DNA of 64,000 nucleotides from Lachnospiraceae bacterium. Its GTDB lineage: Bacteria; Bacillota; Clostridia; Lachnospirales; Lachnospiraceae. A program made the translations under genes and the position numbers. Within the stretch, counting starts at the first letter, position 1; every line of letters begins with the position of its first letter. Below, in pieces: positions 1 to 64,000 of this stretch. The notes under the pieces were generated by a model that saw only the letters and a program-made list of their open reading frames with translations, searched no databases and was not told the DNA's origin. Location: the NCBI GenBank assembly GCA_017938315.1, contig JAGBBV010000013.1:62001-126000 (forward strand). Direction: 5' to 3'.

Positions 1-192
1 AATCTGCTTATCATGGAGGACTATCTTCCTGTTATCGGGGAGGTAGACGGATACGTGGAAATCATTTTTGATGATGAAACCATCAAACTGGAAAATATCC
101 ACGGATATTATATGCACAAGAAGAACAAGTTTTCACTGCTGGTAGAACGTGCAAGCGGTGAGCTGGAGAAAACCTATGGACGAATTAATTAA
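1..192 (+). CDS. C-terminal end of an unidentified protein (5' cut by window)
   Basis: The first reading frame is open from base 1 and stops with TAA at 190-192, leaving the last 63 residues of a protein whose start lies outside the window. The fragment is mixed alpha/beta in character, acidic (IIFDDETIKLENIHGYY), with no membrane segment or recognisable motif, so I assign no function. The next gene starts inside it (ATG at 176, 17 bp overlap), which strongly suggests translational coupling and membership of the same operon as the large surface protein downstream. Confidence 0.7.
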   Translation, partial: NLLIMEDYLPVIGEVDGYVEIIFDDETIKLENIHGYYMHKKNKFSLLVERASGELEKTYGRIN

Positions 193-721
193 ACAGCTGA
201 TATTGCTGAAATCAACAGTGATTATAGCAGCAGTAGGTACTGTTATCATTGCATTTATGCTTTGGTTATGTTGTCGCAAATTTAAGTGGACAGGGAAAAC
301 AACCAGGATCATTGGCTTCTTTTATGACGCCACCATGTTAGATTCTGTTACCCTTGCCATTTGTATGCTGAAATTTTTCCTTGTTATTTCTCTTTTCTTT
401 AACAAGGGAAGAATTGAACTAATCCATATCCTGTTTTTCGGAGTGTTGGTTTTGGCGTACAATATTTGCCGCCGGAAAATAAAAGAAGTATTCGTTAGTT
501 TATTTAACGGAGTGGTTATTATGGGCGTATTGTATGTGGCAAACTTTTTGCTTTCCTACTTAAGGGAAATCTTATTTGATAAAAAAATCGCCGTAGCGCT
601 GGTGTTTTTGTCTATTTTCCTGTTGCTATATACCCTTTACGATATTGCAAGCTGTGTGCTCAGCATCGTAAGTGACAAGCGGCCTATAGAACCGAAAGAT
701 GCTAAAGGAGAGACTGCATGA
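176..721 (+). CDS. Multi-pass membrane protein of unknown function, 181 aa
   Basis: Start chosen at ATG 176 (MDELIKQLILL) because a GGAG lies just upstream within the preceding gene; the longer frame from 149 has no such support. The protein is very hydrophobic, with about four to five predicted membrane segments (roughly residues 12-34, 52-75, 84-100, 108-130 and 138-162) and a short charged tail (RPIEPKDAKGE). Its stop overlaps the next start as ATGA at 718-721. I do not recognise the family. Position between a truncated upstream gene and two single-anchor proteins suggests it is a membrane partner in the assembly or display of the giant surface protein, which is inference from context only. 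Confidence 0.75.
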   Translation: MDELIKQLILLKSTVIIAAVGTVIIAFMLWLCCRKFKWTGKTTRIIGFFYDATMLDSVTLAICMLKFFLVISLFFNKGRIELIHILFFGVLVLAYNICRRKIKEVFVSLFNGVVIMGVLYVANFLLSYLREILFDKKIAVALVFLSIFLLLYTLYDIASCVLSIVSDKRPIEPKDAKGETA

Positions 722-1443
722 GAAGACGCAGAAAACCAATGAAAGCCATCACCATGTTACAGATTGGTATGGCAGGTGTTTTATTGATATGCTTAGTACT
801 GCTGATGGTATGGTATACAGACGGACTTACCAGTTTTAAACCCAATGCAGGCACGTATCAATATGTAGCCGGATTAAAAATCGATTATAAGGATAATGCT
901 GTTTACCGCAGTAAAGACGGAAAAGTAGAGGTTTCCGACAAGGAAACGTCCGGTGAAACTGCAGGCGCCCCTATTTTGTATGAAGGGGAAAGGAAAATTA
1001 CATTATCAAACAATATGCTTTTGATGGTGCCAAAGCAGGGGACCGCACTTAAGAAGGTGAACTGTTTTACTACCATTACGGAAAGAGATGGTCTCAGTAC
1101 CCTTACCCTGGATAAGAAAAAAGCACAGGTATTTGGCGGTTTCCTTTATGATGGGGAGGATACCTATATTTTCTTAGAGAAAACTACCTTGGCAATCGGG
1201 GCAAAGACTGTGGAACTGGATCCTCTTTCTTATGCCACTGTCAACTATCAGCAGCATGTGGAATATCACAACAGTGCTGATAACAAACATGAACTAATTG
1301 CCCTTGCCAACACGGATGTTACCGCTAAGGCAGAGAGCGGCTATGTGATTGATTTGGGAAAAGATACCATTGAAATGGGACAGGGTGAAGCAATTCTTTA
1401 CTCGGCAGTAGAGACTGTAGCAAATATTGATATGGAGAAATAA
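718..1443 (+). CDS. Single-anchor extracytoplasmic protein of unknown function, 241 aa
   Basis: An Arg/Lys-rich N-terminus (MRRRRKPMK) followed by one hydrophobic segment (about residues 12-31) gives a type II anchor; the remaining ~205 residues are predicted outside the cell and look beta-rich, with many short strands separated by charged turns. No catalytic motif is seen. The start overlaps the previous stop (ATGA) and the stop is 3 bp before the giant gene, so three genes are tightly co-transcribed. The short beta-rich ectodomain next to a huge beta-repeat protein may be an accessory subunit, but this is only contextual inference. Confidence 0.72.
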   Translation: MRRRRKPMKAITMLQIGMAGVLLICLVLLMVWYTDGLTSFKPNAGTYQYVAGLKIDYKDNAVYRSKDGKVEVSDKETSGETAGAPILYEGERKITLSNNMLLMVPKQGTALKKVNCFTTITERDGLSTLTLDKKKAQVFGGFLYDGEDTYIFLEKTTLAIGAKTVELDPLSYATVNYQQHVEYHNSADNKHELIALANTDVTAKAESGYVIDLGKDTIEMGQGEAILYSAVETVANIDMEK

Positions 1444-1446
1444 TTC

Positions 1447-4400
1447 ATGAAAAAAATTTGGTTGGGTATTGGTGCGATTGTCATCATTATTCTGTTATTA
1501 CTGCAAACAAGATTTACAGAATTCTTAAGACTGGACAATAGTGGATATGCTGTGGAAACCGGTAAGGTGAAGCAGCTTCTTTTAGCTGACCCTAATGAAG
1601 AAGAATTTGTGGGAGAAGATGTTCCCCTTACAGCCTTCGAAGCTTTGGAATATGTGTATCAGCGTGGTAATTCCTATTATTTAGGCGAAAAGAAAAAGAC
1701 AGAAATTGACATGGATTTCCCTATGTTAATCAGCGACGGTGCAGGTGTAATGTTCACAGACAATGAAAGCATCTTATTTGACGTGGAATTTGAGGAATAT
1801 GAAACCTACCGCGGATTAATGATGAGTGATAAGGTGGCATACAACCCCGGCGGAGAAAGAGCCGATGCCAATGAATACTTATTTGCACAGATGTCCAACG
1901 GTTTATACACCAACTTAACCCCCATGACCTTTGAAGATAATGGGGAACTTAGAGAAGTGACCATGAACAGTTTTATCTGTTTTAGGGAAAATTACTTCAC
2001 ATATATGGAACCGGTGAATGGTATTAGCGTATACCAGAGATGTAACCGGATTGCAGAAGATGATATTATCACAATTAATGAAGAAGAATATACTTACCGT
2101 GATTTGTTATTACTGTTAAATGCACTCTCTGAGAGAAAAGAGAGAACTTATCCTACTGTTTCCCCCGAGATCCCTGAGGTGGAAATCCCTGAAGTAGAGA
2201 TTGCGGAAAAAGAAGAAGCAGCTCCGGATGCCTTGGTGGAAGAAGAAGTAGAAGAGTCTGAGGAGGAAGAAGAGGAAGCGGAAGCAGAAGAAGAGGAAGA
2301 CGATACAAAACAGAAGGAAAAGAAACAAAGTACGTCCAAGAAGACTTCAACTGTCAAGAAGAACCCTTCCAAAAAAAGTTCTTCTTCTAAAGGAAGCAGC
2401 AAGGGAAGCAAGCAGCAGGGCAGCATGGGCGTGCGTCCTGACAGTGCAAGACCTGATAAAGTGACAGGCGATAAGGCTGAAAAACCGGTAGAAAATTATG
2501 TAAAACCCACTGTTACCGTACATGATATCAGAGCAGGGGTTTACCGTGTCATGGTGGATGTGTCGGTGGACGACCCTGCCGCCAGATTAAATACCTTAAG
2601 AAAAGTACAGTTTGAGTTTTATGAAGTGGCTGATGACGGAACGGAAACCCTGGTATACCGTACCTATACGGGTGCAGGTTCCAATAAAACAGTAGAGGGT
2701 GGTAACGGTGCCATCAAGCCGGATACCACATACCGTGTGAACGTGTACTATACCTATTACGATGAATACAATGACAGCATCGTAGAAACCCTTATGGACC
2801 TTCCCGGCGGTGGCCTTATTACTACTAGGCCCAGAAGTGAGTTAGGCAAAGTAGTATTTAAAACGGGAACAGAAGGCGGTATCAATTATATGGATATCCC
2901 TTACTATTATGATAATAAATTGGTGCTCACCTCCGTGGCATATGATCCCGATCCGGCTCTTACCGATCCGGAGGCTGTCTATGCCATTGACAACGCGGCA
3001 GGTCTCACCATAGACATAAAGGGTGTTACAGACCCTGGTTTCCAGATTAACAGCAAAGTAGATAACATGGCACTTGGGAACATTAAAAGAGGGGTACTTA
3101 CCGATGTATCCTCCACTTCTGCACTGAAGCCAAACAGCTCTTACACCTATGAGATTAAGGCAAAAGACTTTGGCGGATTTGATATTGTGCTGGAAAATCA
3201 TACAGGAGCTTTTGATACCTGTAAGGCCCGCCCTCAGGCAACCCTTACCATTGACAAAAACGAAATTGCAAACTTTGAGATAGATGCAGCCATGATAGAT
3301 CCGGAGAATTCTGCCATCCCAGCAGAAGGAAGCTCTGACTATGATGTCTACCTTGTTATTGCCACAAAACAATACAATATGCCCGGTGGCTTTACCTGGG
3401 AGGACTGTGAAGACTATCTGGCAAACGGAAGAACATTCGCAGATGAAGAAAACGGCGTGGAAGAAGGAAAAGTCCACTATGTTTACAAATTTGCTGCAAA
3501 TGAAATTGTGAAAAACGGAAAGATTGACTTATCCCAAAAGGTAAGCATTGACAGCCTTGATTTAAATACAAAATACAATGCGTATTTACTGGCAGATTTT
3601 GACTTAAATAATAAGAGAGGTCCCCAGAGACATGAGGAGGTTGCATTCTTAAAGTTTACCTCTGCATCTCTATCCTCCCTTGGAAATATCTATGTAAAAG
3701 TGGATATTGCCGACATTAACGCGCACAGTGCAATCATTGACTTTTCATTAAATGATACCAGGACTAATAAAGTCCTGACAGAACTGCTCAGCAGCGTGAC
3801 CTTTAATATCACTCCTATCGGCGGTGAAAATCCGGATGCGTTTATTACCTTTAACTCTGATGATATGACGCATTTTACAGGTTGGTATGTGGACAGCAAC
3901 GGCGACCGTGTCAGGGATGAAAACCTTTTGATGAGCATTAGAATGGATGAAGACTGCTTTGATGAGACATTGGGCGGTCATCCGCTTACAAGTATGACCG
4001 AGTACCAAATCGTTCCGGATATCAAGGCGACTTACCCGGCTACAAACGGTAAAGAATATGATATGAAAGTGGTGTTGACGACATCCAAGTTCAAAACCAT
4101 GCGTGAGCCTGCAAAGGTCATCATTGAAAATGACCTCTTTGCAGCAGGAACGCTGCGCTTTAACGTGAAGGTGGAAGATCCGGATAATGCCATTACCGGT
4201 AATTCCGGTCACGTGGTAGTCATGAACGTATATGACTCTAACAGAAACTTCATTAAGGCAGTGCGTATTCCTAAAAATACAGAAGATTTTATTTACCAGG
4301 AGATTAAAGGACTTGATCCTGCCAAGAAGTATTTCTTAAACTTCGTGGCGGTAGAGTACAATGAAGGCTATAGTAATGCAACCTTTGAGAGTAATAAGGT

Positions 4401-7400
4401 AATCTATACCCATATGGTGGATCAATCCCTGGATATTTCCGGTACCTTAAAGCTGCAAAATATGGAAGCGGGTATTCAAAAGAATGAACTGGTTGCTAAC
4501 ACGAAAGTAACCATTAATGACCCTACCCGTATTTTAAATAAGGAATTGCCTTATTATATTTCCATTGAAAAGAATGGGGTAAATATTACAGACAGCTACG
4601 GAAGCAATAAAACCTGTATCATTGACTATGAATATGATGCCCGTCATGTGATCACCAAGGATCATCCCTATACGGTGGAAAAGGGAAATAACACCTACAA
4701 GATGACCTTGTATATCAAGTACAACGGCAATGATTTGATACTGGATACCTTAACCTTTAATTCAGAAGATGTGGTAATTGGTATTTCCTCTGCCCAGCAG
4801 TTTATGCAGGTGATGAAGGATACCGGTGGCAAGGGAAGATTTGTCATTACGGACAACATTGACCTTGGAACTACCAATACCGTATATAAGGTGAACGGAA
4901 AAGATGTAAAGCCCACCGCAGTAGTAGGTAACTTTAACGGTCAGATTGACTTCCAGGGCTATGAGCTTTCCATCAATAAAATGGGCGATGTGGCAGGTAT
5001 TTTCACAAATATCGGTCCTGATGGTGAAGTTAGTAATGCGGTATTTAACTTTAAGTCTGAAAACGGAACAAGAGTATATGATGACGGTATATTGTGCAAT
5101 TACAACTACGGGCATATCCATGACGTGATTGTCAATTATAAGGGCGGTTCCAATGTGGCGAACCAGTATTATGGTTTACTATGCCGTGTGAATGCATCCT
5201 CCGGTCTCATTGAACGTTTTGTAATCAATAATGCTCCGGAAGACGGATTATTCCCCTTTGTTGCCGATTATGAAGCCGGCCTTGTGGCAGCTAGCAATGT
5301 AGGTACCATCAGGGATGGATATGTGTATGGGGAAGATATCTATGGTGCTCCTTCCAAATCAAGGGGCGGTGCCTTAAATCTTGGTGGCATCGTAGGAAAT
5401 AATGGTACAGTAGGTAAGCTGGAAAATGTATTTTCCCTTGTAAACGTGATAGTATCACCTCCTCAGGATGCGGGCAAAGCTAATACCCAGTATGGTGCTG
5501 TGTCAGGTGCGGCAAACGGTTCCATTTCCAATGCTTACAGCGTGGGACAGTCTAAATATACCGTACCGGATTTGGCAAACAGTGAAACCTATGATGTGGA
5601 TGGTATCGGACCTGCTCTTGGTACCAACAATTCCACCAACAGAAATATTTACTATTGGAATGAACAGCAAAAGTCCTATGTAAACGGAAAGTATCAGGAA
5701 CTGATTTCCCTGGAGAGCCTTCATGACTACAACTGGCAGAAGGGCGTCCTTGATTCAGCGTTTGATGTACAGCCCGTAGAAGTAGGCTTTTATCCTCAGG
5801 TTATTATGAGCGGGGAACTTCCCGAGCAGGAACTGATTCCCTTGCCGGAACGTTCCTATGCGAATTTGATTGAAATTATGTCTGCAACGGTATTATCTTA
5901 TGCGGAGGATGGAAATTCTGCGGAAGTGGAATTCAGAATCAGCAACACCAGAAATGTGTTTGTGGAAGAGATTACCATTGACGGACTGACAGTGGTATTG
6001 GATCATAATTCAGCCACTTCGGCAGATGGTTATACTACCATCATAGGTACAGTATCTGAACCTACAAAGTTTGTCTCCGCCTATGAAATAACGGGAGCAA
6101 AATGCCAGTATAACAGCCGTACCCAGACAGTAGAATTTACACCTGCACCTCTTTTGATGGTGGATTTCTATCGTGACATCCACAATGCAGATGAGTGGTA
6201 TGAGTATGTGGTGAAGAAACCTACGGAAAATGCAAGACTTGCAAATGATATTGACTTTGCAGGAGTACAGCCCAAGTATATCCGTGTAACTTCCAACTAT
6301 ACCGGAAAGTTAAATGGCGGTAAAAAAGATGGATGTACCTACGGATATAGTCTGAAAAATATTAATTTCTCCTCAGAAAAGGATGCGTTTGTATTCTCTG
6401 CCCTGTACGGAGAGATTAACGGAGTTGTGGTGGAAGGCTTAAATCTGGGAACAGCCAAAACCCAGACGCAGGATACTACAGGCTTTGTCAGAAACTTATA
6501 CGGAAATGTAAAAAATGTTCACATGAAGGGTGTGGAGATTGGCGGAACAGATTATGTCGGTAGTCTGGTAAGCTATGCAAGATCCGGTTCGGTGATTCAG
6601 GATTGTACAGCTTCTAATGTTACCATTACCTATAGGGAACTTCCCAACACCAATACCACAGCTACTGTGGGTGGCTTGGTTGGTTGCTTATATGAGGCCA
6701 GATTGGAAAATTGCTATGTCCGCGACGTAGATATCACAGCCACAGACCTGCGTGGCTCCAGAGGTATCGGCGGTGTGATTGGCTATGCATATAGCTCTGT
6801 TATCGACTCGGCCTATGCAACCGGTGATATCACAGCCCGTTCCATGGATGTGGGCGGTATTGTGGGACAGTATGTAAGCGGTAGGGCACGTGCATGTATT
6901 AAGAATGTCATTGCCCGTGTGAATGTAACCTGTAACCAGAATGCAGTAGGCGGTTTGGTAGGTGAAATGCGTCTTACAGAATCACCGCTTACCGAGCAGA
7001 CCAACATGACCGGTATTGCATTTGGTAACGTATTTTGTTCTAATACAGACTCAGAGGATGTGTCCTATACAGTTGGCTACATGTCCGGTCACAGGGGTAC
7101 CTTCTACGGAACGGACTTCCAGCTCTTAAACGGTATTGTGGGAGCACAGAAGGATAAGAATACCTATGGTTTACTGACCTATGAACAGACTATGGATGCT
7201 TCTGTTTACACAGACGGAAGCCTGTTAAATATGGATGATTGCTATGATTATTCCGTAGTAGAAGATGGCTTTATGCCGAAGCTTTACTATGCAGACCAAA
7301 GTGGGCTTCTTCCTTTCCAGGATACTGACCAGCATATCAGTCTGGTAAAGGTTACCAACAATCTTTTGCAGGTAACTGCAATCGATGTTGATAAGGTGGC

Positions 7401-10400
7401 CAGAACCATATGGATGGATGTGGCAGGACCCGCAGGTTATACCATAACAGGAGTGAACATACCTCAATTAAAATATGAGGAAACATTAAACGGTATATTA
7501 ACCATTCCTGAAAACGGAACTGCCAGAGTGGTAGTAAAATACCTGCAGGAGACCCAGCAGGAACACTTCCTCGACAGTTACAATTTGGTAGAGATCAGTT
7601 ATCGGAAGGCAGATTCATCAGAGATAGGAAGGTCTGATTTTAGTGCCAATCCTATCCGTGTACCCCTGACTCTCTTTAAGGATATTCATAATATCCAGAC
7701 ATGGAATGAGGCATTTAGCGAAGAACATAACTGCGGTAACTACGAAAACTACCGCGTCACAAAGGACATTGACTTTGGCACACAGGAAAGCTATTTTACC
7801 AATGCCAAGGTGGGACGTTTGGTAGGTGTAGTAACGGGAAATGAAGGACAGAGAGCAAACTTAACCAACATTCAGATTAAAAAGAACAATGAAAACCTGA
7901 TTTTCCGTTTGAACAGTGAATTAAGTAACATTAACTTTACTGATTGCTCTGTAGAAACTGCCGGCAGGGATAATGTTGGCCTAATAGGTACTTCAGCAGG
8001 CCGTATTTATGATGTGAACTTTGAAAATATCAGCATTGAAAATAAGAGTGCAACCAGAAACTACGTGGGTATTATCGGCTATCAGCAGGGCGGAACCATC
8101 GGTGAATATGATGAGACAGACCCTGAAAAGGGTAAGATTGTTGCCAGAAATATTTCCGTAGGACAGCAGTATGGCTTGGTAGGTAATGCCGGTGGTATCA
8201 CAGGCTATGCAACCATGGAAACAAGCTTTGCCAATATTGAAGCAGAAAATATCAAGGTAAGAGGAACTACCCGTTTAGGCGGTATTATCGGTGCTTCCGG
8301 TAAGATTTCCATTGATGGTATCAACGCAAAGGACATCACGGTTATCGGTACCACAGAAGGACGTGTGGGTGGTATCTTAGGTGCCGGTGCTACCGGATAT
8401 ACATCGACAAACTCTGCTTACATGAAGAATATTACCTTAACCGGAACACCGGTATATGACGAAAACGGCAATATTATTTCTTCCAGTACCACCATTGGTA
8501 TTGATGAAGCCAAGGCTGCTACCAATGCAATTTATGTAGGTGGTGTGTTCGGTTATCTGGAAGCATATGGAACCGGTCATAGCGGAACCAGTGTCAACAA
8601 TAAAGAACCGATTTATGTAAATGGTATTGTAGTACAGGGATATGGCAGCCACGTAGGTGGTATCGGCGGTTATCTCTATACGATAAACAATGCCACCATT
8701 GAAAACTCGTTGATCACAACGGTAAAAGCACCTACTGCAGGAATGACTTATTTTGGTGGTATTGGTGGTAGAACCAACTATAATAACTACTACAATAAAG
8801 TAGTGAACTGTCAGGTGAAACCCACTAACTTCTCCTATGCCGGTTTGGTATCCGGATGGCAGTACAGTAGCAGTATCCATTACGCACAGGCAGAAAACAG
8901 CTCCCTGATTGCAAAGAATACCCTGGCAAACGGTGCAGAACGGCTCTACTACGGCGGAATTGCGGGATATAATGCGGCAAGTACAAACTACTGTACCGTT
9001 TATAACTGTACCATCGATGCAAGTGACGGAAATATGTCCAGAGTGGGTGGTGTGGTAGGACATTCCCAGGGAAATGTAGACAGAAGCTTCTACTATGCAG
9101 CACCTGCGGGTGCCGACGGACCTACCGCTGATGCAAAATATTATGTAAGAGGTAAAAACCTGGTAGGTGGTCTTGCCGGTGAAAACTACTATGCAAGTGG
9201 TTCCGTTACCAGAAGCTACTCCAATGCCAACGTAATCGCCACAGGAAATTATGCAGGTGGTTTATTGGGTGCTTATGAAAACGGTTACTCAAAGACAACA
9301 TTAAACGGCAGCGATCGTTTCACCTATGCAGGCTGTTCCATGAAGAATAATTATTTTGCAGGTACTGTATCTGCAGAAGGCGATTATGCAGGTGGACTTA
9401 TCGGACGTCTTGGTATGGCGTATGGTGACAAAGTGGCTGCAAATCATAAAGAGCTTGGCGGCAGAAATGCGTCTACAGAAATAGAAGGCGGCAAGAGCGG
9501 TAGCAGTTACGAAAGTGCTTATACAACCTATAACTTGATGCTTGCAGAGTCTGTTAAGTCAGCAGGTGATCATGTTTATGCTTTTGCCGGAAACTATGAT
9601 GGCTTTGAAGGAAAAGCAAATTATAATTATAATGGTAATAGTGCCGGAGCAGATGACACTACCAAGGATAAGGCAATTTATACATACATGTATGCGGGTA
9701 CCACGTTAAATGGTGTCAAATTAGATGACATGAAAAATGCAGGTGAAACCGGTTCCTACGAGGCAGCACCGGAGGGTGCAAGAAACGGCGGAACCTATCG
9801 TTATAAGCGTTTTGGAGATTATAGTGATGATAGCGGTGTAGCTAACAGAGCCAATGTGCGTATCCTTTTACCGGATGATTTGGAATATATTTTTACCACT
9901 GATGGTGATGGCGTAAAGCGCGGCGGTTACCGTGGTATGAAGTGGTTCATTTATCAAAACGGACAAAGCGGACGTGATGCAAACGGTGATATGCGAGGCG
10001 ACTTGTTCCGACTGATTACCAAGGATGTTAATTACAGTAAAGCCAATATGGGAGCAGATGACACGGCGTTCTATAAGGGATATGCTTATCTCCCTCACGC
10101 AAGAATTAACAGTGCTGCAAGTGCCATCAGCGACTGGCTCACCAAATATCAGTCCACTATGAGAATGGCATTGCCTGTTCCTCAAGGCATATTTGGAGAG
10201 AGAGTAGAAACAGTTTCAAGAACCATGAGCCTGCGTGCAAGACCTATCCAGACCTATGGTGTGCTTTACCAGTCAGACGTTGATAAGATAACGGTAGAGT
10301 TTAGTGAAGACTTATTATCCGGCGGATATTTCATCCTGTATTGTGGCGGTGAAATCGTAGACCATCAGCTGATTAATAAGCGTGCATACTCATACACCTA

Positions 10401-12576
10401 TGATTATCAGGAAGATCTGAAACTTTGCTACGGTTATGTGGATCAGGATTTATATATTGAACTGATGGAAGAAGAGGGATTAGTATACGGCGACGACTTT
10501 ATGTTGGACGACATCTTTACCCCTCATATCCGTCAGGAAGAATATATGCTTGAGTTAAATGCAACTGAGTATGAAAACAGGGCATTAGAACACCATATCA
10601 TGACTTATGGTGAGAAGTATTACTACATTGATGACCAAGGTATCTGGTCCGGTACCGGAAGCAGTGCATCGGTAGAGGAAACAGAAGAAGAGTCAGAAAG
10701 CAGGGAGGATGCATCAGCAACACTTCTCTCAGGTGACTTTGTAACCCTCTATAACGGAAAAGCCCTTAAGTCAAACGGTGATGTAGTGAATGCGGAAACC
10801 GGCGAAAAACTCCGCAGCGTGGCATCAGGTGTTAACTTTATTGAAGATAAAGCAATTCCGCTTCAGGTATTTGTGCCTGAGGGTGCAGATGATGTGACAG
10901 TAGAGACCTACAGCAGGTTCTGTGAAATTATTTCCGGTGACGGTATTGTGGTCCGTGAAGATCAGTACTTACAATCTGCACTGGGTGTGGGAAACATCAT
11001 CGATGGAAGTCTTCCGAATGTGAAGGATGCTGTAGTCCAGTACGTGAAGAAAGATTATGTACACTGTACGATTTTAGGCAGTGATGGAATTATGTATGAC
11101 ATGCACAGCAAAGAAGACATAAACGCACCGGAGGACTTCAGAAGCAGTGGTATTGTTTCCATGACCAACAACTTTAACTGTACAGCACCGTTTATCCTGG
11201 TAGAATACCAAAACGGCGGTATCGTAGGTTACAACTATATGACAGGAGAGTATCTCTTTGATCATTCCATAGCTAACGTGATGGGACTTTTGGATTATGC
11301 AAAGGTATACTTTACAGGAGATAAATCAGAGCTTGCAAACATTTCCTCAACTTATGCAGCAAATGCAAAACTTGCGGAAATTGCCGGAACATCAGAACGT
11401 CTTACCAGTATGATAACCGGTGTCAGTGAAGGTTCTGAAGATGAAAATAACACAGGTGAAAATACTTTAAAGACAAAGAACCCTGACACAGCACAGAAAG
11501 CTGAGAATGGAGAGGTTACAACCAATGTAACTACGGATACTTCCTATGATGATTATGCCGCAGGTATCGATAAAGAAGGTACCAAGGACATCGAAAAGGA
11601 TGCAGGCGGAAACGGAGAAAGCAGTGCAAATGTTACCAATACAGTAGGCCTTTCTGCATTAACCGAAGACGGTGATGTGAATACTACCGGAGGAAAAGGA
11701 AATGATTCCGGAAATGAGAACACCCCTACGAATACAGTGGAAGGTGATTCCACAGAATCCGGAACCGGAGATGGTGATGGTGTAAACATTGCACAAGGAC
11801 AGGTGACAGCATCCGGAACCGGTAGCAGTGAACATGGTGAAGGCGACGATGAAACAGAAGGCACCAAGAAGCTTGATCTGTCAGATGAATCTGATTTAGA
11901 TGATGAAGATACTGAGGGTGAAGGCGACGAAAAAGACGCAGAAGCCGAAGACACCGAAGAAGGTGAAGGCACCGGCGAAGGTGAAGGTGACGGCGAAGGT
12001 ACCAAGGAAGGTGAAGGCACAAGTAAAAACACCGAAGAAGGCGAAGGCGAAAGTAAAGACACCAAAGAAACCGAAGGTGAGGACGTCAAAGATATCGGAG
12101 ACGGAGATACCAAAGAAGGTGAAGGCGAAAATAACGGAGATGGTACTTCAAGTGGACTGCCGGCCCATGGAACAACCTTAGTTTCCACCGCAGGAACCCA
12201 GGTTACAATACCTTCAAGTTCTGCATCTAATAGTAACGGAACTACATCGGATATTGTATCTTCGAATAATCAGTCCTCTTCCAACACAGGAAGCGTTGAA
12301 GGAAGACAGGCTGAACTGATTACGGTTTACAATCATTCAACCGGAACCTACGAAATTGTAGATAAGGGACAGTATCTCACCAATCAGAATTACTATTCTG
12401 AAAACCAGAAGCTCAACATCCAGAATCTGAGCAGTGTATATTCAGGCTTTGCAGCAAAAGAGCCCGAAAAGAAACAGGCAAACGGACTAGGATTATATGT
12501 CTTTGTCACCCTGTGCGCACTGGGCGGAATCGGAGGAACCATCTGGTACCGTAAAAAACATAAAATGAAGTTCTAA
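1447..12576 (+). CDS. Giant GLUG-repeat cell-surface protein, 3,709 aa
   Basis: One intact frame of 11 kb. It begins with a Lys plus hydrophobic segment (residues 1-21), then about 220 residues of globular ectodomain, an acidic Glu run turning into a Lys/Ser-rich linker (about 245-330), several beta-sandwich or Fn3-like segments (about 350-1120), and three right-handed beta-helix style modules. Each module opens with a phrase like LANDIDFAG (about 1,130, 1,575, 2,080) and is followed by GLUG repeats such as GGIVGNNGTVGKLEN, GGLVGCLYEARLENC, GGVVGHSQGNVDRS and GGLAGENYYASG (at least nine). A Thr/Ser/Glu/Gly low-complexity stalk (about 3,340-3,620, strongest at 3,484-3,571) leads to a C-terminal membrane segment (about 3,682-3,700) and a basic tail RKKHKMKF. 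No LPxTG is present, so anchoring is by membrane segments at both ends. GLUG proteins are usually adhesins or surface proteins; ligand unknown. Terminator follows at once. Confidence 0.88.
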   Translation: MKKIWLGIGAIVIIILLLLQTRFTEFLRLDNSGYAVETGKVKQLLLADPNEEEFVGEDVPLTAFEALEYVYQRGNSYYLGEKKKTEIDMDFPMLISDGAGVMFTDNESILFDVEFEEYETYRGLMMSDKVAYNPGGERADANEYLFAQMSNGLYTNLTPMTFEDNGELREVTMNSFICFRENYFTYMEPVNGISVYQRCNRIAEDDIITINEEEYTYRDLLLLLNALSERKERTYPTVSPEIPEVEIPEVEIAEKEEAAPDALVEEEVEESEEEEEEAEAEEEEDDTKQKEKKQSTSKKTSTVKKNPSKKSSSSKGSSKGSKQQGSMGVRPDSARPDKVTGDKAEKPVENYVKPTVTVHDIRAGVYRVMVDVSVDDPAARLNTLRKVQFEFYEVADDGTETLVYRTYTGAGSNKTVEGGNGAIKPDTTYRVNVYYTYYDEYNDSIVETLMDLPGGGLITTRPRSELGKVVFKTGTEGGINYMDIPYYYDNKLVLTSVAYDPDPALTDPEAVYAIDNAAGLTIDIKGVTDPGFQINSKVDNMALGNIKRGVLTDVSSTSALKPNSSYTYEIKAKDFGGFDIVLENHTGAFDTCKARPQATLTIDKNEIANFEIDAAMIDPENSAIPAEGSSDYDVYLVIATKQYNMPGGFTWEDCEDYLANGRTFADEENGVEEGKVHYVYKFAANEIVKNGKIDLSQKVSIDSLDLNTKYNAYLLADFDLNNKRGPQRHEEVAFLKFTSASLSSLGNIYVKVDIADINAHSAIIDFSLNDTRTNKVLTELLSSVTFNITPIGGENPDAFITFNSDDMTHFTGWYVDSNGDRVRDENLLMSIRMDEDCFDETLGGHPLTSMTEYQIVPDIKATYPATNGKEYDMKVVLTTSKFKTMREPAKVIIENDLFAAGTLRFNVKVEDPDNAITGNSGHVVVMNVYDSNRNFIKAVRIPKNTEDFIYQEIKGLDPAKKYFLNFVAVEYNEGYSNATFESNKVIYTHMVDQSLDISGTLKLQNMEAGIQKNELVANTKVTINDPTRILNKELPYYISIEKNGVNITDSYGSNKTCIIDYEYDARHVITKDHPYTVEKGNNTYKMTLYIKYNGNDLILDTLTFNSEDVVIGISSAQQFMQVMKDTGGKGRFVITDNIDLGTTNTVYKVNGKDVKPTAVVGNFNGQIDFQGYELSINKMGDVAGIFTNIGPDGEVSNAVFNFKSENGTRVYDDGILCNYNYGHIHDVIVNYKGGSNVANQYYGLLCRVNASSGLIERFVINNAPEDGLFPFVADYEAGLVAASNVGTIRDGYVYGEDIYGAPSKSRGGALNLGGIVGNNGTVGKLENVFSLVNVIVSPPQDAGKANTQYGAVSGAANGSISNAYSVGQSKYTVPDLANSETYDVDGIGPALGTNNSTNRNIYYWNEQQKSYVNGKYQELISLESLHDYNWQKGVLDSAFDVQPVEVGFYPQVIMSGELPEQELIPLPERSYANLIEIMSATVLSYAEDGNSAEVEFRISNTRNVFVEEITIDGLTVVLDHNSATSADGYTTIIGTVSEPTKFVSAYEITGAKCQYNSRTQTVEFTPAPLLMVDFYRDIHNADEWYEYVVKKPTENARLANDIDFAGVQPKYIRVTSNYTGKLNGGKKDGCTYGYSLKNINFSSEKDAFVFSALYGEINGVVVEGLNLGTAKTQTQDTTGFVRNLYGNVKNVHMKGVEIGGTDYVGSLVSYARSGSVIQDCTASNVTITYRELPNTNTTATVGGLVGCLYEARLENCYVRDVDITATDLRGSRGIGGVIGYAYSSVIDSAYATGDITARSMDVGGIVGQYVSGRARACIKNVIARVNVTCNQNAVGGLVGEMRLTESPLTEQTNMTGIAFGNVFCSNTDSEDVSYTVGYMSGHRGTFYGTDFQLLNGIVGAQKDKNTYGLLTYEQTMDASVYTDGSLLNMDDCYDYSVVEDGFMPKLYYADQSGLLPFQDTDQHISLVKVTNNLLQVTAIDVDKVARTIWMDVAGPAGYTITGVNIPQLKYEETLNGILTIPENGTARVVVKYLQETQQEHFLDSYNLVEISYRKADSSEIGRSDFSANPIRVPLTLFKDIHNIQTWNEAFSEEHNCGNYENYRVTKDIDFGTQESYFTNAKVGRLVGVVTGNEGQRANLTNIQIKKNNENLIFRLNSELSNINFTDCSVETAGRDNVGLIGTSAGRIYDVNFENISIENKSATRNYVGIIGYQQGGTIGEYDETDPEKGKIVARNISVGQQYGLVGNAGGITGYATMETSFANIEAENIKVRGTTRLGGIIGASGKISIDGINAKDITVIGTTEGRVGGILGAGATGYTSTNSAYMKNITLTGTPVYDENGNIISSSTTIGIDEAKAATNAIYVGGVFGYLEAYGTGHSGTSVNNKEPIYVNGIVVQGYGSHVGGIGGYLYTINNATIENSLITTVKAPTAGMTYFGGIGGRTNYNNYYNKVVNCQVKPTNFSYAGLVSGWQYSSSIHYAQAENSSLIAKNTLANGAERLYYGGIAGYNAASTNYCTVYNCTIDASDGNMSRVGGVVGHSQGNVDRSFYYAAPAGADGPTADAKYYVRGKNLVGGLAGENYYASGSVTRSYSNANVIATGNYAGGLLGAYENGYSKTTLNGSDRFTYAGCSMKNNYFAGTVSAEGDYAGGLIGRLGMAYGDKVAANHKELGGRNASTEIEGGKSGSSYESAYTTYNLMLAESVKSAGDHVYAFAGNYDGFEGKANYNYNGNSAGADDTTKDKAIYTYMYAGTTLNGVKLDDMKNAGETGSYEAAPEGARNGGTYRYKRFGDYSDDSGVANRANVRILLPDDLEYIFTTDGDGVKRGGYRGMKWFIYQNGQSGRDANGDMRGDLFRLITKDVNYSKANMGADDTAFYKGYAYLPHARINSAASAISDWLTKYQSTMRMALPVPQGIFGERVETVSRTMSLRARPIQTYGVLYQSDVDKITVEFSEDLLSGGYFILYCGGEIVDHQLINKRAYSYTYDYQEDLKLCYGYVDQDLYIELMEEEGLVYGDDFMLDDIFTPHIRQEEYMLELNATEYENRALEHHIMTYGEKYYYIDDQGIWSGTGSSASVEETEEESESREDASATLLSGDFVTLYNGKALKSNGDVVNAETGEKLRSVASGVNFIEDKAIPLQVFVPEGADDVTVETYSRFCEIISGDGIVVREDQYLQSALGVGNIIDGSLPNVKDAVVQYVKKDYVHCTILGSDGIMYDMHSKEDINAPEDFRSSGIVSMTNNFNCTAPFILVEYQNGGIVGYNYMTGEYLFDHSIANVMGLLDYAKVYFTGDKSELANISSTYAANAKLAEIAGTSERLTSMITGVSEGSEDENNTGENTLKTKNPDTAQKAENGEVTTNVTTDTSYDDYAAGIDKEGTKDIEKDAGGNGESSANVTNTVGLSALTEDGDVNTTGGKGNDSGNENTPTNTVEGDSTESGTGDGDGVNIAQGQVTASGTGSSEHGEGDDETEGTKKLDLSDESDLDDEDTEGEGDEKDAEAEDTEEGEGTGEGEGDGEGTKEGEGTSKNTEEGEGESKDTKETEGEDVKDIGDGDTKEGEGENNGDGTSSGLPAHGTTLVSTAGTQVTIPSSSASNSNGTTSDIVSSNNQSSSNTGSVEGRQAELITVYNHSTGTYEIVDKGQYLTNQNYYSENQKLNIQNLSSVYSGFAAKEPEKKQANGLGLYVFVTLCALGGIGGTIWYRKKHKMKF

Positions 12577-12611
12577 AAAAAACCGCTGAGGCTTTGGCTT
12601 CAGCGGTTTTT
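12577..12611 (+). terminator. Rho-independent terminator of the surface-protein operon
   Basis: Directly after the TAA: AACCGCTGA, a ten-base loop region, TCAGCGGTTTTT. The A-tract before and T-tract after make it plausible in both directions. Confidence 0.85.
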
Positions 12612-12636
12612 CGAAAAGATAGTATTGGGATAAATC

Positions 12637-12665
12637 TTGCATAATGGTAGGCAATGCCGTATACT
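12637..12665 (+). promoter_or_regulatory. Vegetative promoter for the HTH-Fic pair
   Basis: TTGCAT (12637-12642), 17 bp, TATACT (12660-12665), 31 bp upstream of the HTH start codon. The -10 lies in the AT-rich dyad-like sequence GTATACTGTATAT, a possible autoregulatory operator. Confidence 0.6.
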
Positions 12666-12696
12666 GTATATAGAGAAATAAGTGGAGGTAATTATC

Positions 12697-13056
12697 ATGG
12701 AAGTGAGAGAATTGCGTTTACAAACAGGATTGAGCCAGAGTAAATTTGCCAAAATGTTTGATGTTCCGGTTTCTACTTTGAAAGATTGGGAACAGGAAAG
12801 AAGAAATCCTCCGGCATATGTTATAAATATGATGAGAATGATTTTACAATATAAAGGGATGCTGATCAGCCAAAGTTATGTGGAAGCATGTGATGCGAGA
12901 AGAAAGAGCGTGGAAAATGCTATGGCTATTATGTTAAGCGCTACAAATGGTCCTGACGAATTGTTTTTAGAGGTGTTGGATTCCTATATTTTTGGAAAAA
13001 TAACATTGGAAGAGTTGGAAGTCAGAATTGATAGATTGGAGTATTTGGGAGCATAA
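12697..13056 (+). CDS. HTH protein with VbhA-like tail, candidate antitoxin/regulator, 119 aa
   Basis: Start at ATG 12697, eight bases after GGAGG; the longer GTG start at 12682 would overlap that site. Residues 1-60 are an XRE-type helix-turn-helix (LSQSKFAKMFDVPVSTLKDW). Residues about 68-119 resemble the VbhA antitoxin helix bundle that precedes Fic toxins: a basic helix RRKSVENAMA, a GPDE turn, then FGKITLEELEVRI, which matches the RYxxGEISLEE pattern as I remember it. In VbhA the inhibitory motif is S/TxxxE(G/N); a gap-free placement puts Ile, Ala and Thr at those three positions, so the inhibitory Glu appears absent. The gene is 3 bp before a fic gene, fitting a toxin-antitoxin operon in which this protein also represses its promoter. 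The family link to VbhA is from memory, not a search. Confidence 0.78.
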   Translation: MEVRELRLQTGLSQSKFAKMFDVPVSTLKDWEQERRNPPAYVINMMRMILQYKGMLISQSYVEACDARRKSVENAMAIMLSATNGPDELFLEVLDSYIFGKITLEELEVRIDRLEYLGA

Positions 13057-13059
13057 TAT

Positions 13060-13794
13060 ATGAGTGGTGGAAAGAATTGTTACCCGGGAAGTGATGTCCT
13101 TATTAATAAATATAACATTCGCGAAAAGGAACTTTTGGAAAAATTTGAAATACAGAAGGTGTTTGTGAAGCTGTTAGGGTTGGATGTGAAGCCTACAAGG
13201 ATTGCCTATACTTATGATATGGAGCATATGATAAACATTCATAAATATTTATTTGGGGATATTTATGAATGGGCAGGAATATTCCGAAAAGAAAATTTGA
13301 ATAAGAGTGAGCGTGTTTTGTCCGATGGTTCTGCGGAGTATGCAGACTACCATGAGATTGAGACTCACTTGGAGAAATTGCTGCAAGAATATGCAGATTT
13401 TGATTGGATGAAGACTACGAAAAAGGGAGATGTGGTTTTTGATTTCTTATTGGAATTATGGAGTATTCATCCTTTCAGAGAAGGAAACACCAGAACTTGC
13501 ATTACATTTCTGTGGCATTATTTAAAGGGAAAAGGTGTAGATTTTCAAGTGGCGTTGCTGCGGAATAATCCGATGTATGTGAGGGATTCGTTGGTTATGG
13601 CGAATTATGACCAAAAGGAATATCTAAGAAAGATTATTTCTGATGCGTTGCAAGGTGAGGCACAGGAATCAGAGTATTCCATGGGCGAGGAGCAGGCAGG
13701 AGAGCAATATAAAATTGCAAAATCGGATTATGAAGCATTTAGAGAGAAGTATTCGATAAAGAAGGATAATAGATTGCTTAGAACAGATAATTGA
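13060..13794 (+). CDS. Fic-domain protein (putative AMP/nucleotidyl transferase toxin), 244 aa
   Basis: The Fic core motif HPFREGNTRT occurs at residues 137-146, with catalytic His137, phosphate-binding Glu141-Gly-Asn143 and Arg145. The usual flap-forming hairpin GDIYEWAGIFR is at 66-76. The distal Arg of HxFx(D/E)GNGRxxR is replaced (RTCI, Ile148), and Gly is Thr at the GNG position, a variant I recall from Gram-positive Fic proteins. Fic enzymes transfer AMP or related groups from nucleotides to hydroxyl side chains of target proteins. No S/TxxxE(G/N) inhibitory helix is visible in the C-terminal tail (residues 200-244, charged and probably flexible), so inhibition would have to come from the upstream HTH partner. 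The target is unknown. Confidence 0.88.
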   Translation: MSGGKNCYPGSDVLINKYNIREKELLEKFEIQKVFVKLLGLDVKPTRIAYTYDMEHMINIHKYLFGDIYEWAGIFRKENLNKSERVLSDGSAEYADYHEIETHLEKLLQEYADFDWMKTTKKGDVVFDFLLELWSIHPFREGNTRTCITFLWHYLKGKGVDFQVALLRNNPMYVRDSLVMANYDQKEYLRKIISDALQGEAQESEYSMGEEQAGEQYKIAKSDYEAFREKYSIKKDNRLLRTDN

Positions 13795-13819
13795 AATTAT
13801 TCCCATTCTGTGGTAAAAT
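13791..13819 (+). promoter_or_regulatory. Vegetative promoter for pyrE
   Basis: TTGAAA (13791-13796), 17 bp, TAAAAT (13814-13819), overlapping the last codons of the fic gene and 70 bp before pyrE. No PyrR-type attenuator is seen in the short leader. Confidence 0.6.
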
Positions 13820-13888
13820 TTTCGAAGTAAACAAAAGATAAAATTTGTAAGAAGTATATTGTGATAAAGAGCGACACAGGAGGTTATG

Positions 13889-14566
13889 ATGGAACAGTAC
13901 AAGCAGGAATTTATTGAATTTATGGTAGACTGCCAGGTGCTCAAATTTGGCGAGTTTACATTAAAGAGCGGAAGAAAGTCTCCTTTCTTTATGAATGCGG
14001 GAGGGTATGTGACCGGAAGCCAGCTGATGGGACTTGGTGAATACTACGCAAAGGCCATCCATGATACATACGGTGATGATTTTGATGTTTTGTTCGGACC
14101 TGCTTACAAGGGAATTCCGATTAGCGTGGTAACTTCCATTGCCTACAGCAAATTATATGGCAAGGAAGTGCGTTACTGTTCCGACCGTAAGGAAGAGAAG
14201 GACCACGGCGCTGACAAGGGCAGCTTTCTGGGAAGTAAGCTTCAGGATGGCGACAGGGTGATTATGATTGAGGATGTGACTACCTCTGGAAAATCCATGG
14301 ATGAAACCGTACCCAAGGTAAGAGGCGCAGCCAATGTAGAAATCGTTGGACTGATGGTTTCCTTAAACCGTATGGAAAAAGGACAGGGAGACAAGAGTGC
14401 ACTTGAAGAAATCAAAGAGAAGTACGGATTTGACGCAAATGCCATAGTTACTATGGAAGAAGTGGTAGAATACCTGTATAATAAAGAATATAAAGGCAAT
14501 ATTTATATTGACGATACATTAAAAGCAGCAATTGATGCATATTATGAGCAGTATGGTGCGAAATAA
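13889..14566 (+). CDS. pyrE: Orotate phosphoribosyltransferase
   Basis: Converts orotate and PRPP to OMP and pyrophosphate, the fifth step of UMP synthesis. The PRPP-binding signature is VIMIEDVTTSGKSM at about residues 129-142, with the typical FTLKSGRKSPFFMNAG substrate region at 21-36 and an internal LFGPAYKGIP. Length (225 aa) is normal for the longer, clostridial PyrE form. Two ATGs are adjacent (13886, 13889); the second has better spacing from AGGAGG at 13878-13883. No other pyr genes are in the window, so pyrE here is separated from the rest of its pathway, or the others lie elsewhere. Confidence 0.93.
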   Translation: MEQYKQEFIEFMVDCQVLKFGEFTLKSGRKSPFFMNAGGYVTGSQLMGLGEYYAKAIHDTYGDDFDVLFGPAYKGIPISVVTSIAYSKLYGKEVRYCSDRKEEKDHGADKGSFLGSKLQDGDRVIMIEDVTTSGKSMDETVPKVRGAANVEIVGLMVSLNRMEKGQGDKSALEEIKEKYGFDANAIVTMEEVVEYLYNKEYKGNIYIDDTLKAAIDAYYEQYGAK

Positions 14567-14581
14567 GAAAGGAACGTGACA

Positions 14582-14734
14582 ATGGGAGAAAAGATTTATA
14601 AGACCATGAACGGTAGCGGGGCATTAAGTATTGCAGTTGGTATCATAACACTTGTTGTGGGAGTTGTTTGCGGCATCCTGATGATTGTGGGCGGTGCCAG
14701 ATTATTAGCAAACAAATCGAAGATTCTATTTTAA
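14582..14734 (+). CDS. Small single-pass membrane peptide, 50 aa
   Basis: A short frame after pyrE: it begins MGEKIYKTMNGSG, continues with a hydrophobic, Gly/Val-rich segment (about residues 13-43, IAVGIITLVVGVVCGILMIV) and ends in a basic tail. It has an AAGGAACG ribosome binding site 7-10 bases before ATG and lies 15 bp after pyrE. Codon usage and clean boundaries suggest a real gene. The pattern of a hydrophilic N-terminus and one or two glycine-rich helices is seen in small membrane proteins of clostridia, but I cannot name it. It sits ahead of another small membrane protein (14795-15115). Confidence 0.6.
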   Translation: MGEKIYKTMNGSGALSIAVGIITLVVGVVCGILMIVGGARLLANKSKILF

Positions 14735-14794
14735 AAGACAGCGGGCATTTCTGTAAGCAGGGATGCCTTCTTTTCGTTTCGGAGAGGAAGATTT

Positions 14795-15115
14795 ATGTTT
14801 AAGAAAAGTTATATGTTTACCAATAAGAGCCACCCGTTAAAAGGTATTATGGGGACGATTTTGGGTATTCTTTCTATTATAACATTAGTGACAGCCGTGT
14901 TTTTGTCCTACAAACAGGGTGGGGTATCCTCCGCCAGATATGGAGCAGCCGCACTGCTTGCTGTCATATTTGAAATCATAGGAATCGTATTGGGAGTATG
15001 GTGCCTTATGGAGAGGGATCATTTTAAATTGTTTCCGGTACTTGGAATTGTGCTGAATGTAGCGGGACTTATGATGTTAAGCTTAATATTATATGCAGGA
15101 GCGTATTTGAGTTGA
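14795..15115 (+). CDS. Three-helix membrane protein of unknown function, 106 aa
   Basis: ATG 14795 follows GGAGAGGAAG. After a basic, hydrophilic start (MFKKSYMFTNKSHPLKG) come three predicted membrane segments (about residues 18-40, 49-68 and 80-104), with a charged loop ERDHFK between the second and third. It recalls the small DUF6142-like proteins of Lachnospiraceae, a tentative memory-based match. The stop (TGA 15113-15115) overlaps the start of the aminopeptidase gene (TGATG), so the two are translationally coupled. Confidence 0.75.
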   Translation: MFKKSYMFTNKSHPLKGIMGTILGILSIITLVTAVFLSYKQGGVSSARYGAAALLAVIFEIIGIVLGVWCLMERDHFKLFPVLGIVLNVAGLMMLSLILYAGAYLS

Positions 15116-17172
15116 TGATTGAAGAGAGATTTTTGCTTGCACAGGAGCGAATCTGTGAAATAAAAGAGGAACATGGTCTGCCGGAAAACTTCCGGGATTA
15201 TTTTGCAGCGATGGCTGAATTTGTGATGATGACGGCAGATACGTATAAATATGTAGCAGAGGGCAAATTATATCTGGCTTCCCTGGATGAACTAAAAAGG
15301 CTTAACCATAAGCTTTACGAAGATATTTTGTCGGAAAATTATGGAAACAGCTATGGAAACCCGGCATGCAGCGTGGCAAAGCTGGGAGAGGACTATGGAA
15401 AATTATTATCGGCACTTTATGCGGAACTTAGAAGTATGATTCCATGGGCATTTGAAAAACAGTTGGATGAAATGGTGATCCGCATGGAACTGTTTTTGGA
15501 AATTTACGGCGCTTTTTTATGTGCATGGGAAGAAAGTAAAGAGCTGCCGGAGTATGAAGATATCCGCAAGACGATGTATTTCTTTGTCAGTGATTATACA
15601 AGGGAATCTTTTATAAAGAAACTGGATGCGATGTTAAATCCGGAGAATGATTTTGCCCTTTCCATTATGCGCGCAAGTGACCTTAAAAGCCCGGAATATC
15701 TGTACTATTTCGGAGAGTATATTACGGACAACGAGTTAAAAACCTGGGAGCATTTAAAGAATGTACCGGAAGAAACCATTGCCCTTATGGCAAATACCTA
15801 CACAGAAGGCTACCGCATCGGCTTTGAAGTGGGAAATAAGGATATTTCCAAGAAAAAAACGGTAAATATCAGATATTGTCTTGGCTTTGAGCGGATGATA
15901 AAAAGGTCGGTAGAGAATTTCGGGAAAATCGGGTTAAAACCCACGATTTACAGGGCTGCAGTCAGCCTGTTACAGGGAAAAGGATTAAACCGCATCGGCT
16001 ATTATGGCGCCATTCCCAATAAGCAGTATGATTTTGACCATAAGGACGACCAGGCCCTCTTTCTGGATAAGAGGCTTTTGCAGGTGCGCCTTGAAGCATG
16101 GCAGGAGGCTTATGAAACTTATAAAGAACAGGCGGCAGTGTTCGGTGGCCCTGCAGTGGTAGAAGTTTTTGGCGAAGCGCCTGTGGACTTGAAAGAGAAA
16201 AAGGAAGCCCTGCATTTGTCCAAGACCCAACAGAAACTGGCGGTGGAATATATGTCGGCAGCAGGGGAAATCCAAAACAAGTATATCAAAGGAGAGGAGA
16301 GAAGTTTTACGATTATAGCCTTTCCCACTCCTGAAATCGGGGAAGACTATCCGGCTATTTTTGATGAAGTCATAAAGATTAATACATTGGATTACAGTCT
16401 GTATCAAAGACTGCAGCAGACAATCATTGATACCCTGGATCAGGGAAAATATGTGCTTGTGAAAGGCATGGGTGATAATAAAACAAATCTAAAGATTATG
16501 CTTCATACCCTCACCGACCTGCAAAGGCAGACCAATTTCGAAAACTGTGTAGCGGACGTAAATATCCCTGTGGGAGAGGTCTTTACTTCGCCGGTACTTA
16601 CAGGTACGGAAGGGGTGCTTTTTGTAAGCCGTGTTTACTTAAATGAACTGGAGTATAAAGATATTTCCATTACTTTTAAAGACGGAATGGTGACGGATTA
16701 TACCTGTGCAAACTTTGATACGGAGGAAGAAAATAAAAAGTATATCAGGGATAATGTGTTATTCCATCATGAAACGCTTCCCATGGGTGAGTTTGCCATC
16801 GGAACCAATACCACAGCTTATGTGGTAGGAAGAAAGTATGGAATTGAAGATAAGTTTCCTATTTTAATTGCAGAAAAGACAGGTCCCCATTTTGCGGTAG
16901 GTGATACCTGCTATTCCCATGCAGAGGAAGTGAGGGTTTATAATCCTGACGGAAAAGAGATCATAGCAAGGGATAATGAATGCTCCATAAAGAGAAAAGA
17001 GGATTCCTCCAAGGCTTATTTTAACTGCCATACAGATATTACCATTCCTTATGATGAACTGGGTGAGGTCAGTGTGGTAACGGCAGATGATGAGGTGATT
17101 ACCATTATAGAAGAAGGACGGTTTGTACTGCCGGGATGCGAGGAACTGAACAAACCTCTGGAAGAAATGTAA
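15115..17172 (+). CDS. M29-family-like aminopeptidase with long N-terminal extension, 685 aa
   Basis: ATG 15115 overlaps the previous stop. The C-terminal ~370 residues look like the thermophilic-type M29 metallo-aminopeptidases: PVGEVFTSP (about residue 486), HHETLPMGEFAIGTN (about 552-566), HFAVGDTCYSH (about 591-601) supply the expected Glu, Glu, His, Tyr and His ligands, and the protein ends in a beta domain. The first ~300 residues are helical, unlike the classical ~400-residue M29 enzymes, and lack a signal peptide, so the enzyme is probably cytoplasmic. It would release N-terminal amino acids from peptides using two metal ions. The extension may be an oligomerisation or substrate-gating domain; I could not identify it. 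Confidence 0.82.
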   Translation: MIEERFLLAQERICEIKEEHGLPENFRDYFAAMAEFVMMTADTYKYVAEGKLYLASLDELKRLNHKLYEDILSENYGNSYGNPACSVAKLGEDYGKLLSALYAELRSMIPWAFEKQLDEMVIRMELFLEIYGAFLCAWEESKELPEYEDIRKTMYFFVSDYTRESFIKKLDAMLNPENDFALSIMRASDLKSPEYLYYFGEYITDNELKTWEHLKNVPEETIALMANTYTEGYRIGFEVGNKDISKKKTVNIRYCLGFERMIKRSVENFGKIGLKPTIYRAAVSLLQGKGLNRIGYYGAIPNKQYDFDHKDDQALFLDKRLLQVRLEAWQEAYETYKEQAAVFGGPAVVEVFGEAPVDLKEKKEALHLSKTQQKLAVEYMSAAGEIQNKYIKGEERSFTIIAFPTPEIGEDYPAIFDEVIKINTLDYSLYQRLQQTIIDTLDQGKYVLVKGMGDNKTNLKIMLHTLTDLQRQTNFENCVADVNIPVGEVFTSPVLTGTEGVLFVSRVYLNELEYKDISITFKDGMVTDYTCANFDTEEENKKYIRDNVLFHHETLPMGEFAIGTNTTAYVVGRKYGIEDKFPILIAEKTGPHFAVGDTCYSHAEEVRVYNPDGKEIIARDNECSIKRKEDSSKAYFNCHTDITIPYDELGEVSVVTADDEVITIIEEGRFVLPGCEELNKPLEEM

Positions 17173-17210
17173 ATATAAGGAAAACTTAAGGAAAGATATG
17201 TGAAATAAGG

Positions 17211-17239
17211 TTGCATGAAATTGCAATTTTTAGTATGAT
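17211..17239 (+). promoter_or_regulatory. Vegetative promoter for the purEMND operon
   Basis: TTGCAT (17211-17216), 17 bp, TATGAT (17234-17239), 37 bp before purE. No PurR box pair or purine riboswitch is visible between promoter and gene. Confidence 0.62.
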
Positions 17240-17275
17240 GTTATAGGATAATTGGAACAAACAAAGGAGAATGAT

Positions 17276-17776
17276 ATGGCACAGGTAGGTATTGTAATGG
17301 GCAGTGATTCCGATATGCCGGTAATGGCGAAGGCTGCCGATATTTTGGAAGAACTTGGTATTACTTATGAAATGAAGATTATTTCCGCGCACAGAGAGCC
17401 GGATGTATTTTTTGAATATGCAAACACTGCAGAGGAAAAAGGATTTAAAGTAATTATTGCAGGTGCAGGTATGGCAGCACATCTGCCCGGCATGTGTGCA
17501 GCTATTTTCCCTATGCCGGTAATCGGTATTCCCATGCATACGACATCTTTGGGAGGAAGAGATTCCCTGTATTCTATCGTACAGATGCCCTCAGGTATTC
17601 CCGTTGCAACAGTAGCGATTAACGGTGGTGCAAATGCAGGACTTCTTGCAGCTAAGATTTTGGCTACATCGGATGCAGAGTTATTAAAGAAATTAAAGGC
17701 GTACACTCAGACTTTAAAAGAAAGTGTACAGAAGAAGGATGCACGCCTTGCAGAAGTAGGTTATAAAAATTATTAA
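17276..17776 (+). CDS. purE: N5-carboxyaminoimidazole ribonucleotide mutase
   Basis: Class I PurE, which moves the carboxylate of N5-CAIR to give CAIR in purine synthesis. The active-site regions [14 protein letters not shown] (residues 4-17), ISAHREPD (about 39-46) and [11 protein letters not shown] (about 69-79) are intact, and the length of 166 aa is normal. ATG 17276 is used because AAAGGAGA ends seven bases upstream; a longer frame from 17252 has no such support. No purK is adjacent. First gene of a run with purM, purN and purD, 50 bp before purM. Confidence 0.95.
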
Positions 17777-17826
17777 AAGATAAAGAAAAATTACAGTGTA
17801 AGGAACCCTTACAGAAGGAGAGAAAA

Positions 17827-18852
17827 ATGGATTATAAGACAGCCGGTGTGGATATTGAAGCAGGTTATGAATCAGTAGAATTAATGAAGAAGCATGTAAA
17901 AGAGACCATGCGTCCCGAAGTACTCGGTGGACTTGGCGGATTTGCAGGAGCCTTCTCCATGGATGCCATTAAAAAGATGGAGAATCCGATTTTGGTTTCA
18001 GGCACAGATGGTGTGGGAACGAAGATCCAACTTGCATTTATTATGGATAAGCATGATACCATCGGTATCGACTGTGTGGCAATGTGTGTAAATGACATTG
18101 CATGCTGCGGTGGAGAACCCTTATTCTTCCTTGACTATATTGCTTGTGGTAAAAACTTCCCTGAGAAGATTGCCACGATTGTAAAGGGCGTTGCAGAAGG
18201 CTGTAAGCAGTCCGGAGCAGCATTAATCGGTGGTGAGACTGCAGAACATCCCGGGCTTATGCCGGAAGAAGATTACGATCTTGCAGGATTTGCAGTGGGC
18301 GTAGTAGATGAAAAGGACATGATTACCGGAGAGAATATAAAGCCCGGTGATACATTAATCGGTATTGCTTCATCAGGTGTTCACAGTAACGGATTTTCAT
18401 TGGTGAGAAAAGTGTTTATGATGACCAAGGAGAGCCTGGATACATATTATGAGGAACTTGGCACAACTCTCGGAGAGGCACTTCTTGCACCTACCAGAAT
18501 TTATGTGAAAGCTTTAAAGAATGTAAAAGAAGCCGGTGTTACCTTAAAGGGATGTAGCCATATCACAGGTGGTGGTTTCTATGAAAATATTCCCAGAATG
18601 CTTCCCGACGGCGTACGTGCAGTTGTGAAGAAAGACAGTTATGAAGTACCTGCCATTTTTAAGTTGATGCAGAAGACAGGTAACTTAGAAGAAAAAATGA
18701 TGTATAATACTTACAATATGGGACTTGGCATGATTGTGGCAGTTGACCCTGCAGACGTAGATAAGACAATGGAAGCAATTAAGGCTGCCGGAGATACCGC
18801 ATATGTAGTAGGTAGTGTAGAAGCCGGAGAAAAGGGAGTAACCATATGTTAA
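17827..18852 (+). CDS. purM: Phosphoribosylformylglycinamidine cyclo-ligase (AIR synthetase)
   Basis: ATP-dependent closure of FGAM to AIR. The sequence has the family N-terminus [20 protein letters not shown], the nucleotide region GTDGVGTKI (about 61-69), and the [11 protein letters not shown] segment (about 249-259). Length of 341 aa is typical. AGAAGGAG lies ahead of the start, and a small perfect hairpin (TGTAAGG, AAC, CCTTACA; 17797-17813) sits immediately before that site. The gene overlaps purN by 7 bp, implying coupled translation. Confidence 0.95.
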
Positions 18853-19439
18853 ATATTGTGGTATGTGTTTCCGGTGGAGGCACGAACTTACAGGCTATTA
18901 TAGACGGTGTGAAAAGCGGTGCCATAAGGAACACTAAAATAACGGGTGTTATCAGCAATAACGCAGGAGCCTATGCACTGACAAGGGCAGAAGAAAACGG
19001 CATTCCCGCATTTTGCATCTCGCCAAAGAATTATGAGAATAGGGCAGCTTTTAACGAGGCATTTCTGGATAAATTAAAAGAATTAAATCCTGATTTAATC
19101 GTTCTTGCGGGATTCCTTGTTATCATACCGGAAGAAATGATTGCCACATACAGAGACCGGATTATCAATATCCATCCGTCACTCATTCCCTCATTTTGCG
19201 GAACGGGCTACTATGGACTGAAGGTTCATGAGGAAGCGTTAAAAAGGGGCGTAAAAGTAACCGGTGCTACAGTTCACTATGTTGATGAAGGGACAGATAC
19301 CGGAACGATTATTGCACAGAAAGCAGTGGAAATAATGGACGGTGATACACCTGAGGTGTTACAGAGAAGAGTCATGGAACAGGCAGAATGGGTTATCTTG
19401 CCCAAGGCTATTGATGAAATTGCCATGAGAGAAAAATAA
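18846..19439 (+). CDS. purN: Phosphoribosylglycinamide formyltransferase (GART)
   Basis: Uses 10-formyl-tetrahydrofolate to formylate GAR. Features: N-terminal [15 protein letters not shown] (P-loop like GAR phosphate site), catalytic [12 protein letters not shown] (Asn and His, about 105-116) and [15 protein letters not shown] with the catalytic Asp (about 138-152). Length 197 aa is normal. The start overlaps the last codons of purM, and the gene is 15 bp before purD. Confidence 0.95.
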
Positions 19440-19454
19440 AAAGAGGAAGAAAAC

Positions 19455-20726
19455 ATGAAAGTATTAATCGTAGGAAGCGGCGGAAGAGAACATGCCATTG
19501 CAACTTCTGTTGCCAAGAGTAATAAGGTAGATAAAATTTACTGTGCACCGGGCAATGCCGGAATCGGTATGATTGCGGAGTGTGTTCCTATCGGAGCCAT
19601 GGAATTTGATAAGCTTGTAGATTTTGCAAAAAGTGAGCAGATTGATTTAACCATTGTGGGAATGGACGATCCTTTGGTAGGCGGTCTGGTTGATGAGCTG
19701 GAAAATGCAGGTATCCGTACATTCGGACCTAGAAAGAATGCTGCAATTTTAGAAGGAAGCAAGGCATTTTCAAAGGACTTAATGAAGAAGTACAATATTC
19801 CTACTGCAGCCTATGAAAACTTTGATGATGCAGATAAAGCAATGGCCTATTTGGAAAAGGCAGATTTCCCTATTGTTCTTAAAGCAGACGGTCTTGCACT
19901 TGGAAAAGGTGTTCTCATTTGCCAGAACTTAGAGGAGGCAAAAGAGGGCGTAAAGAGCATTATGCTGGATAAACAGTTCGGCAGTGCAGGAAATACCCTG
20001 GTAATCGAAGAGTTTATGACAGGCCGTGAAGTTTCCGTTCTTTCCTATGTAGACGGAAAAACCATAAAGACCATGACATCTGCACAGGACCATAAGAGGG
20101 CAGGAGACGGTGACACCGGATTAAATACCGGCGGAATGGGAACCTTCTCCCCCAGTCCTTTTTACACGAAAGAAGTGGATGAGTTCTGCCGGAAATACAT
20201 TTATCAGCCTACAGTAGATGCTATGGCTTCTGAAGGAAGAGAATTCAAAGGAATCATTTTCTTTGGACTGATGCTTACGGAAAAAGGTCCTAAAGTCCTT
20301 GAGTATAATGCAAGATTTGGTGATCCGGAAGCCCAGGTAGTGCTTCCCAGAATGAAAAATGATATAATAGAAGTAATGGAAGCTTGTATCGACGGTACAT
20401 TGGATAAAGTCGATTTACAGTTTGAAGATAATGCAGCAGTATGTGTAGTTCTTGCATCTGACGGCTATCCTGTAAAATATGAGAAAGGCTTTGTGATTAA
20501 AGGCCTTGAAAAATTTGAAGGACAGGATTCTTATTTCTGTTTCCATGCGGGAACGAAAAAGACAGACGAAGGAATCGTGACAAACGGGGGACGTGTCCTT
20601 GGTATTACTGCAAAAGGCGCTGATTTGAAGCAGGCCCGTGCCAATGCTTATGCGGCTACAGAATGGGTGGAATTTGACAATAAATATATGCGTCATGATA
20701 TTGGAAAAGCAATTGATGAAGCGTAA
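19455..20726 (+). CDS. purD: Phosphoribosylamine-glycine ligase (GAR synthetase)
   Basis: ATP-grasp enzyme joining phosphoribosylamine and glycine. Starts with VLIVGSGGREHAIA (residues 3-16), contains KADGLALGKGV (about 144-154), the HKRAGDGDTGLNTGGMG substrate loop (about 215-231) and EYNARFGDPEAQ (metal ligands, about 284-295). 423 aa is the expected length. Last gene of the purEMND cluster; purF, purC, purB and purH are absent from the window, and purL lies 10 kb away. Confidence 0.95.
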   Translation: MKVLIVGSGGREHAIATSVAKSNKVDKIYCAPGNAGIGMIAECVPIGAMEFDKLVDFAKSEQIDLTIVGMDDPLVGGLVDELENAGIRTFGPRKNAAILEGSKAFSKDLMKKYNIPTAAYENFDDADKAMAYLEKADFPIVLKADGLALGKGVLICQNLEEAKEGVKSIMLDKQFGSAGNTLVIEEFMTGREVSVLSYVDGKTIKTMTSAQDHKRAGDGDTGLNTGGMGTFSPSPFYTKEVDEFCRKYIYQPTVDAMASEGREFKGIIFFGLMLTEKGPKVLEYNARFGDPEAQVVLPRMKNDIIEVMEACIDGTLDKVDLQFEDNAAVCVVLASDGYPVKYEKGFVIKGLEKFEGQDSYFCFHAGTKKTDEGIVTNGGRVLGITAKGADLKQARANAYAATEWVEFDNKYMRHDIGKAIDEA

Positions 20727-20778
20727 GGAATAACAGGTTGGGGTTCATAAGAGAAAGGTAAAAGGAGTAACATTAAAA

Positions 20779-22128
20779 ATGAAAAAGGGTTTGTTTCAAA
20801 AGAAAATCTGGATAAAAGGTATGCTTGGAATTGCCACATGTGTAGCAGTATTTTGCATGTGCAGTTTTGTCAGTGAAGCTGCAACCGGTAAGGTGACAGC
20901 GGATACTGCCAAAATCAGAAAAGAGGCAAGTACAGACAGTGAGGTTGTGGGAAGCACATCAAACGGTACAACAGTAGATATAGTGGGAGCTGTGAAAGAT
21001 GCTTCAGGAACTGTTTGGTATAAAGTACCTAATGGTAACAATACCTACGGATATATCAGAAGTGATCTGATTGAAACAAATGATTCCATTCAGGTATCCG
21101 AAGCACCGGCGCAGAACAGTGCATCATCTGAACCTGCAAATAAGCCGGAAGAGACAGTTCCTACATCCATTGGCGAGATGAAAGCGACAATCTCTGAAGA
21201 GAGTATCAGAGTCCGTTCCGGTGCATCTACAAAGCATGATACCGTAACATCTTTAAAACAGGGAACTGAAATTACATTAATAGGCGAAGCTACAGACAGT
21301 TCAGGCAATAAGTGGTATCAAATGACCTGTGAAAAGAATGGACGTACCATAAACGGATATGTCCGTTCTGATTTGATTGCTATAAGCGAAGTGCAGGAAG
21401 AAAATCCGGAAGGTGAGAATGGTGAAGCGGCAGAAGGTGAAAATCCGGAAGAAATCACAGAGCAGCCTCCGGCAGAACCGGCAGAGCCTGAACACAATGA
21501 TTATGAAGTTGTTTATAATGAAGACCAGTATTGGTTATATAATAATATAGACAGTACCATGATGAAGGTGGAAGACCTGCTTACTGTTGTGAACACAGCA
21601 AATGAAAATAATGCTGCTTTGCAGGAACAGGTAAAAAGTAATAAGATTATTATCATCATTTTGGCAGTCATTATTGTTCTTTTAGTCATTGGAGTAACTC
21701 TTTTGATTTTCAAATTGAGAGATTTCTACTACGAAGATTATGATGAAGATTATGAGGAGGAAGAAGAACAGGCCGTGCCGCGCCGCAGAAGACCTGTTTC
21801 CGATGACAGATATGAAAGAGAAGAAAAACCCGTAAGACAGCAGCGTCCGGCCCAGGCAGGAGCCCAGCGTTCAGGACAAATGTTGCAGAGACCTTCCGGA
21901 GCAGCACCCCAGAGAAATCCCCAGGGGGCAGCACATAAGCCATCTCAAGGAACAGCGCAGAGACCGACACAGGGAAATGCACAAAAGTCCGTGTCAAAGC
22001 CTGAATTACATGCGGCGGAAAAAATGCAGCCGGAGAAAAAGGCAGCTCCGAGAAAATCCCAGAATTTCTTATTGGATGACGATGAATTTGAATTTGAATT
22101 TTTAAATATGGATGATAAAGATTTATAG
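20779..22128 (+). CDS. Membrane-anchored protein with two bacterial SH3 domains, 449 aa
   Basis: A signal sequence (residues about 1-35, cleavage near SEAATG) precedes two SH3_3 domains (about 36-98 and 131-198; each with the pattern RxxASTxxxVxxSLxxGTxxxxxG and WYxV/M ... GYVRSDLI), a Glu/Pro-rich linker, then a second hydrophobic segment (about 290-314) and a cytoplasmic tail of ~135 residues with RRRR and Gln/Pro/Ala-rich repeats ending in acidic DDDEFEFEF. SH3_3 domains generally bind peptidoglycan, so this is probably a wall-binding, transmembrane protein; the long disordered tail suggests an intracellular partner. It lies immediately upstream of clpC with a terminator between them. Confidence 0.82.
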   Translation: MKKGLFQKKIWIKGMLGIATCVAVFCMCSFVSEAATGKVTADTAKIRKEASTDSEVVGSTSNGTTVDIVGAVKDASGTVWYKVPNGNNTYGYIRSDLIETNDSIQVSEAPAQNSASSEPANKPEETVPTSIGEMKATISEESIRVRSGASTKHDTVTSLKQGTEITLIGEATDSSGNKWYQMTCEKNGRTINGYVRSDLIAISEVQEENPEGENGEAAEGENPEEITEQPPAEPAEPEHNDYEVVYNEDQYWLYNNIDSTMMKVEDLLTVVNTANENNAALQEQVKSNKIIIIILAVIIVLLVIGVTLLIFKLRDFYYEDYDEDYEEEEEQAVPRRRRPVSDDRYEREEKPVRQQRPAQAGAQRSGQMLQRPSGAAPQRNPQGAAHKPSQGTAQRPTQGNAQKSVSKPELHAAEKMQPEKKAAPRKSQNFLLDDDEFEFEFLNMDDKDL

Positions 22129-22144
22129 GAACAAAAGATAAACG

Positions 22145-22174
22145 AGAGGGATAGCAATAGCTATTCCTCTTTAT
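22145..22174 (+). terminator. Hairpin between the SH3 gene and clpC
   Basis: AGAGGGATAGC, AATA, GCTATTCCTCT followed by TTATC: an 11-bp stem with one wobble pair. The short T-run makes termination partial at best. Confidence 0.5.
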
Positions 22175-22224
22175 CACAAGAGGAGTATTGAGGAAAAATT
22201 TTGACGACTATGGAGGATGATGGA

Positions 22225-24666
22225 ATGCAGTCAGATTATACGGCAAAAGCAAAATCAGTGCTGACATTGGCGGCAAGATGTGCATCGCGTATGAAGACAG
22301 GATATATCGGAACAGAGCATATTTTGGTGGGATTACTTAAGGAAAAAAACAATGTTGCAGCCAAAGTACTTGTGGAAAACGGTATAGAAGAAGATAAATT
22401 AATGGAAATGATCAGGGAACTGATTAAGCCGGAAACAAATGTGATTTTAAAAGAAAAAGAGGGTTATTCGCCACGGGCAGAGATTATTTTGGGGGAAGCC
22501 CACAATCTTGCAGAACGCTTTGAAAGCAATGAAGTGGGAACAGAACATATTCTTCTGGCTATTTTGAAGGAAGGGGAAAATGTAGCAGCAAGACTTTTGA
22601 AAACCATGGGGGCCCCGATTCAAAAACTTTATGTAGAGACACTTACTGCAATGGGTGAGGACCCTGCTTTATATAAGGAAGACCTTGCAAAAAAAGGAAA
22701 AAATAAGAAAAACGCAACAGCTACCTTGGAACAGTATAGCAGGGACTTGACTGCACTTGCAGCAGATGGAAAGCTTGACCCTGTCATTGGAAGGGAAAAG
22801 GAAATCAAGCGTGTTATTGAAATATTGAGCAGAAGAAACAAAAATAATCCTTGTCTGATTGGAGAGCCTGGAGTTGGCAAAACCGCAGTAGTAGAGGGGC
22901 TTGCCTTAAGAATTGTGGCAGGAGAAGTGCCTTTTACAGTGAGGGATAAACGGGTACTTACACTGGATTTGTCCGGAATGGTAGCAGGTTCAAAGTACAG
23001 GGGCGAATTTGAGGAGCGAATTAAAAAGGTCATTAAGGAAGTACAGGAAGACGGCAATATTATTTTATTCCTTGATGAGATGCATACCATTATCGGAGCA
23101 GGAGGAGCTGAGGGTGCCATTGATGCCTCCAATATATTGAAGCCTTCTCTTGCAAGAGGAGAATTGCAGTTAATTGGTGCCACCACCATAGCCGAATACC
23201 ATAAGTATGTGGAAAAGGACGCTGCGCTGGAGAGACGTTTTCAGTCTGTAATGGTAGAAGAGCCTACAGAGGAAGAGGCAATTGCCATTTTGGAAGGAAT
23301 TGCATCCAAATATGAAGAACATCATCAGGTTACCATTACAAAAGAGGCCATTAAAACAGCAGTGGAATTATCAAAGAGATATATTAATGACAGAAATCTG
23401 CCTGACAAAGCAATTGATGTGATGGACGAAGCTGCTGCGGCAATCCGCTTAAAGTATATGCATACTCCTGAAAAAATGAAAGATATGATGGCTGATATTA
23501 TGGAAATGGATAAAGATGTAGAAAAAGCCATTATAGCCGGGAATATGGAAAAAGCTGCAACTGTCAGGAAAGAACAGGAAAAGCTAATTAAAAAATATCA
23601 GCGTATGAAAGATAGCAGTCTGAAAAAGCAGGAGAGTGAGCGCTATGAAATCGGTGAAACCGAGATTGCAGAGGTAGTATCGGCATGGACCAGAGTTCCT
23701 CTAAGTAAGTTGACTGAGAAAGAAAGTGAACGTCTTTTAAAATTAGAGGATGTGCTGCATCAGAGGGTCATTGGACAAGAGGAGGCTGTAAAGGCAGTTT
23801 CCAGAGCAATCAGACGTGGAAGAGTAGGCCTTCAAGACCCCAAACGTCCAATCGGTTCATTCCTGTTTTTAGGGCCTACAGGTGTGGGAAAAACAGAACT
23901 TTGTAAGGCACTCGCAGAAGCCATGTTTGGAAGTGAAAGTGCATTAATACGTGTAGATATGTCTGAATACATGGAAGGACATTCTGTGTCCAAGATGATA
24001 GGTTCTCCTCCCGGTTATGTGGGATTTGACGACGGAGGGCAGCTCAGCGAGAAGATTAGAAAGAATCCCTATTCCGTGGTACTGTTTGACGAAATTGAAA
24101 AGGCACATCCGGATGTGTTTAATGTGCTGTTGCAAGTTCTTGATGACGGACATATTACGGACTCCAAAGGCAGAAAAGTAAGTTTTAAAAATACAATCCT
24201 TATTATGACATCAAATGCCGGTGCCCAGAGAATTGTGGAACCTAAAAATTTGGGATTTGGCGTTGCAACGACCAAAGAGCAGGAATATGAAAAGATGAAA
24301 TCCGGAGTTATGGAAGAGGTTAAAAAACTGTTTAAACCGGAATTTATTAACCGTATTGATGAAATTATGGTGTTCCACTCTCTGGATAAGGAAAATATGA
24401 AACAGATTATGTCTCTTTTGTGCAAAAATCTCTCTAAGAGATGTATGGAACAGATGCAGATTAAGCTGACGGTGAGCACCCAGTTAAAGGAGCATATTAT
24501 TGAAAAATATGCAGACTACAAGATGGGGGCAAGGCCATTAAAGAGGGCAATCCAGACAGTGATAGAGGATGCACTTGCACAGGAGATACTTTCCGGACAT
24601 GTAAATGCAGGAGATACTGTCTCAGCGGGCTATCGGAAAGAAAAAATTGTTTTCGAAGTGAAGTAA
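22225..24666 (+). CDS. clpC: ClpC-type AAA+ unfoldase of the Clp protease
   Basis: ATP-driven unfoldase that feeds proteins to ClpP. Clp_N repeats occupy about residues 1-140, the first AAA domain has Walker A GEPGVGKTAV (near 210) and IILFLDEMHTI, the coiled M domain is about 410-480, and the second AAA domain has GPTGVGKTELCKA (near 555) and VVLFDEIEKAHPD. A NLGFG loop near 680 is the usual ClpP docking element. 813 aa is normal for ClpC. ATG 22225 is preceded by GGAGG at 8 bp; earlier in-frame starts (22201 TTG, 22210 ATG) lack one. No ctsR, mcsA or mcsB is adjacent and I see no CtsR heptad repeat upstream. Confidence 0.95.
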   Translation: MQSDYTAKAKSVLTLAARCASRMKTGYIGTEHILVGLLKEKNNVAAKVLVENGIEEDKLMEMIRELIKPETNVILKEKEGYSPRAEIILGEAHNLAERFESNEVGTEHILLAILKEGENVAARLLKTMGAPIQKLYVETLTAMGEDPALYKEDLAKKGKNKKNATATLEQYSRDLTALAADGKLDPVIGREKEIKRVIEILSRRNKNNPCLIGEPGVGKTAVVEGLALRIVAGEVPFTVRDKRVLTLDLSGMVAGSKYRGEFEERIKKVIKEVQEDGNIILFLDEMHTIIGAGGAEGAIDASNILKPSLARGELQLIGATTIAEYHKYVEKDAALERRFQSVMVEEPTEEEAIAILEGIASKYEEHHQVTITKEAIKTAVELSKRYINDRNLPDKAIDVMDEAAAAIRLKYMHTPEKMKDMMADIMEMDKDVEKAIIAGNMEKAATVRKEQEKLIKKYQRMKDSSLKKQESERYEIGETEIAEVVSAWTRVPLSKLTEKESERLLKLEDVLHQRVIGQEEAVKAVSRAIRRGRVGLQDPKRPIGSFLFLGPTGVGKTELCKALAEAMFGSESALIRVDMSEYMEGHSVSKMIGSPPGYVGFDDGGQLSEKIRKNPYSVVLFDEIEKAHPDVFNVLLQVLDDGHITDSKGRKVSFKNTILIMTSNAGAQRIVEPKNLGFGVATTKEQEYEKMKSGVMEEVKKLFKPEFINRIDEIMVFHSLDKENMKQIMSLLCKNLSKRCMEQMQIKLTVSTQLKEHIIEKYADYKMGARPLKRAIQTVIEDALAQEILSGHVNAGDTVSAGYRKEKIVFEVK

Positions 24667-24742
24667 ATTTTGGTAGCCATAAATTTAAAAATATATTATA
24701 CTGATACTATACCAATGACGAAATTCAGGAGGGATACAAAAA

Positions 24743-25153
24743 ATGGCTGTTGTAAATGAACTGCTCCGTAAAGAAGAAGGCGGTGCTATCAGTTTTGGAA
24801 ATCATAAATTGGATGAAAAAGCAAAACTGGAAGACTTTGAGTGCAATGGTGATTTATATAAGGTAAAAACTTACAAGACAATGACAAAACTTGAAAGAAA
24901 CGGTATGTTTGTATATGAATCTGTACCGGGAACCAGTGTCGTACAGTTCTCAGAGAGTGAAGAAGGAATTACTTTCCTGGTAGAAGGTGATGAGGATGCA
25001 CAAATTACCGTAGAACTTGCAGAAGACACAGAGTATGAGGTTGTTGTCGGTGAAAGAAATATGGGGAAAATGAAAACCAATTTGGGCGGCAAGTTGAATA
25101 TAAGCGTGGAACTTGCAGCAGCCGGTGAAGTAATGGTTAAAATTTTAAAATAA
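24743..25153 (+). CDS. Conserved protein of unknown function, 136 aa
   Basis: ATG 24743 follows AGGAGGG. The protein is soluble, acidic and beta-rich, starting MAVVNELLRKEEGGAISFGN and continuing with repeated short strands; no membrane segment, signal or catalytic motif. It resembles small conserved proteins annotated in Lachnospiraceae as endosialidase-like, but I see nothing that supports an enzyme function. It stands alone between clpC and radA, with a terminator after it. Confidence 0.75.
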   Translation: MAVVNELLRKEEGGAISFGNHKLDEKAKLEDFECNGDLYKVKTYKTMTKLERNGMFVYESVPGTSVVQFSESEEGITFLVEGDEDAQITVELAEDTEYEVVVGERNMGKMKTNLGGKLNISVELAAAGEVMVKILK

Positions 25154-25156
25154 TAA

Positions 25157-25196
25157 AAAATGCCTTCTGCCTGGTAAAAGGTGGAAGGTATTTTGT
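25157..25196 (+). terminator. Rho-independent terminator before radA
   Basis: AATGCCTTCTGCC and GGTGGAAGGTATT pair over 13 bases with wobble pairs, loop TGGTAAAA, followed by TTTTG. Confidence 0.72.
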
Positions 25197-25215
25197 TCAT
25201 GTAGGGGATGAAAAA

Positions 25216-26592
25216 ATGGCAAAAGCAAAGAATAATACAATTTTTTTCTGTCAAAATTGTGGATATGAGTCTGCAAAGTGGATGGGACAATGTCCCGGCT
25301 GCAGGGAATGGAATACTTTTGTGGAAGAGACGGCAGTGACCGGACAGGGGAAATCCAAGGGAAACTCTATAGGCAGGTCACAAAACATGCAAAGTAAGCC
25401 CACAGTCCTTGCGGAGATATCCTTGCAGGAAGAAGACAGGATTACTACCAAGATAAAGGAACTGGACAGGGTCTTAGGAGGCGGTATTGTGACCGGTTCC
25501 CTTACCCTTGTGGGCGGGGATCCCGGAATCGGTAAATCCACATTGCTGTTGCAGGTATGCAGAAATTTGGCGCTGGCAGGCCGTGAAGTATTATATGTAT
25601 CAGGAGAAGAATCTTTAAAGCAGATTAAACTGCGTGCAAACAGAATCGGGGAATTTAATGAGCATTTGAAACTGCTTTGTGAAACCAGCCTTCAAAGTAT
25701 TGAAGAAACAATAAGGCGAAGTAAACCGGAAGTGGTTATTATCGATTCAATACAGACCATGTACCATGAGGAAGTCAGCTCGGCACCGGGAAGTGTGTCC
25801 CAGGTCCGTGAGGCAACATCCGTTCTTTTGCAGCTGGCAAAAGGACTGAATGTCTCTGTTTTTATAGTAGGACATGTGACCAAGGAAGGCACGGTGGCAG
25901 GCCCCAGAGTGCTGGAGCATATGGTAGATACCGTGCTATATTTTGAGGGGGACAGGAATGCATCCTACCGTGTACTAAGAGGGGTGAAAAACAGGTTTGG
26001 TTCTACCAATGAAATTGGTGTATTTGAAATGGCAGCCACAGGTCTTAGGGAAGTGGAAAACCCGTCAGAGTTTATGCTAAACGGAAAGCCGGAAGATGCA
26101 AGCGGTTCGGTGGTGGTATGTTCCATGGAAGGAACCAGACCCATTTTAATAGAAATACAAGCTCTTGTCTGCCATAGCAATTTTGGAATTCCAAGAAGAC
26201 AGACAATAGGAACGGATTTTAACAGGGTGAATTTATTGATGGCTGTATTGGAGAAGCGGCTGGGACTTCAGATAGGTAATTGTGACGCTTATGTAAATAT
26301 TGCCGGTGGCATTAAGATTCAGGAGCCTGCCATTGACCTTGGTATTGCCATGGCAATTGTCTCAAGTTATAAAAACCGTGCCATAGACAGTGGTGTGATT
26401 GCCATCGGAGAAGTAGGTCTTAGCGGAGAAGTCCGTGCAGTCAGTCAGATACAGGGACGTGTGCAGGAAGCAAAGAAACTGGGATTTACTACTTGCATTA
26501 TTCCAAGCGTATGCATGGACAGTGTGAAAGAGATGAAAGGAATTAAAATAATTGGCGTGGGAAATGTGCGGGAAGCCATGGATTTGATATAA
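25216..26592 (+). CDS. radA: DNA repair protein RadA (Sms)
   Basis: RecA-like ATPase that promotes branch migration during recombination repair. N-terminal zinc finger C-x2-C-x11-C-x2-C (FFCQNCGYESAKWMGQCPGC, Cys12, 15, 27, 30), Walker A GGDPGIGKST (about 95-104), the RadA-specific KNRFGSTNEIG (about 256-266), and a C-terminal Lon-protease-like domain (about 300-458) with IGEVGLSGEVRAV. Length of 458 aa is standard. Preceded by its own short leader and a terminator; followed by 176 bp of non-coding DNA before the LCP gene. Confidence 0.95.
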   Translation: MAKAKNNTIFFCQNCGYESAKWMGQCPGCREWNTFVEETAVTGQGKSKGNSIGRSQNMQSKPTVLAEISLQEEDRITTKIKELDRVLGGGIVTGSLTLVGGDPGIGKSTLLLQVCRNLALAGREVLYVSGEESLKQIKLRANRIGEFNEHLKLLCETSLQSIEETIRRSKPEVVIIDSIQTMYHEEVSSAPGSVSQVREATSVLLQLAKGLNVSVFIVGHVTKEGTVAGPRVLEHMVDTVLYFEGDRNASYRVLRGVKNRFGSTNEIGVFEMAATGLREVENPSEFMLNGKPEDASGSVVVCSMEGTRPILIEIQALVCHSNFGIPRRQTIGTDFNRVNLLMAVLEKRLGLQIGNCDAYVNIAGGIKIQEPAIDLGIAMAIVSSYKNRAIDSGVIAIGEVGLSGEVRAVSQIQGRVQEAKKLGFTTCIIPSVCMDSVKEMKGIKIIGVGNVREAMDLI

Positions 26593-26608
26593 ATATCAGC
26601 CAATAAAT

Positions 26609-26635
26609 TGTAACAAAAGTGTGACATTTTTCACA
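26609..26635 (+). promoter_or_regulatory. Candidate regulator-binding site upstream of the LCP gene
   Basis: Two overlapping patterns: a direct repeat TGTAAC-N5-TGTGAC (26609-26625), one mismatch from the WalR box TGTWAH-N5-TGTWAH, and a perfect inverted repeat TGTGA-N6-TCACA (26620-26635) of the CRP/FNR type. It lies ~135 bp before the start codon. Which regulator binds cannot be decided from sequence. Confidence 0.4.
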
Positions 26636-26768
26636 AAAAAGTAAAAAATCCTTAAAAAAATATTGAAATTTCTATTCAAACAGAGAGCTTTGTGGTAATA
26701 TATAAAAGGATTTGCATTTTTTGCCGTTTTATGACAAAAGGTGTAACGGAAAGGATTGGATCTTTGGC

Positions 26769-27869
26769 ATGAATAAGAAAAAGTGGATAAAAAATATCCC
26801 GTTACTTATAATAGAGATTATTGTTTTGGTTATTGCGATTGCCTTTTTATATATTACATTAAAAACAACAAATGAAGTGCAAAAAACTATAATTAACGAA
26901 GAAGATATTGTTGTAAACGAAGAAGTAAAGCAACAGGTAAAAGAAACAGAAGAAAAAGGTGTAGAAAATAAATACACAGGAATATATAATGTGGCGTTTT
27001 TTGGCGTGGATTCCAGGGATGGAACCCTTGGAAAGGGAAACCGCAGTGATACGATTATGATTTGCTCTGTAGATATGGATAAGCACGAGGTCAGATTAGT
27101 GTCCATATACAGGGATACCTATTTAAATGTAGGAAATGATTCATACCGTAAGTGTAATGTTGCCTATGCACTGGGCGGGCCCCAGCAGGCACTCAGTATG
27201 ATTAATATGAATACGGATATGTATATCACCGATTACGTGACTGTAGGCTTTGAAGGCGTTATGGAAGCGGTAGATGCACTGGGCGGCGTGGAAATAAATG
27301 TGACAGAAGCAGAAATCCCCCACTTAAACAATTATCAGATCAGTATGGTGGGAGAAAGCGAAGATAACGTTAACTTTACTGCCAAAGCAGGGGAGGATTA
27401 CATTCCGGTTACAGAGCCCGGACTTCAAACTTTGAATGGTCTTCAGGCTACGGCATACTGCAGAATCAGATATATAGGTAATGACTTTGCACGTACGGAA
27501 AGACAGAGAAATGTTCTGATTGCCATGCTGGAAAAGGCGAAAGTATCTTCTGTCGGTGAACTTACCGATGCCATGAACGCGGTGCTCCCACATGTGAGTA
27601 CATCGGTTGATATTGAAGATGTGGCATCTGTGCTTGGCATGGTTGGAGATTTCAAAGTGACTGTCAGCGAGGGATTTCCCTTTGACGGAATGCTGAATGG
27701 CGGAACCATTGGGTTAGAAGGCGCTTGTGTGGTTGCGACTTCCTTGGAAGATAATGTAGTGAAGTTGCATGAACTTTTGTTTGAGGATGAGGAATACGAG
27801 CCCACAAAAGAACTGAAGAGTTTTAGTGAAAAAATAATAGAAGATACACAGGATTATCTACAATACTGA
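26769..27869 (+). CDS. LytR-CpsA-Psr (LCP) family wall polymer transferase, 366 aa
   Basis: LCP enzymes move undecaprenyl-linked glycopolymers onto peptidoglycan at the outer face of the membrane. N-terminal basic stretch and one membrane anchor (residues 8-33), a charged linker, then the LCP domain with FFGVDSRD (about 78-85), RSDTIMICSV (catalytic-site Arg and Asp, about 93-102), VSIYRDTYL and the RIRYIGNDFARTERQRNVL signature (about 236-254). The start is ATG 26769; the longer frame from TTG 26712 adds residues that do not look like a membrane anchor. The C-terminal ~90 residues are less conserved. Terminator follows. Confidence 0.9.
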   Translation: MNKKKWIKNIPLLIIEIIVLVIAIAFLYITLKTTNEVQKTIINEEDIVVNEEVKQQVKETEEKGVENKYTGIYNVAFFGVDSRDGTLGKGNRSDTIMICSVDMDKHEVRLVSIYRDTYLNVGNDSYRKCNVAYALGGPQQALSMINMNTDMYITDYVTVGFEGVMEAVDALGGVEINVTEAEIPHLNNYQISMVGESEDNVNFTAKAGEDYIPVTEPGLQTLNGLQATAYCRIRYIGNDFARTERQRNVLIAMLEKAKVSSVGELTDAMNAVLPHVSTSVDIEDVASVLGMVGDFKVTVSEGFPFDGMLNGGTIGLEGACVVATSLEDNVVKLHELLFEDEEYEPTKELKSFSEKIIEDTQDYLQY

Positions 27870-27876
27870 TAAAATG

Positions 27877-27908
27877 AACAAAGCATCCAACCGATGCTTT
27901 GTTTTTTT
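27877..27908 (+). terminator. Rho-independent terminator of the LCP gene
   Basis: AACAAAGCATC, CAACC, GATGCTTTGTTTTTTT. It is also the left end of the large palindrome at 27877-28351. Confidence 0.85.
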
Positions 27909-28324
27909 CTACCCTCCTATTTTTTCATATTCGAAACAAAAGTATTTATAATCTTTCGTCAAATTTTTTAGAATATCCCTTTTTAATAAGCTACTGTCCG
28001 AAACAAACTGTCTGAGAAACCGATATTGCAACAGTGCTAACGCTATAAAACTTTTAAGAAAAATATAATCAGCACACTTTAAAAATGTGATTAACATCTC
28101 ATTCCAAAACTCGCTGACGCTCAAACATGTTGGAATGAGATGTACATAATTTAAAGTGTGCTGATTTATTTTTTACAAAAGTTTTATAAAGACGTTTAGC
28201 ACTTGTTGCAATAAACGGTTTCGAGTTCTTGTTTCGGACAGTTAATAGGCATTTAAAAAGGGATATTCAAAAAATTCCGAAAGATTATAACACTTTGTGA
28301 GAATATGAAAAATTTGGAGGCAGA

Positions 28325-28351
28325 AAAAAACAAGCACCGGATGGATGCTTG
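28325..28351 (-). terminator. Terminator for the tRNA-Trp strand
   Basis: Read on the reverse strand: CAAGCATCCATCCGGTGCTTG followed by seven T. The stem AAGCA/TGCTT is short but has a good T-tract; it is the mirror copy of the LCP terminator at the other end of the palindrome. Confidence 0.65.
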
Positions 28352-28373
28352 CACATTTTGGGTAAAAAAATAA

Positions 28374-28444
28374 CAGGGGCAGTAGGAATCGAACCCACAT
28401 CGACGGTTTTGGAGACCGCTGTTCTACCTTTGAACTATGCCCCT
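28374..28444 (-). tRNA. tRNA-Trp (CCA anticodon)
   Basis: On the reverse strand: acceptor AGGGGCA pairs with TGCCCCT, D arm GTTC/GAAC, anticodon stem GCGGT/ACCGT enclosing CTCCAAA (anticodon CCA), T arm GTGGG-TTCGATT-CCTAC, discriminator G. 71 nt; the 3' CCA is not encoded. It lies 49 bp after the lacI-type gene on the same strand. Confidence 0.95.
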
Positions 28445-28493
28445 ATTTCGTGGCTTTTTCAAACCACCGAAAGTTATTATATCTTATACACTG

Positions 28494-29492
28494 TTATCTG
28501 TCAACAACTTTTGCGGTAGAATTTCTGACAATCAGCTCGGGACGAAGAAGCAACCGTCCGATGGGAACACGGTTAATGAGTCCGTGAAGTGCCAGATACC
28601 CACACTTTCCTAAGTCAATACGGTCCTGTCTGACACTGGTTAATGAAGTGTCTCCTTCGGAGGAAGTAGGAAGGTCATCGAAGCCGATGACACTGATATC
28701 TTCGGGAACCTTAAGCCCCAGCTTATTACATTCTCTGATAACATCATATGCAATTAAGTCGTTTCCGCAAAGAATGGCAGTGGCACCGTTTTCAAGTAGT
28801 GCAGGGAGATGTTTTTTGGTATCAACATTAGTAAAACTGTCGTTAGTAACAAGCATGCGGTCCGCGGGCAGATTATTTGCACGAAGTCCGTCCCAATAAG
28901 CCTGTTCACGAAGTTCTGAAATCATGGAATCTTTATCACCATTTAAAAAAGCGATTTTTGTATGCCCTAAACCTACCAGATGCCTGATGGCAGCTTCAAT
29001 GCCCTCATAGTTATCTGTTCCAACATAGCAGGTATTGGGATTTTGAGGAATGTGATTATCTAATAGGGTGACAGGAATGGAGGATGTTTTTATCTGTTCC
29101 ATCCATGGATCATTTAAAGAAAGGCACAGGGCAAAAGCACCTGAATACCCATTTTTTAACATGAAATTCTCAAATTTTTCCCGGGTTTCGAAATTAATAT
29201 CCAGTGGATGGATATCAACATTCCAATTATCATGAAAGGCCGCCTGCTTAAAGCCGAGAACGATATCATAACCGAAGTTGTTATTAGATTCGTAGTCGAT
29301 GTGCGCAATTAAGATAGCAAGCTTTTTGTTATCTTCCCGTTTCATGCGCTTGGTTGAGTAGCCCATCGCTACGGCGGTATCTATAATTGTCTCACGTAAT
29401 TCATGACTGACGTCGCTGGCACCGTTAAGTCCTTTGGAAACTGTGCTAATGGAAATGCCTAGTTTCTCGGCAATGTCTTTAATAGTTGCCAA
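28494..29492 (-). CDS. LacI-family transcriptional regulator, 332 aa
   Basis: N-terminal LacI helix-turn-helix with hinge (TIKDIAEKLGISISTVSKGLNG, residues 3-24) followed by a periplasmic-binding-protein-like sugar domain (about 60-330; GFDDLPTSSEGDTSLTSVRQD is the usual effector region). Such repressors respond to sugars or nucleosides. There is no sugar-utilisation gene next to it, so its target is probably elsewhere; the glycosidases at 61-64 kb are too far to connect. Transcribed leftward, with tRNA-Trp downstream on the same strand and a promoter at 29532-29560. Confidence 0.9.
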   Translation of the reverse strand: MATIKDIAEKLGISISTVSKGLNGASDVSHELRETIIDTAVAMGYSTKRMKREDNKKLAILIAHIDYESNNNFGYDIVLGFKQAAFHDNWNVDIHPLDINFETREKFENFMLKNGYSGAFALCLSLNDPWMEQIKTSSIPVTLLDNHIPQNPNTCYVGTDNYEGIEAAIRHLVGLGHTKIAFLNGDKDSMISELREQAYWDGLRANNLPADRMLVTNDSFTNVDTKKHLPALLENGATAILCGNDLIAYDVIRECNKLGLKVPEDISVIGFDDLPTSSEGDTSLTSVRQDRIDLGKCGYLALHGLINRVPIGRLLLRPELIVRNSTAKVVDR

Positions 29493-29531
29493 TGTTATTC
29501 ACCTCATTGATAAAATTTACTTTATAACATA

Positions 29532-29560
29532 GTATAACTGACGAAATGACATTTTGGCAA
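29532..29560 (-). promoter_or_regulatory. Vegetative promoter of the lacI-type gene
   Basis: On the reverse strand: TTGCCA, 17 bp, TTATAC, ending 40 bp before the start codon. Confidence 0.6.
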
Positions 29561-29623
29561 CTGTAAATTGTGAAAAGTTATTACTATTTCATAATATAAT
29601 TTCAAGAGAAGTATAAACTTATA

Positions 29624-29669
29624 ACAAACAAGACCCCCTAGGGGTTAACACCTAGGGGGCCTTGTTTGT
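29624..29669. terminator. Strong palindromic hairpin, candidate bidirectional terminator
   Basis: ACAAACAAG, one mismatch, CCCCCTAGG, then GGTTAACACC and the mirror half ending CTTGTTTGT. The GC core is flanked by A-rich and T-rich halves, as in bidirectional terminators, yet it lies between two divergent promoters with no transcript ending there. See findings. Confidence 0.5.
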
Positions 29670-29742
29670 GTAAAAGGGGAATTCTTTCGGAATTGCTAAT
29701 AAATGAAGTTGACTTCCGTTAATCAACTTCTTTGTTATTATA

Positions 29743-29808
29743 TTGCTAAAAAAAGCGAAAATCTATAATTATATTGTCAAAAAATGCAACTATATTGCTC
29801 ACAAGCAA
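29743..29808. promoter_or_regulatory. Three dyad-like repeats upstream of the unknown-tetR operon
   Basis: TTGCT-N6-AGCGA (29743-29758), TTGTC-N6-TGCAA (29774-29789) and TTGCT-N4-AGCAA (29795-29808), each preceded by TATA, start 31 and 21 bp apart, close to three and two DNA turns. They probably bind a dimeric repressor, most simply the TetR encoded downstream. The 29493-29916 stretch holds these sites, a hairpin and two promoters but no gene. Confidence 0.5.
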
Positions 29809-29843
29809 AAAAACATACAAAGAATGTCGGGAAATGTTATTTT

Positions 29844-29872
29844 TTGGTGTGTACATTTCCGTTTTTTATGGT
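29844..29872 (+). promoter_or_regulatory. Promoter for the unknown-tetR operon
   Basis: TTGGTG (29844-29849), 17 bp, TATGGT (29867-29872), 45 bp before ATG 29917. The -10 is weak, as expected for a regulated promoter. Confidence 0.45.
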
Positions 29873-29916
29873 AAGATTAATTTAATAGCAAAATTATATT
29901 GGGAAGGGGCAACGTT

Positions 29917-30384
29917 ATGGCAATTGAAAATGAAAATTTGTACAGACAGGAACGTATTCGTAAATATCGTGAAATATTTGAACCGCTTTTCCGTTATATA
30001 CCTTGGCTTACTGAGAAGCAGGGGATAAATACCTCTTATCAATATCAGGATGCTGAAATGGCAGAAAATACCATGCCGATTAAGGTGTATGATTCTACTT
30101 TGCTTGCATTTGTAAAAGAGATGCAGGCTACAGAGTTAATGACACGCAATTACATTTACGCATTTTCCAGATGCCGGCTTAAGACTGTTCAGGATGAACT
30201 TGCATGGATTGACCGGTCAGAACTTGAAAACATAGAAGATATATTTGATATTATGGCTAAATATGTATTGGGTGGCATGACAAAAGGACTTCTTTGGACA
30301 CAGGCAGTGGAAGATGGGGTTTTCTTAAAAGCCCTTCTTAGAATTAAAGAGTTATTGTATGTTTGGGACGGACCGCTGGCATAA
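29917..30384 (+). CDS. Hypothetical helical protein paired with a TetR regulator, 155 aa
   Basis: ATG 29917 follows GGAAGGGGC; the longer frame from 29899 uses part of this site as codons. The protein is soluble and mostly helical, starting MAIENENLYRQERIRKYREIF, with no recognisable motif. It is 50 bp upstream of tetR. The pairing may mean it is the product controlled by the regulator or a co-regulator; I do not recognise a family, and no transporter or drug pump is beside it. Confidence 0.78.
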   Translation: MAIENENLYRQERIRKYREIFEPLFRYIPWLTEKQGINTSYQYQDAEMAENTMPIKVYDSTLLAFVKEMQATELMTRNYIYAFSRCRLKTVQDELAWIDRSELENIEDIFDIMAKYVLGGMTKGLLWTQAVEDGVFLKALLRIKELLYVWDGPLA

Positions 30385-30434
30385 ACAGATAAAGCTGTAA
30401 GGGAAGCGGTCATGATATAGAGGTTTTTGGTTAT

Positions 30435-31019
30435 ATGAGTGATAAATCGGTACAGAAGAAAAAATATATTTTAGAAACAGCCAGAACTGTTTTTATGGAA
30501 AAGGGATTTAAAGATGTGACCATGAAAGATATTGTAGATGCCTGCAATATCAGCCGTGGAGGCTTATATCTATATTTTTCCTCAACCAAAGAAATTTTTC
30601 TGGAAGTATTACAGATGGAGCAGTTGGAAGCAGACGATGTTTTTGAAAAGAATATTCCGAAACAGGCAAGTCCGGCAGATATTCTCGCCCTTTTCCTGAA
30701 AGAGCAAAAAAGAGAACTTTTAAGTAAAAAACCCGGTCTTACAAAAGCCTCTTATGAGTTCTTTTTTGAAAACCGTGAAGGTGGCAAAAATAACTTTATG
30801 AAAAAACAGTTTGATTCTGCAGTGCTCGTTATCCAAAAACTCATTGAAGCCGGTGTGGATAGCGGCGAGTTTTACTGTGAGGATGCGAAGAGTGCAGCGA
30901 GCAATATTATGTATGTGCTGGAAGGTTTAAAAATTGCTGCACAGACAAGAGGGATTTCAGAAGCAGCAGTAGACCGTGAAATTTTATATGTAATGCAAGG
31001 ATTAATTATAGAAGAATAA
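30435..31019 (+). CDS. TetR/AcrR-family transcriptional regulator, 194 aa
   Basis: Residues 10-55 are a TetR DNA-binding domain: KKYILETARTVFMEKGFKD, VTMKDIVDACNISRGGLYLYFSS. The rest is the helical ligand and dimer domain, without known ligand residues that I can identify. Lies downstream of a small unknown gene in what looks like one operon; terminator after it. It is a candidate to bind the TTGC...GCAA repeats upstream of the operon. Confidence 0.88.
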   Translation: MSDKSVQKKKYILETARTVFMEKGFKDVTMKDIVDACNISRGGLYLYFSSTKEIFLEVLQMEQLEADDVFEKNIPKQASPADILALFLKEQKRELLSKKPGLTKASYEFFFENREGGKNNFMKKQFDSAVLVIQKLIEAGVDSGEFYCEDAKSAASNIMYVLEGLKIAAQTRGISEAAVDREILYVMQGLIIEE

Positions 31020-31040
31020 GAGTATATGAGCAGTTAATAA

Positions 31041-31090
31041 AGAACTTTTGCAAAATGGATGAAACTCTACAGTGCAGAAGTTCTTTTTTT
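31041..31090 (+). terminator. Terminator after tetR
   Basis: AGAACTTTTGC and GCAGAAGTTCT form an 11-bp stem with one wobble and a 21-base loop, followed by seven T. Confidence 0.75.
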
Positions 31091-31104
31091 GTGCGAAGTA
31101 TGCA

Positions 31105-31132
31105 TTGCAAAATAATGGAGATTCAGTATAAT
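31105..31132 (+). promoter_or_regulatory. Promoter for purL
   Basis: TTGCAA (31105-31110), 16 bp, TATAAT (31127-31132), 58 bp before purL. No purine riboswitch or PurR box is seen in this short region. Confidence 0.6.
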
Positions 31133-31190
31133 AAAAGTAGTGTGTTTTTTTATATTTAAATAATTTTAACGGAGGATGATTAAATTCACC

Positions 31191-34100
31191 ATGGGAAACG
31201 TAAGACGTATCTATGTAGAAAAGAAGGCACCTTTTGCAGTAAAGGCTAAAGAACTGCAGGAAGAAATCGGAAGTTATCTGGGAATTACAGGCGTAAAGGA
31301 AGTAAGGGAATTTATCCGCTATGATGTGGAAAATATTTCTGATGAGACCTTTGAAAAAGCTTGTAGGACTGTGTTCTCAGAGCCCCCGGTAGATATTCTT
31401 TACCGCGAAGAGATTAGTGTACCCGAAAACGGAAAAGTTTTCAGTGTGGAATACTTGCCCGGACAGTTTGATCAGAGAGCGGATTCGGCGGTTCAGTGTG
31501 TACAGTTTTTGAAGGAAGATGAGAATCCCATTATTAAGACTGCTGTGACTTATCTGATTATCGGTGACGTTTCTGATGAGGAATTTGATAAAATAAAAGC
31601 TTATTGCATTAACCCTGTAGATTCCAGGGAAACAGATATGGCAGTGCCCGATACACTGGTGACAGAGTATGATGACCCGGCAGATGTAATTGTCTTTGAT
31701 GGTTTTAAAGATCTTTCAGAGGAAGCACTCAGGGAATTATATGATTCTTTAGGTCTTGCAATGACGTTTAAGGACTTCTTACATATTCAAAATTATTTTG
31801 CGGGTGAGGAACATAGAGATCCCACCATGACAGAAATCAGAGTGCTTGATACTTATTGGTCAGACCATTGCCGTCATACCACGTTCTCCACAGAACTTAA
31901 AAATATTGAATTTGAAGAGGGATACTATAAAGCACCTCTTGAAACAACTTACGCCAGCTATTTAGACACCAGAGAGGAAATTTTTGCAGGTAGATCTGAT
32001 AAGTTTGTATGCCTCATGGATTTAGCGCTTATGGCGATGCGTAAATTAAAGAAAGACGGCAAATTGCAGGATATGGAAGAGTCTGATGAAATTAATGCCT
32101 GTTCTGTTGTTGTGCCTGTAGAAATTGACTACGGCGATGGTGTGGAAACAGAAGAGTGGTTAGTATTCTTTAAAAACGAAACACATAACCATCCTACAGA
32201 AATTGAACCTTTTGGTGGTGCAGCTACCTGTCTTGGAGGAGCAATCCGTGATCCCCTTTCAGGAAGAGGCTATGTATATCAGGCAATGCGTGTGACCGGT
32301 GCAGCAGATCCTACGGTTCCCGTTTCCGAGACCTTAAAAGGAAAATTATCCCAGAAAAAATTGGTTAGAGGTGCAGCCAGCGGTTACTCTTCCTATGGTA
32401 ATCAGATTGGTCTTGCAACCGGATATGTAAAAGAAATTTATCATCCTGATTACGTGGCTAAGAGAATGGAAATCGGTGCAGTTATGGGGGCAGCTCCCAG
32501 AAAGAACGTGATCCGTGAAAACTCCGATCCCGATGATATTATTATTCTTCTTGGCGGAAGAACCGGACGTGACGGTTGTGGTGGTGCAACAGGTTCTTCT
32601 AAGGTGCATACAGAAAGTTCTATTGAAACTTGCGGTGCAGAAGTACAGAAGGGTAATGCTCCAACAGAACGTAAGATTCAGAGACTTTTCAGAAGAGGAG
32701 AAGTCAGCAAAATTATTAAGAAATGTAACGACTTCGGTGCCGGCGGTGTATCCGTTGCTATCGGTGAACTTGCAGATGGTCTTGTAGTAGACCTTGATAA
32801 GGTGCCTAAGAAGTATGCAGGTCTTGACGGAACAGAACTTGCCATTTCCGAATCACAGGAAAGAATGGCAGTTGTAGTAGACGCAAAGGATGTAGATACA
32901 TTCCTTGGCTATGCGGCAGAGGAAAACTTAGAAGCAATTCCTGTTGCAGTTGTTACAAAAGAGCCCAGATTGGTTCTGAAATGGAGAGGTAAGGAAATTG
33001 TTAATATTGCCAGAGCCTTCCTTGATACCAATGGTGCCCATCAGGAAACAAATGTAGTAGTGAACATTCCTTCTAAGGAAGATAATTATTTAAAGAAAAT
33101 TTCCATTCCTGCAGTGGCACAGGCACTTGATAAGGAAGATGTAAAGGATGCATTTGTTAAGACCTTAAATGACTTAAATGTATGTTCACAAAAAGGTCTT
33201 GTAGAAATGTTTGACTCTTCCATCGGAGCAGCAAGTGTACTCATGCCTTACGGTGGTAAATATCAGCTTACAGAAACACAGACTATGGTAGCGAAGCTTC
33301 CTTCCCTCAAGGGTAAGACAGATACCGTTACTATGATGAGTTATGGATTTGATCCTTATTTATCTGCATGGAGTCCTTATCATGGAGCAGTCTATGCAGT
33401 AACAGAGTCTATGGCGAAAGTAGTGGCAACAGGTGGTGATTTTAGCAAAATCCGATTTACATTCCAGGAGTATTTCCGCAGAATGACATCTGACCCGACC
33501 CGTTGGAGTCAGCCTTTTGCAGCACTTCTTGGTGCATATGATGCACAGATAGGATATGGACTCCCGTCCATCGGTGGCAAGGATAGTATGTCCGGTACCT
33601 TCAATGATATTGATGTGCCGCCCACATTGGTATCTTTTGCAGTAGACGTAGCTAAGAATCAGGATATCATCACACCGGAATTAAAAGAAGCAGGTAATAC
33701 GTTGGTTCAGTTCTGGTTTGATAAGGATGAATATGACATCCCCGTTTATGAACATGTTATGCAGACCTATAGCTTTATCACGCAGCTTATGCGTGCAGGC
33801 AAGGTGAAATCTGCTTATGCACTTGATGCGAAAGGTCTTGTGGCAGGCATCAGCAAGATGGCGTTCGGCAATAAGCTGGGTGTTTTTTACGGTGAAGAAT
33901 TAAAGCCGTCTGATTTGTTTGAAAACTGTTTAGGAGATATTGTTCTTGAAATGAGCAGTGCAGATGCAGCCGCCCTTGACGCAGAAGAGTTCAATTACAG
34001 AGTAGTGGGTAAGGTGACTGCAGATGCAGCATTTACTTATGGCGATGTTGTGATTTCTATGGATGAGGCTTTAAATGCTTGGACTTCCAAATTAGAGAAG

Positions 34101-34991
34101 GTATTCCCTACTAAGGCAGAAAAGGGCATGCAGGAAGTAGCATCTGATGTTTATAAAGCTGACAGCATTTATGTATGTAAAAATAAGGTGGCAAAGCCTA
34201 CCGTATTTATTCCGGTATTCCCAGGAACAAACTGTGAATATGATTCAACCAAAGCCTTTGAAAAAGCAGGTGCAAAGGTAATTACCAGAGTATTTAAGAA
34301 TCTTACGGCAGAAGACATCAGATCTTCCGTGGAAGCTTTTGAAAAGGATATTGCGCAGGCACAGATTATTATGTTCCCCGGCGGTTTCTCAGCAGGTGAT
34401 GAACCGGACGGAAGTGCAAAATTCTTTGCGACTGCTTTCCAGAATGAAAAGATGAAAGAAGCAGTTATGAAGCTCCTAAATGAAAGAGACGGTCTTGCTC
34501 TTGGTATCTGTAACGGCTTCCAGGCACTGATTAAACTTGGGCTTGTTCCTTACGGAGAAATTACCGGACAGAAGGAAGATTCACCGACCCTTACATTCAA
34601 TACAATTAACCGCCATATTTCAAAGATGGTTTATACAAAGGTGGTGACAGATAAGTCTCCTTGGCTTAGGGAAGCAGCGCTTGGCGGCGTCTATGCAACA
34701 CCTGCATCCCACGGAGAGGGTAGATTTGTTGCACCGAAGGAATGGATTGATAAATTATTTGTAAACGGTCAGGTGGCGACACAGTACTGCGATATAAACG
34801 GAAATGTTTCCATGGACGAGGAATGGAACATTAACGGTTCTTATGCAGCCATTGAAGGTATTACATCTCCGGATGGAAGATGCCTTGGTAAGATGGCACA
34901 CGTAGAACGTATCGGAAACGGTGTTGCAATGAACATTTACGGAGAACAGGATCTGAAGATCTTTGAATCCGGTGTGGCATATTTTAAATAA
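31191..34991 (+). CDS. purL: Phosphoribosylformylglycinamidine synthase, single-chain type
   Basis: ATP- and glutamine-dependent conversion of FGAR to FGAM. The 1,266-residue chain has the large form's N-terminal PurS-like part, two AIRS-like halves (TYWSDHCRHTTFSTEL with active-site His near 225; NETHNHPTEIEPFGGAATCLGG) and a C-terminal class I glutaminase with Cys in ALGICNGFQAL and His in ASHGEGRF. ATG 31191 gives the family's typical MGNVRRIYVEKK beginning, although GGAGG (31171-31175) is 15 bases away; ATG 31176, directly after it, is the alternative. It stands alone, 10 kb from purEMND. PurS and PurQ as separate genes are not needed for this type. Confidence 0.93.
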   Translation: MGNVRRIYVEKKAPFAVKAKELQEEIGSYLGITGVKEVREFIRYDVENISDETFEKACRTVFSEPPVDILYREEISVPENGKVFSVEYLPGQFDQRADSAVQCVQFLKEDENPIIKTAVTYLIIGDVSDEEFDKIKAYCINPVDSRETDMAVPDTLVTEYDDPADVIVFDGFKDLSEEALRELYDSLGLAMTFKDFLHIQNYFAGEEHRDPTMTEIRVLDTYWSDHCRHTTFSTELKNIEFEEGYYKAPLETTYASYLDTREEIFAGRSDKFVCLMDLALMAMRKLKKDGKLQDMEESDEINACSVVVPVEIDYGDGVETEEWLVFFKNETHNHPTEIEPFGGAATCLGGAIRDPLSGRGYVYQAMRVTGAADPTVPVSETLKGKLSQKKLVRGAASGYSSYGNQIGLATGYVKEIYHPDYVAKRMEIGAVMGAAPRKNVIRENSDPDDIIILLGGRTGRDGCGGATGSSKVHTESSIETCGAEVQKGNAPTERKIQRLFRRGEVSKIIKKCNDFGAGGVSVAIGELADGLVVDLDKVPKKYAGLDGTELAISESQERMAVVVDAKDVDTFLGYAAEENLEAIPVAVVTKEPRLVLKWRGKEIVNIARAFLDTNGAHQETNVVVNIPSKEDNYLKKISIPAVAQALDKEDVKDAFVKTLNDLNVCSQKGLVEMFDSSIGAASVLMPYGGKYQLTETQTMVAKLPSLKGKTDTVTMMSYGFDPYLSAWSPYHGAVYAVTESMAKVVATGGDFSKIRFTFQEYFRRMTSDPTRWSQPFAALLGAYDAQIGYGLPSIGGKDSMSGTFNDIDVPPTLVSFAVDVAKNQDIITPELKEAGNTLVQFWFDKDEYDIPVYEHVMQTYSFITQLMRAGKVKSAYALDAKGLVAGISKMAFGNKLGVFYGEELKPSDLFENCLGDIVLEMSSADAAALDAEEFNYRVVGKVTADAAFTYGDVVISMDEALNAWTSKLEKVFPTKAEKGMQEVASDVYKADSIYVCKNKVAKPTVFIPVFPGTNCEYDSTKAFEKAGAKVITRVFKNLTAEDIRSSVEAFEKDIAQAQIIMFPGGFSAGDEPDGSAKFFATAFQNEKMKEAVMKLLNERDGLALGICNGFQALIKLGLVPYGEITGQKEDSPTLTFNTINRHISKMVYTKVVTDKSPWLREAALGGVYATPASHGEGRFVAPKEWIDKLFVNGQVATQYCDINGNVSMDEEWNINGSYAAIEGITSPDGRCLGKMAHVERIGNGVAMNIYGEQDLKIFESGVAYFK

Positions 34992-35007
34992 TTACAGGAT
35001 TGGTGTA

Positions 35008-35895
35008 ATGGTTAATAATTTAGAATATTATAAAGTATTTTATTATGTGGCAAAGTGCGGCAGTCTGACGCAGGCAGCGTCAGAACTTGCCGTTTCACAG
35101 CCTGCCGTAAGTCAGGCTATGAAACAATTGGAAGAGGCACTTAATACCAAACTGTTTACAAGGATAGCAAAGGGAGTTTTACTGACGAAAGAAGGGGAAA
35201 CTCTCTTTTCCTATGTGAAGGAAGCAATTGGACAGTTGGAAGCCGGAGAAAGAAAATTGGCAGAAATGCTGGATCTTGAATATGGAGAACTCAGGATTGG
35301 TGCCAGTGATATGACACTGCGTTTTTATTTGTTACCACTTTTGGAAAGATACCACAGAGAGTATCCGCATATAAAAGTGAGCGTTACTAATGCACCCACA
35401 CCGGAAACGTTGCAGCTTCTGAAGGAAAAAAAGATTGATTTCGGTGTTGTTAGTTTGCCCATTAAACAGAGCAGCGAGTTTGACTGTTATGCGGTAAAAG
35501 AAATAGAAGACTGTTTTGTTGCAGGGGAACGTTTCGCAGAATATAAAGATAAAGTGCTGGATTTGGCGGAGCTTGAGCATCTACCGATTATTTCTTTGGA
35601 GAAAGGGACAAGCACCAGAAACTATATGGATAAATTTTTAAGGGAAAATAATGTGGAACTTTTCCCGGAATTTGAGTTGGCCACCAGTGATATGATTGTA
35701 CAATTTGCCGCAAGAAATCTGGGCGTAGGAAGTGTTATGAGAGAGTTTGCGGATGAATATTTGAATGCTGGAAGACTGTTTCAATTGAGGTTTAAAAAAG
35801 AAATTCCAAAGAGAGAAATTTGCGTGGTTACAGAAAATTATGCATCTATGTCAAAAGCAGCACAAAGAATGCTTACCATGATAAAAGAAAAATAG
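35008..35895 (+). CDS. LysR-family transcriptional regulator, 295 aa
   Basis: N-terminal HTH (LEYYKVFYYVAKCGSLTQAASELAVSQPAVSQAMKQLEE) followed by the LysR substrate-binding domain (about 90-293). It begins at ATG 35008; a longer frame from 34963 overlaps purL. Only 16 bp after purL, so it may be co-transcribed with it, but no link to purine control can be claimed. Most relatives bind a small effector and regulate a neighbouring divergent gene; here no divergent partner exists, so the target is unknown. The stop codon lies within a bidirectional terminator. Confidence 0.88.
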   Translation: MVNNLEYYKVFYYVAKCGSLTQAASELAVSQPAVSQAMKQLEEALNTKLFTRIAKGVLLTKEGETLFSYVKEAIGQLEAGERKLAEMLDLEYGELRIGASDMTLRFYLLPLLERYHREYPHIKVSVTNAPTPETLQLLKEKKIDFGVVSLPIKQSSEFDCYAVKEIEDCFVAGERFAEYKDKVLDLAELEHLPIISLEKGTSTRNYMDKFLRENNVELFPEFELATSDMIVQFAARNLGVGSVMREFADEYLNAGRLFQLRFKKEIPKREICVVTENYASMSKAAQRMLTMIKEK

Positions 35896-35923
35896 AAGGG
35901 GCAATGGCACCTTCTATTTTTCT
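35888..35923. terminator. Bidirectional terminator between lysR and the convergent small gene
   Basis: ATAGAAGG, loop, CCTTCTATTTTT; the reverse strand also has a T-rich end. It overlaps the stops of both convergent genes. Confidence 0.72.
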
Positions 35924-36171
35924 TTTGGAGCAGATATTTCTTCGCTTTCGGGAAACAAATCCGCAATTGTCTTTTTGTTGGTGAGTTTGCCATATAAGGC
36001 AAGATAAATCCAAAGTAAAATGGGGACACCTATGGTCGCTACAAGACAAGCCGCAAACAACTTATCTGAACCGGGAAAATCCAATATAGCAACAACTAAT
36101 GTGGCAACATAAAGAAATGCTAATAATATAATACAAATAATAGCAGCAATCTGCTTAGGTGTTTTTTTCAT
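35914..36171 (-). CDS. Small two-pass membrane protein, 85 aa
   Basis: Reverse-strand frame with an AAAGGAG six bases before ATG. Sequence starts MKKTPKQIAAIICIILLAF, giving a first membrane segment at about 9-29 and a second at about 36-58, then an acidic tail (ESEEISAPKEK). The topology (Lys-rich N-terminus, acidic C-terminus) fits a small membrane protein; no family recognised. It converges on lysR and shares its terminator. Confidence 0.7.
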   Translation of the reverse strand: MKKTPKQIAAIICIILLAFLYVATLVVAILDFPGSDKLFAACLVATIGVPILLWIYLALYGKLTNKKTIADLFPESEEISAPKEK

Positions 36172-36263
36172 AGGAGACTCCTTTGAGTGTATTTTAAATT
36201 AGTATATCATAATTGATTGAATTTGAAAAATGTTATATTATTTTGCTTGAAAGTCGTAAAGTG

Positions 36264-36292
36264 TTGCACAATTTGAATGAGTGTGTTAAAAT
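36264..36292 (+). promoter_or_regulatory. Promoter for the PAS-GGDEF-EAL gene
   Basis: TTGCAC (36264-36269), 17 bp, TAAAAT (36287-36292), 50 bp before the start codon. Confidence 0.58.
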
Positions 36293-36342
36293 TTTGTTAA
36301 GCATGTAAAGATGTATGCCTATTTTCAGACGAGGGTGAGGAT

Positions 36343-38010
36343 ATGATAGGACTTACAAATGATTTCAATAAACAATTTAAGAATGTCATCGACATTTTAG
36401 ATCCATGCATGGATGATTTCTTGTATATACTTGATTTTGAGAATGACAGTTATCAAATATCTGAAAGCGCCGTAGAGCGCTTTGCAATGTCCAATCATTG
36501 TTTTACAAATACAAAAGCGGGATTTGAAGAATTTGTATATCCGGCAGATTATGATGCGGTGATAGAAGATGTCGGCTTAGTAAAAAAAGGTGAGAAAACA
36601 TTTCATAACATGCAGTACCGCTGGATAGATAAGGAAGGAAAGACTATTTGGATTAACTGCCGCGGCCGTGTGGTGGTGGATGATAATGGAAAACCTATGT
36701 ATCTGGTGGGATGCATCAATGAAATCGGTAAGAAGCAAAAAGCCGATAATGTCAGTGGATTGCTGGGGGATGTGGGATTACAAAATGATCTGGCAGGAGA
36801 CTATAAAGACCATAAGTCAGGATATTTCCTTAGAGTCGGAATTGATAATTTTAAAGAGGTTAATGAAAATAAGGGAATCAGTTATGGGGACATGGTGCTT
36901 CAAAAGACCGCAGAGGCCATTTCGGAGATTCGTTCACCAACGCAAAAATTATATAAAATCGTTGCTGATGAATTCATGATTACGGATTTTTCCTGCAAGG
37001 ACAAGGAAGAATGCCAACGTTTTTACAAGCGGATACAGGCACGTATTATTAAGTTTATCCGGGAAAATAAGTATGAAGTTATCTATACGGTTTCGGCAGG
37101 TATTTTATACTTGGATGAAATTGAAGATAACAGTTATGATAACCTGATGAAGCTTTCTGAGTTTGCGTTAAACGAAGCTAAGGCAAGAGGAAAGAACAAA
37201 TTCTATGTTTTTGACGCAAAGGATTATGAAGCATTTCTCAGGAAAAAAAAATTAATCAGAATTATGCGTCAGTCGGTTAACAATAATTACGCCGGCTTTG
37301 AAACCTATTTCCAACCGATTATGGATATCAAAAAGGGTGGACTTACTACAGCGGAGACATTGCTTCGTTTTAACTGTGAAGAAACAGGATCCATATCACC
37401 GGTAGAATTTATCCCTTTGCTGGAGGAGAGCGGACTTATCATTCCGGTAGGAAGATGGGTATTGCATCAGGCCATGGCACTTTGTAAAAAGATGCAGGAC
37501 ATTATTCCCGGTTTCAGGGTATCAGTAAATCTTTCTTATGTCCAGGTGATGAAAAGTAACGTGCTTAGGGATATTGTAGACGGAATTAAGGAGTACGGAC
37601 TTCCCAAAGGAAGTATGCTGGTAGAGCTTACAGAGAGTGGCTTTTTGGAAATGGATACGAATTTTATCAGTTTCTGTGAGGGATTAAAAGAAAATGACAT
37701 ACCTCTTGCGTTAGATGATTTTGGAACGGGGTATTCTAACTTCCATTACCTGTATGATTTAAAGCCGGATACCATTAAGATAGACCGGTCGTTTACACTA
37801 AAAGCCCTACGGCATGACTATGAGTATAACCTGCTCAGATATATGGCTGATTTGGCACATGGAACGGATTTGTATTTTTGTATAGAAGGAATTGAGACAA
37901 AGGAAGAACTGGAAAAAATATGCAAGATAGATCCTGACTATATACAAGGTTTTTATTTTGGAAAACCCAGTCCTGTGGATCAATTTATGAAAAACTACAT
38001 AAGTGAATAA
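36343..38010 (+). CDS. PAS-GGDEF-EAL protein, likely c-di-GMP phosphodiesterase, 555 aa
   Basis: PAS-like sensor region about 20-130, GGDEF-like domain about 165-295, EAL domain about 305-550. The cyclase signature is VADEF instead of GGDEF, so synthesis is unlikely. The EAL residues are largely present: AETLLRF (EAL Glu), SVNLSYVQ (Asn), ELTESGF (Glu), DDFGTGYSN (Asp pair), KIDRSF (Lys) and EGIET. The EAL triplet itself reads ETL. Hence it probably hydrolyses c-di-GMP to pGpG, with the PAS/GGDEF part acting as a regulatory module. No membrane segments. It is separated from the convergent dtxR gene by a terminator. Confidence 0.88.
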   Translation: MIGLTNDFNKQFKNVIDILDPCMDDFLYILDFENDSYQISESAVERFAMSNHCFTNTKAGFEEFVYPADYDAVIEDVGLVKKGEKTFHNMQYRWIDKEGKTIWINCRGRVVVDDNGKPMYLVGCINEIGKKQKADNVSGLLGDVGLQNDLAGDYKDHKSGYFLRVGIDNFKEVNENKGISYGDMVLQKTAEAISEIRSPTQKLYKIVADEFMITDFSCKDKEECQRFYKRIQARIIKFIRENKYEVIYTVSAGILYLDEIEDNSYDNLMKLSEFALNEAKARGKNKFYVFDAKDYEAFLRKKKLIRIMRQSVNNNYAGFETYFQPIMDIKKGGLTTAETLLRFNCEETGSISPVEFIPLLEESGLIIPVGRWVLHQAMALCKKMQDIIPGFRVSVNLSYVQVMKSNVLRDIVDGIKEYGLPKGSMLVELTESGFLEMDTNFISFCEGLKENDIPLALDDFGTGYSNFHYLYDLKPDTIKIDRSFTLKALRHDYEYNLLRYMADLAHGTDLYFCIEGIETKEELEKICKIDPDYIQGFYFGKPSPVDQFMKNYISE

Positions 38011-38012
38011 AA

Positions 38013-38045
38013 AGAAAAGGTGATGTGTCAGCATCACCTTTTCTT
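38013..38045. terminator. Bidirectional terminator between the EAL gene and dtxR
   Basis: AGAAAAGGTGATG, TGTCAG, CATCACCTTTTCTT: 11-13 bp stem with A- and T-rich ends, serving both converging genes. Confidence 0.78.
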
Positions 38046-38057
38046 GGTCTGTATATG

Positions 38058-38417
38058 TTATTGAATAAAATCTTTGATGGCATCAAAACTTTCTTTGCTG
38101 ATGACATGCTCGATGCGGCATGCGTCTTCAGAAGCAATGGCTTTATCTACACCAAGACGTACAAGCCATGCAGTAAGCAACTCGTGACGCTCATAAATCA
38201 TTTCGGCAATTTCGCGTCCGGAGTCGGTTAAGTAAATGAAACCTTCTTTGGTAACTGTGATGTGGTTTTTTTCGCGAAGGTTTTTCATGGCTACGCTGAC
38301 GCTGGATTTTTTGAAGTTTAATTCTTCGGCAATATCCACGGAACGCACCACAGGCTTTACTTTGCTTAACATTAATATGGTTTCCAAATAGTTTTCGGCT
38401 GATTCGTTTACGTGCAT
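38058..38417 (-). CDS. DtxR/MntR-family metal-dependent repressor, 119 aa
   Basis: N-terminal winged helix (ESAENYLETILMLS, RSVDIAEELNFKKSSVSVAMKNLREK, about 5-55) followed by the dimerisation and metal-binding domain with HELLTAWLVRLGV and EDACRIEHVISKESF (His, Glu, His ligands, about 77-110). At 119 aa it lacks the SH3-like third domain of DtxR and resembles short MntR-like proteins. It is divergent from feoA across 190 bp that holds a likely binding palindrome, so it probably represses feoA-feoB when iron (or manganese) is plentiful. Confidence 0.88.
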   Translation of the reverse strand: MHVNESAENYLETILMLSKVKPVVRSVDIAEELNFKKSSVSVAMKNLREKNHITVTKEGFIYLTDSGREIAEMIYERHELLTAWLVRLGVDKAIASEDACRIEHVISKESFDAIKDFIQ

Positions 38418-38528
38418 ACCTTCCCCATCCTTCTTACATTATTATGAATAAAAGTATAGCATAGGTGCGTACGGTTAGGCAAACGGAAATTTGCTTGGAG
38501 AATTTTGGGGAAATACGGAAAATAATAC

Positions 38529-38582
38529 TTGACAGAGCAAAATACAAGTGTTAAACTTTAGACGAATTAGTGGTAACTAATT
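38529..38582 (+). promoter_or_regulatory. feoAB promoter with operator palindrome
   Basis: TTGACA (38529-38534), 17 bp, TAAACT (38552-38557). A perfect 7-bp inverted repeat, AATTAGT-GGTA-ACTAATT (38565-38582), covers the expected transcription start, where a bound DtxR-type repressor would block initiation. A second GCAAA-N6-TTTGC dyad lies further upstream, near 38480. Confidence 0.65.
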
Positions 38583-38607
38583 ATTGTTCGTGTTCTGGGA
38601 GGTGAGT

Positions 38608-38820
38608 ATGAATTTACTAAATGCAGAGGCTGAAACAGAATATATGATTAAAGATATAGAGGCAGACGATGAGGAATTGAAATCCTTTTTATTTTCCTTG
38701 GGGTGCTACAGTGGAGAACCAATTACAGTGGTGTCACATATGAAAAACAGCTGTGTGATTTCTGTGAAGGATGCCAGATACAATATTGATAATGAATTGG
38801 CAGAGGCAATTTTAATATAG
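38608..38820 (+). CDS. feoA: Ferrous iron transport protein A
   Basis: Short SH3-like protein (70 aa) that supports FeoB-mediated ferrous iron uptake at the inner face of the membrane. Contains the family pattern YMIKDIEADDEELKSFLFSLGCYSGEPITVVSH. ATG 38608 has GGGAGGTGA at 6-7 bp; the longer frame from 38584 starts with TTG and no site. Followed 99 bp later by feoB, with a hairpin over its last codon. Confidence 0.88.
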   Translation: MNLLNAEAETEYMIKDIEADDEELKSFLFSLGCYSGEPITVVSHMKNSCVISVKDARYNIDNELAEAILI

Positions 38821-38846
38821 TGATATGGATCACTATATTTTTTGTA
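38813..38846 (+). terminator. Hairpin between feoA and feoB, possible attenuator
   Basis: AATATAGTGAT, ATGG, ATCACTATATT, then TTTTTTG, starting inside the last codon of feoA. It could reduce feoB transcription or shield the 3' end of a feoA-only mRNA. Confidence 0.5.
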
Positions 38847-38919
38847 GCAAGGTTAGCATAAACTAATTAAAGTTGCACATAAAATATAAGGCAAAATGAT
38901 ACATGCAGGAGGAGAGAAA

Positions 38920-40926
38920 ATGAGAATTGCTTTAACAGGTAATCCAAACAGTGGGAAGACCACTATGTACAATGCGTTGACAGGAAGAACAGAACGTGTT
39001 GGAAACTGGGCAGGAGTTACGGTAGATAAGAAAGAAAGCCCGATTAAGAAAAATTTTTATGCGGGAAGTGAAGAAATAATAGCAGTAGATCTTCCCGGTG
39101 CATATTCCATGTCACCTTTTACGTCAGAGGAAAGTATTACAAGCGGCTATGTAAAGAATGAAAATCCTGATGTAATTATCAATATCGTGGATGCGACAAA
39201 TTTAAGCCGTAGTTTATTCTTTACAACACAGCTTCTGGAACTTGGGATTCCCGTGGTGGTTGCCTTAAATAAGAGTGACGTAAATGAAAAGAAAGAAAAC
39301 AAGATTGATGTAGCAATTCTTTCTGAAAAACTGGGTTGCCCGGTTGTGGAAACTGTTTCAACATCTGCAAATGATAACGGTCTTAAAGCAGTGGTAGAAA
39401 AAGCAGTTGAAATGTGCGGAAAAGAGCAGAAAGCTCCTTATGCGCAGGGAGAAGTAAACTTACATAATAAGGCAGAAGTGGAAGCGGCTGACAGAAAGCG
39501 CTTTGAATTTACGAACAAAATTGTAAGTGCAGTAGAAACACGTAAAGTGCTGACAAAAGAAAAAAACAAGCAGGATACTTTTGACAAAGTAATCACCAAT
39601 CCGGTTATTGGAATTCTTATCTTCGCATTTATAATGTGGCTTGTATTTTACATATCCCAATCAACAGTAGGCACATGGATTGCAGATTGGTTGGTTGGTC
39701 TTATTGAGACGTTCCAGGAATGGGTTGCAGGCAAGGTGGAAAATGCCAATCCTTTCTTACAGTCACTTTTAGTTGATGGTATTATTGGTGGTGTAGGTGC
39801 CGTTGTCGGATTTTTGCCTCTTGTAATGGTTATGTATTTCCTGATTGCATTATTGGAAGACTGTGGATACATGGCCCGTGCAACAGTTGTACTTGACCCG
39901 ATTTTTAAGAGAGTGGGCTTATCCGGAAAATCTGTGATTCCCATGGTAATCGGAATCGGTTGTGCCATTCCCGGTGTTATGGCCTCCCGTACCATCCGCA
40001 ATGAAAGAGAACGTAGGGCTACAGCTATGCTGACCCCCTTTATGCCCTGTGGTGCAAAACTTCCTGTTATTGCATTGTTTGCAGGAGCGTTTTTTGGAGA
40101 TTCTGTGTGGGTAACAGTTGCTATGTATTTTATGGGAATTCTGCTGATTCTGGTAGGTGCATTATTGGTAAAGAAGATTACAGCCAATAAGTTCAGAAAA
40201 TCCTTCTTTATTATAGAACTTCCTGAATATAAACTGCCTAGCTTAAAGAGAGCATTTCTTTCTATGTGTTCCCGTGGCAAGGCATATATCATAAAAGCAG
40301 GAACTGTTATTTTAGTATGTAATACGGTAGTCCAGATTATGCAGAGTTTCAACTGGAAACTACAGGTAGTAGAAGAGGGAATGGAAAGTACATCTATTCT
40401 TGCAACCATAGCATCACCGGTATCCTATTTGCTGGTTCCAGTTGTTGGATTTGCAGCTTGGCAGCTTGCAGCAGCTGCTGTGACAGGCTTTATTGCCAAG
40501 GAAAATGTGGTAGGTACACTGGCTGTTTGCTATGGACTTACTGCCTTTATTGATACAGAAGAACTGGCCCTTATGGGAGGATCTAATGAAGTGGCAGCAG
40601 TGATGGGCTTAACCAAGGTTGCAGCACTTGCATATCTTATGTTTAACTTATATACCCCTCCTTGCTTTGCAGCACTTGGTGCCATGAATTCTGAGATGCA
40701 GAGTAAAAAATGGCTTTGGGGAGGTATTGCTCTTCAGTTTGGAACAGGCTTTACAGTTGCATTTTTGGTATTCCAGGTTGGTACATTAATTACAACAGGT
40801 GCACTTGGTGCCGGCTTTTTACCTGGTCTTTTGGCAGTGGTTGCATTTGTGGCAGTGATTGTTTGCCTGATTAAGAAGAACGAAAAAGAATTTGACAAAG
40901 AATATAAGTTAAATAAAGCGGCGTAA
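38920..40926 (+). CDS. feoB: Ferrous iron transport protein B (GTPase permease)
   Basis: Imports Fe2+ across the membrane. N-terminal G domain: G1 GNPNSGKTT (residues 7-15), G2 region AGVTVDKKE, G3 DLPGAYSM and G4 NKSD; then a helical spacer, and from ~225 onward two Gate motifs and about 8-10 membrane helices (GIGCAIPGVMASR, ETFQEW and similar). 668 aa is typical of clostridial FeoB. ATG 38920 is preceded by AGGAGGAG; the longer frame at 38896 lacks one. G1 has Ser rather than the frequent Cys (GNPNCGKT), a common variant. Confidence 0.95.
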   Translation: MRIALTGNPNSGKTTMYNALTGRTERVGNWAGVTVDKKESPIKKNFYAGSEEIIAVDLPGAYSMSPFTSEESITSGYVKNENPDVIINIVDATNLSRSLFFTTQLLELGIPVVVALNKSDVNEKKENKIDVAILSEKLGCPVVETVSTSANDNGLKAVVEKAVEMCGKEQKAPYAQGEVNLHNKAEVEAADRKRFEFTNKIVSAVETRKVLTKEKNKQDTFDKVITNPVIGILIFAFIMWLVFYISQSTVGTWIADWLVGLIETFQEWVAGKVENANPFLQSLLVDGIIGGVGAVVGFLPLVMVMYFLIALLEDCGYMARATVVLDPIFKRVGLSGKSVIPMVIGIGCAIPGVMASRTIRNERERRATAMLTPFMPCGAKLPVIALFAGAFFGDSVWVTVAMYFMGILLILVGALLVKKITANKFRKSFFIIELPEYKLPSLKRAFLSMCSRGKAYIIKAGTVILVCNTVVQIMQSFNWKLQVVEEGMESTSILATIASPVSYLLVPVVGFAAWQLAAAAVTGFIAKENVVGTLAVCYGLTAFIDTEELALMGGSNEVAAVMGLTKVAALAYLMFNLYTPPCFAALGAMNSEMQSKKWLWGGIALQFGTGFTVAFLVFQVGTLITTGALGAGFLPGLLAVVAFVAVIVCLIKKNEKEFDKEYKLNKAA

Positions 40927-40948
40927 TTAATTGAGAAAGGATATGGCA

Positions 40949-41122
40949 ATGGCAAATTTTGTTGTACTTATCATACTTCTGGTGATTGTAGGCAGTGCAG
41001 TTTTTTACATAAGAAAAGCAAAGAAAAGTGGCGTGCAGTGTATCGGTTGCCCTGAAGCAGGCAGTTGTGCATCAAAATCAGGCTGTGGCTGTAGTTGTCA
41101 TTCCAATGTACGGCAAAAATAA
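40949..41122 (+). CDS. FeoB-associated Cys-rich membrane peptide, 57 aa
   Basis: Single membrane segment (residues ~4-22) followed by a short basic stretch and a Cys cluster (QCIGCPEAGSCASKSGCGCS). It follows feoB by 22 bp and is the type of small Cys-rich protein often found with feoB in Firmicutes; it may help metal delivery or redox, which is unproven. ATG 40949 is 8 bases after AAAGGA; an earlier ATG at 40943 is only two bases away. Its stop codon overlaps the ribosome binding region of the HD-GYP gene. Confidence 0.82.
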   Translation: MANFVVLIILLVIVGSAVFYIRKAKKSGVQCIGCPEAGSCASKSGCGCSCHSNVRQK

Positions 41123-41128
41123 GAGGAA

Positions 41129-41770
41129 ATGAAATCAGAAGAAAAGGAAATATTTATAGAGGGAATCGATTATCATGAAATTGTGGAGTGCATAGCAGGA
41201 GCCTTGGATGCAAAGGATCCATATACTGCAGGACATTCACAGAGAGTCAGCGACATGGCGCGGACAATAGCAGAAATGATGGGATTTAAGAAAGATGATA
41301 TAGAAAAGATTCATATAGCAGCCCATCTGCACGATATTGGTAAAATTGGTGTGCCGGACAATGTATTAAATAAGACAGATAAATTAAATGAAGAAGAATG
41401 GCAGGCTATGAAGAGGCATCCTGTGATTGGTGCAGACATTCTCAGTAAATCAGAACATTTAAACGAACTGAAAATGATAGTACTTTGCCATCATGAACGG
41501 TTTGATGGTAAAGGGTATCCTCTTGGACTAAAAGGTGAGAAAATACCTATTGGTGCTAGGGTGATTGCAATTTGTGATTCTATAGATGCCATGACTTCTA
41601 CCAGGAGCTACAGGAAGGCTCATGATTTTATCTTTTGCTATGGTGAAATAGAGAAAAATTTAGGAACCATGTATGATCCGATTATCGGAAAGTATGTACT
41701 TGAGCATTGGGAGGCAGTGACAGGACATAAACCACCCAAGGCTACTGATACGGATAACCGGAAAAAATAA
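41129..41770 (+). CDS. HD-GYP domain c-di-GMP phosphodiesterase, 213 aa
   Basis: HD-GYP domain only, without a receiver or other sensor domain. Metal and catalytic residues are canonical: AGHSQRV (about 33-39), HLHDIGKIG (HD pair, about 67-75), HHERFDGKGYP (HD-GYP signature, about 115-125) and CDSIDAMTS. Such enzymes hydrolyse c-di-GMP to GMP or pGpG and use iron or manganese at the active site. The gene starts 6 bp after the FeoB-associated peptide, so it appears to be part of the feo operon, which could tie second-messenger breakdown to iron status. Followed by a putative small RNA. Confidence 0.92.
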   Translation: MKSEEKEIFIEGIDYHEIVECIAGALDAKDPYTAGHSQRVSDMARTIAEMMGFKKDDIEKIHIAAHLHDIGKIGVPDNVLNKTDKLNEEEWQAMKRHPVIGADILSKSEHLNELKMIVLCHHERFDGKGYPLGLKGEKIPIGARVIAICDSIDAMTSTRSYRKAHDFIFCYGEIEKNLGTMYDPIIGKYVLEHWEAVTGHKPPKATDTDNRKK

Positions 41771-41787
41771 AAATTTAAAAATATTAC

Positions 41788-41816
41788 TTGCAAGGTAAAA
41801 ACAGGTGTGATATTAT
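41788..41816 (+). promoter_or_regulatory. Promoter for a putative small RNA
   Basis: TTGCAA (41788-41793), 17 bp, TATTAT (41811-41816), 18 bp after the HD-GYP stop. The first transcribed base would be about 41822, inside a hairpin. Confidence 0.55.
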
Positions 41817-41821
41817 AAAAG

Positions 41822-41936
41822 TGGTTAGTTGAGACTAACCACATGTGATCCACAAACTCCTAAAAATGTTTTATAATCTTAATCCTAAAAGCCGGGTGGA
41901 ATACGATGCATTCCACCCGGCTTTTATATTTTTTTT
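41822..41936 (+). ncRNA. Putative ~115 nt small RNA between HD-GYP and chemoreceptor genes
   Basis: Starts with hairpin GTGGTTAG-TTGAGA-CTAACCAC (41821-41842), followed by ~44 nt without strong structure (pyrimidine-rich and AU-rich, includes CACAAACTCC), and ends with a very strong hairpin: 16-bp stem AAAAGCCGGGTGGAAT / ATTCCACCCGGCTTTT and a T-run (41887-41936). It has its own promoter and a clear terminator but contains no convincing reading frame. It is most simply a trans-acting small RNA or a 3' UTR-derived RNA of the feo operon. I know no Rfam family that matches. Confidence 0.55.
41887..41936 (+). terminator. Strong terminator of the feo/HD-GYP operon or small RNA
   Basis: AAAAGCCGGGTGGAAT, ACGATGC, ATTCCACCCGGCTTTT, then TATATTTTTTTT: 16-bp perfect stem. 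Confidence 0.9.
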
Positions 41937-41963
41937 GATTTCTGTACTTGTATATGGTATAAT
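41935..41963 (+). promoter_or_regulatory. Promoter for the chemoreceptor-PilZ gene
   Basis: TTGATT (41935-41940), 17 bp, TATAAT (41958-41963), 39 bp before ATG 42002. The -35 overlaps the T-run of the upstream terminator. Confidence 0.7.
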
Positions 41964-42001
41964 TTTCTTATCTATTACTAAAGGATAAAGGAGAGCAAAA
42001 G

Positions 42002-44098
42002 ATGGAATACAACGAACTGCATTTTAAAAAGAGCGCTAACTTAAAAGCGATGCTTATGTGGATGGTGATTTGTATTATTTTGACCGGAGCTTATGTGATT
42101 GAATTAGTAAAAGGACAAAGAACGCCACAATATTTTATTGTATTTGAAATTTTCTGTTGGGTACCATTTTTAGTGAGTGTGCTTGTGCTTATGTTACGTG
42201 GGGCAGCCACACATTTATACCGCGAAATGATTGCTGTCGGATACATGGTATTTTTTGCGTTTGTTGTATTTACAACATCTACGAATCTGACATTCACTTA
42301 TGTATTTCCCATAGCCAGTCTTTTGGCATTATATAAAAACCGTAATCTGATGATAAGGGTAGGGATTTGGAACGAAGTAATTATCATAGCTGCGTTTGTG
42401 AATTCACTGATTTCAGGCACTGTTACCGCACAGGATGTTACTTCCTTTGAAATTCAGATAGCGTCTACTGCGCTATGTTACATGAGTTTCATTTTAACTA
42501 TTAATCATTTAAATAAATCGGATGGAGCAATGCTTGGTTCCGTACAAGCAAACTTAGATAGGGTGGTGCTTACCATTGAGCAGGTTAAGGATGCGAGTAA
42601 CGCTGTAGTAGATGGTGTAACTGTAGTGCGTGAATTGGCAGATGAAAACAAAGAGGGTGCCAATAACGTAGTGCGCAGTATGGATCAACTTGCATCCAAT
42701 AATACCGTATTACAGGAAAAAACAGGTTCCTCCCTTGAAATGACACAAAAGATTAACAATCAGGTGGAGAATGTGGCTGGATTAATCCAGGAGATGGTGA
42801 CTCTCATGGATGAATCGGAAACCCATGCAAAGACAAGCTCCGGACAGCTTGCTGAAGTAGTAGAATCCACCAACGAGATGGCACAGTTATCTTCGGAAGT
42901 TGAGCGGATACTGAAAGAATTTAAGAGTCAGTTCGAAATGGTGAAGGAAGAGACCGGAACCATTGAGCAGATTACAAGTCAGACCAATCTGCTTGCACTG
43001 AATGCATCCATTGAAGCGGCAAGGGCCGGCGAAGCAGGAAAAGGTTTTGCAGTTGTTGCAGATGAAATCCGTAACTTAAGTAGCGGAACACAGAACTCTT
43101 CCAACAGTATTATGAATGCCCTTGAGCATTTGGAAGAAACAGCAGATAAGATGACAGCGTCCATCACGAAGACGCTGGAATTAATCAATTTGACACTTGA
43201 AAAGGTTACACAGGTAAACAGCAGTGTAAACAGTATTACAGAAGATACCGTAAAGCTTGGTGATAACATTCAGGTTGTTGACGCTGCTATGCGTGAAGTG
43301 GAAGACTCCAATAAGAACATGGTGGAAAACATGCAACAGGTTATTGATGTCATGGAAGTGATGACATCAAGTATCATAGATGCAGATGAAACCACCCGTG
43401 TAATGAGAAGTAAATATGAAGAGACTTCACGGAACGTGGTTAATATTGAACAGGTAGTCGGTAAACTGGTGGAAGAACTGGGTGCCGGTGGCTTTATGGG
43501 ATTGAAAGATCTTAAAGAAGGCATGTATTTAACCGTTGCTGAGCTTGATGGCAATAGGCGATCTGAATATAAGGCACAGATTACAAGTGTGGATGAAAAC
43601 TACATCTTGGTAGATAACCTTACAAATGGCGACAGTGTTATGGAAGTGGATAAGTCGCTTACATACAATTTGGAAATCGTGGTTGATAATGGCTTGTATG
43701 ATTGGAAAGACGTAAAAGTGGTTGCGTTAAAGACTGGTGGTTACAAGTTAATTGTAGAAGGTAATCCTACCGTATTAAACAGAAGAAAGCATGCCCGTAT
43801 GCCGCTTAATACTACCTGTAGTTTAAGCCTGCGTTCCTCAGAACAGGTTTACATGGGACAAATGGTAAATATTAGTGCCGGTGGCTTTGCATTTGCCACA
43901 ACCGAGCAGGCATTTGCTGATGTCAGAGGAAAAATGGTTAAGGTGAAGGTAAATAACTTTGACTTGCTTGCAGACACAGAATTGGAAGGTATGATTATCA
44001 GAATTTCCGATAATGATGGTCAGTACATTTTAGGCTGTAGAATGCTGGAAGACAATAAAGCAATTGATGAGTACGTAAAAGTAAATTATAAAGAATAA
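42002..44098 (+). CDS. Methyl-accepting chemotaxis protein with C-terminal PilZ domain, 698 aa
   Basis: Six predicted membrane segments between residues 13 and 172, with short loops and no large outer sensor domain; a coiled-coil methylation region; the conserved signalling tip ([20 protein letters not shown], about 330-349, and [12 protein letters not shown]); then a YcgR-N-like beta segment (about 500-590) and a PilZ domain. PilZ motifs are RKHAR (about 593-597) and NISAGG (622-627), which together bind c-di-GMP. The protein can link c-di-GMP to the chemotaxis kinase or to flagellar function. No CheA or CheW genes are beside it. AAAGGAG lies before the start. Confidence 0.93.
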
Positions 44099-44112
44099 TA
44101 AGAAAAAGCATA

Positions 44113-44167
44113 ATCCCATAGGATGACAGGCGAAGCGAAAGAAGCCGTTGTCCTATGGGATTTTTAT
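44113..44167 (+). terminator. Rho-independent terminator after the chemoreceptor gene
   Basis: ATCCCATAGGA and TCCTATGGGAT form an 11-bp perfect stem around a 27-base loop with internal pairing, followed by TTTTTATT. Confidence 0.82.
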
Positions 44168-44189
44168 TGTAAAAAAATTAAAAAAAGTG

Positions 44190-44284
44190 TTGACAAGGAA
44201 AGTTGTCATGCATATAATATGATTGTGACAAGGAAAATTGTCAAAAAGACAAAAATTATTGTCAGAATGACAAAATAGTTTGTC
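44190..44284 (+). promoter_or_regulatory. Promoter with four tandem GACAA-N6-TTGTC operators
   Basis: TTGACA (44190-44195), 17 bp, TATAAT (44213-44218), a near-perfect vegetative promoter. Four 16-bp palindromes start at 44192, 44227, 44248 and 44269; the first overlaps the -35, the others follow the -10. The last three are spaced exactly 21 bp, two helical turns. A ribosome binding site follows the fourth copy. This strongly suggests cooperative autoregulation by the XRE protein encoded next. Confidence 0.85.
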
Positions 44285-44301
44285 AGACAGGAGGAATGAA
44301 G

Positions 44302-44514
44302 GTGCCGTTATATAATCATTTAAAAGAATTCCGTGCTAAGATTGGTGTAAACCAGCAGGAGATGGGAAATCTGGTGGATGTTTCCAGGCAGACCATCAGC
44401 CAGATTGAGAGAGGGGATTATTCGCCGTCAGTGACGCTGGCGCTGAAAATAGCCAAGGTATTTAATGCCAAGGTAGAAGATATTTTCGAATATGAGAATG
44501 AGGAAGGGAAATAG
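44302..44514 (+). CDS. XRE-family repressor, 70 aa
   Basis: Almost entirely an HTH domain: NHLKEFRAKIGVNQQEMGNLVDVSRQTISQIERGDYSPSVTLALKIAKVF. Start taken as GTG 44302, seven bases after AGGAGG; ATG 44296 (two codons earlier) is only one base from that site and less likely. Short acidic C-terminus (EDIFEYENEEGK). Such 65-75 residue XRE proteins commonly regulate an adjacent DUF3169/ABC export operon, as here. It probably binds the four palindromes just upstream and represses the operon. Confidence 0.88.
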   Translation: MPLYNHLKEFRAKIGVNQQEMGNLVDVSRQTISQIERGDYSPSVTLALKIAKVFNAKVEDIFEYENEEGK

Positions 44515-44528
44515 GAGGAAGAGAGAAA

Positions 44529-45326
44529 ATGAGTCAGGAACATTTGGAAAATATAAAGAAAGAAGATAAAAAACAAGGTAAAAAATATATGCTAATTTTA
44601 TTGGCATCTTTTGTTGTAGGGGGTGTCGGTGGATTTTTGTCAGCAGTTCTTGCGGATGTCGGAGCTTATTACAATGTGCCGGAGATGCTCTCAAAAGCAG
44701 TCAGATATACCGGTATTTATTACAATTTAGTGGCAACTGTTCTTTTGTGCATTGTAGTGATGCTTCTTCACAAGAAGAGTAAAGCAATTTACAAAGCATG
44801 GGACGGGGAAGATGAGAATGTGATTGAAAAAGTAGAGAGATATATCACGGTGAATCTCATTATTGTAGGGATTCATTCCATTCTATATCTGATTTTTATC
44901 ACCATTGGCTTTGTGGAATTACTTGGTCAAATGGAAAGTGGAATATTCTCTGCAGTTAACATTGCAGTGATGGCAGTCGGTTTTGTGATATCATCCATCT
45001 TTACAGTGAAGGCACAGCAGATACTTGTGAACTTTACCAAGGAGATTAATCCGGAGAAAAGAGGAAGTGTCTATGATTCCAAGTTCCAGAAAAAATGGCT
45101 GGAAAGCTGTGATGAAATGGAAAAAATGAAAATATATGAATGTGGTTATGCCGCGTACAAATCCATTAGCGTAACTTGTATGACATTGGATGTCCTTTGC
45201 CTTCTTGGATTTATGATGTTTGACATAGGAATAGCCCCTATCTGTGTAATAGGTGTCATTTGGATTGTCAGTGCATTGTCCTACTATATCAAAGGAATAC
45301 AGCTTGAAAAAAGAAAATCTAAATAA
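44529..45326 (+). CDS. DUF3169-like membrane protein, 265 aa
   Basis: Six predicted membrane segments (about 19-42, 62-81, 107-128, 137-160, 213-232, 237-256) with a cytoplasmic loop rich in charges (~165-205, FTKEINPEKRGSVYDSKFQKKWLESCDEME). The sequence pattern and neighbourhood next to an XRE regulator match DUF3169. The function is unknown; it may be a membrane partner of the ABC system that follows 15 bp later. AGGAGGAAG precedes the start. Confidence 0.82.
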   Translation: MSQEHLENIKKEDKKQGKKYMLILLASFVVGGVGGFLSAVLADVGAYYNVPEMLSKAVRYTGIYYNLVATVLLCIVVMLLHKKSKAIYKAWDGEDENVIEKVERYITVNLIIVGIHSILYLIFITIGFVELLGQMESGIFSAVNIAVMAVGFVISSIFTVKAQQILVNFTKEINPEKRGSVYDSKFQKKWLESCDEMEKMKIYECGYAAYKSISVTCMTLDVLCLLGFMMFDIGIAPICVIGVIWIVSALSYYIKGIQLEKRKSK

Positions 45327-45341
45327 AATGGAGAGAACAAA

Positions 45342-46121
45342 ATGATTATTGCAGATAATCTTTGCAAAGAATTTGAGCGAAGTGTAAAAAAAGGAAAAAA
45401 AGTACAAAAGACAAAATTTCTTGCGGTAGACCATGTGTCCATCCAGGCAAAAGAAGGGGAAATCGTAGGAATCTTAGGACCTAACGGAGCCGGAAAGACA
45501 ACGCTTCTTAGAATGCTTGGAATGCTTATGTCCCCTACAGAAGGAAGTGTGCAGCTAAAGAATGCATCAGGAGAAGAGCTCACTGATGACATCAAAAAGA
45601 AAGAAGCAATTGGATACTTATCCGGAAATACTAAGCTATATCCCAGATTTTCGATTAGAGAGTATCTGGCTTTCTTAGGAGAACTGTACGAGTACGGGGA
45701 AGAAGAAATAAATAAAAGAATAGAAGATATCATTGCGGTACTTAACATGGAAGAATTTGCAGACAACCGGATTGAAAAATTATCCACAGGTCAGACGCAG
45801 AGAGCCTCTATTGCGAGATGCCTGATGGCGGATCCTATGTTATATATTCTCGATGAACCTACGCTTGGACTGGACATTTTAAGCGCCGATGCGATTATTT
45901 CTTTCATGAGAAAACAGAAAGAAAACGGAAAGACAGTGTTATATTCCACGCATTATCTGGAAGAAGCAGAAGTTTTATGTGACCGCATTTATATGATCTG
46001 TAATGGACATGTGGCGGCCAGCGGCACACCGAAGGAGCTGATGTCTCAGACAGAAACAAATAACTTACGTGAGGCATTTCATGCCATCTATGATGCAGAA
46101 ATGAAGGGAGAAATGGCATGA
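45342..46121 (+). CDS. ABC transporter ATPase (ABC-2 export type), 259 aa
   Basis: Walker A GPNGAGKTT (about 45-53), Q-loop, signature LSTGQTQRA (about 146-154), Walker B LYILDEPTLGLD (about 166-177) and His in STHYLEE. It has the general shape of NatA-type exporters. It overlaps the next gene (ATGA-type, start 46118 within the last codons), so the ATPase and permease form one complex. Substrate unknown; the CPBP fusion in the partner points towards a peptide or wall-related role rather than a simple ion. Confidence 0.92.
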   Translation: MIIADNLCKEFERSVKKGKKVQKTKFLAVDHVSIQAKEGEIVGILGPNGAGKTTLLRMLGMLMSPTEGSVQLKNASGEELTDDIKKKEAIGYLSGNTKLYPRFSIREYLAFLGELYEYGEEEINKRIEDIIAVLNMEEFADNRIEKLSTGQTQRASIARCLMADPMLYILDEPTLGLDILSADAIISFMRKQKENGKTVLYSTHYLEEAEVLCDRIYMICNGHVAASGTPKELMSQTETNNLREAFHAIYDAEMKGEMA

Positions 46122-48124
46122 GAAGATTAAGAACTTTAGTAAAAAAAGAAATTATGGATATTTTAAGGGATAAGAAGACCTTAATTATCATGGTAATAGT
46201 ACCCCTTCTGCTGTATCCGTCCATTATTATAGGAATGACGTTGGTTATGAATATGGTATTTAGCTCGCAGGAAGAGCAGGTTTACACTGTGGGCTATCCG
46301 GTTGCTGGAATCGAGGAAGAAATCATACCGGATCTTCAAAGGCTGTATGAAGAAAATGAAGAAGAACTTGTTTGCAAACTTACATTTTTAAGTGAAGAAG
46401 AACTGCAAAGCGGTCACGATGTGTGGCTGCTCGTGGAGCAAAGAGAAGACAGCCTTTATGCGGAAATAGCATATGCCTCTACGGACCAGGCTTCCAATTA
46501 TGCAGAAAGTGCATTATCCGAACTATTGGATTTGTATAAAGAAGAACTTTTAAAAGAAAAGTTAAATGAAGAAGGACTGGAGGAGCAATTCTTGCAGCCC
46601 CTGGTACAGAAAAGTATAGATTCTGCAACAGAGTCGGAAAGCATGGGAATGAGCCTTGGCGGCAGTATCGGAATGCTACTTATTACAACCATATTGTTGG
46701 GTGCGTTTTATCCGGCAGTGGATATTACTACCGGCGAAAAGGAAAGAGGAACGCTGGAAACCTTACTTACCCTTCCGGTAACAAATTTCCAGATGATTAT
46801 GAGTAAATACATAGCGGTGTCAATGTTTGCCTGTGCGACAGCGGTACTTTCAATTGTGGCATTGGGAGGCTCTGTACTGTTTCTGGTATTTGGAGTTTCG
46901 ACGGAACTTGCCGCGGAATTCCAGGGAATTTCCGTGCAGACAGTAATCGTTCTTGTTCTTTTGTTGTTACTTGCAATGATTACCACGGCACTTTTGATTA
47001 CTGCCATATGTATGTGCTTCTGTGTATTTGCAAAAAGTAATAAGGAAGCAAATAATTACATGACGCCGGTAATGCTTATTATTATGTTTGCATCCATGGT
47101 GGGAATGATACCCAGTGTAGAACTGAATTATCAGACAGCACTTATTCCCCTTGTAAATGTGTCTTTATTAATGAAACAATTGCTGGCACAGCATTTTGAC
47201 TTTGCAGTGATTGGTGTAACCATTGCCGTGAATTTTGCTTATAGTATCATCATCATATGGATACTGGCCAAAATGTATGACAGTGAAAATGTATTATTCC
47301 AGGATGGATTTCAAAGCATTAGACTGTTCCAGAAGCGTTCTGAGTTTGAAAAAGGAACCGTTCCTGCAGTGGGCGATTTGGTTATGAGTATCGTTGTGAT
47401 ACTGCTGCTTGTTTTGTATGTGGGAAGTGCGGTTTCTGTACGCTCGACGTTTGCAGGGACGATTGTGAACCAGGTAATTATTTTTGCCGTGCCGGTGTTA
47501 GTTACATGGTACATGAAATCCAATCAAAAGGAATTGTTTAGTTTTAAGAAACCCAAAAAAGGAACCATACCCGGAAGCATAGTTCTCTATCTGGGAACCT
47601 ATTGCCTTGAAATGGCAATAGCAGGAATTTTAATAAAAGCATTCCCGGCAAGTGCGGAAAATGTGAGTATGTCTTTTGAACAGCTTGCAAAGCAACCGGT
47701 GATACTTATGCTGATAGTAATGGCTCTTATGCCGGCTATCGGGGAAGAGATTTGCTTTAGAGGATTTTTATATGGAGGATTGAAAAATAAGTATGGTGTC
47801 AAATGGGCAGTTGTTTTATCAGCGATTGTTTTCGGCGCATTTCATATGAGCCTCGTAAAATTACTGCCAACAGCGATGCTGGGCGCATGCCTTGCCTATA
47901 TTGTTTCTGTTTCAGGAAGTATCTATATTGGGATGGTGTTACATTTTGTAAACAATGCATTCTCCATGCTGCAGATGAAATATCCGGATGTGTTTGCTAA
48001 ACTGTTTCCTGTTTTTGCAAAACCGGAACTTACCCTGGGCGATACACTGATTTTTATGGGTGTGGGATTGATTATGATTTCCATAGGAATTCCGCTTTTG
48101 AAAAAACAGAAAAATAAAACCTAA
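46118..48124 (+). CDS. ABC-2 permease fused to a CPBP intramembrane protease domain, 668 aa
   Basis: Residues ~1-400 are an ABC-2-type permease: one membrane segment near the start, a ~140-residue outer loop, then five further segments with TTGEKERGTLETLLTLPV, a typical cytoplasmic motif. Residues ~430-660 contain additional membrane helices and a CPBP (Abi) domain with catalytic motifs GEEICFRGF (EExxxR, near 543), FGAFH (near 572) and HFVNN (near 609). CPBP proteins are membrane-embedded proteases; some confer bacteriocin self-immunity or process prenylated peptides. The fusion is known in Firmicutes, so it is not new, but its substrate is unclear. Terminator follows. Confidence 0.88.
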   Translation: MRRLRTLVKKEIMDILRDKKTLIIMVIVPLLLYPSIIIGMTLVMNMVFSSQEEQVYTVGYPVAGIEEEIIPDLQRLYEENEEELVCKLTFLSEEELQSGHDVWLLVEQREDSLYAEIAYASTDQASNYAESALSELLDLYKEELLKEKLNEEGLEEQFLQPLVQKSIDSATESESMGMSLGGSIGMLLITTILLGAFYPAVDITTGEKERGTLETLLTLPVTNFQMIMSKYIAVSMFACATAVLSIVALGGSVLFLVFGVSTELAAEFQGISVQTVIVLVLLLLLAMITTALLITAICMCFCVFAKSNKEANNYMTPVMLIIMFASMVGMIPSVELNYQTALIPLVNVSLLMKQLLAQHFDFAVIGVTIAVNFAYSIIIIWILAKMYDSENVLFQDGFQSIRLFQKRSEFEKGTVPAVGDLVMSIVVILLLVLYVGSAVSVRSTFAGTIVNQVIIFAVPVLVTWYMKSNQKELFSFKKPKKGTIPGSIVLYLGTYCLEMAIAGILIKAFPASAENVSMSFEQLAKQPVILMLIVMALMPAIGEEICFRGFLYGGLKNKYGVKWAVVLSAIVFGAFHMSLVKLLPTAMLGACLAYIVSVSGSIYIGMVLHFVNNAFSMLQMKYPDVFAKLFPVFAKPELTLGDTLIFMGVGLIMISIGIPLLKKQKNKT

Positions 48125-48129
48125 AGAAA

Positions 48130-48168
48130 GTCCCCGGGATTGCATTTGCGAATACCGGGGACCTTCTA
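48130..48168 (+). terminator. Terminator after the ABC-CPBP gene
   Basis: GTCCCCGG and CCGGGGAC, loop with a small inner AT pairing, followed by CTTCTAT. The T-run is short. Confidence 0.65.
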
Positions 48169-48282
48169 TAGGGGAGGATAAGTATTTCATTTATCTTGCT
48201 GTATTTGTGGCTATCTCCACATAGTCATAGTATGGCCGTAATTTTAAGGTTTATTCATAAATAAAACAAAAAATAAAATAAT

Positions 48283-48311
48283 TTTACTTTTTAGAAAAAG
48301 TAATATATAAT
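48283..48311 (+). promoter_or_regulatory. Promoter of the SEC-C gene with perfect 20-bp palindrome
   Basis: TTTACT (48283-48288), 17 bp, TATAAT (48306-48311). The palindrome TTACTTTTTAGAAAAAGTAA (48284-48303) covers the -35 and most of the spacer, so a dimeric regulator could block polymerase. The rest of the 237 bp intergenic gap has no gene. Confidence 0.5.
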
Positions 48312-48361
48312 ATCAAAAGATGCAAAAAATATCCGTATGTCGGATAAGGAGGATAAGAATT

Positions 48362-48865
48362 ATGGCATTACTTCAGAAGTGGCGTGATATGGCCTACTCA
48401 GAAACAGCAAACAAAGGAGATTTGCAGAGAATGTGGTCTGCTTATTTCCAGCAGGAAAAAGACATTTATGCACAGCTTCTTGCAGACCCTGATAAAGAGG
48501 TAAAGGGAACTGTGAAAGAACTTGCTGAAAAATATGATGTAGATATTATGATTATGACAGGCTTTCTTGACGGAATTAATGACAGCCTTAAGAAACCCAA
48601 TCCAATTGAAGAGATGGAAGAGGATACAAAGGTAAGTCTTGCATTTGAAAAAGAATTGCTCTATAAGAACATGGTAGCTGCAGGTGCAGACTGGCTTTAT
48701 GAATTACCGGAATGGGAAGCAATTTTTGATGAAGAAACCAGAAAGGCTCTTTATAAAGAGCAGAAATCTTCCACAACTGTTGTAAAACCGGACAAGGTAT
48801 ATCCCAATGATCCTTGCCTATGCGGAAGTGGAAAGAAATATAAAAAGTGTTGCGGTAAGAATTAA
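48362..48865 (+). CDS. SEC-C domain protein of unknown function, 167 aa
   Basis: C-terminal zinc-binding SEC-C motif PCLCGSGKKYKKCCGKN (CxCxSGxxxKxCC), as in SecA; residues 1-145 are helical without a known domain, with the acidic element EEMEEDTKVSLAFEKELLYKNM. Start at ATG 48362 after AAGGAGG; the upstream frame extension from 48320 has no site. Short SEC-C proteins of this type are widespread in Firmicutes, mostly uncharacterised. It is 44 bp before thrS with no terminator, so the two may be read together. Confidence 0.85.
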   Translation: MALLQKWRDMAYSETANKGDLQRMWSAYFQQEKDIYAQLLADPDKEVKGTVKELAEKYDVDIMIMTGFLDGINDSLKKPNPIEEMEEDTKVSLAFEKELLYKNMVAAGADWLYELPEWEAIFDEETRKALYKEQKSSTTVVKPDKVYPNDPCLCGSGKKYKKCCGKN

Positions 48866-48909
48866 AATCTGTAAGTTTTTTTGTTGGATTTGAAAATGGA
48901 GATAGAAAA

Positions 48910-50874
48910 ATGAAGATTACATTAAAAGACGGTTCTGTAAAAGAATATGGAAACGCTATGAGCGTTTACGAAATCGCAGCAGATTTAAGTGAAGGTCTTG
49001 CCAGAGTGGCGTGTGCCGGTGAAGTAAATGGCGAAGTAGTTGACCTTCGCACCATGATTGAAAAAGACTGTGCACTGAATATATTGACAGCAAACGATCC
49101 GGAAGGCCTCCGTGTGGTAAGACATACCTGTTCTCACGTTATGGCAGAAGCAGTAAAGAGGGTTTTCCCGGATGCAAAACTTGCCATCGGACCGGCTATT
49201 GATACAGGCTATTATTATGATTTTGAGCATGCTTCATTTTCAAGGGAAGACCTTGATAAAATTGAAGCAGAAATGAAAAAGATTATCAAAGAAGGTAATA
49301 AGTTAGAGAAGTTTACCCTTCCCAGAGCAGAGGCCATCAAGTTCATGGAAGAAAAAGGTGAGCCTTATAAAGTTGAGTTAATTCAGGACTTGCCGGAAGA
49401 TGCAGAGATTTCCTTCTACAGCCAGGGTGATTTTGTAGACCTTTGTGCAGGTCCCCACCTGATGAGTACCAAGGGAATCAAGGCATTTAAACTGACATCT
49501 TCCTCCGGTGCTTACTGGAGAGGCGACTCTGACAGAACTATGCTTCAGAGAATTTATGGTACAGCCTTCAATAAGAAAGAAGAATTGGCTGAGTACTTGG
49601 AATACCTTGAGAATATTAAACTTCGTGACCACAATAAGCTTGGCCGTGAAATGGAATTATTTACCACTGTCGATGTAATCGGACAGGGACTTCCCCTTTT
49701 AATGCCTAAGGGTGCTAAGATGATTCAGACCATGCAAAGATGGATTGAAGACTTAGAAGATAATGAGTGGGGATATATCAGAACCAAAACTCCGCTTATG
49801 GCTAAGAGCGATTTGTATAAGATTTCCGGACATTGGGATCATTACAAAGAAGGTATGTTTGTAATGGGTGATGAAGAAACGGATAAGGAAGTGTTTGCCC
49901 TTCGTCCCATGACATGTCCTTTCCAGTACTATGTATATAAGGCAACGCAGCATTCCTACAGGGATTTGCCTCTTCGCTACGGTGAGACATCCACACTTTT
50001 CAGAAATGAAGATTCCGGTGAAATGCATGGACTTACCAGAGTGCGTCAGTTCACCATTTCAGAAGGTCATTTAATTGTAAGACCTGATCAGATGGTAGAT
50101 GAGTTTAAAAGCTGCCTTGCCCTTGCAAAGCATTGTTTGCAGACACTTGGCGTAGAAGAAGACGTAACTTATCATTTGTCCAAATGGGACCCTGATAATA
50201 AAACAAAATATATCGGGGAACCTGAGGTTTGGGAAGAGACCCAGCAGCACATGAGAGATATTATGAATGAACTGCAGATTCCTTTCGTGGAAGATGTGGG
50301 TGAAGCTGCTTTCTATGGTCCTAAGATAGATATTAATACTAAGAATGTTTACGGCAAGGAAGATACCATGATTACCATTCAGTGGGATGCCCTTCTCGCA
50401 GAACAGTTTGATATGTATTATATTGATGCAAATGGTGATAAAGTCCGTCCTTATATCATTCACAGAACATCTATGGGATGTTATGAAAGAACCCTTGCTT
50501 GGCTCATTGAAAAGTATGAAGGAAAATTCCCTACATGGCTTTGCCCTGAACAGGTAAGAGTACTTCCCATTTCTGAAAAATATGAAGAATATGCGGAAAA
50601 GGTAAAAGCAGAGCTTAAAAAGAACGGTGTACTTGTAACTGTAGATAACCGTTCCGAAAAAATCGGCTTTAAGATCCGTGAGGCAAGGTTAAATAAAGTT
50701 CCGTATATGCTTGTTGTAGGAGCACAGGAAGAAATAGACGGAACAGTTTCCGTGAGAAGCCGTTTTGCCGGTGATGAAGGCGTGAAGCCTCTTGCTGATT
50801 TTGTGGATCAGATTTGTAAAGAAATCAGAACCAAAGAAATCCGCAAAGTAGAAGACTGGGAAACAAAAAAATAA
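48910..50874 (+). CDS. thrS: Threonine-tRNA ligase
   Basis: Class II synthetase, 654 aa. N-terminal TGS domain (about 1-62), editing domain with HTCSHVMAEAVKRVFP and HLMSTK (about 75-225), catalytic core with MTCPFQYYVYK (motif 2 region) and zinc Cys/His residues (Cys near 339; EGHLIVRPDQ; HRTSMGCYERTLAWL), and the anticodon-binding domain at the C-terminus (about 545-645, ILPISEKYEEYA). GGAGATAG precedes the start. No T-box leader is present in the 44 bp upstream, so control differs from many clostridial thrS genes. Confidence 0.95.
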   Translation: MKITLKDGSVKEYGNAMSVYEIAADLSEGLARVACAGEVNGEVVDLRTMIEKDCALNILTANDPEGLRVVRHTCSHVMAEAVKRVFPDAKLAIGPAIDTGYYYDFEHASFSREDLDKIEAEMKKIIKEGNKLEKFTLPRAEAIKFMEEKGEPYKVELIQDLPEDAEISFYSQGDFVDLCAGPHLMSTKGIKAFKLTSSSGAYWRGDSDRTMLQRIYGTAFNKKEELAEYLEYLENIKLRDHNKLGREMELFTTVDVIGQGLPLLMPKGAKMIQTMQRWIEDLEDNEWGYIRTKTPLMAKSDLYKISGHWDHYKEGMFVMGDEETDKEVFALRPMTCPFQYYVYKATQHSYRDLPLRYGETSTLFRNEDSGEMHGLTRVRQFTISEGHLIVRPDQMVDEFKSCLALAKHCLQTLGVEEDVTYHLSKWDPDNKTKYIGEPEVWEETQQHMRDIMNELQIPFVEDVGEAAFYGPKIDINTKNVYGKEDTMITIQWDALLAEQFDMYYIDANGDKVRPYIIHRTSMGCYERTLAWLIEKYEGKFPTWLCPEQVRVLPISEKYEEYAEKVKAELKKNGVLVTVDNRSEKIGFKIREARLNKVPYMLVVGAQEEIDGTVSVRSRFAGDEGVKPLADFVDQICKEIRTKEIRKVEDWETKK

Positions 50875-50945
50875 AATTTAAAAGAATAAGTAATGTATAA
50901 CATGGTCATACTATCCAGTAAGAAACCGAAAGGAGAATGAATGGT

Positions 50946-51260
50946 ATGGCCAGTTTAAATTGTGGCGTTTTAAATTGCGCGTATAATAAGGATGAATACT
51001 GCTGTAAGGGCGATATTATGGTAGGCGGCAGACATGCAGTGCAGGAAAGCGATACCTGCTGTGACAGTTTTATAGAAGCAAAAGAAGACCGTTTTACCAG
51101 TGCACTTGAACATCCAAGCAAATTTATCAGTATTGATTGTGAAGCAGTGAAATGTGTATATAACAGCAATTACAAATGTGTGGCGGAGCATGTGGATATC
51201 AAAGGATTTGGAGCAGGTAATTCCAAAGAAACTTTATGTGCTACGTTTAAAGAAAAATAG
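50946..51260 (+). CDS. DUF1540-type Cys-rich protein, 104 aa
   Basis: Two repeats of a Cys-rich fold: SLNCGVLNCAYNKDEYCCKGDI (about 3-24) and SIDCEAVKCVYNSNYKCVAEHV (about 61-82), each with four or more Cys and followed by a Gly/Ser and Cys tail (DTCCDSF, KETLCATF). This is the DUF1540 layout, probably metal-binding. ATG 50946 is taken because it lies ten bases after AAAGGAG; ATG 50937 is almost on top of that site. Function unknown; monocistronic with its own strong terminator. Confidence 0.82.
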   Translation: MASLNCGVLNCAYNKDEYCCKGDIMVGGRHAVQESDTCCDSFIEAKEDRFTSALEHPSKFISIDCEAVKCVYNSNYKCVAEHVDIKGFGAGNSKETLCATFKEK

Positions 51261-51267
51261 TCACATG

Positions 51268-51308
51268 GGCGGCAGGAGAGCAAAAGCTCCTTTGCCGCCT
51301 GTTTTTAT
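51268..51308 (+). terminator. Strong terminator after the DUF1540 gene
   Basis: GGCGGCAGGAG, loop, CTCC-TT-TGCCGCC then TGTTTTTATTTT. The stem has 11 pairs with one two-base bulge. Confidence 0.85.
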
Positions 51309-51383
51309 TTTAGCCTTGAAGAAAGTAGGAGAATATGATTAAATGGTGTAAGTGGATAGGAAAAGAGAAATTTGAGGTACAAA

Positions 51384-51995
51384 ATGAGAATACGAAAATT
51401 AGGATCAGTTTTAATAGTGGCGGTTATTTTGATGCTGGGGCTATGTGCATGTGAGCCTGAAGTAATAACCGTGGCAGACATACAAGAGGGACAGGAAGCG
51501 CAGTACATAGAAGTACAGGAATTTGTTTTGAAGGAAGTGGTGGAAGATGATGGAAAGGTACAAGTAAAGCATTGTGCGGTAGTGATTCCGTCAGATTATC
51601 ATCCTTCAGAAGATGTTCCGGGTATGTATTTGAATGAGCGGGCACCTATGGAGTCTTCCAACATTTATTTTACGGTTTCCGAAGGTGAGAGTGCACAGGT
51701 TTTAGAAACATTAACAGGACAGCAATATAAAGAAGAGATAGAAAAAGCCTATGCTGAAAAGGGACAGACGGTAGAGGTATCTGTGGAGGCTTTTGAAAAG
51801 ACTGATTTGGGCGGTGTTCCGGCATACAAAATACAAAGTACTTATACCGTAGATGGAACCATGGTAAAACAACTTGCGTATATAGTGCTGGCAGATAAGA
51901 CGTATACCATTACTTACAGTCAGGCCCATGATGATGAGTTGATGGCAGATTTTGAGGTGTCAGGTAGTGAAATTAAATTGATAAAAAAGTTTTAA
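51384..51995 (+). CDS. Predicted lipoprotein of unknown function, 203 aa
   Basis: Start ATG 51384 after GAGGT; a short basic N-terminus and hydrophobic segment lead to LGLCACEPE, a lipobox-like site with Cys near 23. The mature part is acidic with mixed alpha/beta, and has the closing fold of a DUF-like beta domain (YIVLADKTYTITYSQAHDDELMADFE). No transport or enzyme motif recognised. It sits between the DUF1540 gene and the infC leader, and its stop is 9 bp before the infC promoter. Confidence 0.75.
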   Translation: MRIRKLGSVLIVAVILMLGLCACEPEVITVADIQEGQEAQYIEVQEFVLKEVVEDDGKVQVKHCAVVIPSDYHPSEDVPGMYLNERAPMESSNIYFTVSEGESAQVLETLTGQQYKEEIEKAYAEKGQTVEVSVEAFEKTDLGGVPAYKIQSTYTVDGTMVKQLAYIVLADKTYTITYSQAHDDELMADFEVSGSEIKLIKKF

Positions 51996-52003
51996 AATAA
52001 GTA

Positions 52004-52032
52004 TTGACTTTATATAAAGTAAGTGCTATATT
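52004..52032 (+). promoter_or_regulatory. Promoter of the infC-rpmI-rplT operon
   Basis: TTGACT (52004-52009), 17 bp, TATATT (52027-52032), starting 9 bp after the lipoprotein stop. Confidence 0.72.
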
Positions 52033-52039
52033 TATCAAG

Positions 52040-52216
52040 TGTGTGAAAACACTATAATCAAGCAGAGTATCCACTCTCACCCTGTGGCAAGCGGGCTTGC
52101 AGGCGTTCATAATTCTAAAAACAATATCTTTTGGTGTTTGTATCACATCCGAAAAGATGGAAGTTCTTTGGGTGAATGAAGAATTGTAGGTGGATAGTTA
52201 TGCTATCCACTTTTTT
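52040..52216 (+). promoter_or_regulatory. L20-type leader with transcription attenuator
   Basis: The ~177-base leader has a GAGTATCCACTCTCACCC segment (about 52064-52081) that can pair with GGGTGAA and TAGGTGGATA about 90-120 bases later, competing with the terminator GTGGATAG-TTATG-CTATCCAC plus six T (52190-52216). An inner GGCAAGCGGGCTTGC hairpin lies between. This is the expected arrangement for autoregulation by ribosomal protein L20, which binds the leader and prevents read-through into infC. Confidence 0.75.
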
Positions 52217-52251
52217 GTTGTTTATATTTTTCTTATAGGGAGGGTACAACC

Positions 52252-52758
52252 ATTAGCGAATTATTTATTAACGACCAGATTAGAGACAAAGAAGTACGTG
52301 TAATCGGAGAAGACGGCGAACAGCTTGGCATTATGTCTGCAAAGGAAGCCCTGCAACTTGCAGAGGAAGCCGGAGTAGATTTAGTAAAAATTGCACCTAC
52401 AGCAAAACCGCCGGTATGTAAGATTGTAGACTATGGCAAGTACAAATATGAACAGACCAGAAGAGAAAAAGAAGCTAAGAAGAAACAGAAGGTAATCGAA
52501 ATTAAGGAAATCCGTCTTTCCCCTAATATCGATACCAACGATTTGAACACCAAAATTAATGCAGCAAAGAAATTCTTGGCAAAAGGGGACAGAGTAAAAG
52601 TAACACTCCGTTTCCGTGGACGTGAAATGGCACATATGGCAAGCAGTAAGCATATTTTAGATGATTTTGCAGAGGCTCTTGCAGATGTGTGTGTAGTAGA
52701 AAAGGCACCTAAGGTAGAAGGCAGAAATATGACAATGTTTTTAACTGAGAAGCGTTAG
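52252..52758 (+). CDS. infC: Translation initiation factor IF-3
   Basis: 168 aa, starting at the unusual codon ATT (52252), eight bases after AGGGAGGG. From there the sequence ISELFINDQIRDKEVRVIGE is the standard IF-3 N-terminus; the first ATG in frame (52333) would remove 27 conserved residues. The N-domain runs to about residue 75, then a Lys-rich linker (REKEAKKKQK), and the C-domain (KVIEIKEIRLSP ... RGREMAHMASS ... MFLTEKR). The ATT start is the known autoregulatory feature of infC, through IF-3 discrimination against rare start codons. First gene of infC-rpmI-rplT. Confidence 0.93.
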   Translation: MSELFINDQIRDKEVRVIGEDGEQLGIMSAKEALQLAEEAGVDLVKIAPTAKPPVCKIVDYGKYKYEQTRREKEAKKKQKVIEIKEIRLSPNIDTNDLNTKINAAKKFLAKGDRVKVTLRFRGREMAHMASSKHILDDFAEALADVCVVEKAPKVEGRNMTMFLTEKR

Positions 52759-52806
52759 TGCGTCAGTTGAAATAGAATTAATTCAAATATACAGGAGGAA
52801 TCAGTT

Positions 52807-53004
52807 ATGCCCAAAATGAAAACAAGCAAAGCTGCTGCAAAGCGTTTTAAAGCTACAGGAACAGGTAAATTAAAAAGAAGTAAAGCTTACAAGAGCCATA
52901 TCTTAACCAAGAAGACTACAAAGAGAAAACGTAATCTCAGACAGTCTGCTATTACAGATGCAACAAACGTTAAGAATATGAAGAAGATTTTACCTTATCT
53001 GTAA
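52807..53004 (+). CDS. rpmI: 50S ribosomal protein L35
   Basis: 65 aa, strongly basic ([37 protein letters not shown]), the normal L35 pattern and length. AGGAGG precedes the start. Second gene of the infC operon. Confidence 0.96.
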
Positions 53005-53047
53005 GTAGATTGGTAAAGACCAGATAGTCGTAAGGAGGAAATAAGAC

Positions 53048-53404
53048 ATGGCAAGAATTAAAGGCGGTATGAACGCTAAGAAAAAACATAACAGAGTATT
53101 AAAGCTTGCAAAGGGCTACAGAGGAGCCAGAAGCAAACAGTATAGAGTAGCAAAACAGTCCGTAATGAGAGCATTAGCTTCTTCTTATGCAGGACGTAAG
53201 GAAAAGAAACGTCAGTTCAGACAGTTATGGATTGCACGTATCAATGCAGCTGCAAGATTAAACGGATTATCCTACAGCAAATTTATGTATGGTCTTAAAC
53301 TTGCAGAAGTAGATATCAACAGAAAGATGCTTGCTGAAATGGCAGTAAATGATGCAGAAGGATTTGCAACATTAGCAGAACTTGCTAAGAGCAAACTTGC
53401 ATAA
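53048..53404 (+). CDS. rplT: 50S ribosomal protein L20
   Basis: 118 aa with the L20 signature [20 protein letters not shown] and the C-terminal globular domain [21 protein letters not shown]20 assembles early on 23S rRNA and also represses its own operon by binding the leader. AAGGAGG precedes the start; a good terminator follows. Confidence 0.96.
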
Positions 53405-53428
53405 TTTGTCATAAAGAAAAACATAGTA

Positions 53429-53467
53429 CAGAACCTTGTTAAGAAACTGACAGGGTTCTGTTTTTTT
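53429..53467 (+). terminator. Terminator of the infC-rpmI-rplT operon
   Basis: CAGAACCTTGT, loop, ACAGGGTTCTG then seven T. Paired over 11 bases with a wobble. Confidence 0.85.
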
Positions 53468-53572
53468 CTTTTTGGAAACACCTTTATTCTTTTATGATAA
53501 GGAAAAATATGATATGATTGTGGGTAGAATGTAATTAGATATGGAAAGAAAAAGGAAAGAGGAGTAGTGAAA

Positions 53573-55036
53573 ATGGGAGTGCTTCAAGGATTGGAACCTG
53601 AAAAAGTTTTTTACTATTTCGAAGAAATCTGTAATATCCCCCATGGGTCAGGAAATACACAGAAGATAAGTAACTATCTGGTTTCTTTTGCAAAGGAAAG
53701 AGGACTTTATCATTACCGGGATGAAGTCGGTAATGTGATTATCATAAAGGAAGCTGCAAAAGGCTATGAAAACAGTGACCCGGTCATGATTCAGGGGCAT
53801 ATGGACATGGTAGCAGTGAAGAAGCCGGACTGTGATATTGATATGAAAACGCAAGGGCTGAAACTGAAAGTATCCGAAGACAAAATCTATGCTGAGGGGA
53901 CCAGCCTTGGCGGAGATGATGGAATTGCAGTGGCTTACGGACTGGCACTTTTAGATGATGTAAATGCAAGGCACCCGAGAATTGAACTGGTAATTACAGT
54001 AGATGAAGAAGTAGGTATGGACGGAGCCAGAGTCATTGATCTGTCCTGCTGCAGGGCAACTACCATGATTAATATTGATTCCGAAGAGGAAGGGATTTTC
54101 TTGGCAGGTTGTGCAGGCGGAGCCAGAGTAAATTTTTCTTTGCCATATGAAGAAGAATTAACTGGTGGAATTCACTGCATCATAAAAGTAGCAGGACTGA
54201 TAGGCGGACATTCCGGCGTGGAAATACACAAAGAGCGTGGAAATGCAAATGTTTTGCTGGGAAGGGTATTATTTAACCTTTCTGAAAAAATCAAATTCAG
54301 GTTGATTTCTTTGGAAGGGGGGCTTGCGGATAATGCTATCTCACGGGAAGCAAGTGCGGAGATTGTACTGACGGATGAAAATGCAATGAAGGAAGCAGAG
54401 CAGACATTGCAGGCATTCACAGAGGAGATAAACAGGGATTTGCAGAGGGAATTTGCAGAGAAAGATCCTACTGTTTTCGTAGAAACGGTCTGCGTAGAAA
54501 AAGCAGAAAAGAATGCGGTGAAGGAGGAGGATACCCGCAAGATAATTGCCTTTTTACGTGCCATTCCAAACGGCGTACAGGCCATGAGTGGTGCCATGCC
54601 CGGCTTGGTGGAAACCTCTCTTAATTTAGGGATTTTGTGCTGCAAGGAAGGGACTGCCACCATAGGAATATCAGTCAGAAGTTCGTACGAGAGTGCCAAA
54701 GAGGATTTGATTAGCCGATTGAAGGCACTTGCAGGGCTTGCGGGTGCGGATGTAAATGTGGCAGGAGACTATCCGGGATGGGCGTTTAAAACAAACTCAC
54801 CCCTTCGTGAGAAGATGATAAAAATATATAGAGAGATGTATCATAAAGAGCCGGAGATACAAGCGATTCATGCAGGACTCGAGTGTGGATTATTTGCAGC
54901 AAAGATACCGGAACTTGACTGTGTGTCTATGGGACCGGATATGAAAAATATTCATACCACGGAAGAGGAACTTAGTATTTCATCCACAAAAAGAGTGTGG
55001 GAATTTTTACAAAAGCTATTGGAGGATATGAAATGA
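53573..55036 (+). CDS. pepD: Aminoacyl-histidine dipeptidase-like M20 peptidase
   Basis: 487 aa, a PepD-type M20C dipeptidase that cleaves Xaa-His and similar dipeptides in the cytoplasm. Metal ligands: His in QGHMDMVAV (about 80-88), Asp in SLGGDDGIAVAYG (about 113-125), DEEVGMDGAR (about 144-153), Asp near 172 in NIDSEEEG, and a C-terminal His in IHAGLECG / IHTTEEEL. ATG 53573 is 9 bases after AAAGAGGA; GTG 53567 is less likely. Overlaps the next start (ATGA), giving coupled translation with the permease. Confidence 0.93.
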   Translation: MGVLQGLEPEKVFYYFEEICNIPHGSGNTQKISNYLVSFAKERGLYHYRDEVGNVIIIKEAAKGYENSDPVMIQGHMDMVAVKKPDCDIDMKTQGLKLKVSEDKIYAEGTSLGGDDGIAVAYGLALLDDVNARHPRIELVITVDEEVGMDGARVIDLSCCRATTMINIDSEEEGIFLAGCAGGARVNFSLPYEEELTGGIHCIIKVAGLIGGHSGVEIHKERGNANVLLGRVLFNLSEKIKFRLISLEGGLADNAISREASAEIVLTDENAMKEAEQTLQAFTEEINRDLQREFAEKDPTVFVETVCVEKAEKNAVKEEDTRKIIAFLRAIPNGVQAMSGAMPGLVETSLNLGILCCKEGTATIGISVRSSYESAKEDLISRLKALAGLAGADVNVAGDYPGWAFKTNSPLREKMIKIYREMYHKEPEIQAIHAGLECGLFAAKIPELDCVSMGPDMKNIHTTEEELSISSTKRVWEFLQKLLEDMK

Positions 55037-56250
55037 ATTTAAACCGCAAGGATGTGAAGAAAATCAGAGGTCTTATATTATTTACAGCTGTCGTGATTTT
55101 AGCACTTATTAAATTTGATTTACTTTGGGAAGCATTTGTTTTCTGTATTCAAATTGTGAAACCCTTTATTTTAGGGGCAGCCATTGCCTTTGTGATTAAC
55201 CTGCCCATGCGTTTTTTTGAAAATAAATTCTTTTCGGGAGAAAAGGCAAAGCCGAAAACAAAGAGAGTTTTGGATAAGTTAAAGCGTCCTGTCAGCATGG
55301 TAATGTCATATGTAGTGGTACTTTTGGTAATCGCCCTTGTAATGATAACGGTGATTCCGCAGATTGCAGCAACCATAAAGGTTCTTGCAAAAGAAATTCC
55401 TGTTTTTTTGGAAAATACAATTAATTATTTGGAAGTGATGCTTGCTGCCAATCCGGAAGTGGTAGGCTATTTAAGCAGTATCGAAATACCTCAAATAGAC
55501 TGGCAAAAAACAATACAGGACATTTTCGGATTTTTGCAAAACGGAATGGGAAATGTACTCACATCTACCTTTTCTGTTGCAAGTAATATTGCCAGCGGTG
55601 CCGTTAATTTCTTTATTGCTGTAGTATTTTCCGTTTATGTACTTTCCCAGAAGGAAAAGTTGGGAAATCAGTTTGGCAGAGTGGTTAAGGCTTATACAAA
55701 GCCTGCCGTGTATGAATGGTGCATGAAGGTAGCAGGACTGTTGTATAGAAATTTCAGTCATTTTATTACAGGACAGTGCACGGAAGCTGTGATTCTTGGA
55801 GCAATGTTTATTGTTGTAATGGCAATTTTCAGATTTCCATTTGCGATCATGATAGGTGTACTCATCGCATTTACAGCACTTATTCCGGTAGTGGGTGCAT
55901 TTATCGGTTGCTTTATCGGGGCATTTCTGATTCTGGTAGACAGTCCCACAAAGGCACTGGGCTTTTTGATATTATTCCTGATATTACAACAGGTAGAAGG
56001 AAACCTAATATATCCCCATGTGGTAGGTAATTCCGTAGGACTTCCGTCTATGTGGGTGCTTGCCGCAGTAACCATCGGCGGAAGTCTCATGGGTGTTGTA
56101 GGCATGCTTATTTTCATTCCTTTATTATCTACGGTTTATTTGCTATTGAAAGAAGACGTTAATCAGAGAAATAATCAAAAGGATGGAAAGGATAGAGAGA
56201 AAGGGAAAGAAGTAAAGACAACGGTAAAAAACAAAAGCGAAGGGGAATAA
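55033..56250 (+). CDS. AI-2E (PerM) family membrane protein, 405 aa
   Basis: About eight membrane segments with the family layout: two near the start (about 11-30, 38-65), a loop, one at ~90-115, a long amphipathic stretch, then a compact group from ~195 to 375 including MSQKEKLG-like cytoplasmic loops and GAFIGCFIGAFLI. The ends of this family are highly charged, and the tail here is rich in Lys/Asp/Glu. Members are linked to AI-2 export, sodium/proton antiport or unknown transport, so the function is uncertain. Starts at ATG overlapping the pepD stop; four bases before the thioesterase. Confidence 0.88.
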   Translation: MNLNRKDVKKIRGLILFTAVVILALIKFDLLWEAFVFCIQIVKPFILGAAIAFVINLPMRFFENKFFSGEKAKPKTKRVLDKLKRPVSMVMSYVVVLLVIALVMITVIPQIAATIKVLAKEIPVFLENTINYLEVMLAANPEVVGYLSSIEIPQIDWQKTIQDIFGFLQNGMGNVLTSTFSVASNIASGAVNFFIAVVFSVYVLSQKEKLGNQFGRVVKAYTKPAVYEWCMKVAGLLYRNFSHFITGQCTEAVILGAMFIVVMAIFRFPFAIMIGVLIAFTALIPVVGAFIGCFIGAFLILVDSPTKALGFLILFLILQQVEGNLIYPHVVGNSVGLPSMWVLAAVTIGGSLMGVVGMLIFIPLLSTVYLLLKEDVNQRNNQKDGKDREKGKEVKTTVKNKSEGE

Positions 56251-56254
56251 AGAT

Positions 56255-56665
56255 ATGAAACCATACGAACATAAAGCCCAGTATTATGAAACGGATCAGA
56301 TGGGAATTGTTCATCATTCCAACTATATCCGCTGGTTTGAATCCGCCAGAATTGATTTTATGAGTCAAATAGGAGTCAGCTACAGAGGAATGGAAGAGGA
56401 GGGAATCATCAGCCCGGTTCTTTCTGTTTCCTGTGAATATAAATCCATGGTACATTTTGATGATGAGGTATTGGTAACACCTAAAGTAAAAACTTATAAT
56501 GGTGTGAAATTGTCCCTTTGCTATACGATAACGGATAAAGTAACAGGTGAGGTTAGGACCACGGGAGAGAGTAGTCACTGCTTCTTAAATAAAGAAGGGC
56601 ACCCGGTGTCCTTAAAAAAGGCGGCGCCCCATTTTCACATGTTATTTGAAGAATGTTTGAAATAA
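56255..56665 (+). CDS. Acyl-CoA thioesterase of the YbgC / 4HBT hot-dog family
   Basis: 136 aa hot-dog-fold protein. The active-site segment is YETDQMGIVHHSNYIRWFESARIDF (Asp at ~12 and Tyr/His/Asn following), which matches YbgC-type 4-hydroxybenzoyl-CoA thioesterase proteins. These hydrolyse short-chain acyl-CoA or related thioesters. Only four bases after the permease gene, so it belongs to the pepD-permease operon. No further substrate clue. Confidence 0.9.
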   Translation: MKPYEHKAQYYETDQMGIVHHSNYIRWFESARIDFMSQIGVSYRGMEEEGIISPVLSVSCEYKSMVHFDDEVLVTPKVKTYNGVKLSLCYTITDKVTGEVRTTGESSHCFLNKEGHPVSLKKAAPHFHMLFEECLK

Positions 56666-56672
56666 GCCAATT

Positions 56673-57431
56673 TTATTGGAGATATGGATTTGCATTCTGG
56701 GAAAAGCCGTCCATATGGCGTTTCTTTAGTGTCAGGTAAAGCTGTGCATTCGTAAGATTCCGATAAGGATTTACGAAGAAAATGCTTAAAATGCAACAGG
56801 TTAAAGTGCCAAGGATGCTCCATCCAAGGAAAGATAAATCAAGCACAAAGGAATCCCATTTATTTCCGGTCATCATTCTCTTGGTCAGTGCAAAGACTTC
56901 TTTCTTGCTGATGTCAGGGTGTTCAGCAAGAATGTAAGGGAGCATCCGGTATTCGTATGCTTTGATGATTCCTGGAATAATAAATAAAAGCGACCATAAA
57001 AAAATGTGGAGACTATAGAAAAACATAATTTTTACCACATTCATGTAAGAGTGGGAAAAGGCATAAGCAACATCATCCGCTGATGCTTCGCCGCTTTCAC
57101 ACAATATAAAATAACGGTGGCAGCCAACCTGTAAGGGCATAAATACAAAATAACTAAGTGCCATGGCGACTAATAAAGCAATAATAAAGATAATCAGTAT
57201 AAAAATCAAAGCACTTAAAATAATCGCCATAATTTCATCAGTGAGAAAGTCATAGGAAAAACTGTCTGTGTATTCAGCGTTGGAAGAGCTGTTTGTGGAG
57301 CCACCACCACCGCCACTACTGCTTCCACTTCCGCTTACAAAGGTATAAATGAGGGAAACCAGTACAACTTTCCAATAATTAAGAGACAGTAATTCTTTTG
57401 CTCTTGTTTTAAGTTCGATTCTCGACCACAT
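56673..57431 (-). CDS. DUF975-type membrane protein, 252 aa
   Basis: Start at ATG 57431 with GGAGG nine bases before; a longer frame from 57500 is not supported. Five to six predicted membrane segments, with an insertion of mixed Gly and Ser (GSGSSSGGGGG, then STNSSS) after the first segment, a cytoplasmic region YAFSHSYMNVVKIMFFYSLH, and the LPGI/IIPGIIKAYEYRMLPYILAEHPD motif typical of DUF975. Function unknown; these proteins are common in Firmicutes. It converges on the thioesterase with only 7 bp between stops. Confidence 0.85.
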   Translation of the reverse strand: MWSRIELKTRAKELLSLNYWKVVLVSLIYTFVSGSGSSSGGGGGSTNSSSNAEYTDSFSYDFLTDEIMAIILSALIFILIIFIIALLVAMALSYFVFMPLQVGCHRYFILCESGEASADDVAYAFSHSYMNVVKIMFFYSLHIFLWSLLFIIPGIIKAYEYRMLPYILAEHPDISKKEVFALTKRMMTGNKWDSFVLDLSFLGWSILGTLTCCILSIFFVNPYRNLTNAQLYLTLKKRHMDGFSQNANPYLQ

Positions 57432-57549
57432 AAAGTAAATCCTCCATAGATTTATGCAAATAATTAATAACATTTTAGTTGTAAAATGCCGGGAAAGCAA
57501 TAGAGAAAATGATATGTGTAAATTTTTTTGAAAATTTTAAAAATTATGC

Positions 57550-57578
57550 TTGCTTTTTTGTCGAAGAGCATATATAAT
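57550..57578 (+). promoter_or_regulatory. Promoter for tRNA-Pro
   Basis: TTGCTT (57550-57555), 17 bp, TATAAT (57573-57578), 14 bp before the tRNA 5' end. The stretch 57432-57752 holds this promoter, the tRNA and its terminator. Confidence 0.75.
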
Positions 57579-57591
57579 AAGACTTGCGTTT

Positions 57592-57664
57592 CGGGGTGTG
57601 GCTCAGGTGGTAGAGCGCTACTTTAGGGAAGTAGAGGCCGCAAGTTCAAGTCTTGTCACTCCGA
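57592..57664 (+). tRNA. tRNA-Pro (AGG anticodon)
   Basis: Acceptor CGGGGTG/CACTCCG (one G-T pair), D arm GCTC/GAGC, anticodon stem CTACT/AGTAG around TTAGGGA (anticodon AGG, G37), variable loop AGGCC, T arm GCAAG-TTCAAGT-CTTGT, discriminator A. 73 nt, CCA not encoded. C1-G72 and G37 are typical of tRNA-Pro. Confidence 0.9.
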
Positions 57665-57669
57665 CTACT

Positions 57670-57720
57670 AAACCTCACAAAGCCTTGTAAATAAGGTGTT
57701 TGCGGGGTTTCTTTTGTTTT
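57670..57720 (+). terminator. Terminator after tRNA-Pro
   Basis: AAACCTCACAAA, inner CCTT/AAGG pairs, TTTGCGGGGTTT, then CTTTTGTTTT. The stem has mismatches. Confidence 0.68.
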
Positions 57721-57752
57721 AACACCATAGCATTTTAAGGGGAGGTAGGGAT

Positions 57753-58655
57753 ATGTACTACAGTAATGTCTTAGATTTAATAGGAAATACACCGCTTCTT
57801 AGTTTAGAGGAGACTACAGGATGTCATATTTTTGCGAAGGCAGAATTTTTGAATCCCGGAGGAAGCATTAAAGACAGAATTGCACTTGCGATGCTTGAGG
57901 ATGCGGAAAAGAGTGGCCGTTTAAAGCCGGGTATGACAATTATAGAGCCTACATCGGGTAATACGGGAATCGGACTTGCTCTATGCGGCATCCGTAAGGG
58001 GTATAAGGTCATTATTGTTATGCCGGAGAATATGAGCGAAGAACGCAAGAAAATTATTCAGGCGTTGGGAGCGGAATTGGTACTTACCCCGCCGGAACTT
58101 AGTATTGACGGTTCTGTAAAGAAGGCAATTGAAATCGCTGAGTCTTCCGATAATTATTTTGTCCCGCAGCAGTTTATCAATCCGGCAAATCCCGGTGCAC
58201 ATTATAAGACAACTGCAGTAGAGATTGTGGAACAACTGGGAAAGAAAATTGATGTATTTGTATCGGGAATCGGAAGTGGCGGAACCCTTCAGGGTATTGC
58301 ATCCTATTTATTGGAAAAGAATCCGGAGTGTAAAATAGTGGCTGTAGAGCCTAAGAATGTATCAGCCCTTTTGGGACATGAACCGGGTCTTCATCAAATT
58401 CAGGGAATTGGTGATGGATTTGTACCGGAAGTCCTTAATACAGATATGATTACTGATATTGTGGAAGTGACGGATGAAGAAGCGATTGCGACAGCAAGAG
58501 AACTGGCAAGAGTGCAAGGACTTCTGGTGGGAACTTCATCAGGTGCAAACGTGTTTACTGCGAAAAAGATGGCTGAAAAATATGGAAAAGATAAAGTGAT
58601 TGTGACTATTTTAGCGGACAGGGCAGAAAGATACTTTAGCACTTCGCTTATTTAG
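57753..58655 (+). CDS. cysK: Cysteine synthase (O-acetylserine sulfhydrylase)
   Basis: PLP enzyme that converts O-acetylserine and sulfide to cysteine. Lys in NPGGSIKDRIALAM (about 34-47), the substrate loop PTSGNTGIGLA (about 68-78) and the phosphate-binding GIGSGGTLQG (about 172-181) are intact. 300 aa is normal. GGGGAGG precedes the start. Located directly after tRNA-Pro with its own leader; no cysE or T-box in the region. Confidence 0.94.
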   Translation: MYYSNVLDLIGNTPLLSLEETTGCHIFAKAEFLNPGGSIKDRIALAMLEDAEKSGRLKPGMTIIEPTSGNTGIGLALCGIRKGYKVIIVMPENMSEERKKIIQALGAELVLTPPELSIDGSVKKAIEIAESSDNYFVPQQFINPANPGAHYKTTAVEIVEQLGKKIDVFVSGIGSGGTLQGIASYLLEKNPECKIVAVEPKNVSALLGHEPGLHQIQGIGDGFVPEVLNTDMITDIVEVTDEEAIATARELARVQGLLVGTSSGANVFTAKKMAEKYGKDKVIVTILADRAERYFSTSLI

Positions 58656-58803
58656 TGTTTTTGCTGTGTTTTGTATTGAAATCAAAAAATATATTTCCCA
58701 AAATCAAAAAAGTGTGATAATATATAAGTGTTTAGAGTAACTGAGTAAGCAATTACTGGTTTTTTGATATTTGATAAAGTACATAAGAGATGGGAGATAG
58801 AGT

Positions 58804-59163
58804 ATGGCAAGTGTATTAGTAGTAGATGATGCTGCTTTTATGAGAATGTCTATCAGAAAAATGCTTGAGGATAATGGACACTCGGTGGCAGGAGAAGCAT
58901 CGAACGGAGTAGAAGCAATAGAGAAGTATATTGTGCTTAAGCCGGATATTGTGTTACTTGATATTTCCATGCCGGAGATGAACGGACTGGAAGCACTTAG
59001 AAGAATAAAAGAGATTGATAAAGATTCAAAGATTATCATCTGTTCAGCTATGGGACAGCAGCAGTTGCTTGCAAAGGCAGTTGAATACGGTGTGAATGAT
59101 TTTATTGTAAAACCCTTTGAACCCAGCCGTCTTATGGCTGCGATAGAAAAGGTTTTAAAATAA
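58804..59163 (+). CDS. CheY-like single-domain response regulator, 119 aa
   Basis: Receiver domain only. Asp pair near residues 8-9 (VVDDAAF), phosphorylated Asp near 55 in IVLLDISMPEMNG, Thr/Ser near 82 (ICSAMGQQ) and Lys near 104 in VKPFEPSRL. Such proteins act as CheY or as stand-alone intermediate regulators; with the chemoreceptor gene 15 kb away and no CheA here, the kinase is unknown. Start follows GGGAGAT. Confidence 0.92.
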   Translation: MASVLVVDDAAFMRMSIRKMLEDNGHSVAGEASNGVEAIEKYIVLKPDIVLLDISMPEMNGLEALRRIKEIDKDSKIIICSAMGQQQLLAKAVEYGVNDFIVKPFEPSRLMAAIEKVLK

Positions 59164-59180
59164 TTAAAGGTGATAGAAAC

Positions 59181-59216
59181 AAAAGGCTTAAAAGGATGTT
59201 ATTTTAAGCCTTTTTC
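59181..59216 (+). terminator. Terminator after the response regulator
   Basis: AAAAGGCTTAAAA, GGATGTTA, TTTTAAGCCTTTTTC: 12-bp perfect stem with T-tail. Confidence 0.85.
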
Positions 59217-59236
59217 ATTTAGGGAAGCAAATAGGA

Positions 59237-59500
59237 ATGATTGATAAAGAAAGATTTCACGTATTTAACTATGTAAAGAAAGAAGAATATTGCGGAAGTA
59301 TGGACGGCATGCGTTATATGCTTAAAAAGAAAACCCAGGATACAGAGACTTTTTTGGAAGCAATTACCTGGCCGGAGCCTTACTGTTTTGCCAAAACCGA
59401 AGAAGAAAAGAAACGGAGGAATATCTTTCCTTTTTCAGCGGCAGGAGTGGAGGAAGCGGCAGATTGGCTCAATGAGCAATATAAGGCATTTTATTCTTGA
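59237..59500 (+). CDS. Small conserved protein of unknown function, 87 aa
   Basis: ATG 59237 follows GGGAAGCAAATAGGA. Soluble, with a run of charged and aromatic residues (FHVFNYVKKEEYCGSMDGMRYMLKKK, then TWPEPYCFAKTEEEKKRRN). No membrane segment or motif I recognise; possibly a conserved small protein of Lachnospiraceae. It has a good upstream site and sits in a stable position between the response regulator and another short gene, but its reality as a gene is only moderately supported. Confidence 0.65.
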   Translation: MIDKERFHVFNYVKKEEYCGSMDGMRYMLKKKTQDTETFLEAITWPEPYCFAKTEEEKKRRNIFPFSAAGVEEAADWLNEQYKAFYS

Positions 59501-59526
59501 AATAGTGTGTAATTATGATTTATAAT
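59497..59526 (+). promoter_or_regulatory. Promoter for the 95-aa gene
   Basis: TTGAAA (59497-59502), 18 bp, TATAAT (59521-59526), overlapping the previous stop and 42 bp before the next start. Confidence 0.55.
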
Positions 59527-59568
59527 GATATTAAGTTAACATAATCTTACGAGAGTGGGGGATGCGTG

Positions 59569-59856
59569 ATGTCTGCAATTATGTTTGATGATAAGGTCTA
59601 CAATAGGGAAGTGGCCTTTTGTAAAGTATATAGTATGGATAGTAAAGAAAAATTGGAGAAGATTTTTCTAAAAAATAGAATTTCATATTTTATTGAGTGG
59701 CAGGACAAATCTTTTTGGCAAAGAATGTTTGGAAGTGACGGAAGAAAGGAAAAGACGGTTTATATTATTCGGATTAATGAAGAAGATGTAGAGCGTGCAA
59801 AAGAGCTGGTACAGGGAATTGATTCCGTTAAAATACGAAAAGAAGAGCATAATTAA
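59569..59856 (+). CDS. Small protein of unknown function, 95 aa
   Basis: Start taken at ATG 59569, with GGGGGA before it (GTG 59566 is the other possibility). The sequence is mixed, with a central FIEWQDKSFWQRMFGSDGRKEK and C-terminal VYIIRINEEDVERAKELVQGIDSVKIRKEE, which may be a DUF2007-like alpha/beta domain, although I am not certain. No membrane segment. Hairpin terminator after it, then rlmD. Confidence 0.65.
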   Translation: MSAIMFDDKVYNREVAFCKVYSMDSKEKLEKIFLKNRISYFIEWQDKSFWQRMFGSDGRKEKTVYIIRINEEDVERAKELVQGIDSVKIRKEEHN

Positions 59857-59862
59857 GAGAAT

Positions 59863-59890
59863 CACCCCGGGTAGTCCCCGGGGTTTGCAT
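59863..59890 (+). terminator. GC-rich hairpin after the 95-aa gene
   Basis: ACCCCGG, GTAGT, CCCCGGGGT with TTTGCATTT after it. It resembles the terminator at 48130-48168 (both contain CCCCGGG followed by TTTGCATTT or TTGCATTTG). Confidence 0.55.
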
Positions 59891-59906
59891 TTATGAAAGG
59901 AAAAAT

Positions 59907-61070
59907 ATGGAACAGAAAAATAAGAAAAATAATGTTAAAGCGTGTGAGGTTTTTGGAAAATGCGGCGGATGCCAGTTTTTGGAGATGCCTTATGAGAAAC
60001 AACTCAAAAAAAAGAAGCAAAGGCTTGCGGAGTTATTAAAACCCTATTGTGATGTAGATACTTTTATCGGGATGGAATGTCCGAAATACTATAGACATAA
60101 GGTAACTGCAACCTTTTCAAGGGACAGGAAAGGAAATATTATTTCGGGAACCTATAAGGAAGGAACCCACTATGTGGTTCCGGTAGAAAACTGTCTGCTG
60201 GAAAATCAAAAGGCAGATGCTATTATGAAGACCATAAGAAATTTACTGAAGTCATTTAAGATTAAAATTTATGATGAAGATAGTGGATTTGGGCTGCTTC
60301 GACATGTGCAAATCAGAGTAGGTTATGCAACAGGACAGATTATGGTGGTGCTTGTGCTTGCATCCCCCATCATGCCGTCTAAAAACAACTTTGTAAAAGC
60401 ACTATTAAAAGAACATCCGGAAATTAGGACAGTGGTTGTGAACGTAAATGATAAGAGGACGAGCATGATATTGGGGGAAAAGGAACAGGTGATTTATGGT
60501 CCCGGCTATATCGAAGATGTGCTTTGCGGCATGACATTTAAGATTTCTCCAAAATCCTTTTATCAGGTAAATCCCATTCAGACGGAAAAACTGTATGGAA
60601 AAGCTATCGAGTATGCAAGTTTTACAGGAAAAGAAACTGTTCTTGATGCGTATTGCGGTACGGGAACAATTGGGATGATTGCGTCAAAAAAAGCAGGAAA
60701 TGTGATTGGAGTAGAATTAAACCGGGACGCGGTAAAAGATGCAGTGCTTAATGCCAAGAAGAACGGCATTTCCAATATCCGGTTTTATCAGAAAGATGCC
60801 GGAGACTTCATGGTGCAGGTGGCAGAAAGCGGCGATAAAGTGGATGTGGTAATAATGGATCCGCCGCGCAGCGGCAGCAGTGAAAAATTTTTAGAAGCAC
60901 TTTCTGTTCTTTCTCCCGGGAAGGTAGTTTATGTATCCTGTAACCCGGAAACAATGGTGAGGGATATCGAAAAATTAACAAAGAAAGGCTACCGTGTAAA
61001 AAAAGCTTGTGGCGTGGATATGTTCCCAAACACGGTGGAGATAGAAGCGGTGTGCCTTTTGTCAAAATAG
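59907..61070 (+). CDS. rlmD: 23S rRNA (uracil-C5)-methyltransferase, RlmCD/RumA type
   Basis: 387 aa SAM-dependent enzyme that methylates C5 of uracil in 23S rRNA. Three Cys in CEVFGKCGGCQF (about 12-23) with another downstream (MECPKYY) form the [4Fe-4S] cluster site. SAM-binding VLDAYCGTGTIGM is at about 243-255, the nucleophilic region PPRSGSSEKFL and SCNPETMVRD hold the catalytic Cys near 345. It has no N-terminal TRAM domain, typical of the shorter Firmicutes form. Start follows AAAGGAAA. It is the last gene before the glycosidase pair. Confidence 0.93.
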   Translation: MEQKNKKNNVKACEVFGKCGGCQFLEMPYEKQLKKKKQRLAELLKPYCDVDTFIGMECPKYYRHKVTATFSRDRKGNIISGTYKEGTHYVVPVENCLLENQKADAIMKTIRNLLKSFKIKIYDEDSGFGLLRHVQIRVGYATGQIMVVLVLASPIMPSKNNFVKALLKEHPEIRTVVVNVNDKRTSMILGEKEQVIYGPGYIEDVLCGMTFKISPKSFYQVNPIQTEKLYGKAIEYASFTGKETVLDAYCGTGTIGMIASKKAGNVIGVELNRDAVKDAVLNAKKNGISNIRFYQKDAGDFMVQVAESGDKVDVVIMDPPRSGSSEKFLEALSVLSPGKVVYVSCNPETMVRDIEKLTKKGYRVKKACGVDMFPNTVEIEAVCLLSK

Positions 61071-61167
61071 AATCAGGGACAGATTATTATTTTAGGGATA
61101 GAATTTGGAAACTTAGGGCAAAAATATTAGTGGATTACCAATAAAGTGGTTGGAAAGGGTATTTTTC

Positions 61168-63141
61168 ATGCGACGTATAGAAAAACGAATGCAAGGATGG
61201 AAATTTACCGGACCGGATGGTGTTAGGAGTGCTGTGTCGCTCCCACATACATGGAACGGAAAAGATGGTCAGGATGGAGGGAATGACTACTATCGCGGTA
61301 AATGTGTTTATGATTGCCTGATAGATAAGCCGGACTATACGGAAGAAGAATGTGTTTACTTGCAATTTCATGGGGTAAATGCAAGTGCAGACATTATATT
61401 AAACAATAAAAATGTATATCATCACGATGGGGGGTATGCGACCTTCCGCGTGAATGTGACGGATGTTTTGCAAGAAAAAAACACATTAGTAGTGGAAGTA
61501 GATAATGGTAGCAATGACTGTGTATATCCCCAAAAAGCAGATTTTACATTTTATGGTGGCATTTATAGGGATGTAGAATTTTTAATTGTAAATAAGGCCC
61601 ATTTTGATTTGGATTATTATGGTGGCTGTGGCATAAAGTATGAGACAGAAATACCGGAAGAGGAAGAGTGTGCGGCAAAAATAGAAGTAGATGCGTATCT
61701 GAATGATCTTGCCCAAAAGATGGAGGCAGAAGTGATGATTACGCTCTATGACGCCGGGGGAGAGGAAGTTATATCAAAAAAGGCAATCCGGGCACAGGAA
61801 AAGATAACCGGTGCAGAGGTTATGTGGGCGGTTCTTTCCCTAAATACCGTACATTTATGGGACGGACTTAAAGACCCGTATTTGTATACTCTGAAAGCAC
61901 AGCTGATCAAGGATCACGAAGTGCTTGATGAAGTTTCCTTAAATTGTGGAATTAGAAGCTTTCATTTTTCTCCCAAGGAAGGCTTTTTCTTAAATGGGCG
62001 TTCCTATCCGCTTCATGGAGTATCCAGGCATCAGGATTTTAAAGAGATTGGAAATGCCATCAGCAGAAACCGGATGGATTATGACATGGAGCTTATCAAA
62101 GAAGTGGGGGCTAATACAATCCGGCTTGCGCATTATCAGCATGACCAATATTTTTATGATTTGTGTGATAAGCACGGTATGATTGTGTGGGCAGAAATTC
62201 CTTATATATCTGAGCATATGCCGAAAGGGCGTGAGAACACTTTTTCCCAGATGAAGGAATTAATTGTACAGAATCATCATCACCCCTGTATTGTGACCTG
62301 GGGAATCTCCAATGAAATTACTATTTCTGGAAGAAAGCATAGAGCGGATATGCTTGACAACCATAAAAAACTGCAGGAACTTTGCAGGGAAATGGACCCG
62401 AAAAGACCTACTACGCTGGCATGCTTTGCCATGTGTCATCCCTTCCATCCGGTATCAAAGATAACGGATTTGGTGGGATGGAATTTATACCTTGGCTGGT
62501 ATATACCGGGGTTGTTCCTGAATGACTGGTGGATTTCCTTTTATCATAAGATTTATCCCAACAGATGCTTATGCTACTCGGAATACGGGGCAGAAGGAAT
62601 GCCGAATCTGCACAGCAGTAAGCCAAGACGGGGGGATAATACAGAAGAATATCAATGTAAATATCATGAGTTTATGCTGGAATGTTTTCAGAGACATCCC
62701 TATATGTGGGCAACCTATGTGTGGAACATGTTTGATTTCGCTGCAGATGCAAGAAATCAGGGCGGTGAGCCGGGTATGAACCATAAAGGGCTGGTTACTT
62801 TTGACAGAAAGATTAAAAAAGATAGCTTTTATCTGTACAAGGCATATTGGACAAAAGAGCCTTTTGTATACCTTGCAGGAAAGCGATATGAATACCGGGC
62901 AGGAGAAAAAACAGAAATTACAGTATATACCAATCAAAGAGAAGTGACGCTTTATCACAATGGTAAAAAGATAGAAACAAAGACAGGTGAATACGTTTTT
63001 AGATTCCGACTTTCTATGGAAGAGGAAAACTATGTGGAAGTAAGAAGTGGAGAATGTGTGGATAAGGCTGTAATTTATAAGACAGAACAAGAGCCTATGG
63101 AGTATAAACTGAAAAAAGGTAACAGTGCAAATTGGATGTAA
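61168..63141 (+). CDS. Glycoside hydrolase family 2 enzyme, 657 aa
   Basis: Beta-galactosidase or beta-glucuronidase type. The jelly-roll N-domain starts with WKFTGPDGVRSAVSLPHTWN, followed by the Ig-like domain and the catalytic TIM barrel. The acid/base Glu is in GISNEITISG (Glu383) and the nucleophile in YSEYGAEG (Glu472). No signal peptide, so it is cytoplasmic. ATG 61168 follows GGAAAGGG; the longer frame from 61150 is less supported. It is 17 bp before a GH3 gene, so the two appear to form an operon. The real substrate cannot be read from sequence. Confidence 0.92.
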   Translation: MRRIEKRMQGWKFTGPDGVRSAVSLPHTWNGKDGQDGGNDYYRGKCVYDCLIDKPDYTEEECVYLQFHGVNASADIILNNKNVYHHDGGYATFRVNVTDVLQEKNTLVVEVDNGSNDCVYPQKADFTFYGGIYRDVEFLIVNKAHFDLDYYGGCGIKYETEIPEEEECAAKIEVDAYLNDLAQKMEAEVMITLYDAGGEEVISKKAIRAQEKITGAEVMWAVLSLNTVHLWDGLKDPYLYTLKAQLIKDHEVLDEVSLNCGIRSFHFSPKEGFFLNGRSYPLHGVSRHQDFKEIGNAISRNRMDYDMELIKEVGANTIRLAHYQHDQYFYDLCDKHGMIVWAEIPYISEHMPKGRENTFSQMKELIVQNHHHPCIVTWGISNEITISGRKHRADMLDNHKKLQELCREMDPKRPTTLACFAMCHPFHPVSKITDLVGWNLYLGWYIPGLFLNDWWISFYHKIYPNRCLCYSEYGAEGMPNLHSSKPRRGDNTEEYQCKYHEFMLECFQRHPYMWATYVWNMFDFAADARNQGGEPGMNHKGLVTFDRKIKKDSFYLYKAYWTKEPFVYLAGKRYEYRAGEKTEITVYTNQREVTLYHNGKKIETKTGEYVFRFRLSMEEENYVEVRSGECVDKAVIYKTEQEPMEYKLKKGNSANWM

Positions 63142-63158
63142 AGAGAAGGAGAAGAAAG

Positions 63159-64000
63159 ATGGGAGATAGGAAGGAGCTTAAGGAACAGAAAAAGACGTAC
63201 CGCAAGGCAAGAAGAAGGGCAACCAGACCATGGAAGGCACTTACATGGATTAGCGGACCACTGGCAATTGTTTTAACCATAGTAACGATTATTGCGGGAA
63301 TGTTTGACAATACAATGGCTATTTTTATTGGGGGAACATTTTGGGAACTGGAAGATGCAGATGAAGATGCACAGTATTTCAAACCGGACTTTGATACGGT
63401 AGATGAAATTGTAGCATACGGACTTGAAATTGCAGAGCAGGTGGAAGCAGAAGGTGCAACACTATTATTAAATGAAAATCAGGCACTTCCCCTGGGAAAA
63501 GGCGCAAAAGTAAGTCTGTTTTCAAATTCCATGGTAAATCCAGTGTATGGTGGCACCGGTTCGGGAAATATTGACGCCAGTACGGCACTTTCTTTTAAGG
63601 ATGCTTTTAGAGAATCAGGAATTGAAGTAAACGAAACTTTGTGGAATTTTTATCTGGGCGAGGATATGGCACAGTATGAACGTGACGGTGGCGGATTTAC
63701 CAGTTCTGCTGCAGTGGGCGAAGTGCCATGGAGTGTTTATACCGATGAAGTGAAAAATTCCGTAACACAATATAAAGATGCCGCAATTGTAATGTTCTCC
63801 CGTGTCGGTGGGGAAGGTGTAGACTTAAATTTTGAGGAGAACTATTTAGAGCTTAATCAGGATGAACAGGATCTTCTCGCAGGTCTTTCGGGGATGAAGG
63901 CAGCAGGAGATGTAGAAAAAATTATTGTTCTTTTAAATACAGCAAATACCTTGGAAGTGGATTTCCTTTGGGAAGATGCATACGATATTGATGCCTGCCT
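63159..64000 (+). CDS. Membrane-anchored glycoside hydrolase family 3 enzyme, 5' part
   Basis: ATG 63159 after GGAGAAG; the frame is open to the window end (280 codons so far). After a Lys/Arg-rich start is one hydrophobic segment (about residues 33-52, ISGPLAIVLTIVTIIAGMF), then the GH3 N-domain: a TLLLNENQALPLGKG segment (about 106-120), VYGGTGSGN and VVMFSRVGGEG type motifs. Beta-glucosidase or beta-xylosidase activity is usual. The catalytic Asp and the C-terminal domain are beyond the window. Confidence 0.85.
   Translation, partial: MGDRKELKEQKKTYRKARRRATRPWKALTWISGPLAIVLTIVTIIAGMFDNTMAIFIGGTFWELEDADEDAQYFKPDFDTVDEIVAYGLEIAEQVEAEGATLLLNENQALPLGKGAKVSLFSNSMVNPVYGGTGSGNIDASTALSFKDAFRESGIEVNETLWNFYLGEDMAQYERDGGGFTSSAAVGEVPWSVYTDEVKNSVTQYKDAAIVMFSRVGGEGVDLNFEENYLELNQDEQDLLAGLSGMKAAGDVEKIIVLLNTANTLEVDFLWEDAYDIDAC

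Follow-up and report, generated by a model that had tools for sequence, protein, structure and literature searches.

A 489-bp palindrome between an LCP gene and tRNA-Trp in a Lachnospiraceae genome is probably an old copy of a MITE-like palindromic mobile element

The window analysed here is a 64,000-nucleotide stretch of a Lachnospiraceae genome (assembly GCA_017938315.1, contig JAGBBV010000013.1, positions 62,001 to 126,000 of the forward strand). Within it, a LytR-CpsA-Psr (LCP) family gene converges with a tRNA-Trp gene across a gap of 505 bp, and this gap is occupied by a long palindrome that starts 1 nt past the LCP stop codon (27867-27869) and ends 13 nt short of the tRNA gene. The LCP assignment comes from a match to Pfam PF03816 on a longer frame; the mechanically called ORF begins at 26712, and we chose the ATG at 26769 as the start. 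The bounds of the core that the palindrome has in common with other copies were taken from the widest blastn matches, which span 39-404/407 of the query from window 27900-28330. The features of the locus are as follows.

26769-27869, plus strand: LCP family gene, flanking
27871-28359, no strand assigned: whole palindrome, 489 bp, from self-alignment and folding
27871-27937, no strand assigned: left outer arm, which pairs with the right outer arm, lies beyond the blastn match and holds the LCP terminator
27876-27904, plus strand: terminator-like hairpin 3' of LCP, from terminator calling
27938-28303, plus strand (the strand with the AAACTCGCT tip): core common to other copies, about 366 bp, from blastn
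28040-28194, plus strand: apical hairpin, source of covariance model R1
28107-28127, plus strand: conserved tip AAACTCGCTGACGCTCAAACA, which reads GCGTCAGC on the complement strand, with GCGNAGC in many relatives
28304-28359, no strand assigned: right outer arm, which mirrors the left and holds the terminator on the tRNA-Trp side
28330-28352, minus strand: terminator-like hairpin, from terminator calling, for transcripts arriving from the tRNA-Trp side
28373-28445, minus strand: tRNA-Trp(CCA), flanking, convergent with LCP

Gapped self-alignment gives arms that are 91% identical over 452 aligned positions. The region has a best self-reverse-complement score of 409; among 415 further 600-bp windows across the 64 kb, the mean is 26.5 and the maximum 76. 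When folded as RNA, the palindrome forms one hairpin of -225.2 kcal/mol; shuffled sequences have a mean of -89.7 kcal/mol (sd 6.0, z -22.5), and none of 100 matches its stability. Three terminator-like sites were called at the locus, as opposed to 0.5 in shuffles: one on the plus strand at 27876-27904, the same hairpin read on the minus strand (27903-27877), and a third on the minus strand at 28352-28330. The outer parts of the palindrome are mirror terminator-like hairpins. An initial annotation, made from the sequence alone, had described a near-palindrome of about 475 bp (27877-28351) that fills the gap between the two genes and whose edges act as terminators. Its coordinates are essentially right, the terminator calls bear out the latter idea for the two outermost hairpins, and the folding that it proposed as a check returned the single, highly stable hairpin given above. 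The two inverted arms are real and more alike than the 75-80% it had estimated by eye, and the inverted 20-mers starting CCTCC that it placed at the ends are present but sit inside the palindrome. It had also pointed to a 71-codon reverse frame, which does exist (27909-28124, TTG start) but is not conserved; in 12 copies of the window type, the longest ATG frames vary from 26 to 81 aa and lie on either strand.

A blastn search of the window genome (G000; 2.63 Mb, 40 contigs) returned matches at eight other places, one on the window contig and seven on other contigs, with E values from 2.3e-78 to 7.2e-49. Four of these sit at contig ends (C2, C8, C9, C40), so the copies in this genome possibly number six. 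Several draft contigs end inside the palindrome, which indicates that the element breaks assemblies. With 11 candidates scored per genome, true copies were found in 4 of 36 same-genus genomes, namely, G000, G017 (nine places), G007 (six), and G012 (four); matches in G049 and G058, which belong to two other families, were dropped because neither carries a palindrome. Palindrome length ranges over 194-499 bp and arm identity over 87-95% in twenty of the copies in the window genus; one more, L035, is a 79-bp fragment. Different copies of the window type are mostly 71-84% alike in pairwise comparison. Outside the core, the longer copies keep pairing for tens of bases, and the sequence there is mostly copy-specific. 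The exceptions are orthologous copies, which can be aligned outside the core, and L026 (G007) and L034 (G017), which occupy different loci and have the common ends GTAATAAGTAATATTATTTCC. The window type therefore has two properties of a MITE: it is present in several copies at unrelated loci, and it contains no conserved gene.

The corresponding gap in other members of the genus is short. The convergent LCP/tRNA-Trp spacing is 134 bp in G007, 132 bp in G017, and 69 bp in G005, which is too little to hold the palindrome. Among the 30 of 37 genus genomes that were read, the tRNA-Trp gene is convergent with LCP in 4 (G000, G007, G017, G005) and co-directional with it in 24, and no tRNA-Trp was found within 1.2 kb of LCP in 2. 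Insertion in the window lineage is the simpler reading of the short gaps, and loss would also fit. No target duplication is seen around the window copy, which is probably old.

Copies with an intact apex have a common tip (AAACTCGCTGACGCTCAAACA in the window) on stems that otherwise change. A covariance model, R1, which covers the apical 154 positions of 21 copies, finds matches in at least 10 of 397 family genomes, the window genome counted, with few candidates scored per genome. We drew 22 R1 loci from outside the window genome. In 21, a palindrome of 116-310 bp carries the tip, or a variant, on mostly unrelated stems, and in the last, L085, the palindrome has no tip at its centre. A search for the exact pattern AAACTCGCTNCGCTCRRACA gave 107 occurrences in 26 of the 397 family genomes, 47 of these in G420 alone, compared with 2 for the reversed control pattern. 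In 30 fetched loci with this pattern, the tip lies within a palindrome scoring at least 54 in 23 cases, within a weak one in 3, and outside the best palindrome in 4. Among named records, a tip variant is present in Lachnospiraceae RGIG2054, RGIG3113, and RGIG4653, and also in Clostridia AS23ysBPME_144, Peptoclostridium, and Peptostreptococcaceae; this organism list is partial, as the scan used a pattern that fits the TTCG tip variant. Nine of 16 tips drawn from these records lie inside the best palindrome. Across the family, the palindromes mostly measure 200-500 bp. In Clostridia AS23ysBPME_144, each of two loci (L126 and L132) carries a pair of tip hairpins spaced by about 200 bp. The two hairpins point the same way in L126; in L132 they face opposite ways and make a 377-bp composite palindrome. 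Relatives of the window element occur patchily in Lachnospiraceae and other Clostridia. Searches of the plasmid and phage collections gave no match to the window palindrome, and an element from the related genus g71 had no match in the plasmid collection and a single one in the phage collection (50% coverage, 73% identity, a record without annotation). The tip pattern was found in two stretches of viral contigs. The element is thus rare or absent in the plasmid and phage collections searched.

The clearest signs of mobility come from g71, represented by G420 and G106, where there are many copies 82-93% identical to a query copy, some across the inner 163 bp only. Thirty copies that we drew are palindromic over their whole length, which is 259-326 bp and most often 289 bp, and the element ends are GTWAC inverted repeats. 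A motif search located both ends in 23 of these 30 copies; the other 7, where it did not, went unscored. Direct repeats of 8 bp flank 11 of the 23 exactly and 19 with at most one mismatch; the other four have 2, 2, 3, and 6 mismatches. In a swapped-flank control, 1 of 506 pairs had at most one mismatch. When the ends were left free, 14 of 30 elements had exact 8-bp duplications, 11 had one mismatch, and 5 had two. These repeats are target duplications made by a transposase, and together with the GTWAC ends they indicate that the g71 element inserts in the manner of a cut-and-paste (DDE-type) transposon. Inverted ends with a target duplication of fixed length, a further property of MITEs, are therefore found in g71. 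In a mixed set of 71 elements there were two exact 8-bp duplications, one of them at L071, itself a g71 element, compared with 1.0 in the swap control; the ends of old copies may be eroded. The window type is linked to the g71 type by the tip, by architecture, and by one model match (53.5 bits, E 7.5e-8). A search of G106 for the empty site of L106 matched only one flank. We also note that L184 and L189 (G420) are 323-324 bp long instead of about 289 bp, with related inserts of about 35 bp in their right arms, and that G420 contains short derivatives with paired element ends 74-91 bp apart (C6:42094-42167, C13:6858-6938, C14:112836-112926), the first of which is without the apex. The initial annotation had raised the possibility of a fold-back mobile element and had proposed searching for the arms in other genomes. 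That search yielded further copies in the window genome and in the same genus; with copies at unrelated loci, orthologous gaps that are too short, and target duplications of 8 bp in g71, the suggestion is supported, and the absence of other copies and chance-level arm identity that it had named as fatal to this idea were not what we found.

Insertion sequences of the IS66 family have GTAA ends and make 8-bp duplications. The g71 elements likewise have 8-bp duplications and GTWA at their ends, whereas the rest of their ends differs: readable IS66 ends are GTAAGCGCCAAG, those of g71 elements GTWACNGTTCA. One element with IS66-like GTAA ends and an 8-bp duplication was seen in G106. An IS66 transposase was found in three of five genomes searched and is absent from G000 and G017, where it may have been lost. 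Both the mismatch of the ends and this absence speak against IS66 as the mover. No autonomous partner with the same ends was found among the IS66 elements examined or at unpaired GTWAC ends (16 of 30 fetched loci), and no transposase is among the 25 commonest Pfam families, out of 175, of 124 flanking ORFs. Loci L217 and L229 looked promising as a partner at first and were rejected; each holds a gene that we take to be of the LysR type from its sequence, with a remnant of the element at its end. The gene ends abut the element end at L217:594-1514 (G106) and L229:1561-2442 (G420), and the frame in G106 runs on into element sequence, with its stop within the GTAAC of the element. Other insertions were encountered in these genomes. 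In G106, a 1899-bp insertion sequence with ends GGTAGTGTCAAA/GATAGTGTCAAA is present three times (L203, L204, L205), with exact 8-bp duplications, and a 4292-bp unit in G420 (L209:1678-5968) has perfect 20-bp inverted ends, an exact 8-bp duplication, and an IS66-type match within.

The two arms of an element match copy by copy. In g71, the outer 60 bp show 97.2% identity between the arms of one copy versus 70% between copies, the best match of an arm is its own partner in 22 of 23 cases, and the third base of the end may be A or T, depending on the copy, with agreement between the two ends in all 23. Changes on both sides are seen at 26 of the 53 apical pairs in the window genus, with 94 such cells versus 22 one-sided ones. 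Three sites have orthologous copies, with orthology proven by both flanks (85% protein identity in one flank). At one common site, L005/L020 differ by 12 double changes, no G.T, no A.C, and 3 other mismatches; L005/L019 by 14 double changes, no G.T, 1 A.C, and no other mismatches; and L020/L019 by 13 double changes, 1 G.T, no A.C, and no other mismatches. These counts and those of the next pair are restricted to pairs that align in both copies, a restriction that favours paired cells. At a second site, L008/L014 show 11 double changes, 1 G.T, no A.C, and 2 other mismatches when one is reversed, and 4 double changes with 1 G.T, 1 A.C, and 1 other mismatch when aligned without reversal. At two of the three sites (L008/L014 and L010/L028), the core is inverted in G017 relative to both flanks; a second insertion into that site could give the same picture. 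Both the mirrored changes, with their few wobble intermediates, and the inverted centre fit template switching between the arms. Template switching between inverted repeats is reported to homogenise arms and invert spacers (PMC8604942, PMC8794818), and the hairpins described there likewise have paired changes, few wobble steps, and inversion of the centre; unlike them, the elements here are mobile bacterial palindromes of up to 500 bp. Inter-arm mismatches that are conserved indicate that homogenisation is incomplete. One orthologous copy, L029 (G007), lacks the apical part, and a shorter palindrome remains at the same site.

Mismatches between the arms were also examined for strand asymmetry. 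On the tip-complement strand of 73 elements, G.T exceeds A.C (236 vs 140) and A.G exceeds C.T (258 vs 133). The first direction is seen in 19 of 24 genus groups, with 4 opposite and 1 tied, and the second in 19 of 24, with 3 opposite and 2 tied; owing to shared ancestry, these counts are not as independent as they seem. The window genus agrees weakly for G.T versus A.C (69 to 49) and goes against the wider trend for A.G versus C.T (35 to 59). On the complement strand the tip contains GCGNAGC, an unusually stable mini-hairpin as DNA. In a DNA energy model, which may not hold the stability of d(GCGNAGC), the tip alone was no more stable than shuffles. By eye, 16 of 24 loci drawn have a first stem followed by a bulge of 4-6 nt on one side and then another stem; in 2 the bulge is split, and 6 (L075, L102, L121, L126, L131, L138) fit the pattern unclearly. 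It is likely that selection acts on a folded single strand.

That strand might be RNA, with the palindrome acting as a long 3' hairpin (a terminator, an RNA stabiliser, or an RNase III substrate) and selection on the transcript keeping the arms complementary. Gene context lends this some appeal: with ORFs called mechanically, and after setting aside 13 loci without a palindrome by rule and 6 duplicates out of 81, a gene 3' end lies on at least one side of 58 of 62 palindromes and within 20 bp of the edge in 34 of 62, and divergent gaps hold 4 of 62. The terminator-like hairpins at the edges of the window palindrome and the excess of G.T on the complement strand, in total and in most genus groups, point the same way; some sub-threshold matches to microRNA-precursor models show only a long hairpin. 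Against this stand the orthologous sites, where G.T steps number 0-1 versus 11-14 double changes, and the A.G/C.T counts of the window genus, which run opposite to the wider trend. On the tip strand of 20 window-genus copies, G.T is not above A.C either (79 vs 103). Orientation relative to transcription has no clear bias (23 to 14), Rfam at gathering score matched only two tRNAs in the window and no family on the hairpin, and the 8-bp duplications are left unexplained. An RNA function of the palindrome, including the role in RNA processing that the initial annotation had entertained, is accordingly not supported, and we consider a structural RNA an unlikely explanation of the whole.

Less likely again is a repeat of the REP/ERIC type that moves as a single-stranded hairpin by means of a tyrosine (Y1) transposase and not a DDE enzyme, even though the conserved hairpin tip and the strand bias in mismatches would suit it. 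Y1 transposition is not known to leave target duplications, which are present in g71, and the 25 commonest Pfam families of the flanking ORFs include no transposase. ERIC repeats are intergenic and palindromic. ERIC/IRU (PMC2759123) and REP/BIME (PMC3733652) repeats resemble the window family in being intergenic, palindromic, and placed beside gene 3' ends; such a location is reported for REPs (PMC3733652) and speaks for this alternative. The window family differs from both in its target duplications in g71 and in its greater length, mostly 200-500 bp where REP/BIME palindromes have 20-40 bp. A purely local event without any mobile element, in which a single replication error duplicated the terminator region in inverted orientation, would account for outer terminators that are mirror look-alikes and for outer arms that extend beyond the match to other copies, but is very improbable overall and refuted for the core, which is common to unrelated loci in G000 and in G007, G012, and G017; for the outer arms it may still hold.

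We consider it probable that the window palindrome is an old copy of a MITE-like mobile element, one that is non-coding and palindromic from end to end and whose arms have been rewritten by template switching. No conserved frame is seen in the element, and its transposase would act in trans. The window copy would have inserted between LCP and tRNA-Trp as g71 elements do, presumably after the window lineage split from the closest relatives compared. During replication, the arms may form hairpins in which template switching rewrites one arm from its partner. This would maintain the palindrome, mirror mutations and sometimes flip the centre. Flanking sequence could become mirrored too, copied outward until genes stop it, which would explain why the outer arms are locus-specific and why the two terminators at the window locus look alike. 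The tip, along with the spacing of stems and bulge in most loci, would be selected as a folded single strand, perhaps ssDNA.

Bacterial MITEs, which are non-autonomous derivatives of DDE transposons, are likewise short, multi-copy, and without a conserved frame, and have inverted ends and 8-bp target duplications in common with the g71 members. Unlike them, the palindromic family is one inverted repeat throughout, its arms match copy by copy, and it keeps a tip and a stem/bulge pattern over unrelated stems. In fold-back elements, long inverted repeats make up nearly the whole element. The window family is likewise nearly all inverted repeat, and differs from fold-back elements in its conserved apex, its narrow size class in g71, and its bacterial hosts. 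Literature searches, which included the tip sequence, GAGCGAAGCGAG, MITEs of Lachnospiraceae, and palindromic Clostridia MITEs, gave no description of the family among the papers listed. So far as these searches go, this palindromic family with concerted arms is new as a MITE-like variant.

A broader reading, which we put forward tentatively as possible though short of an even chance, is that these elements form an undescribed, widespread class of mobile DNA in Clostridia that is defined by structure: a conserved hairpin apex (complement CTGTYYGAGCGNAGCGAGTTT), a first stem of about 13-16 bp, a one-sided bulge of 4-6 nt in most loci, further stems, and arms that are free to be rewritten since their pairing is kept up by template switching. 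A folded single strand would then present the apex as a recognition site. Were this the case, the element would be selected for its fold at the DNA level, with nearly all other sequence changeable, the ends included. The family points to a transposase and to a reader of the conserved apex. Its paired changes with few wobble steps resemble RNA covariation and seem to arise at the DNA level, which is a warning for the discovery of structured RNAs by covariation, as such elements would score as RNAs. The same changes make the family a natural bacterial system for template switching between inverted repeats, at many loci and in many species.
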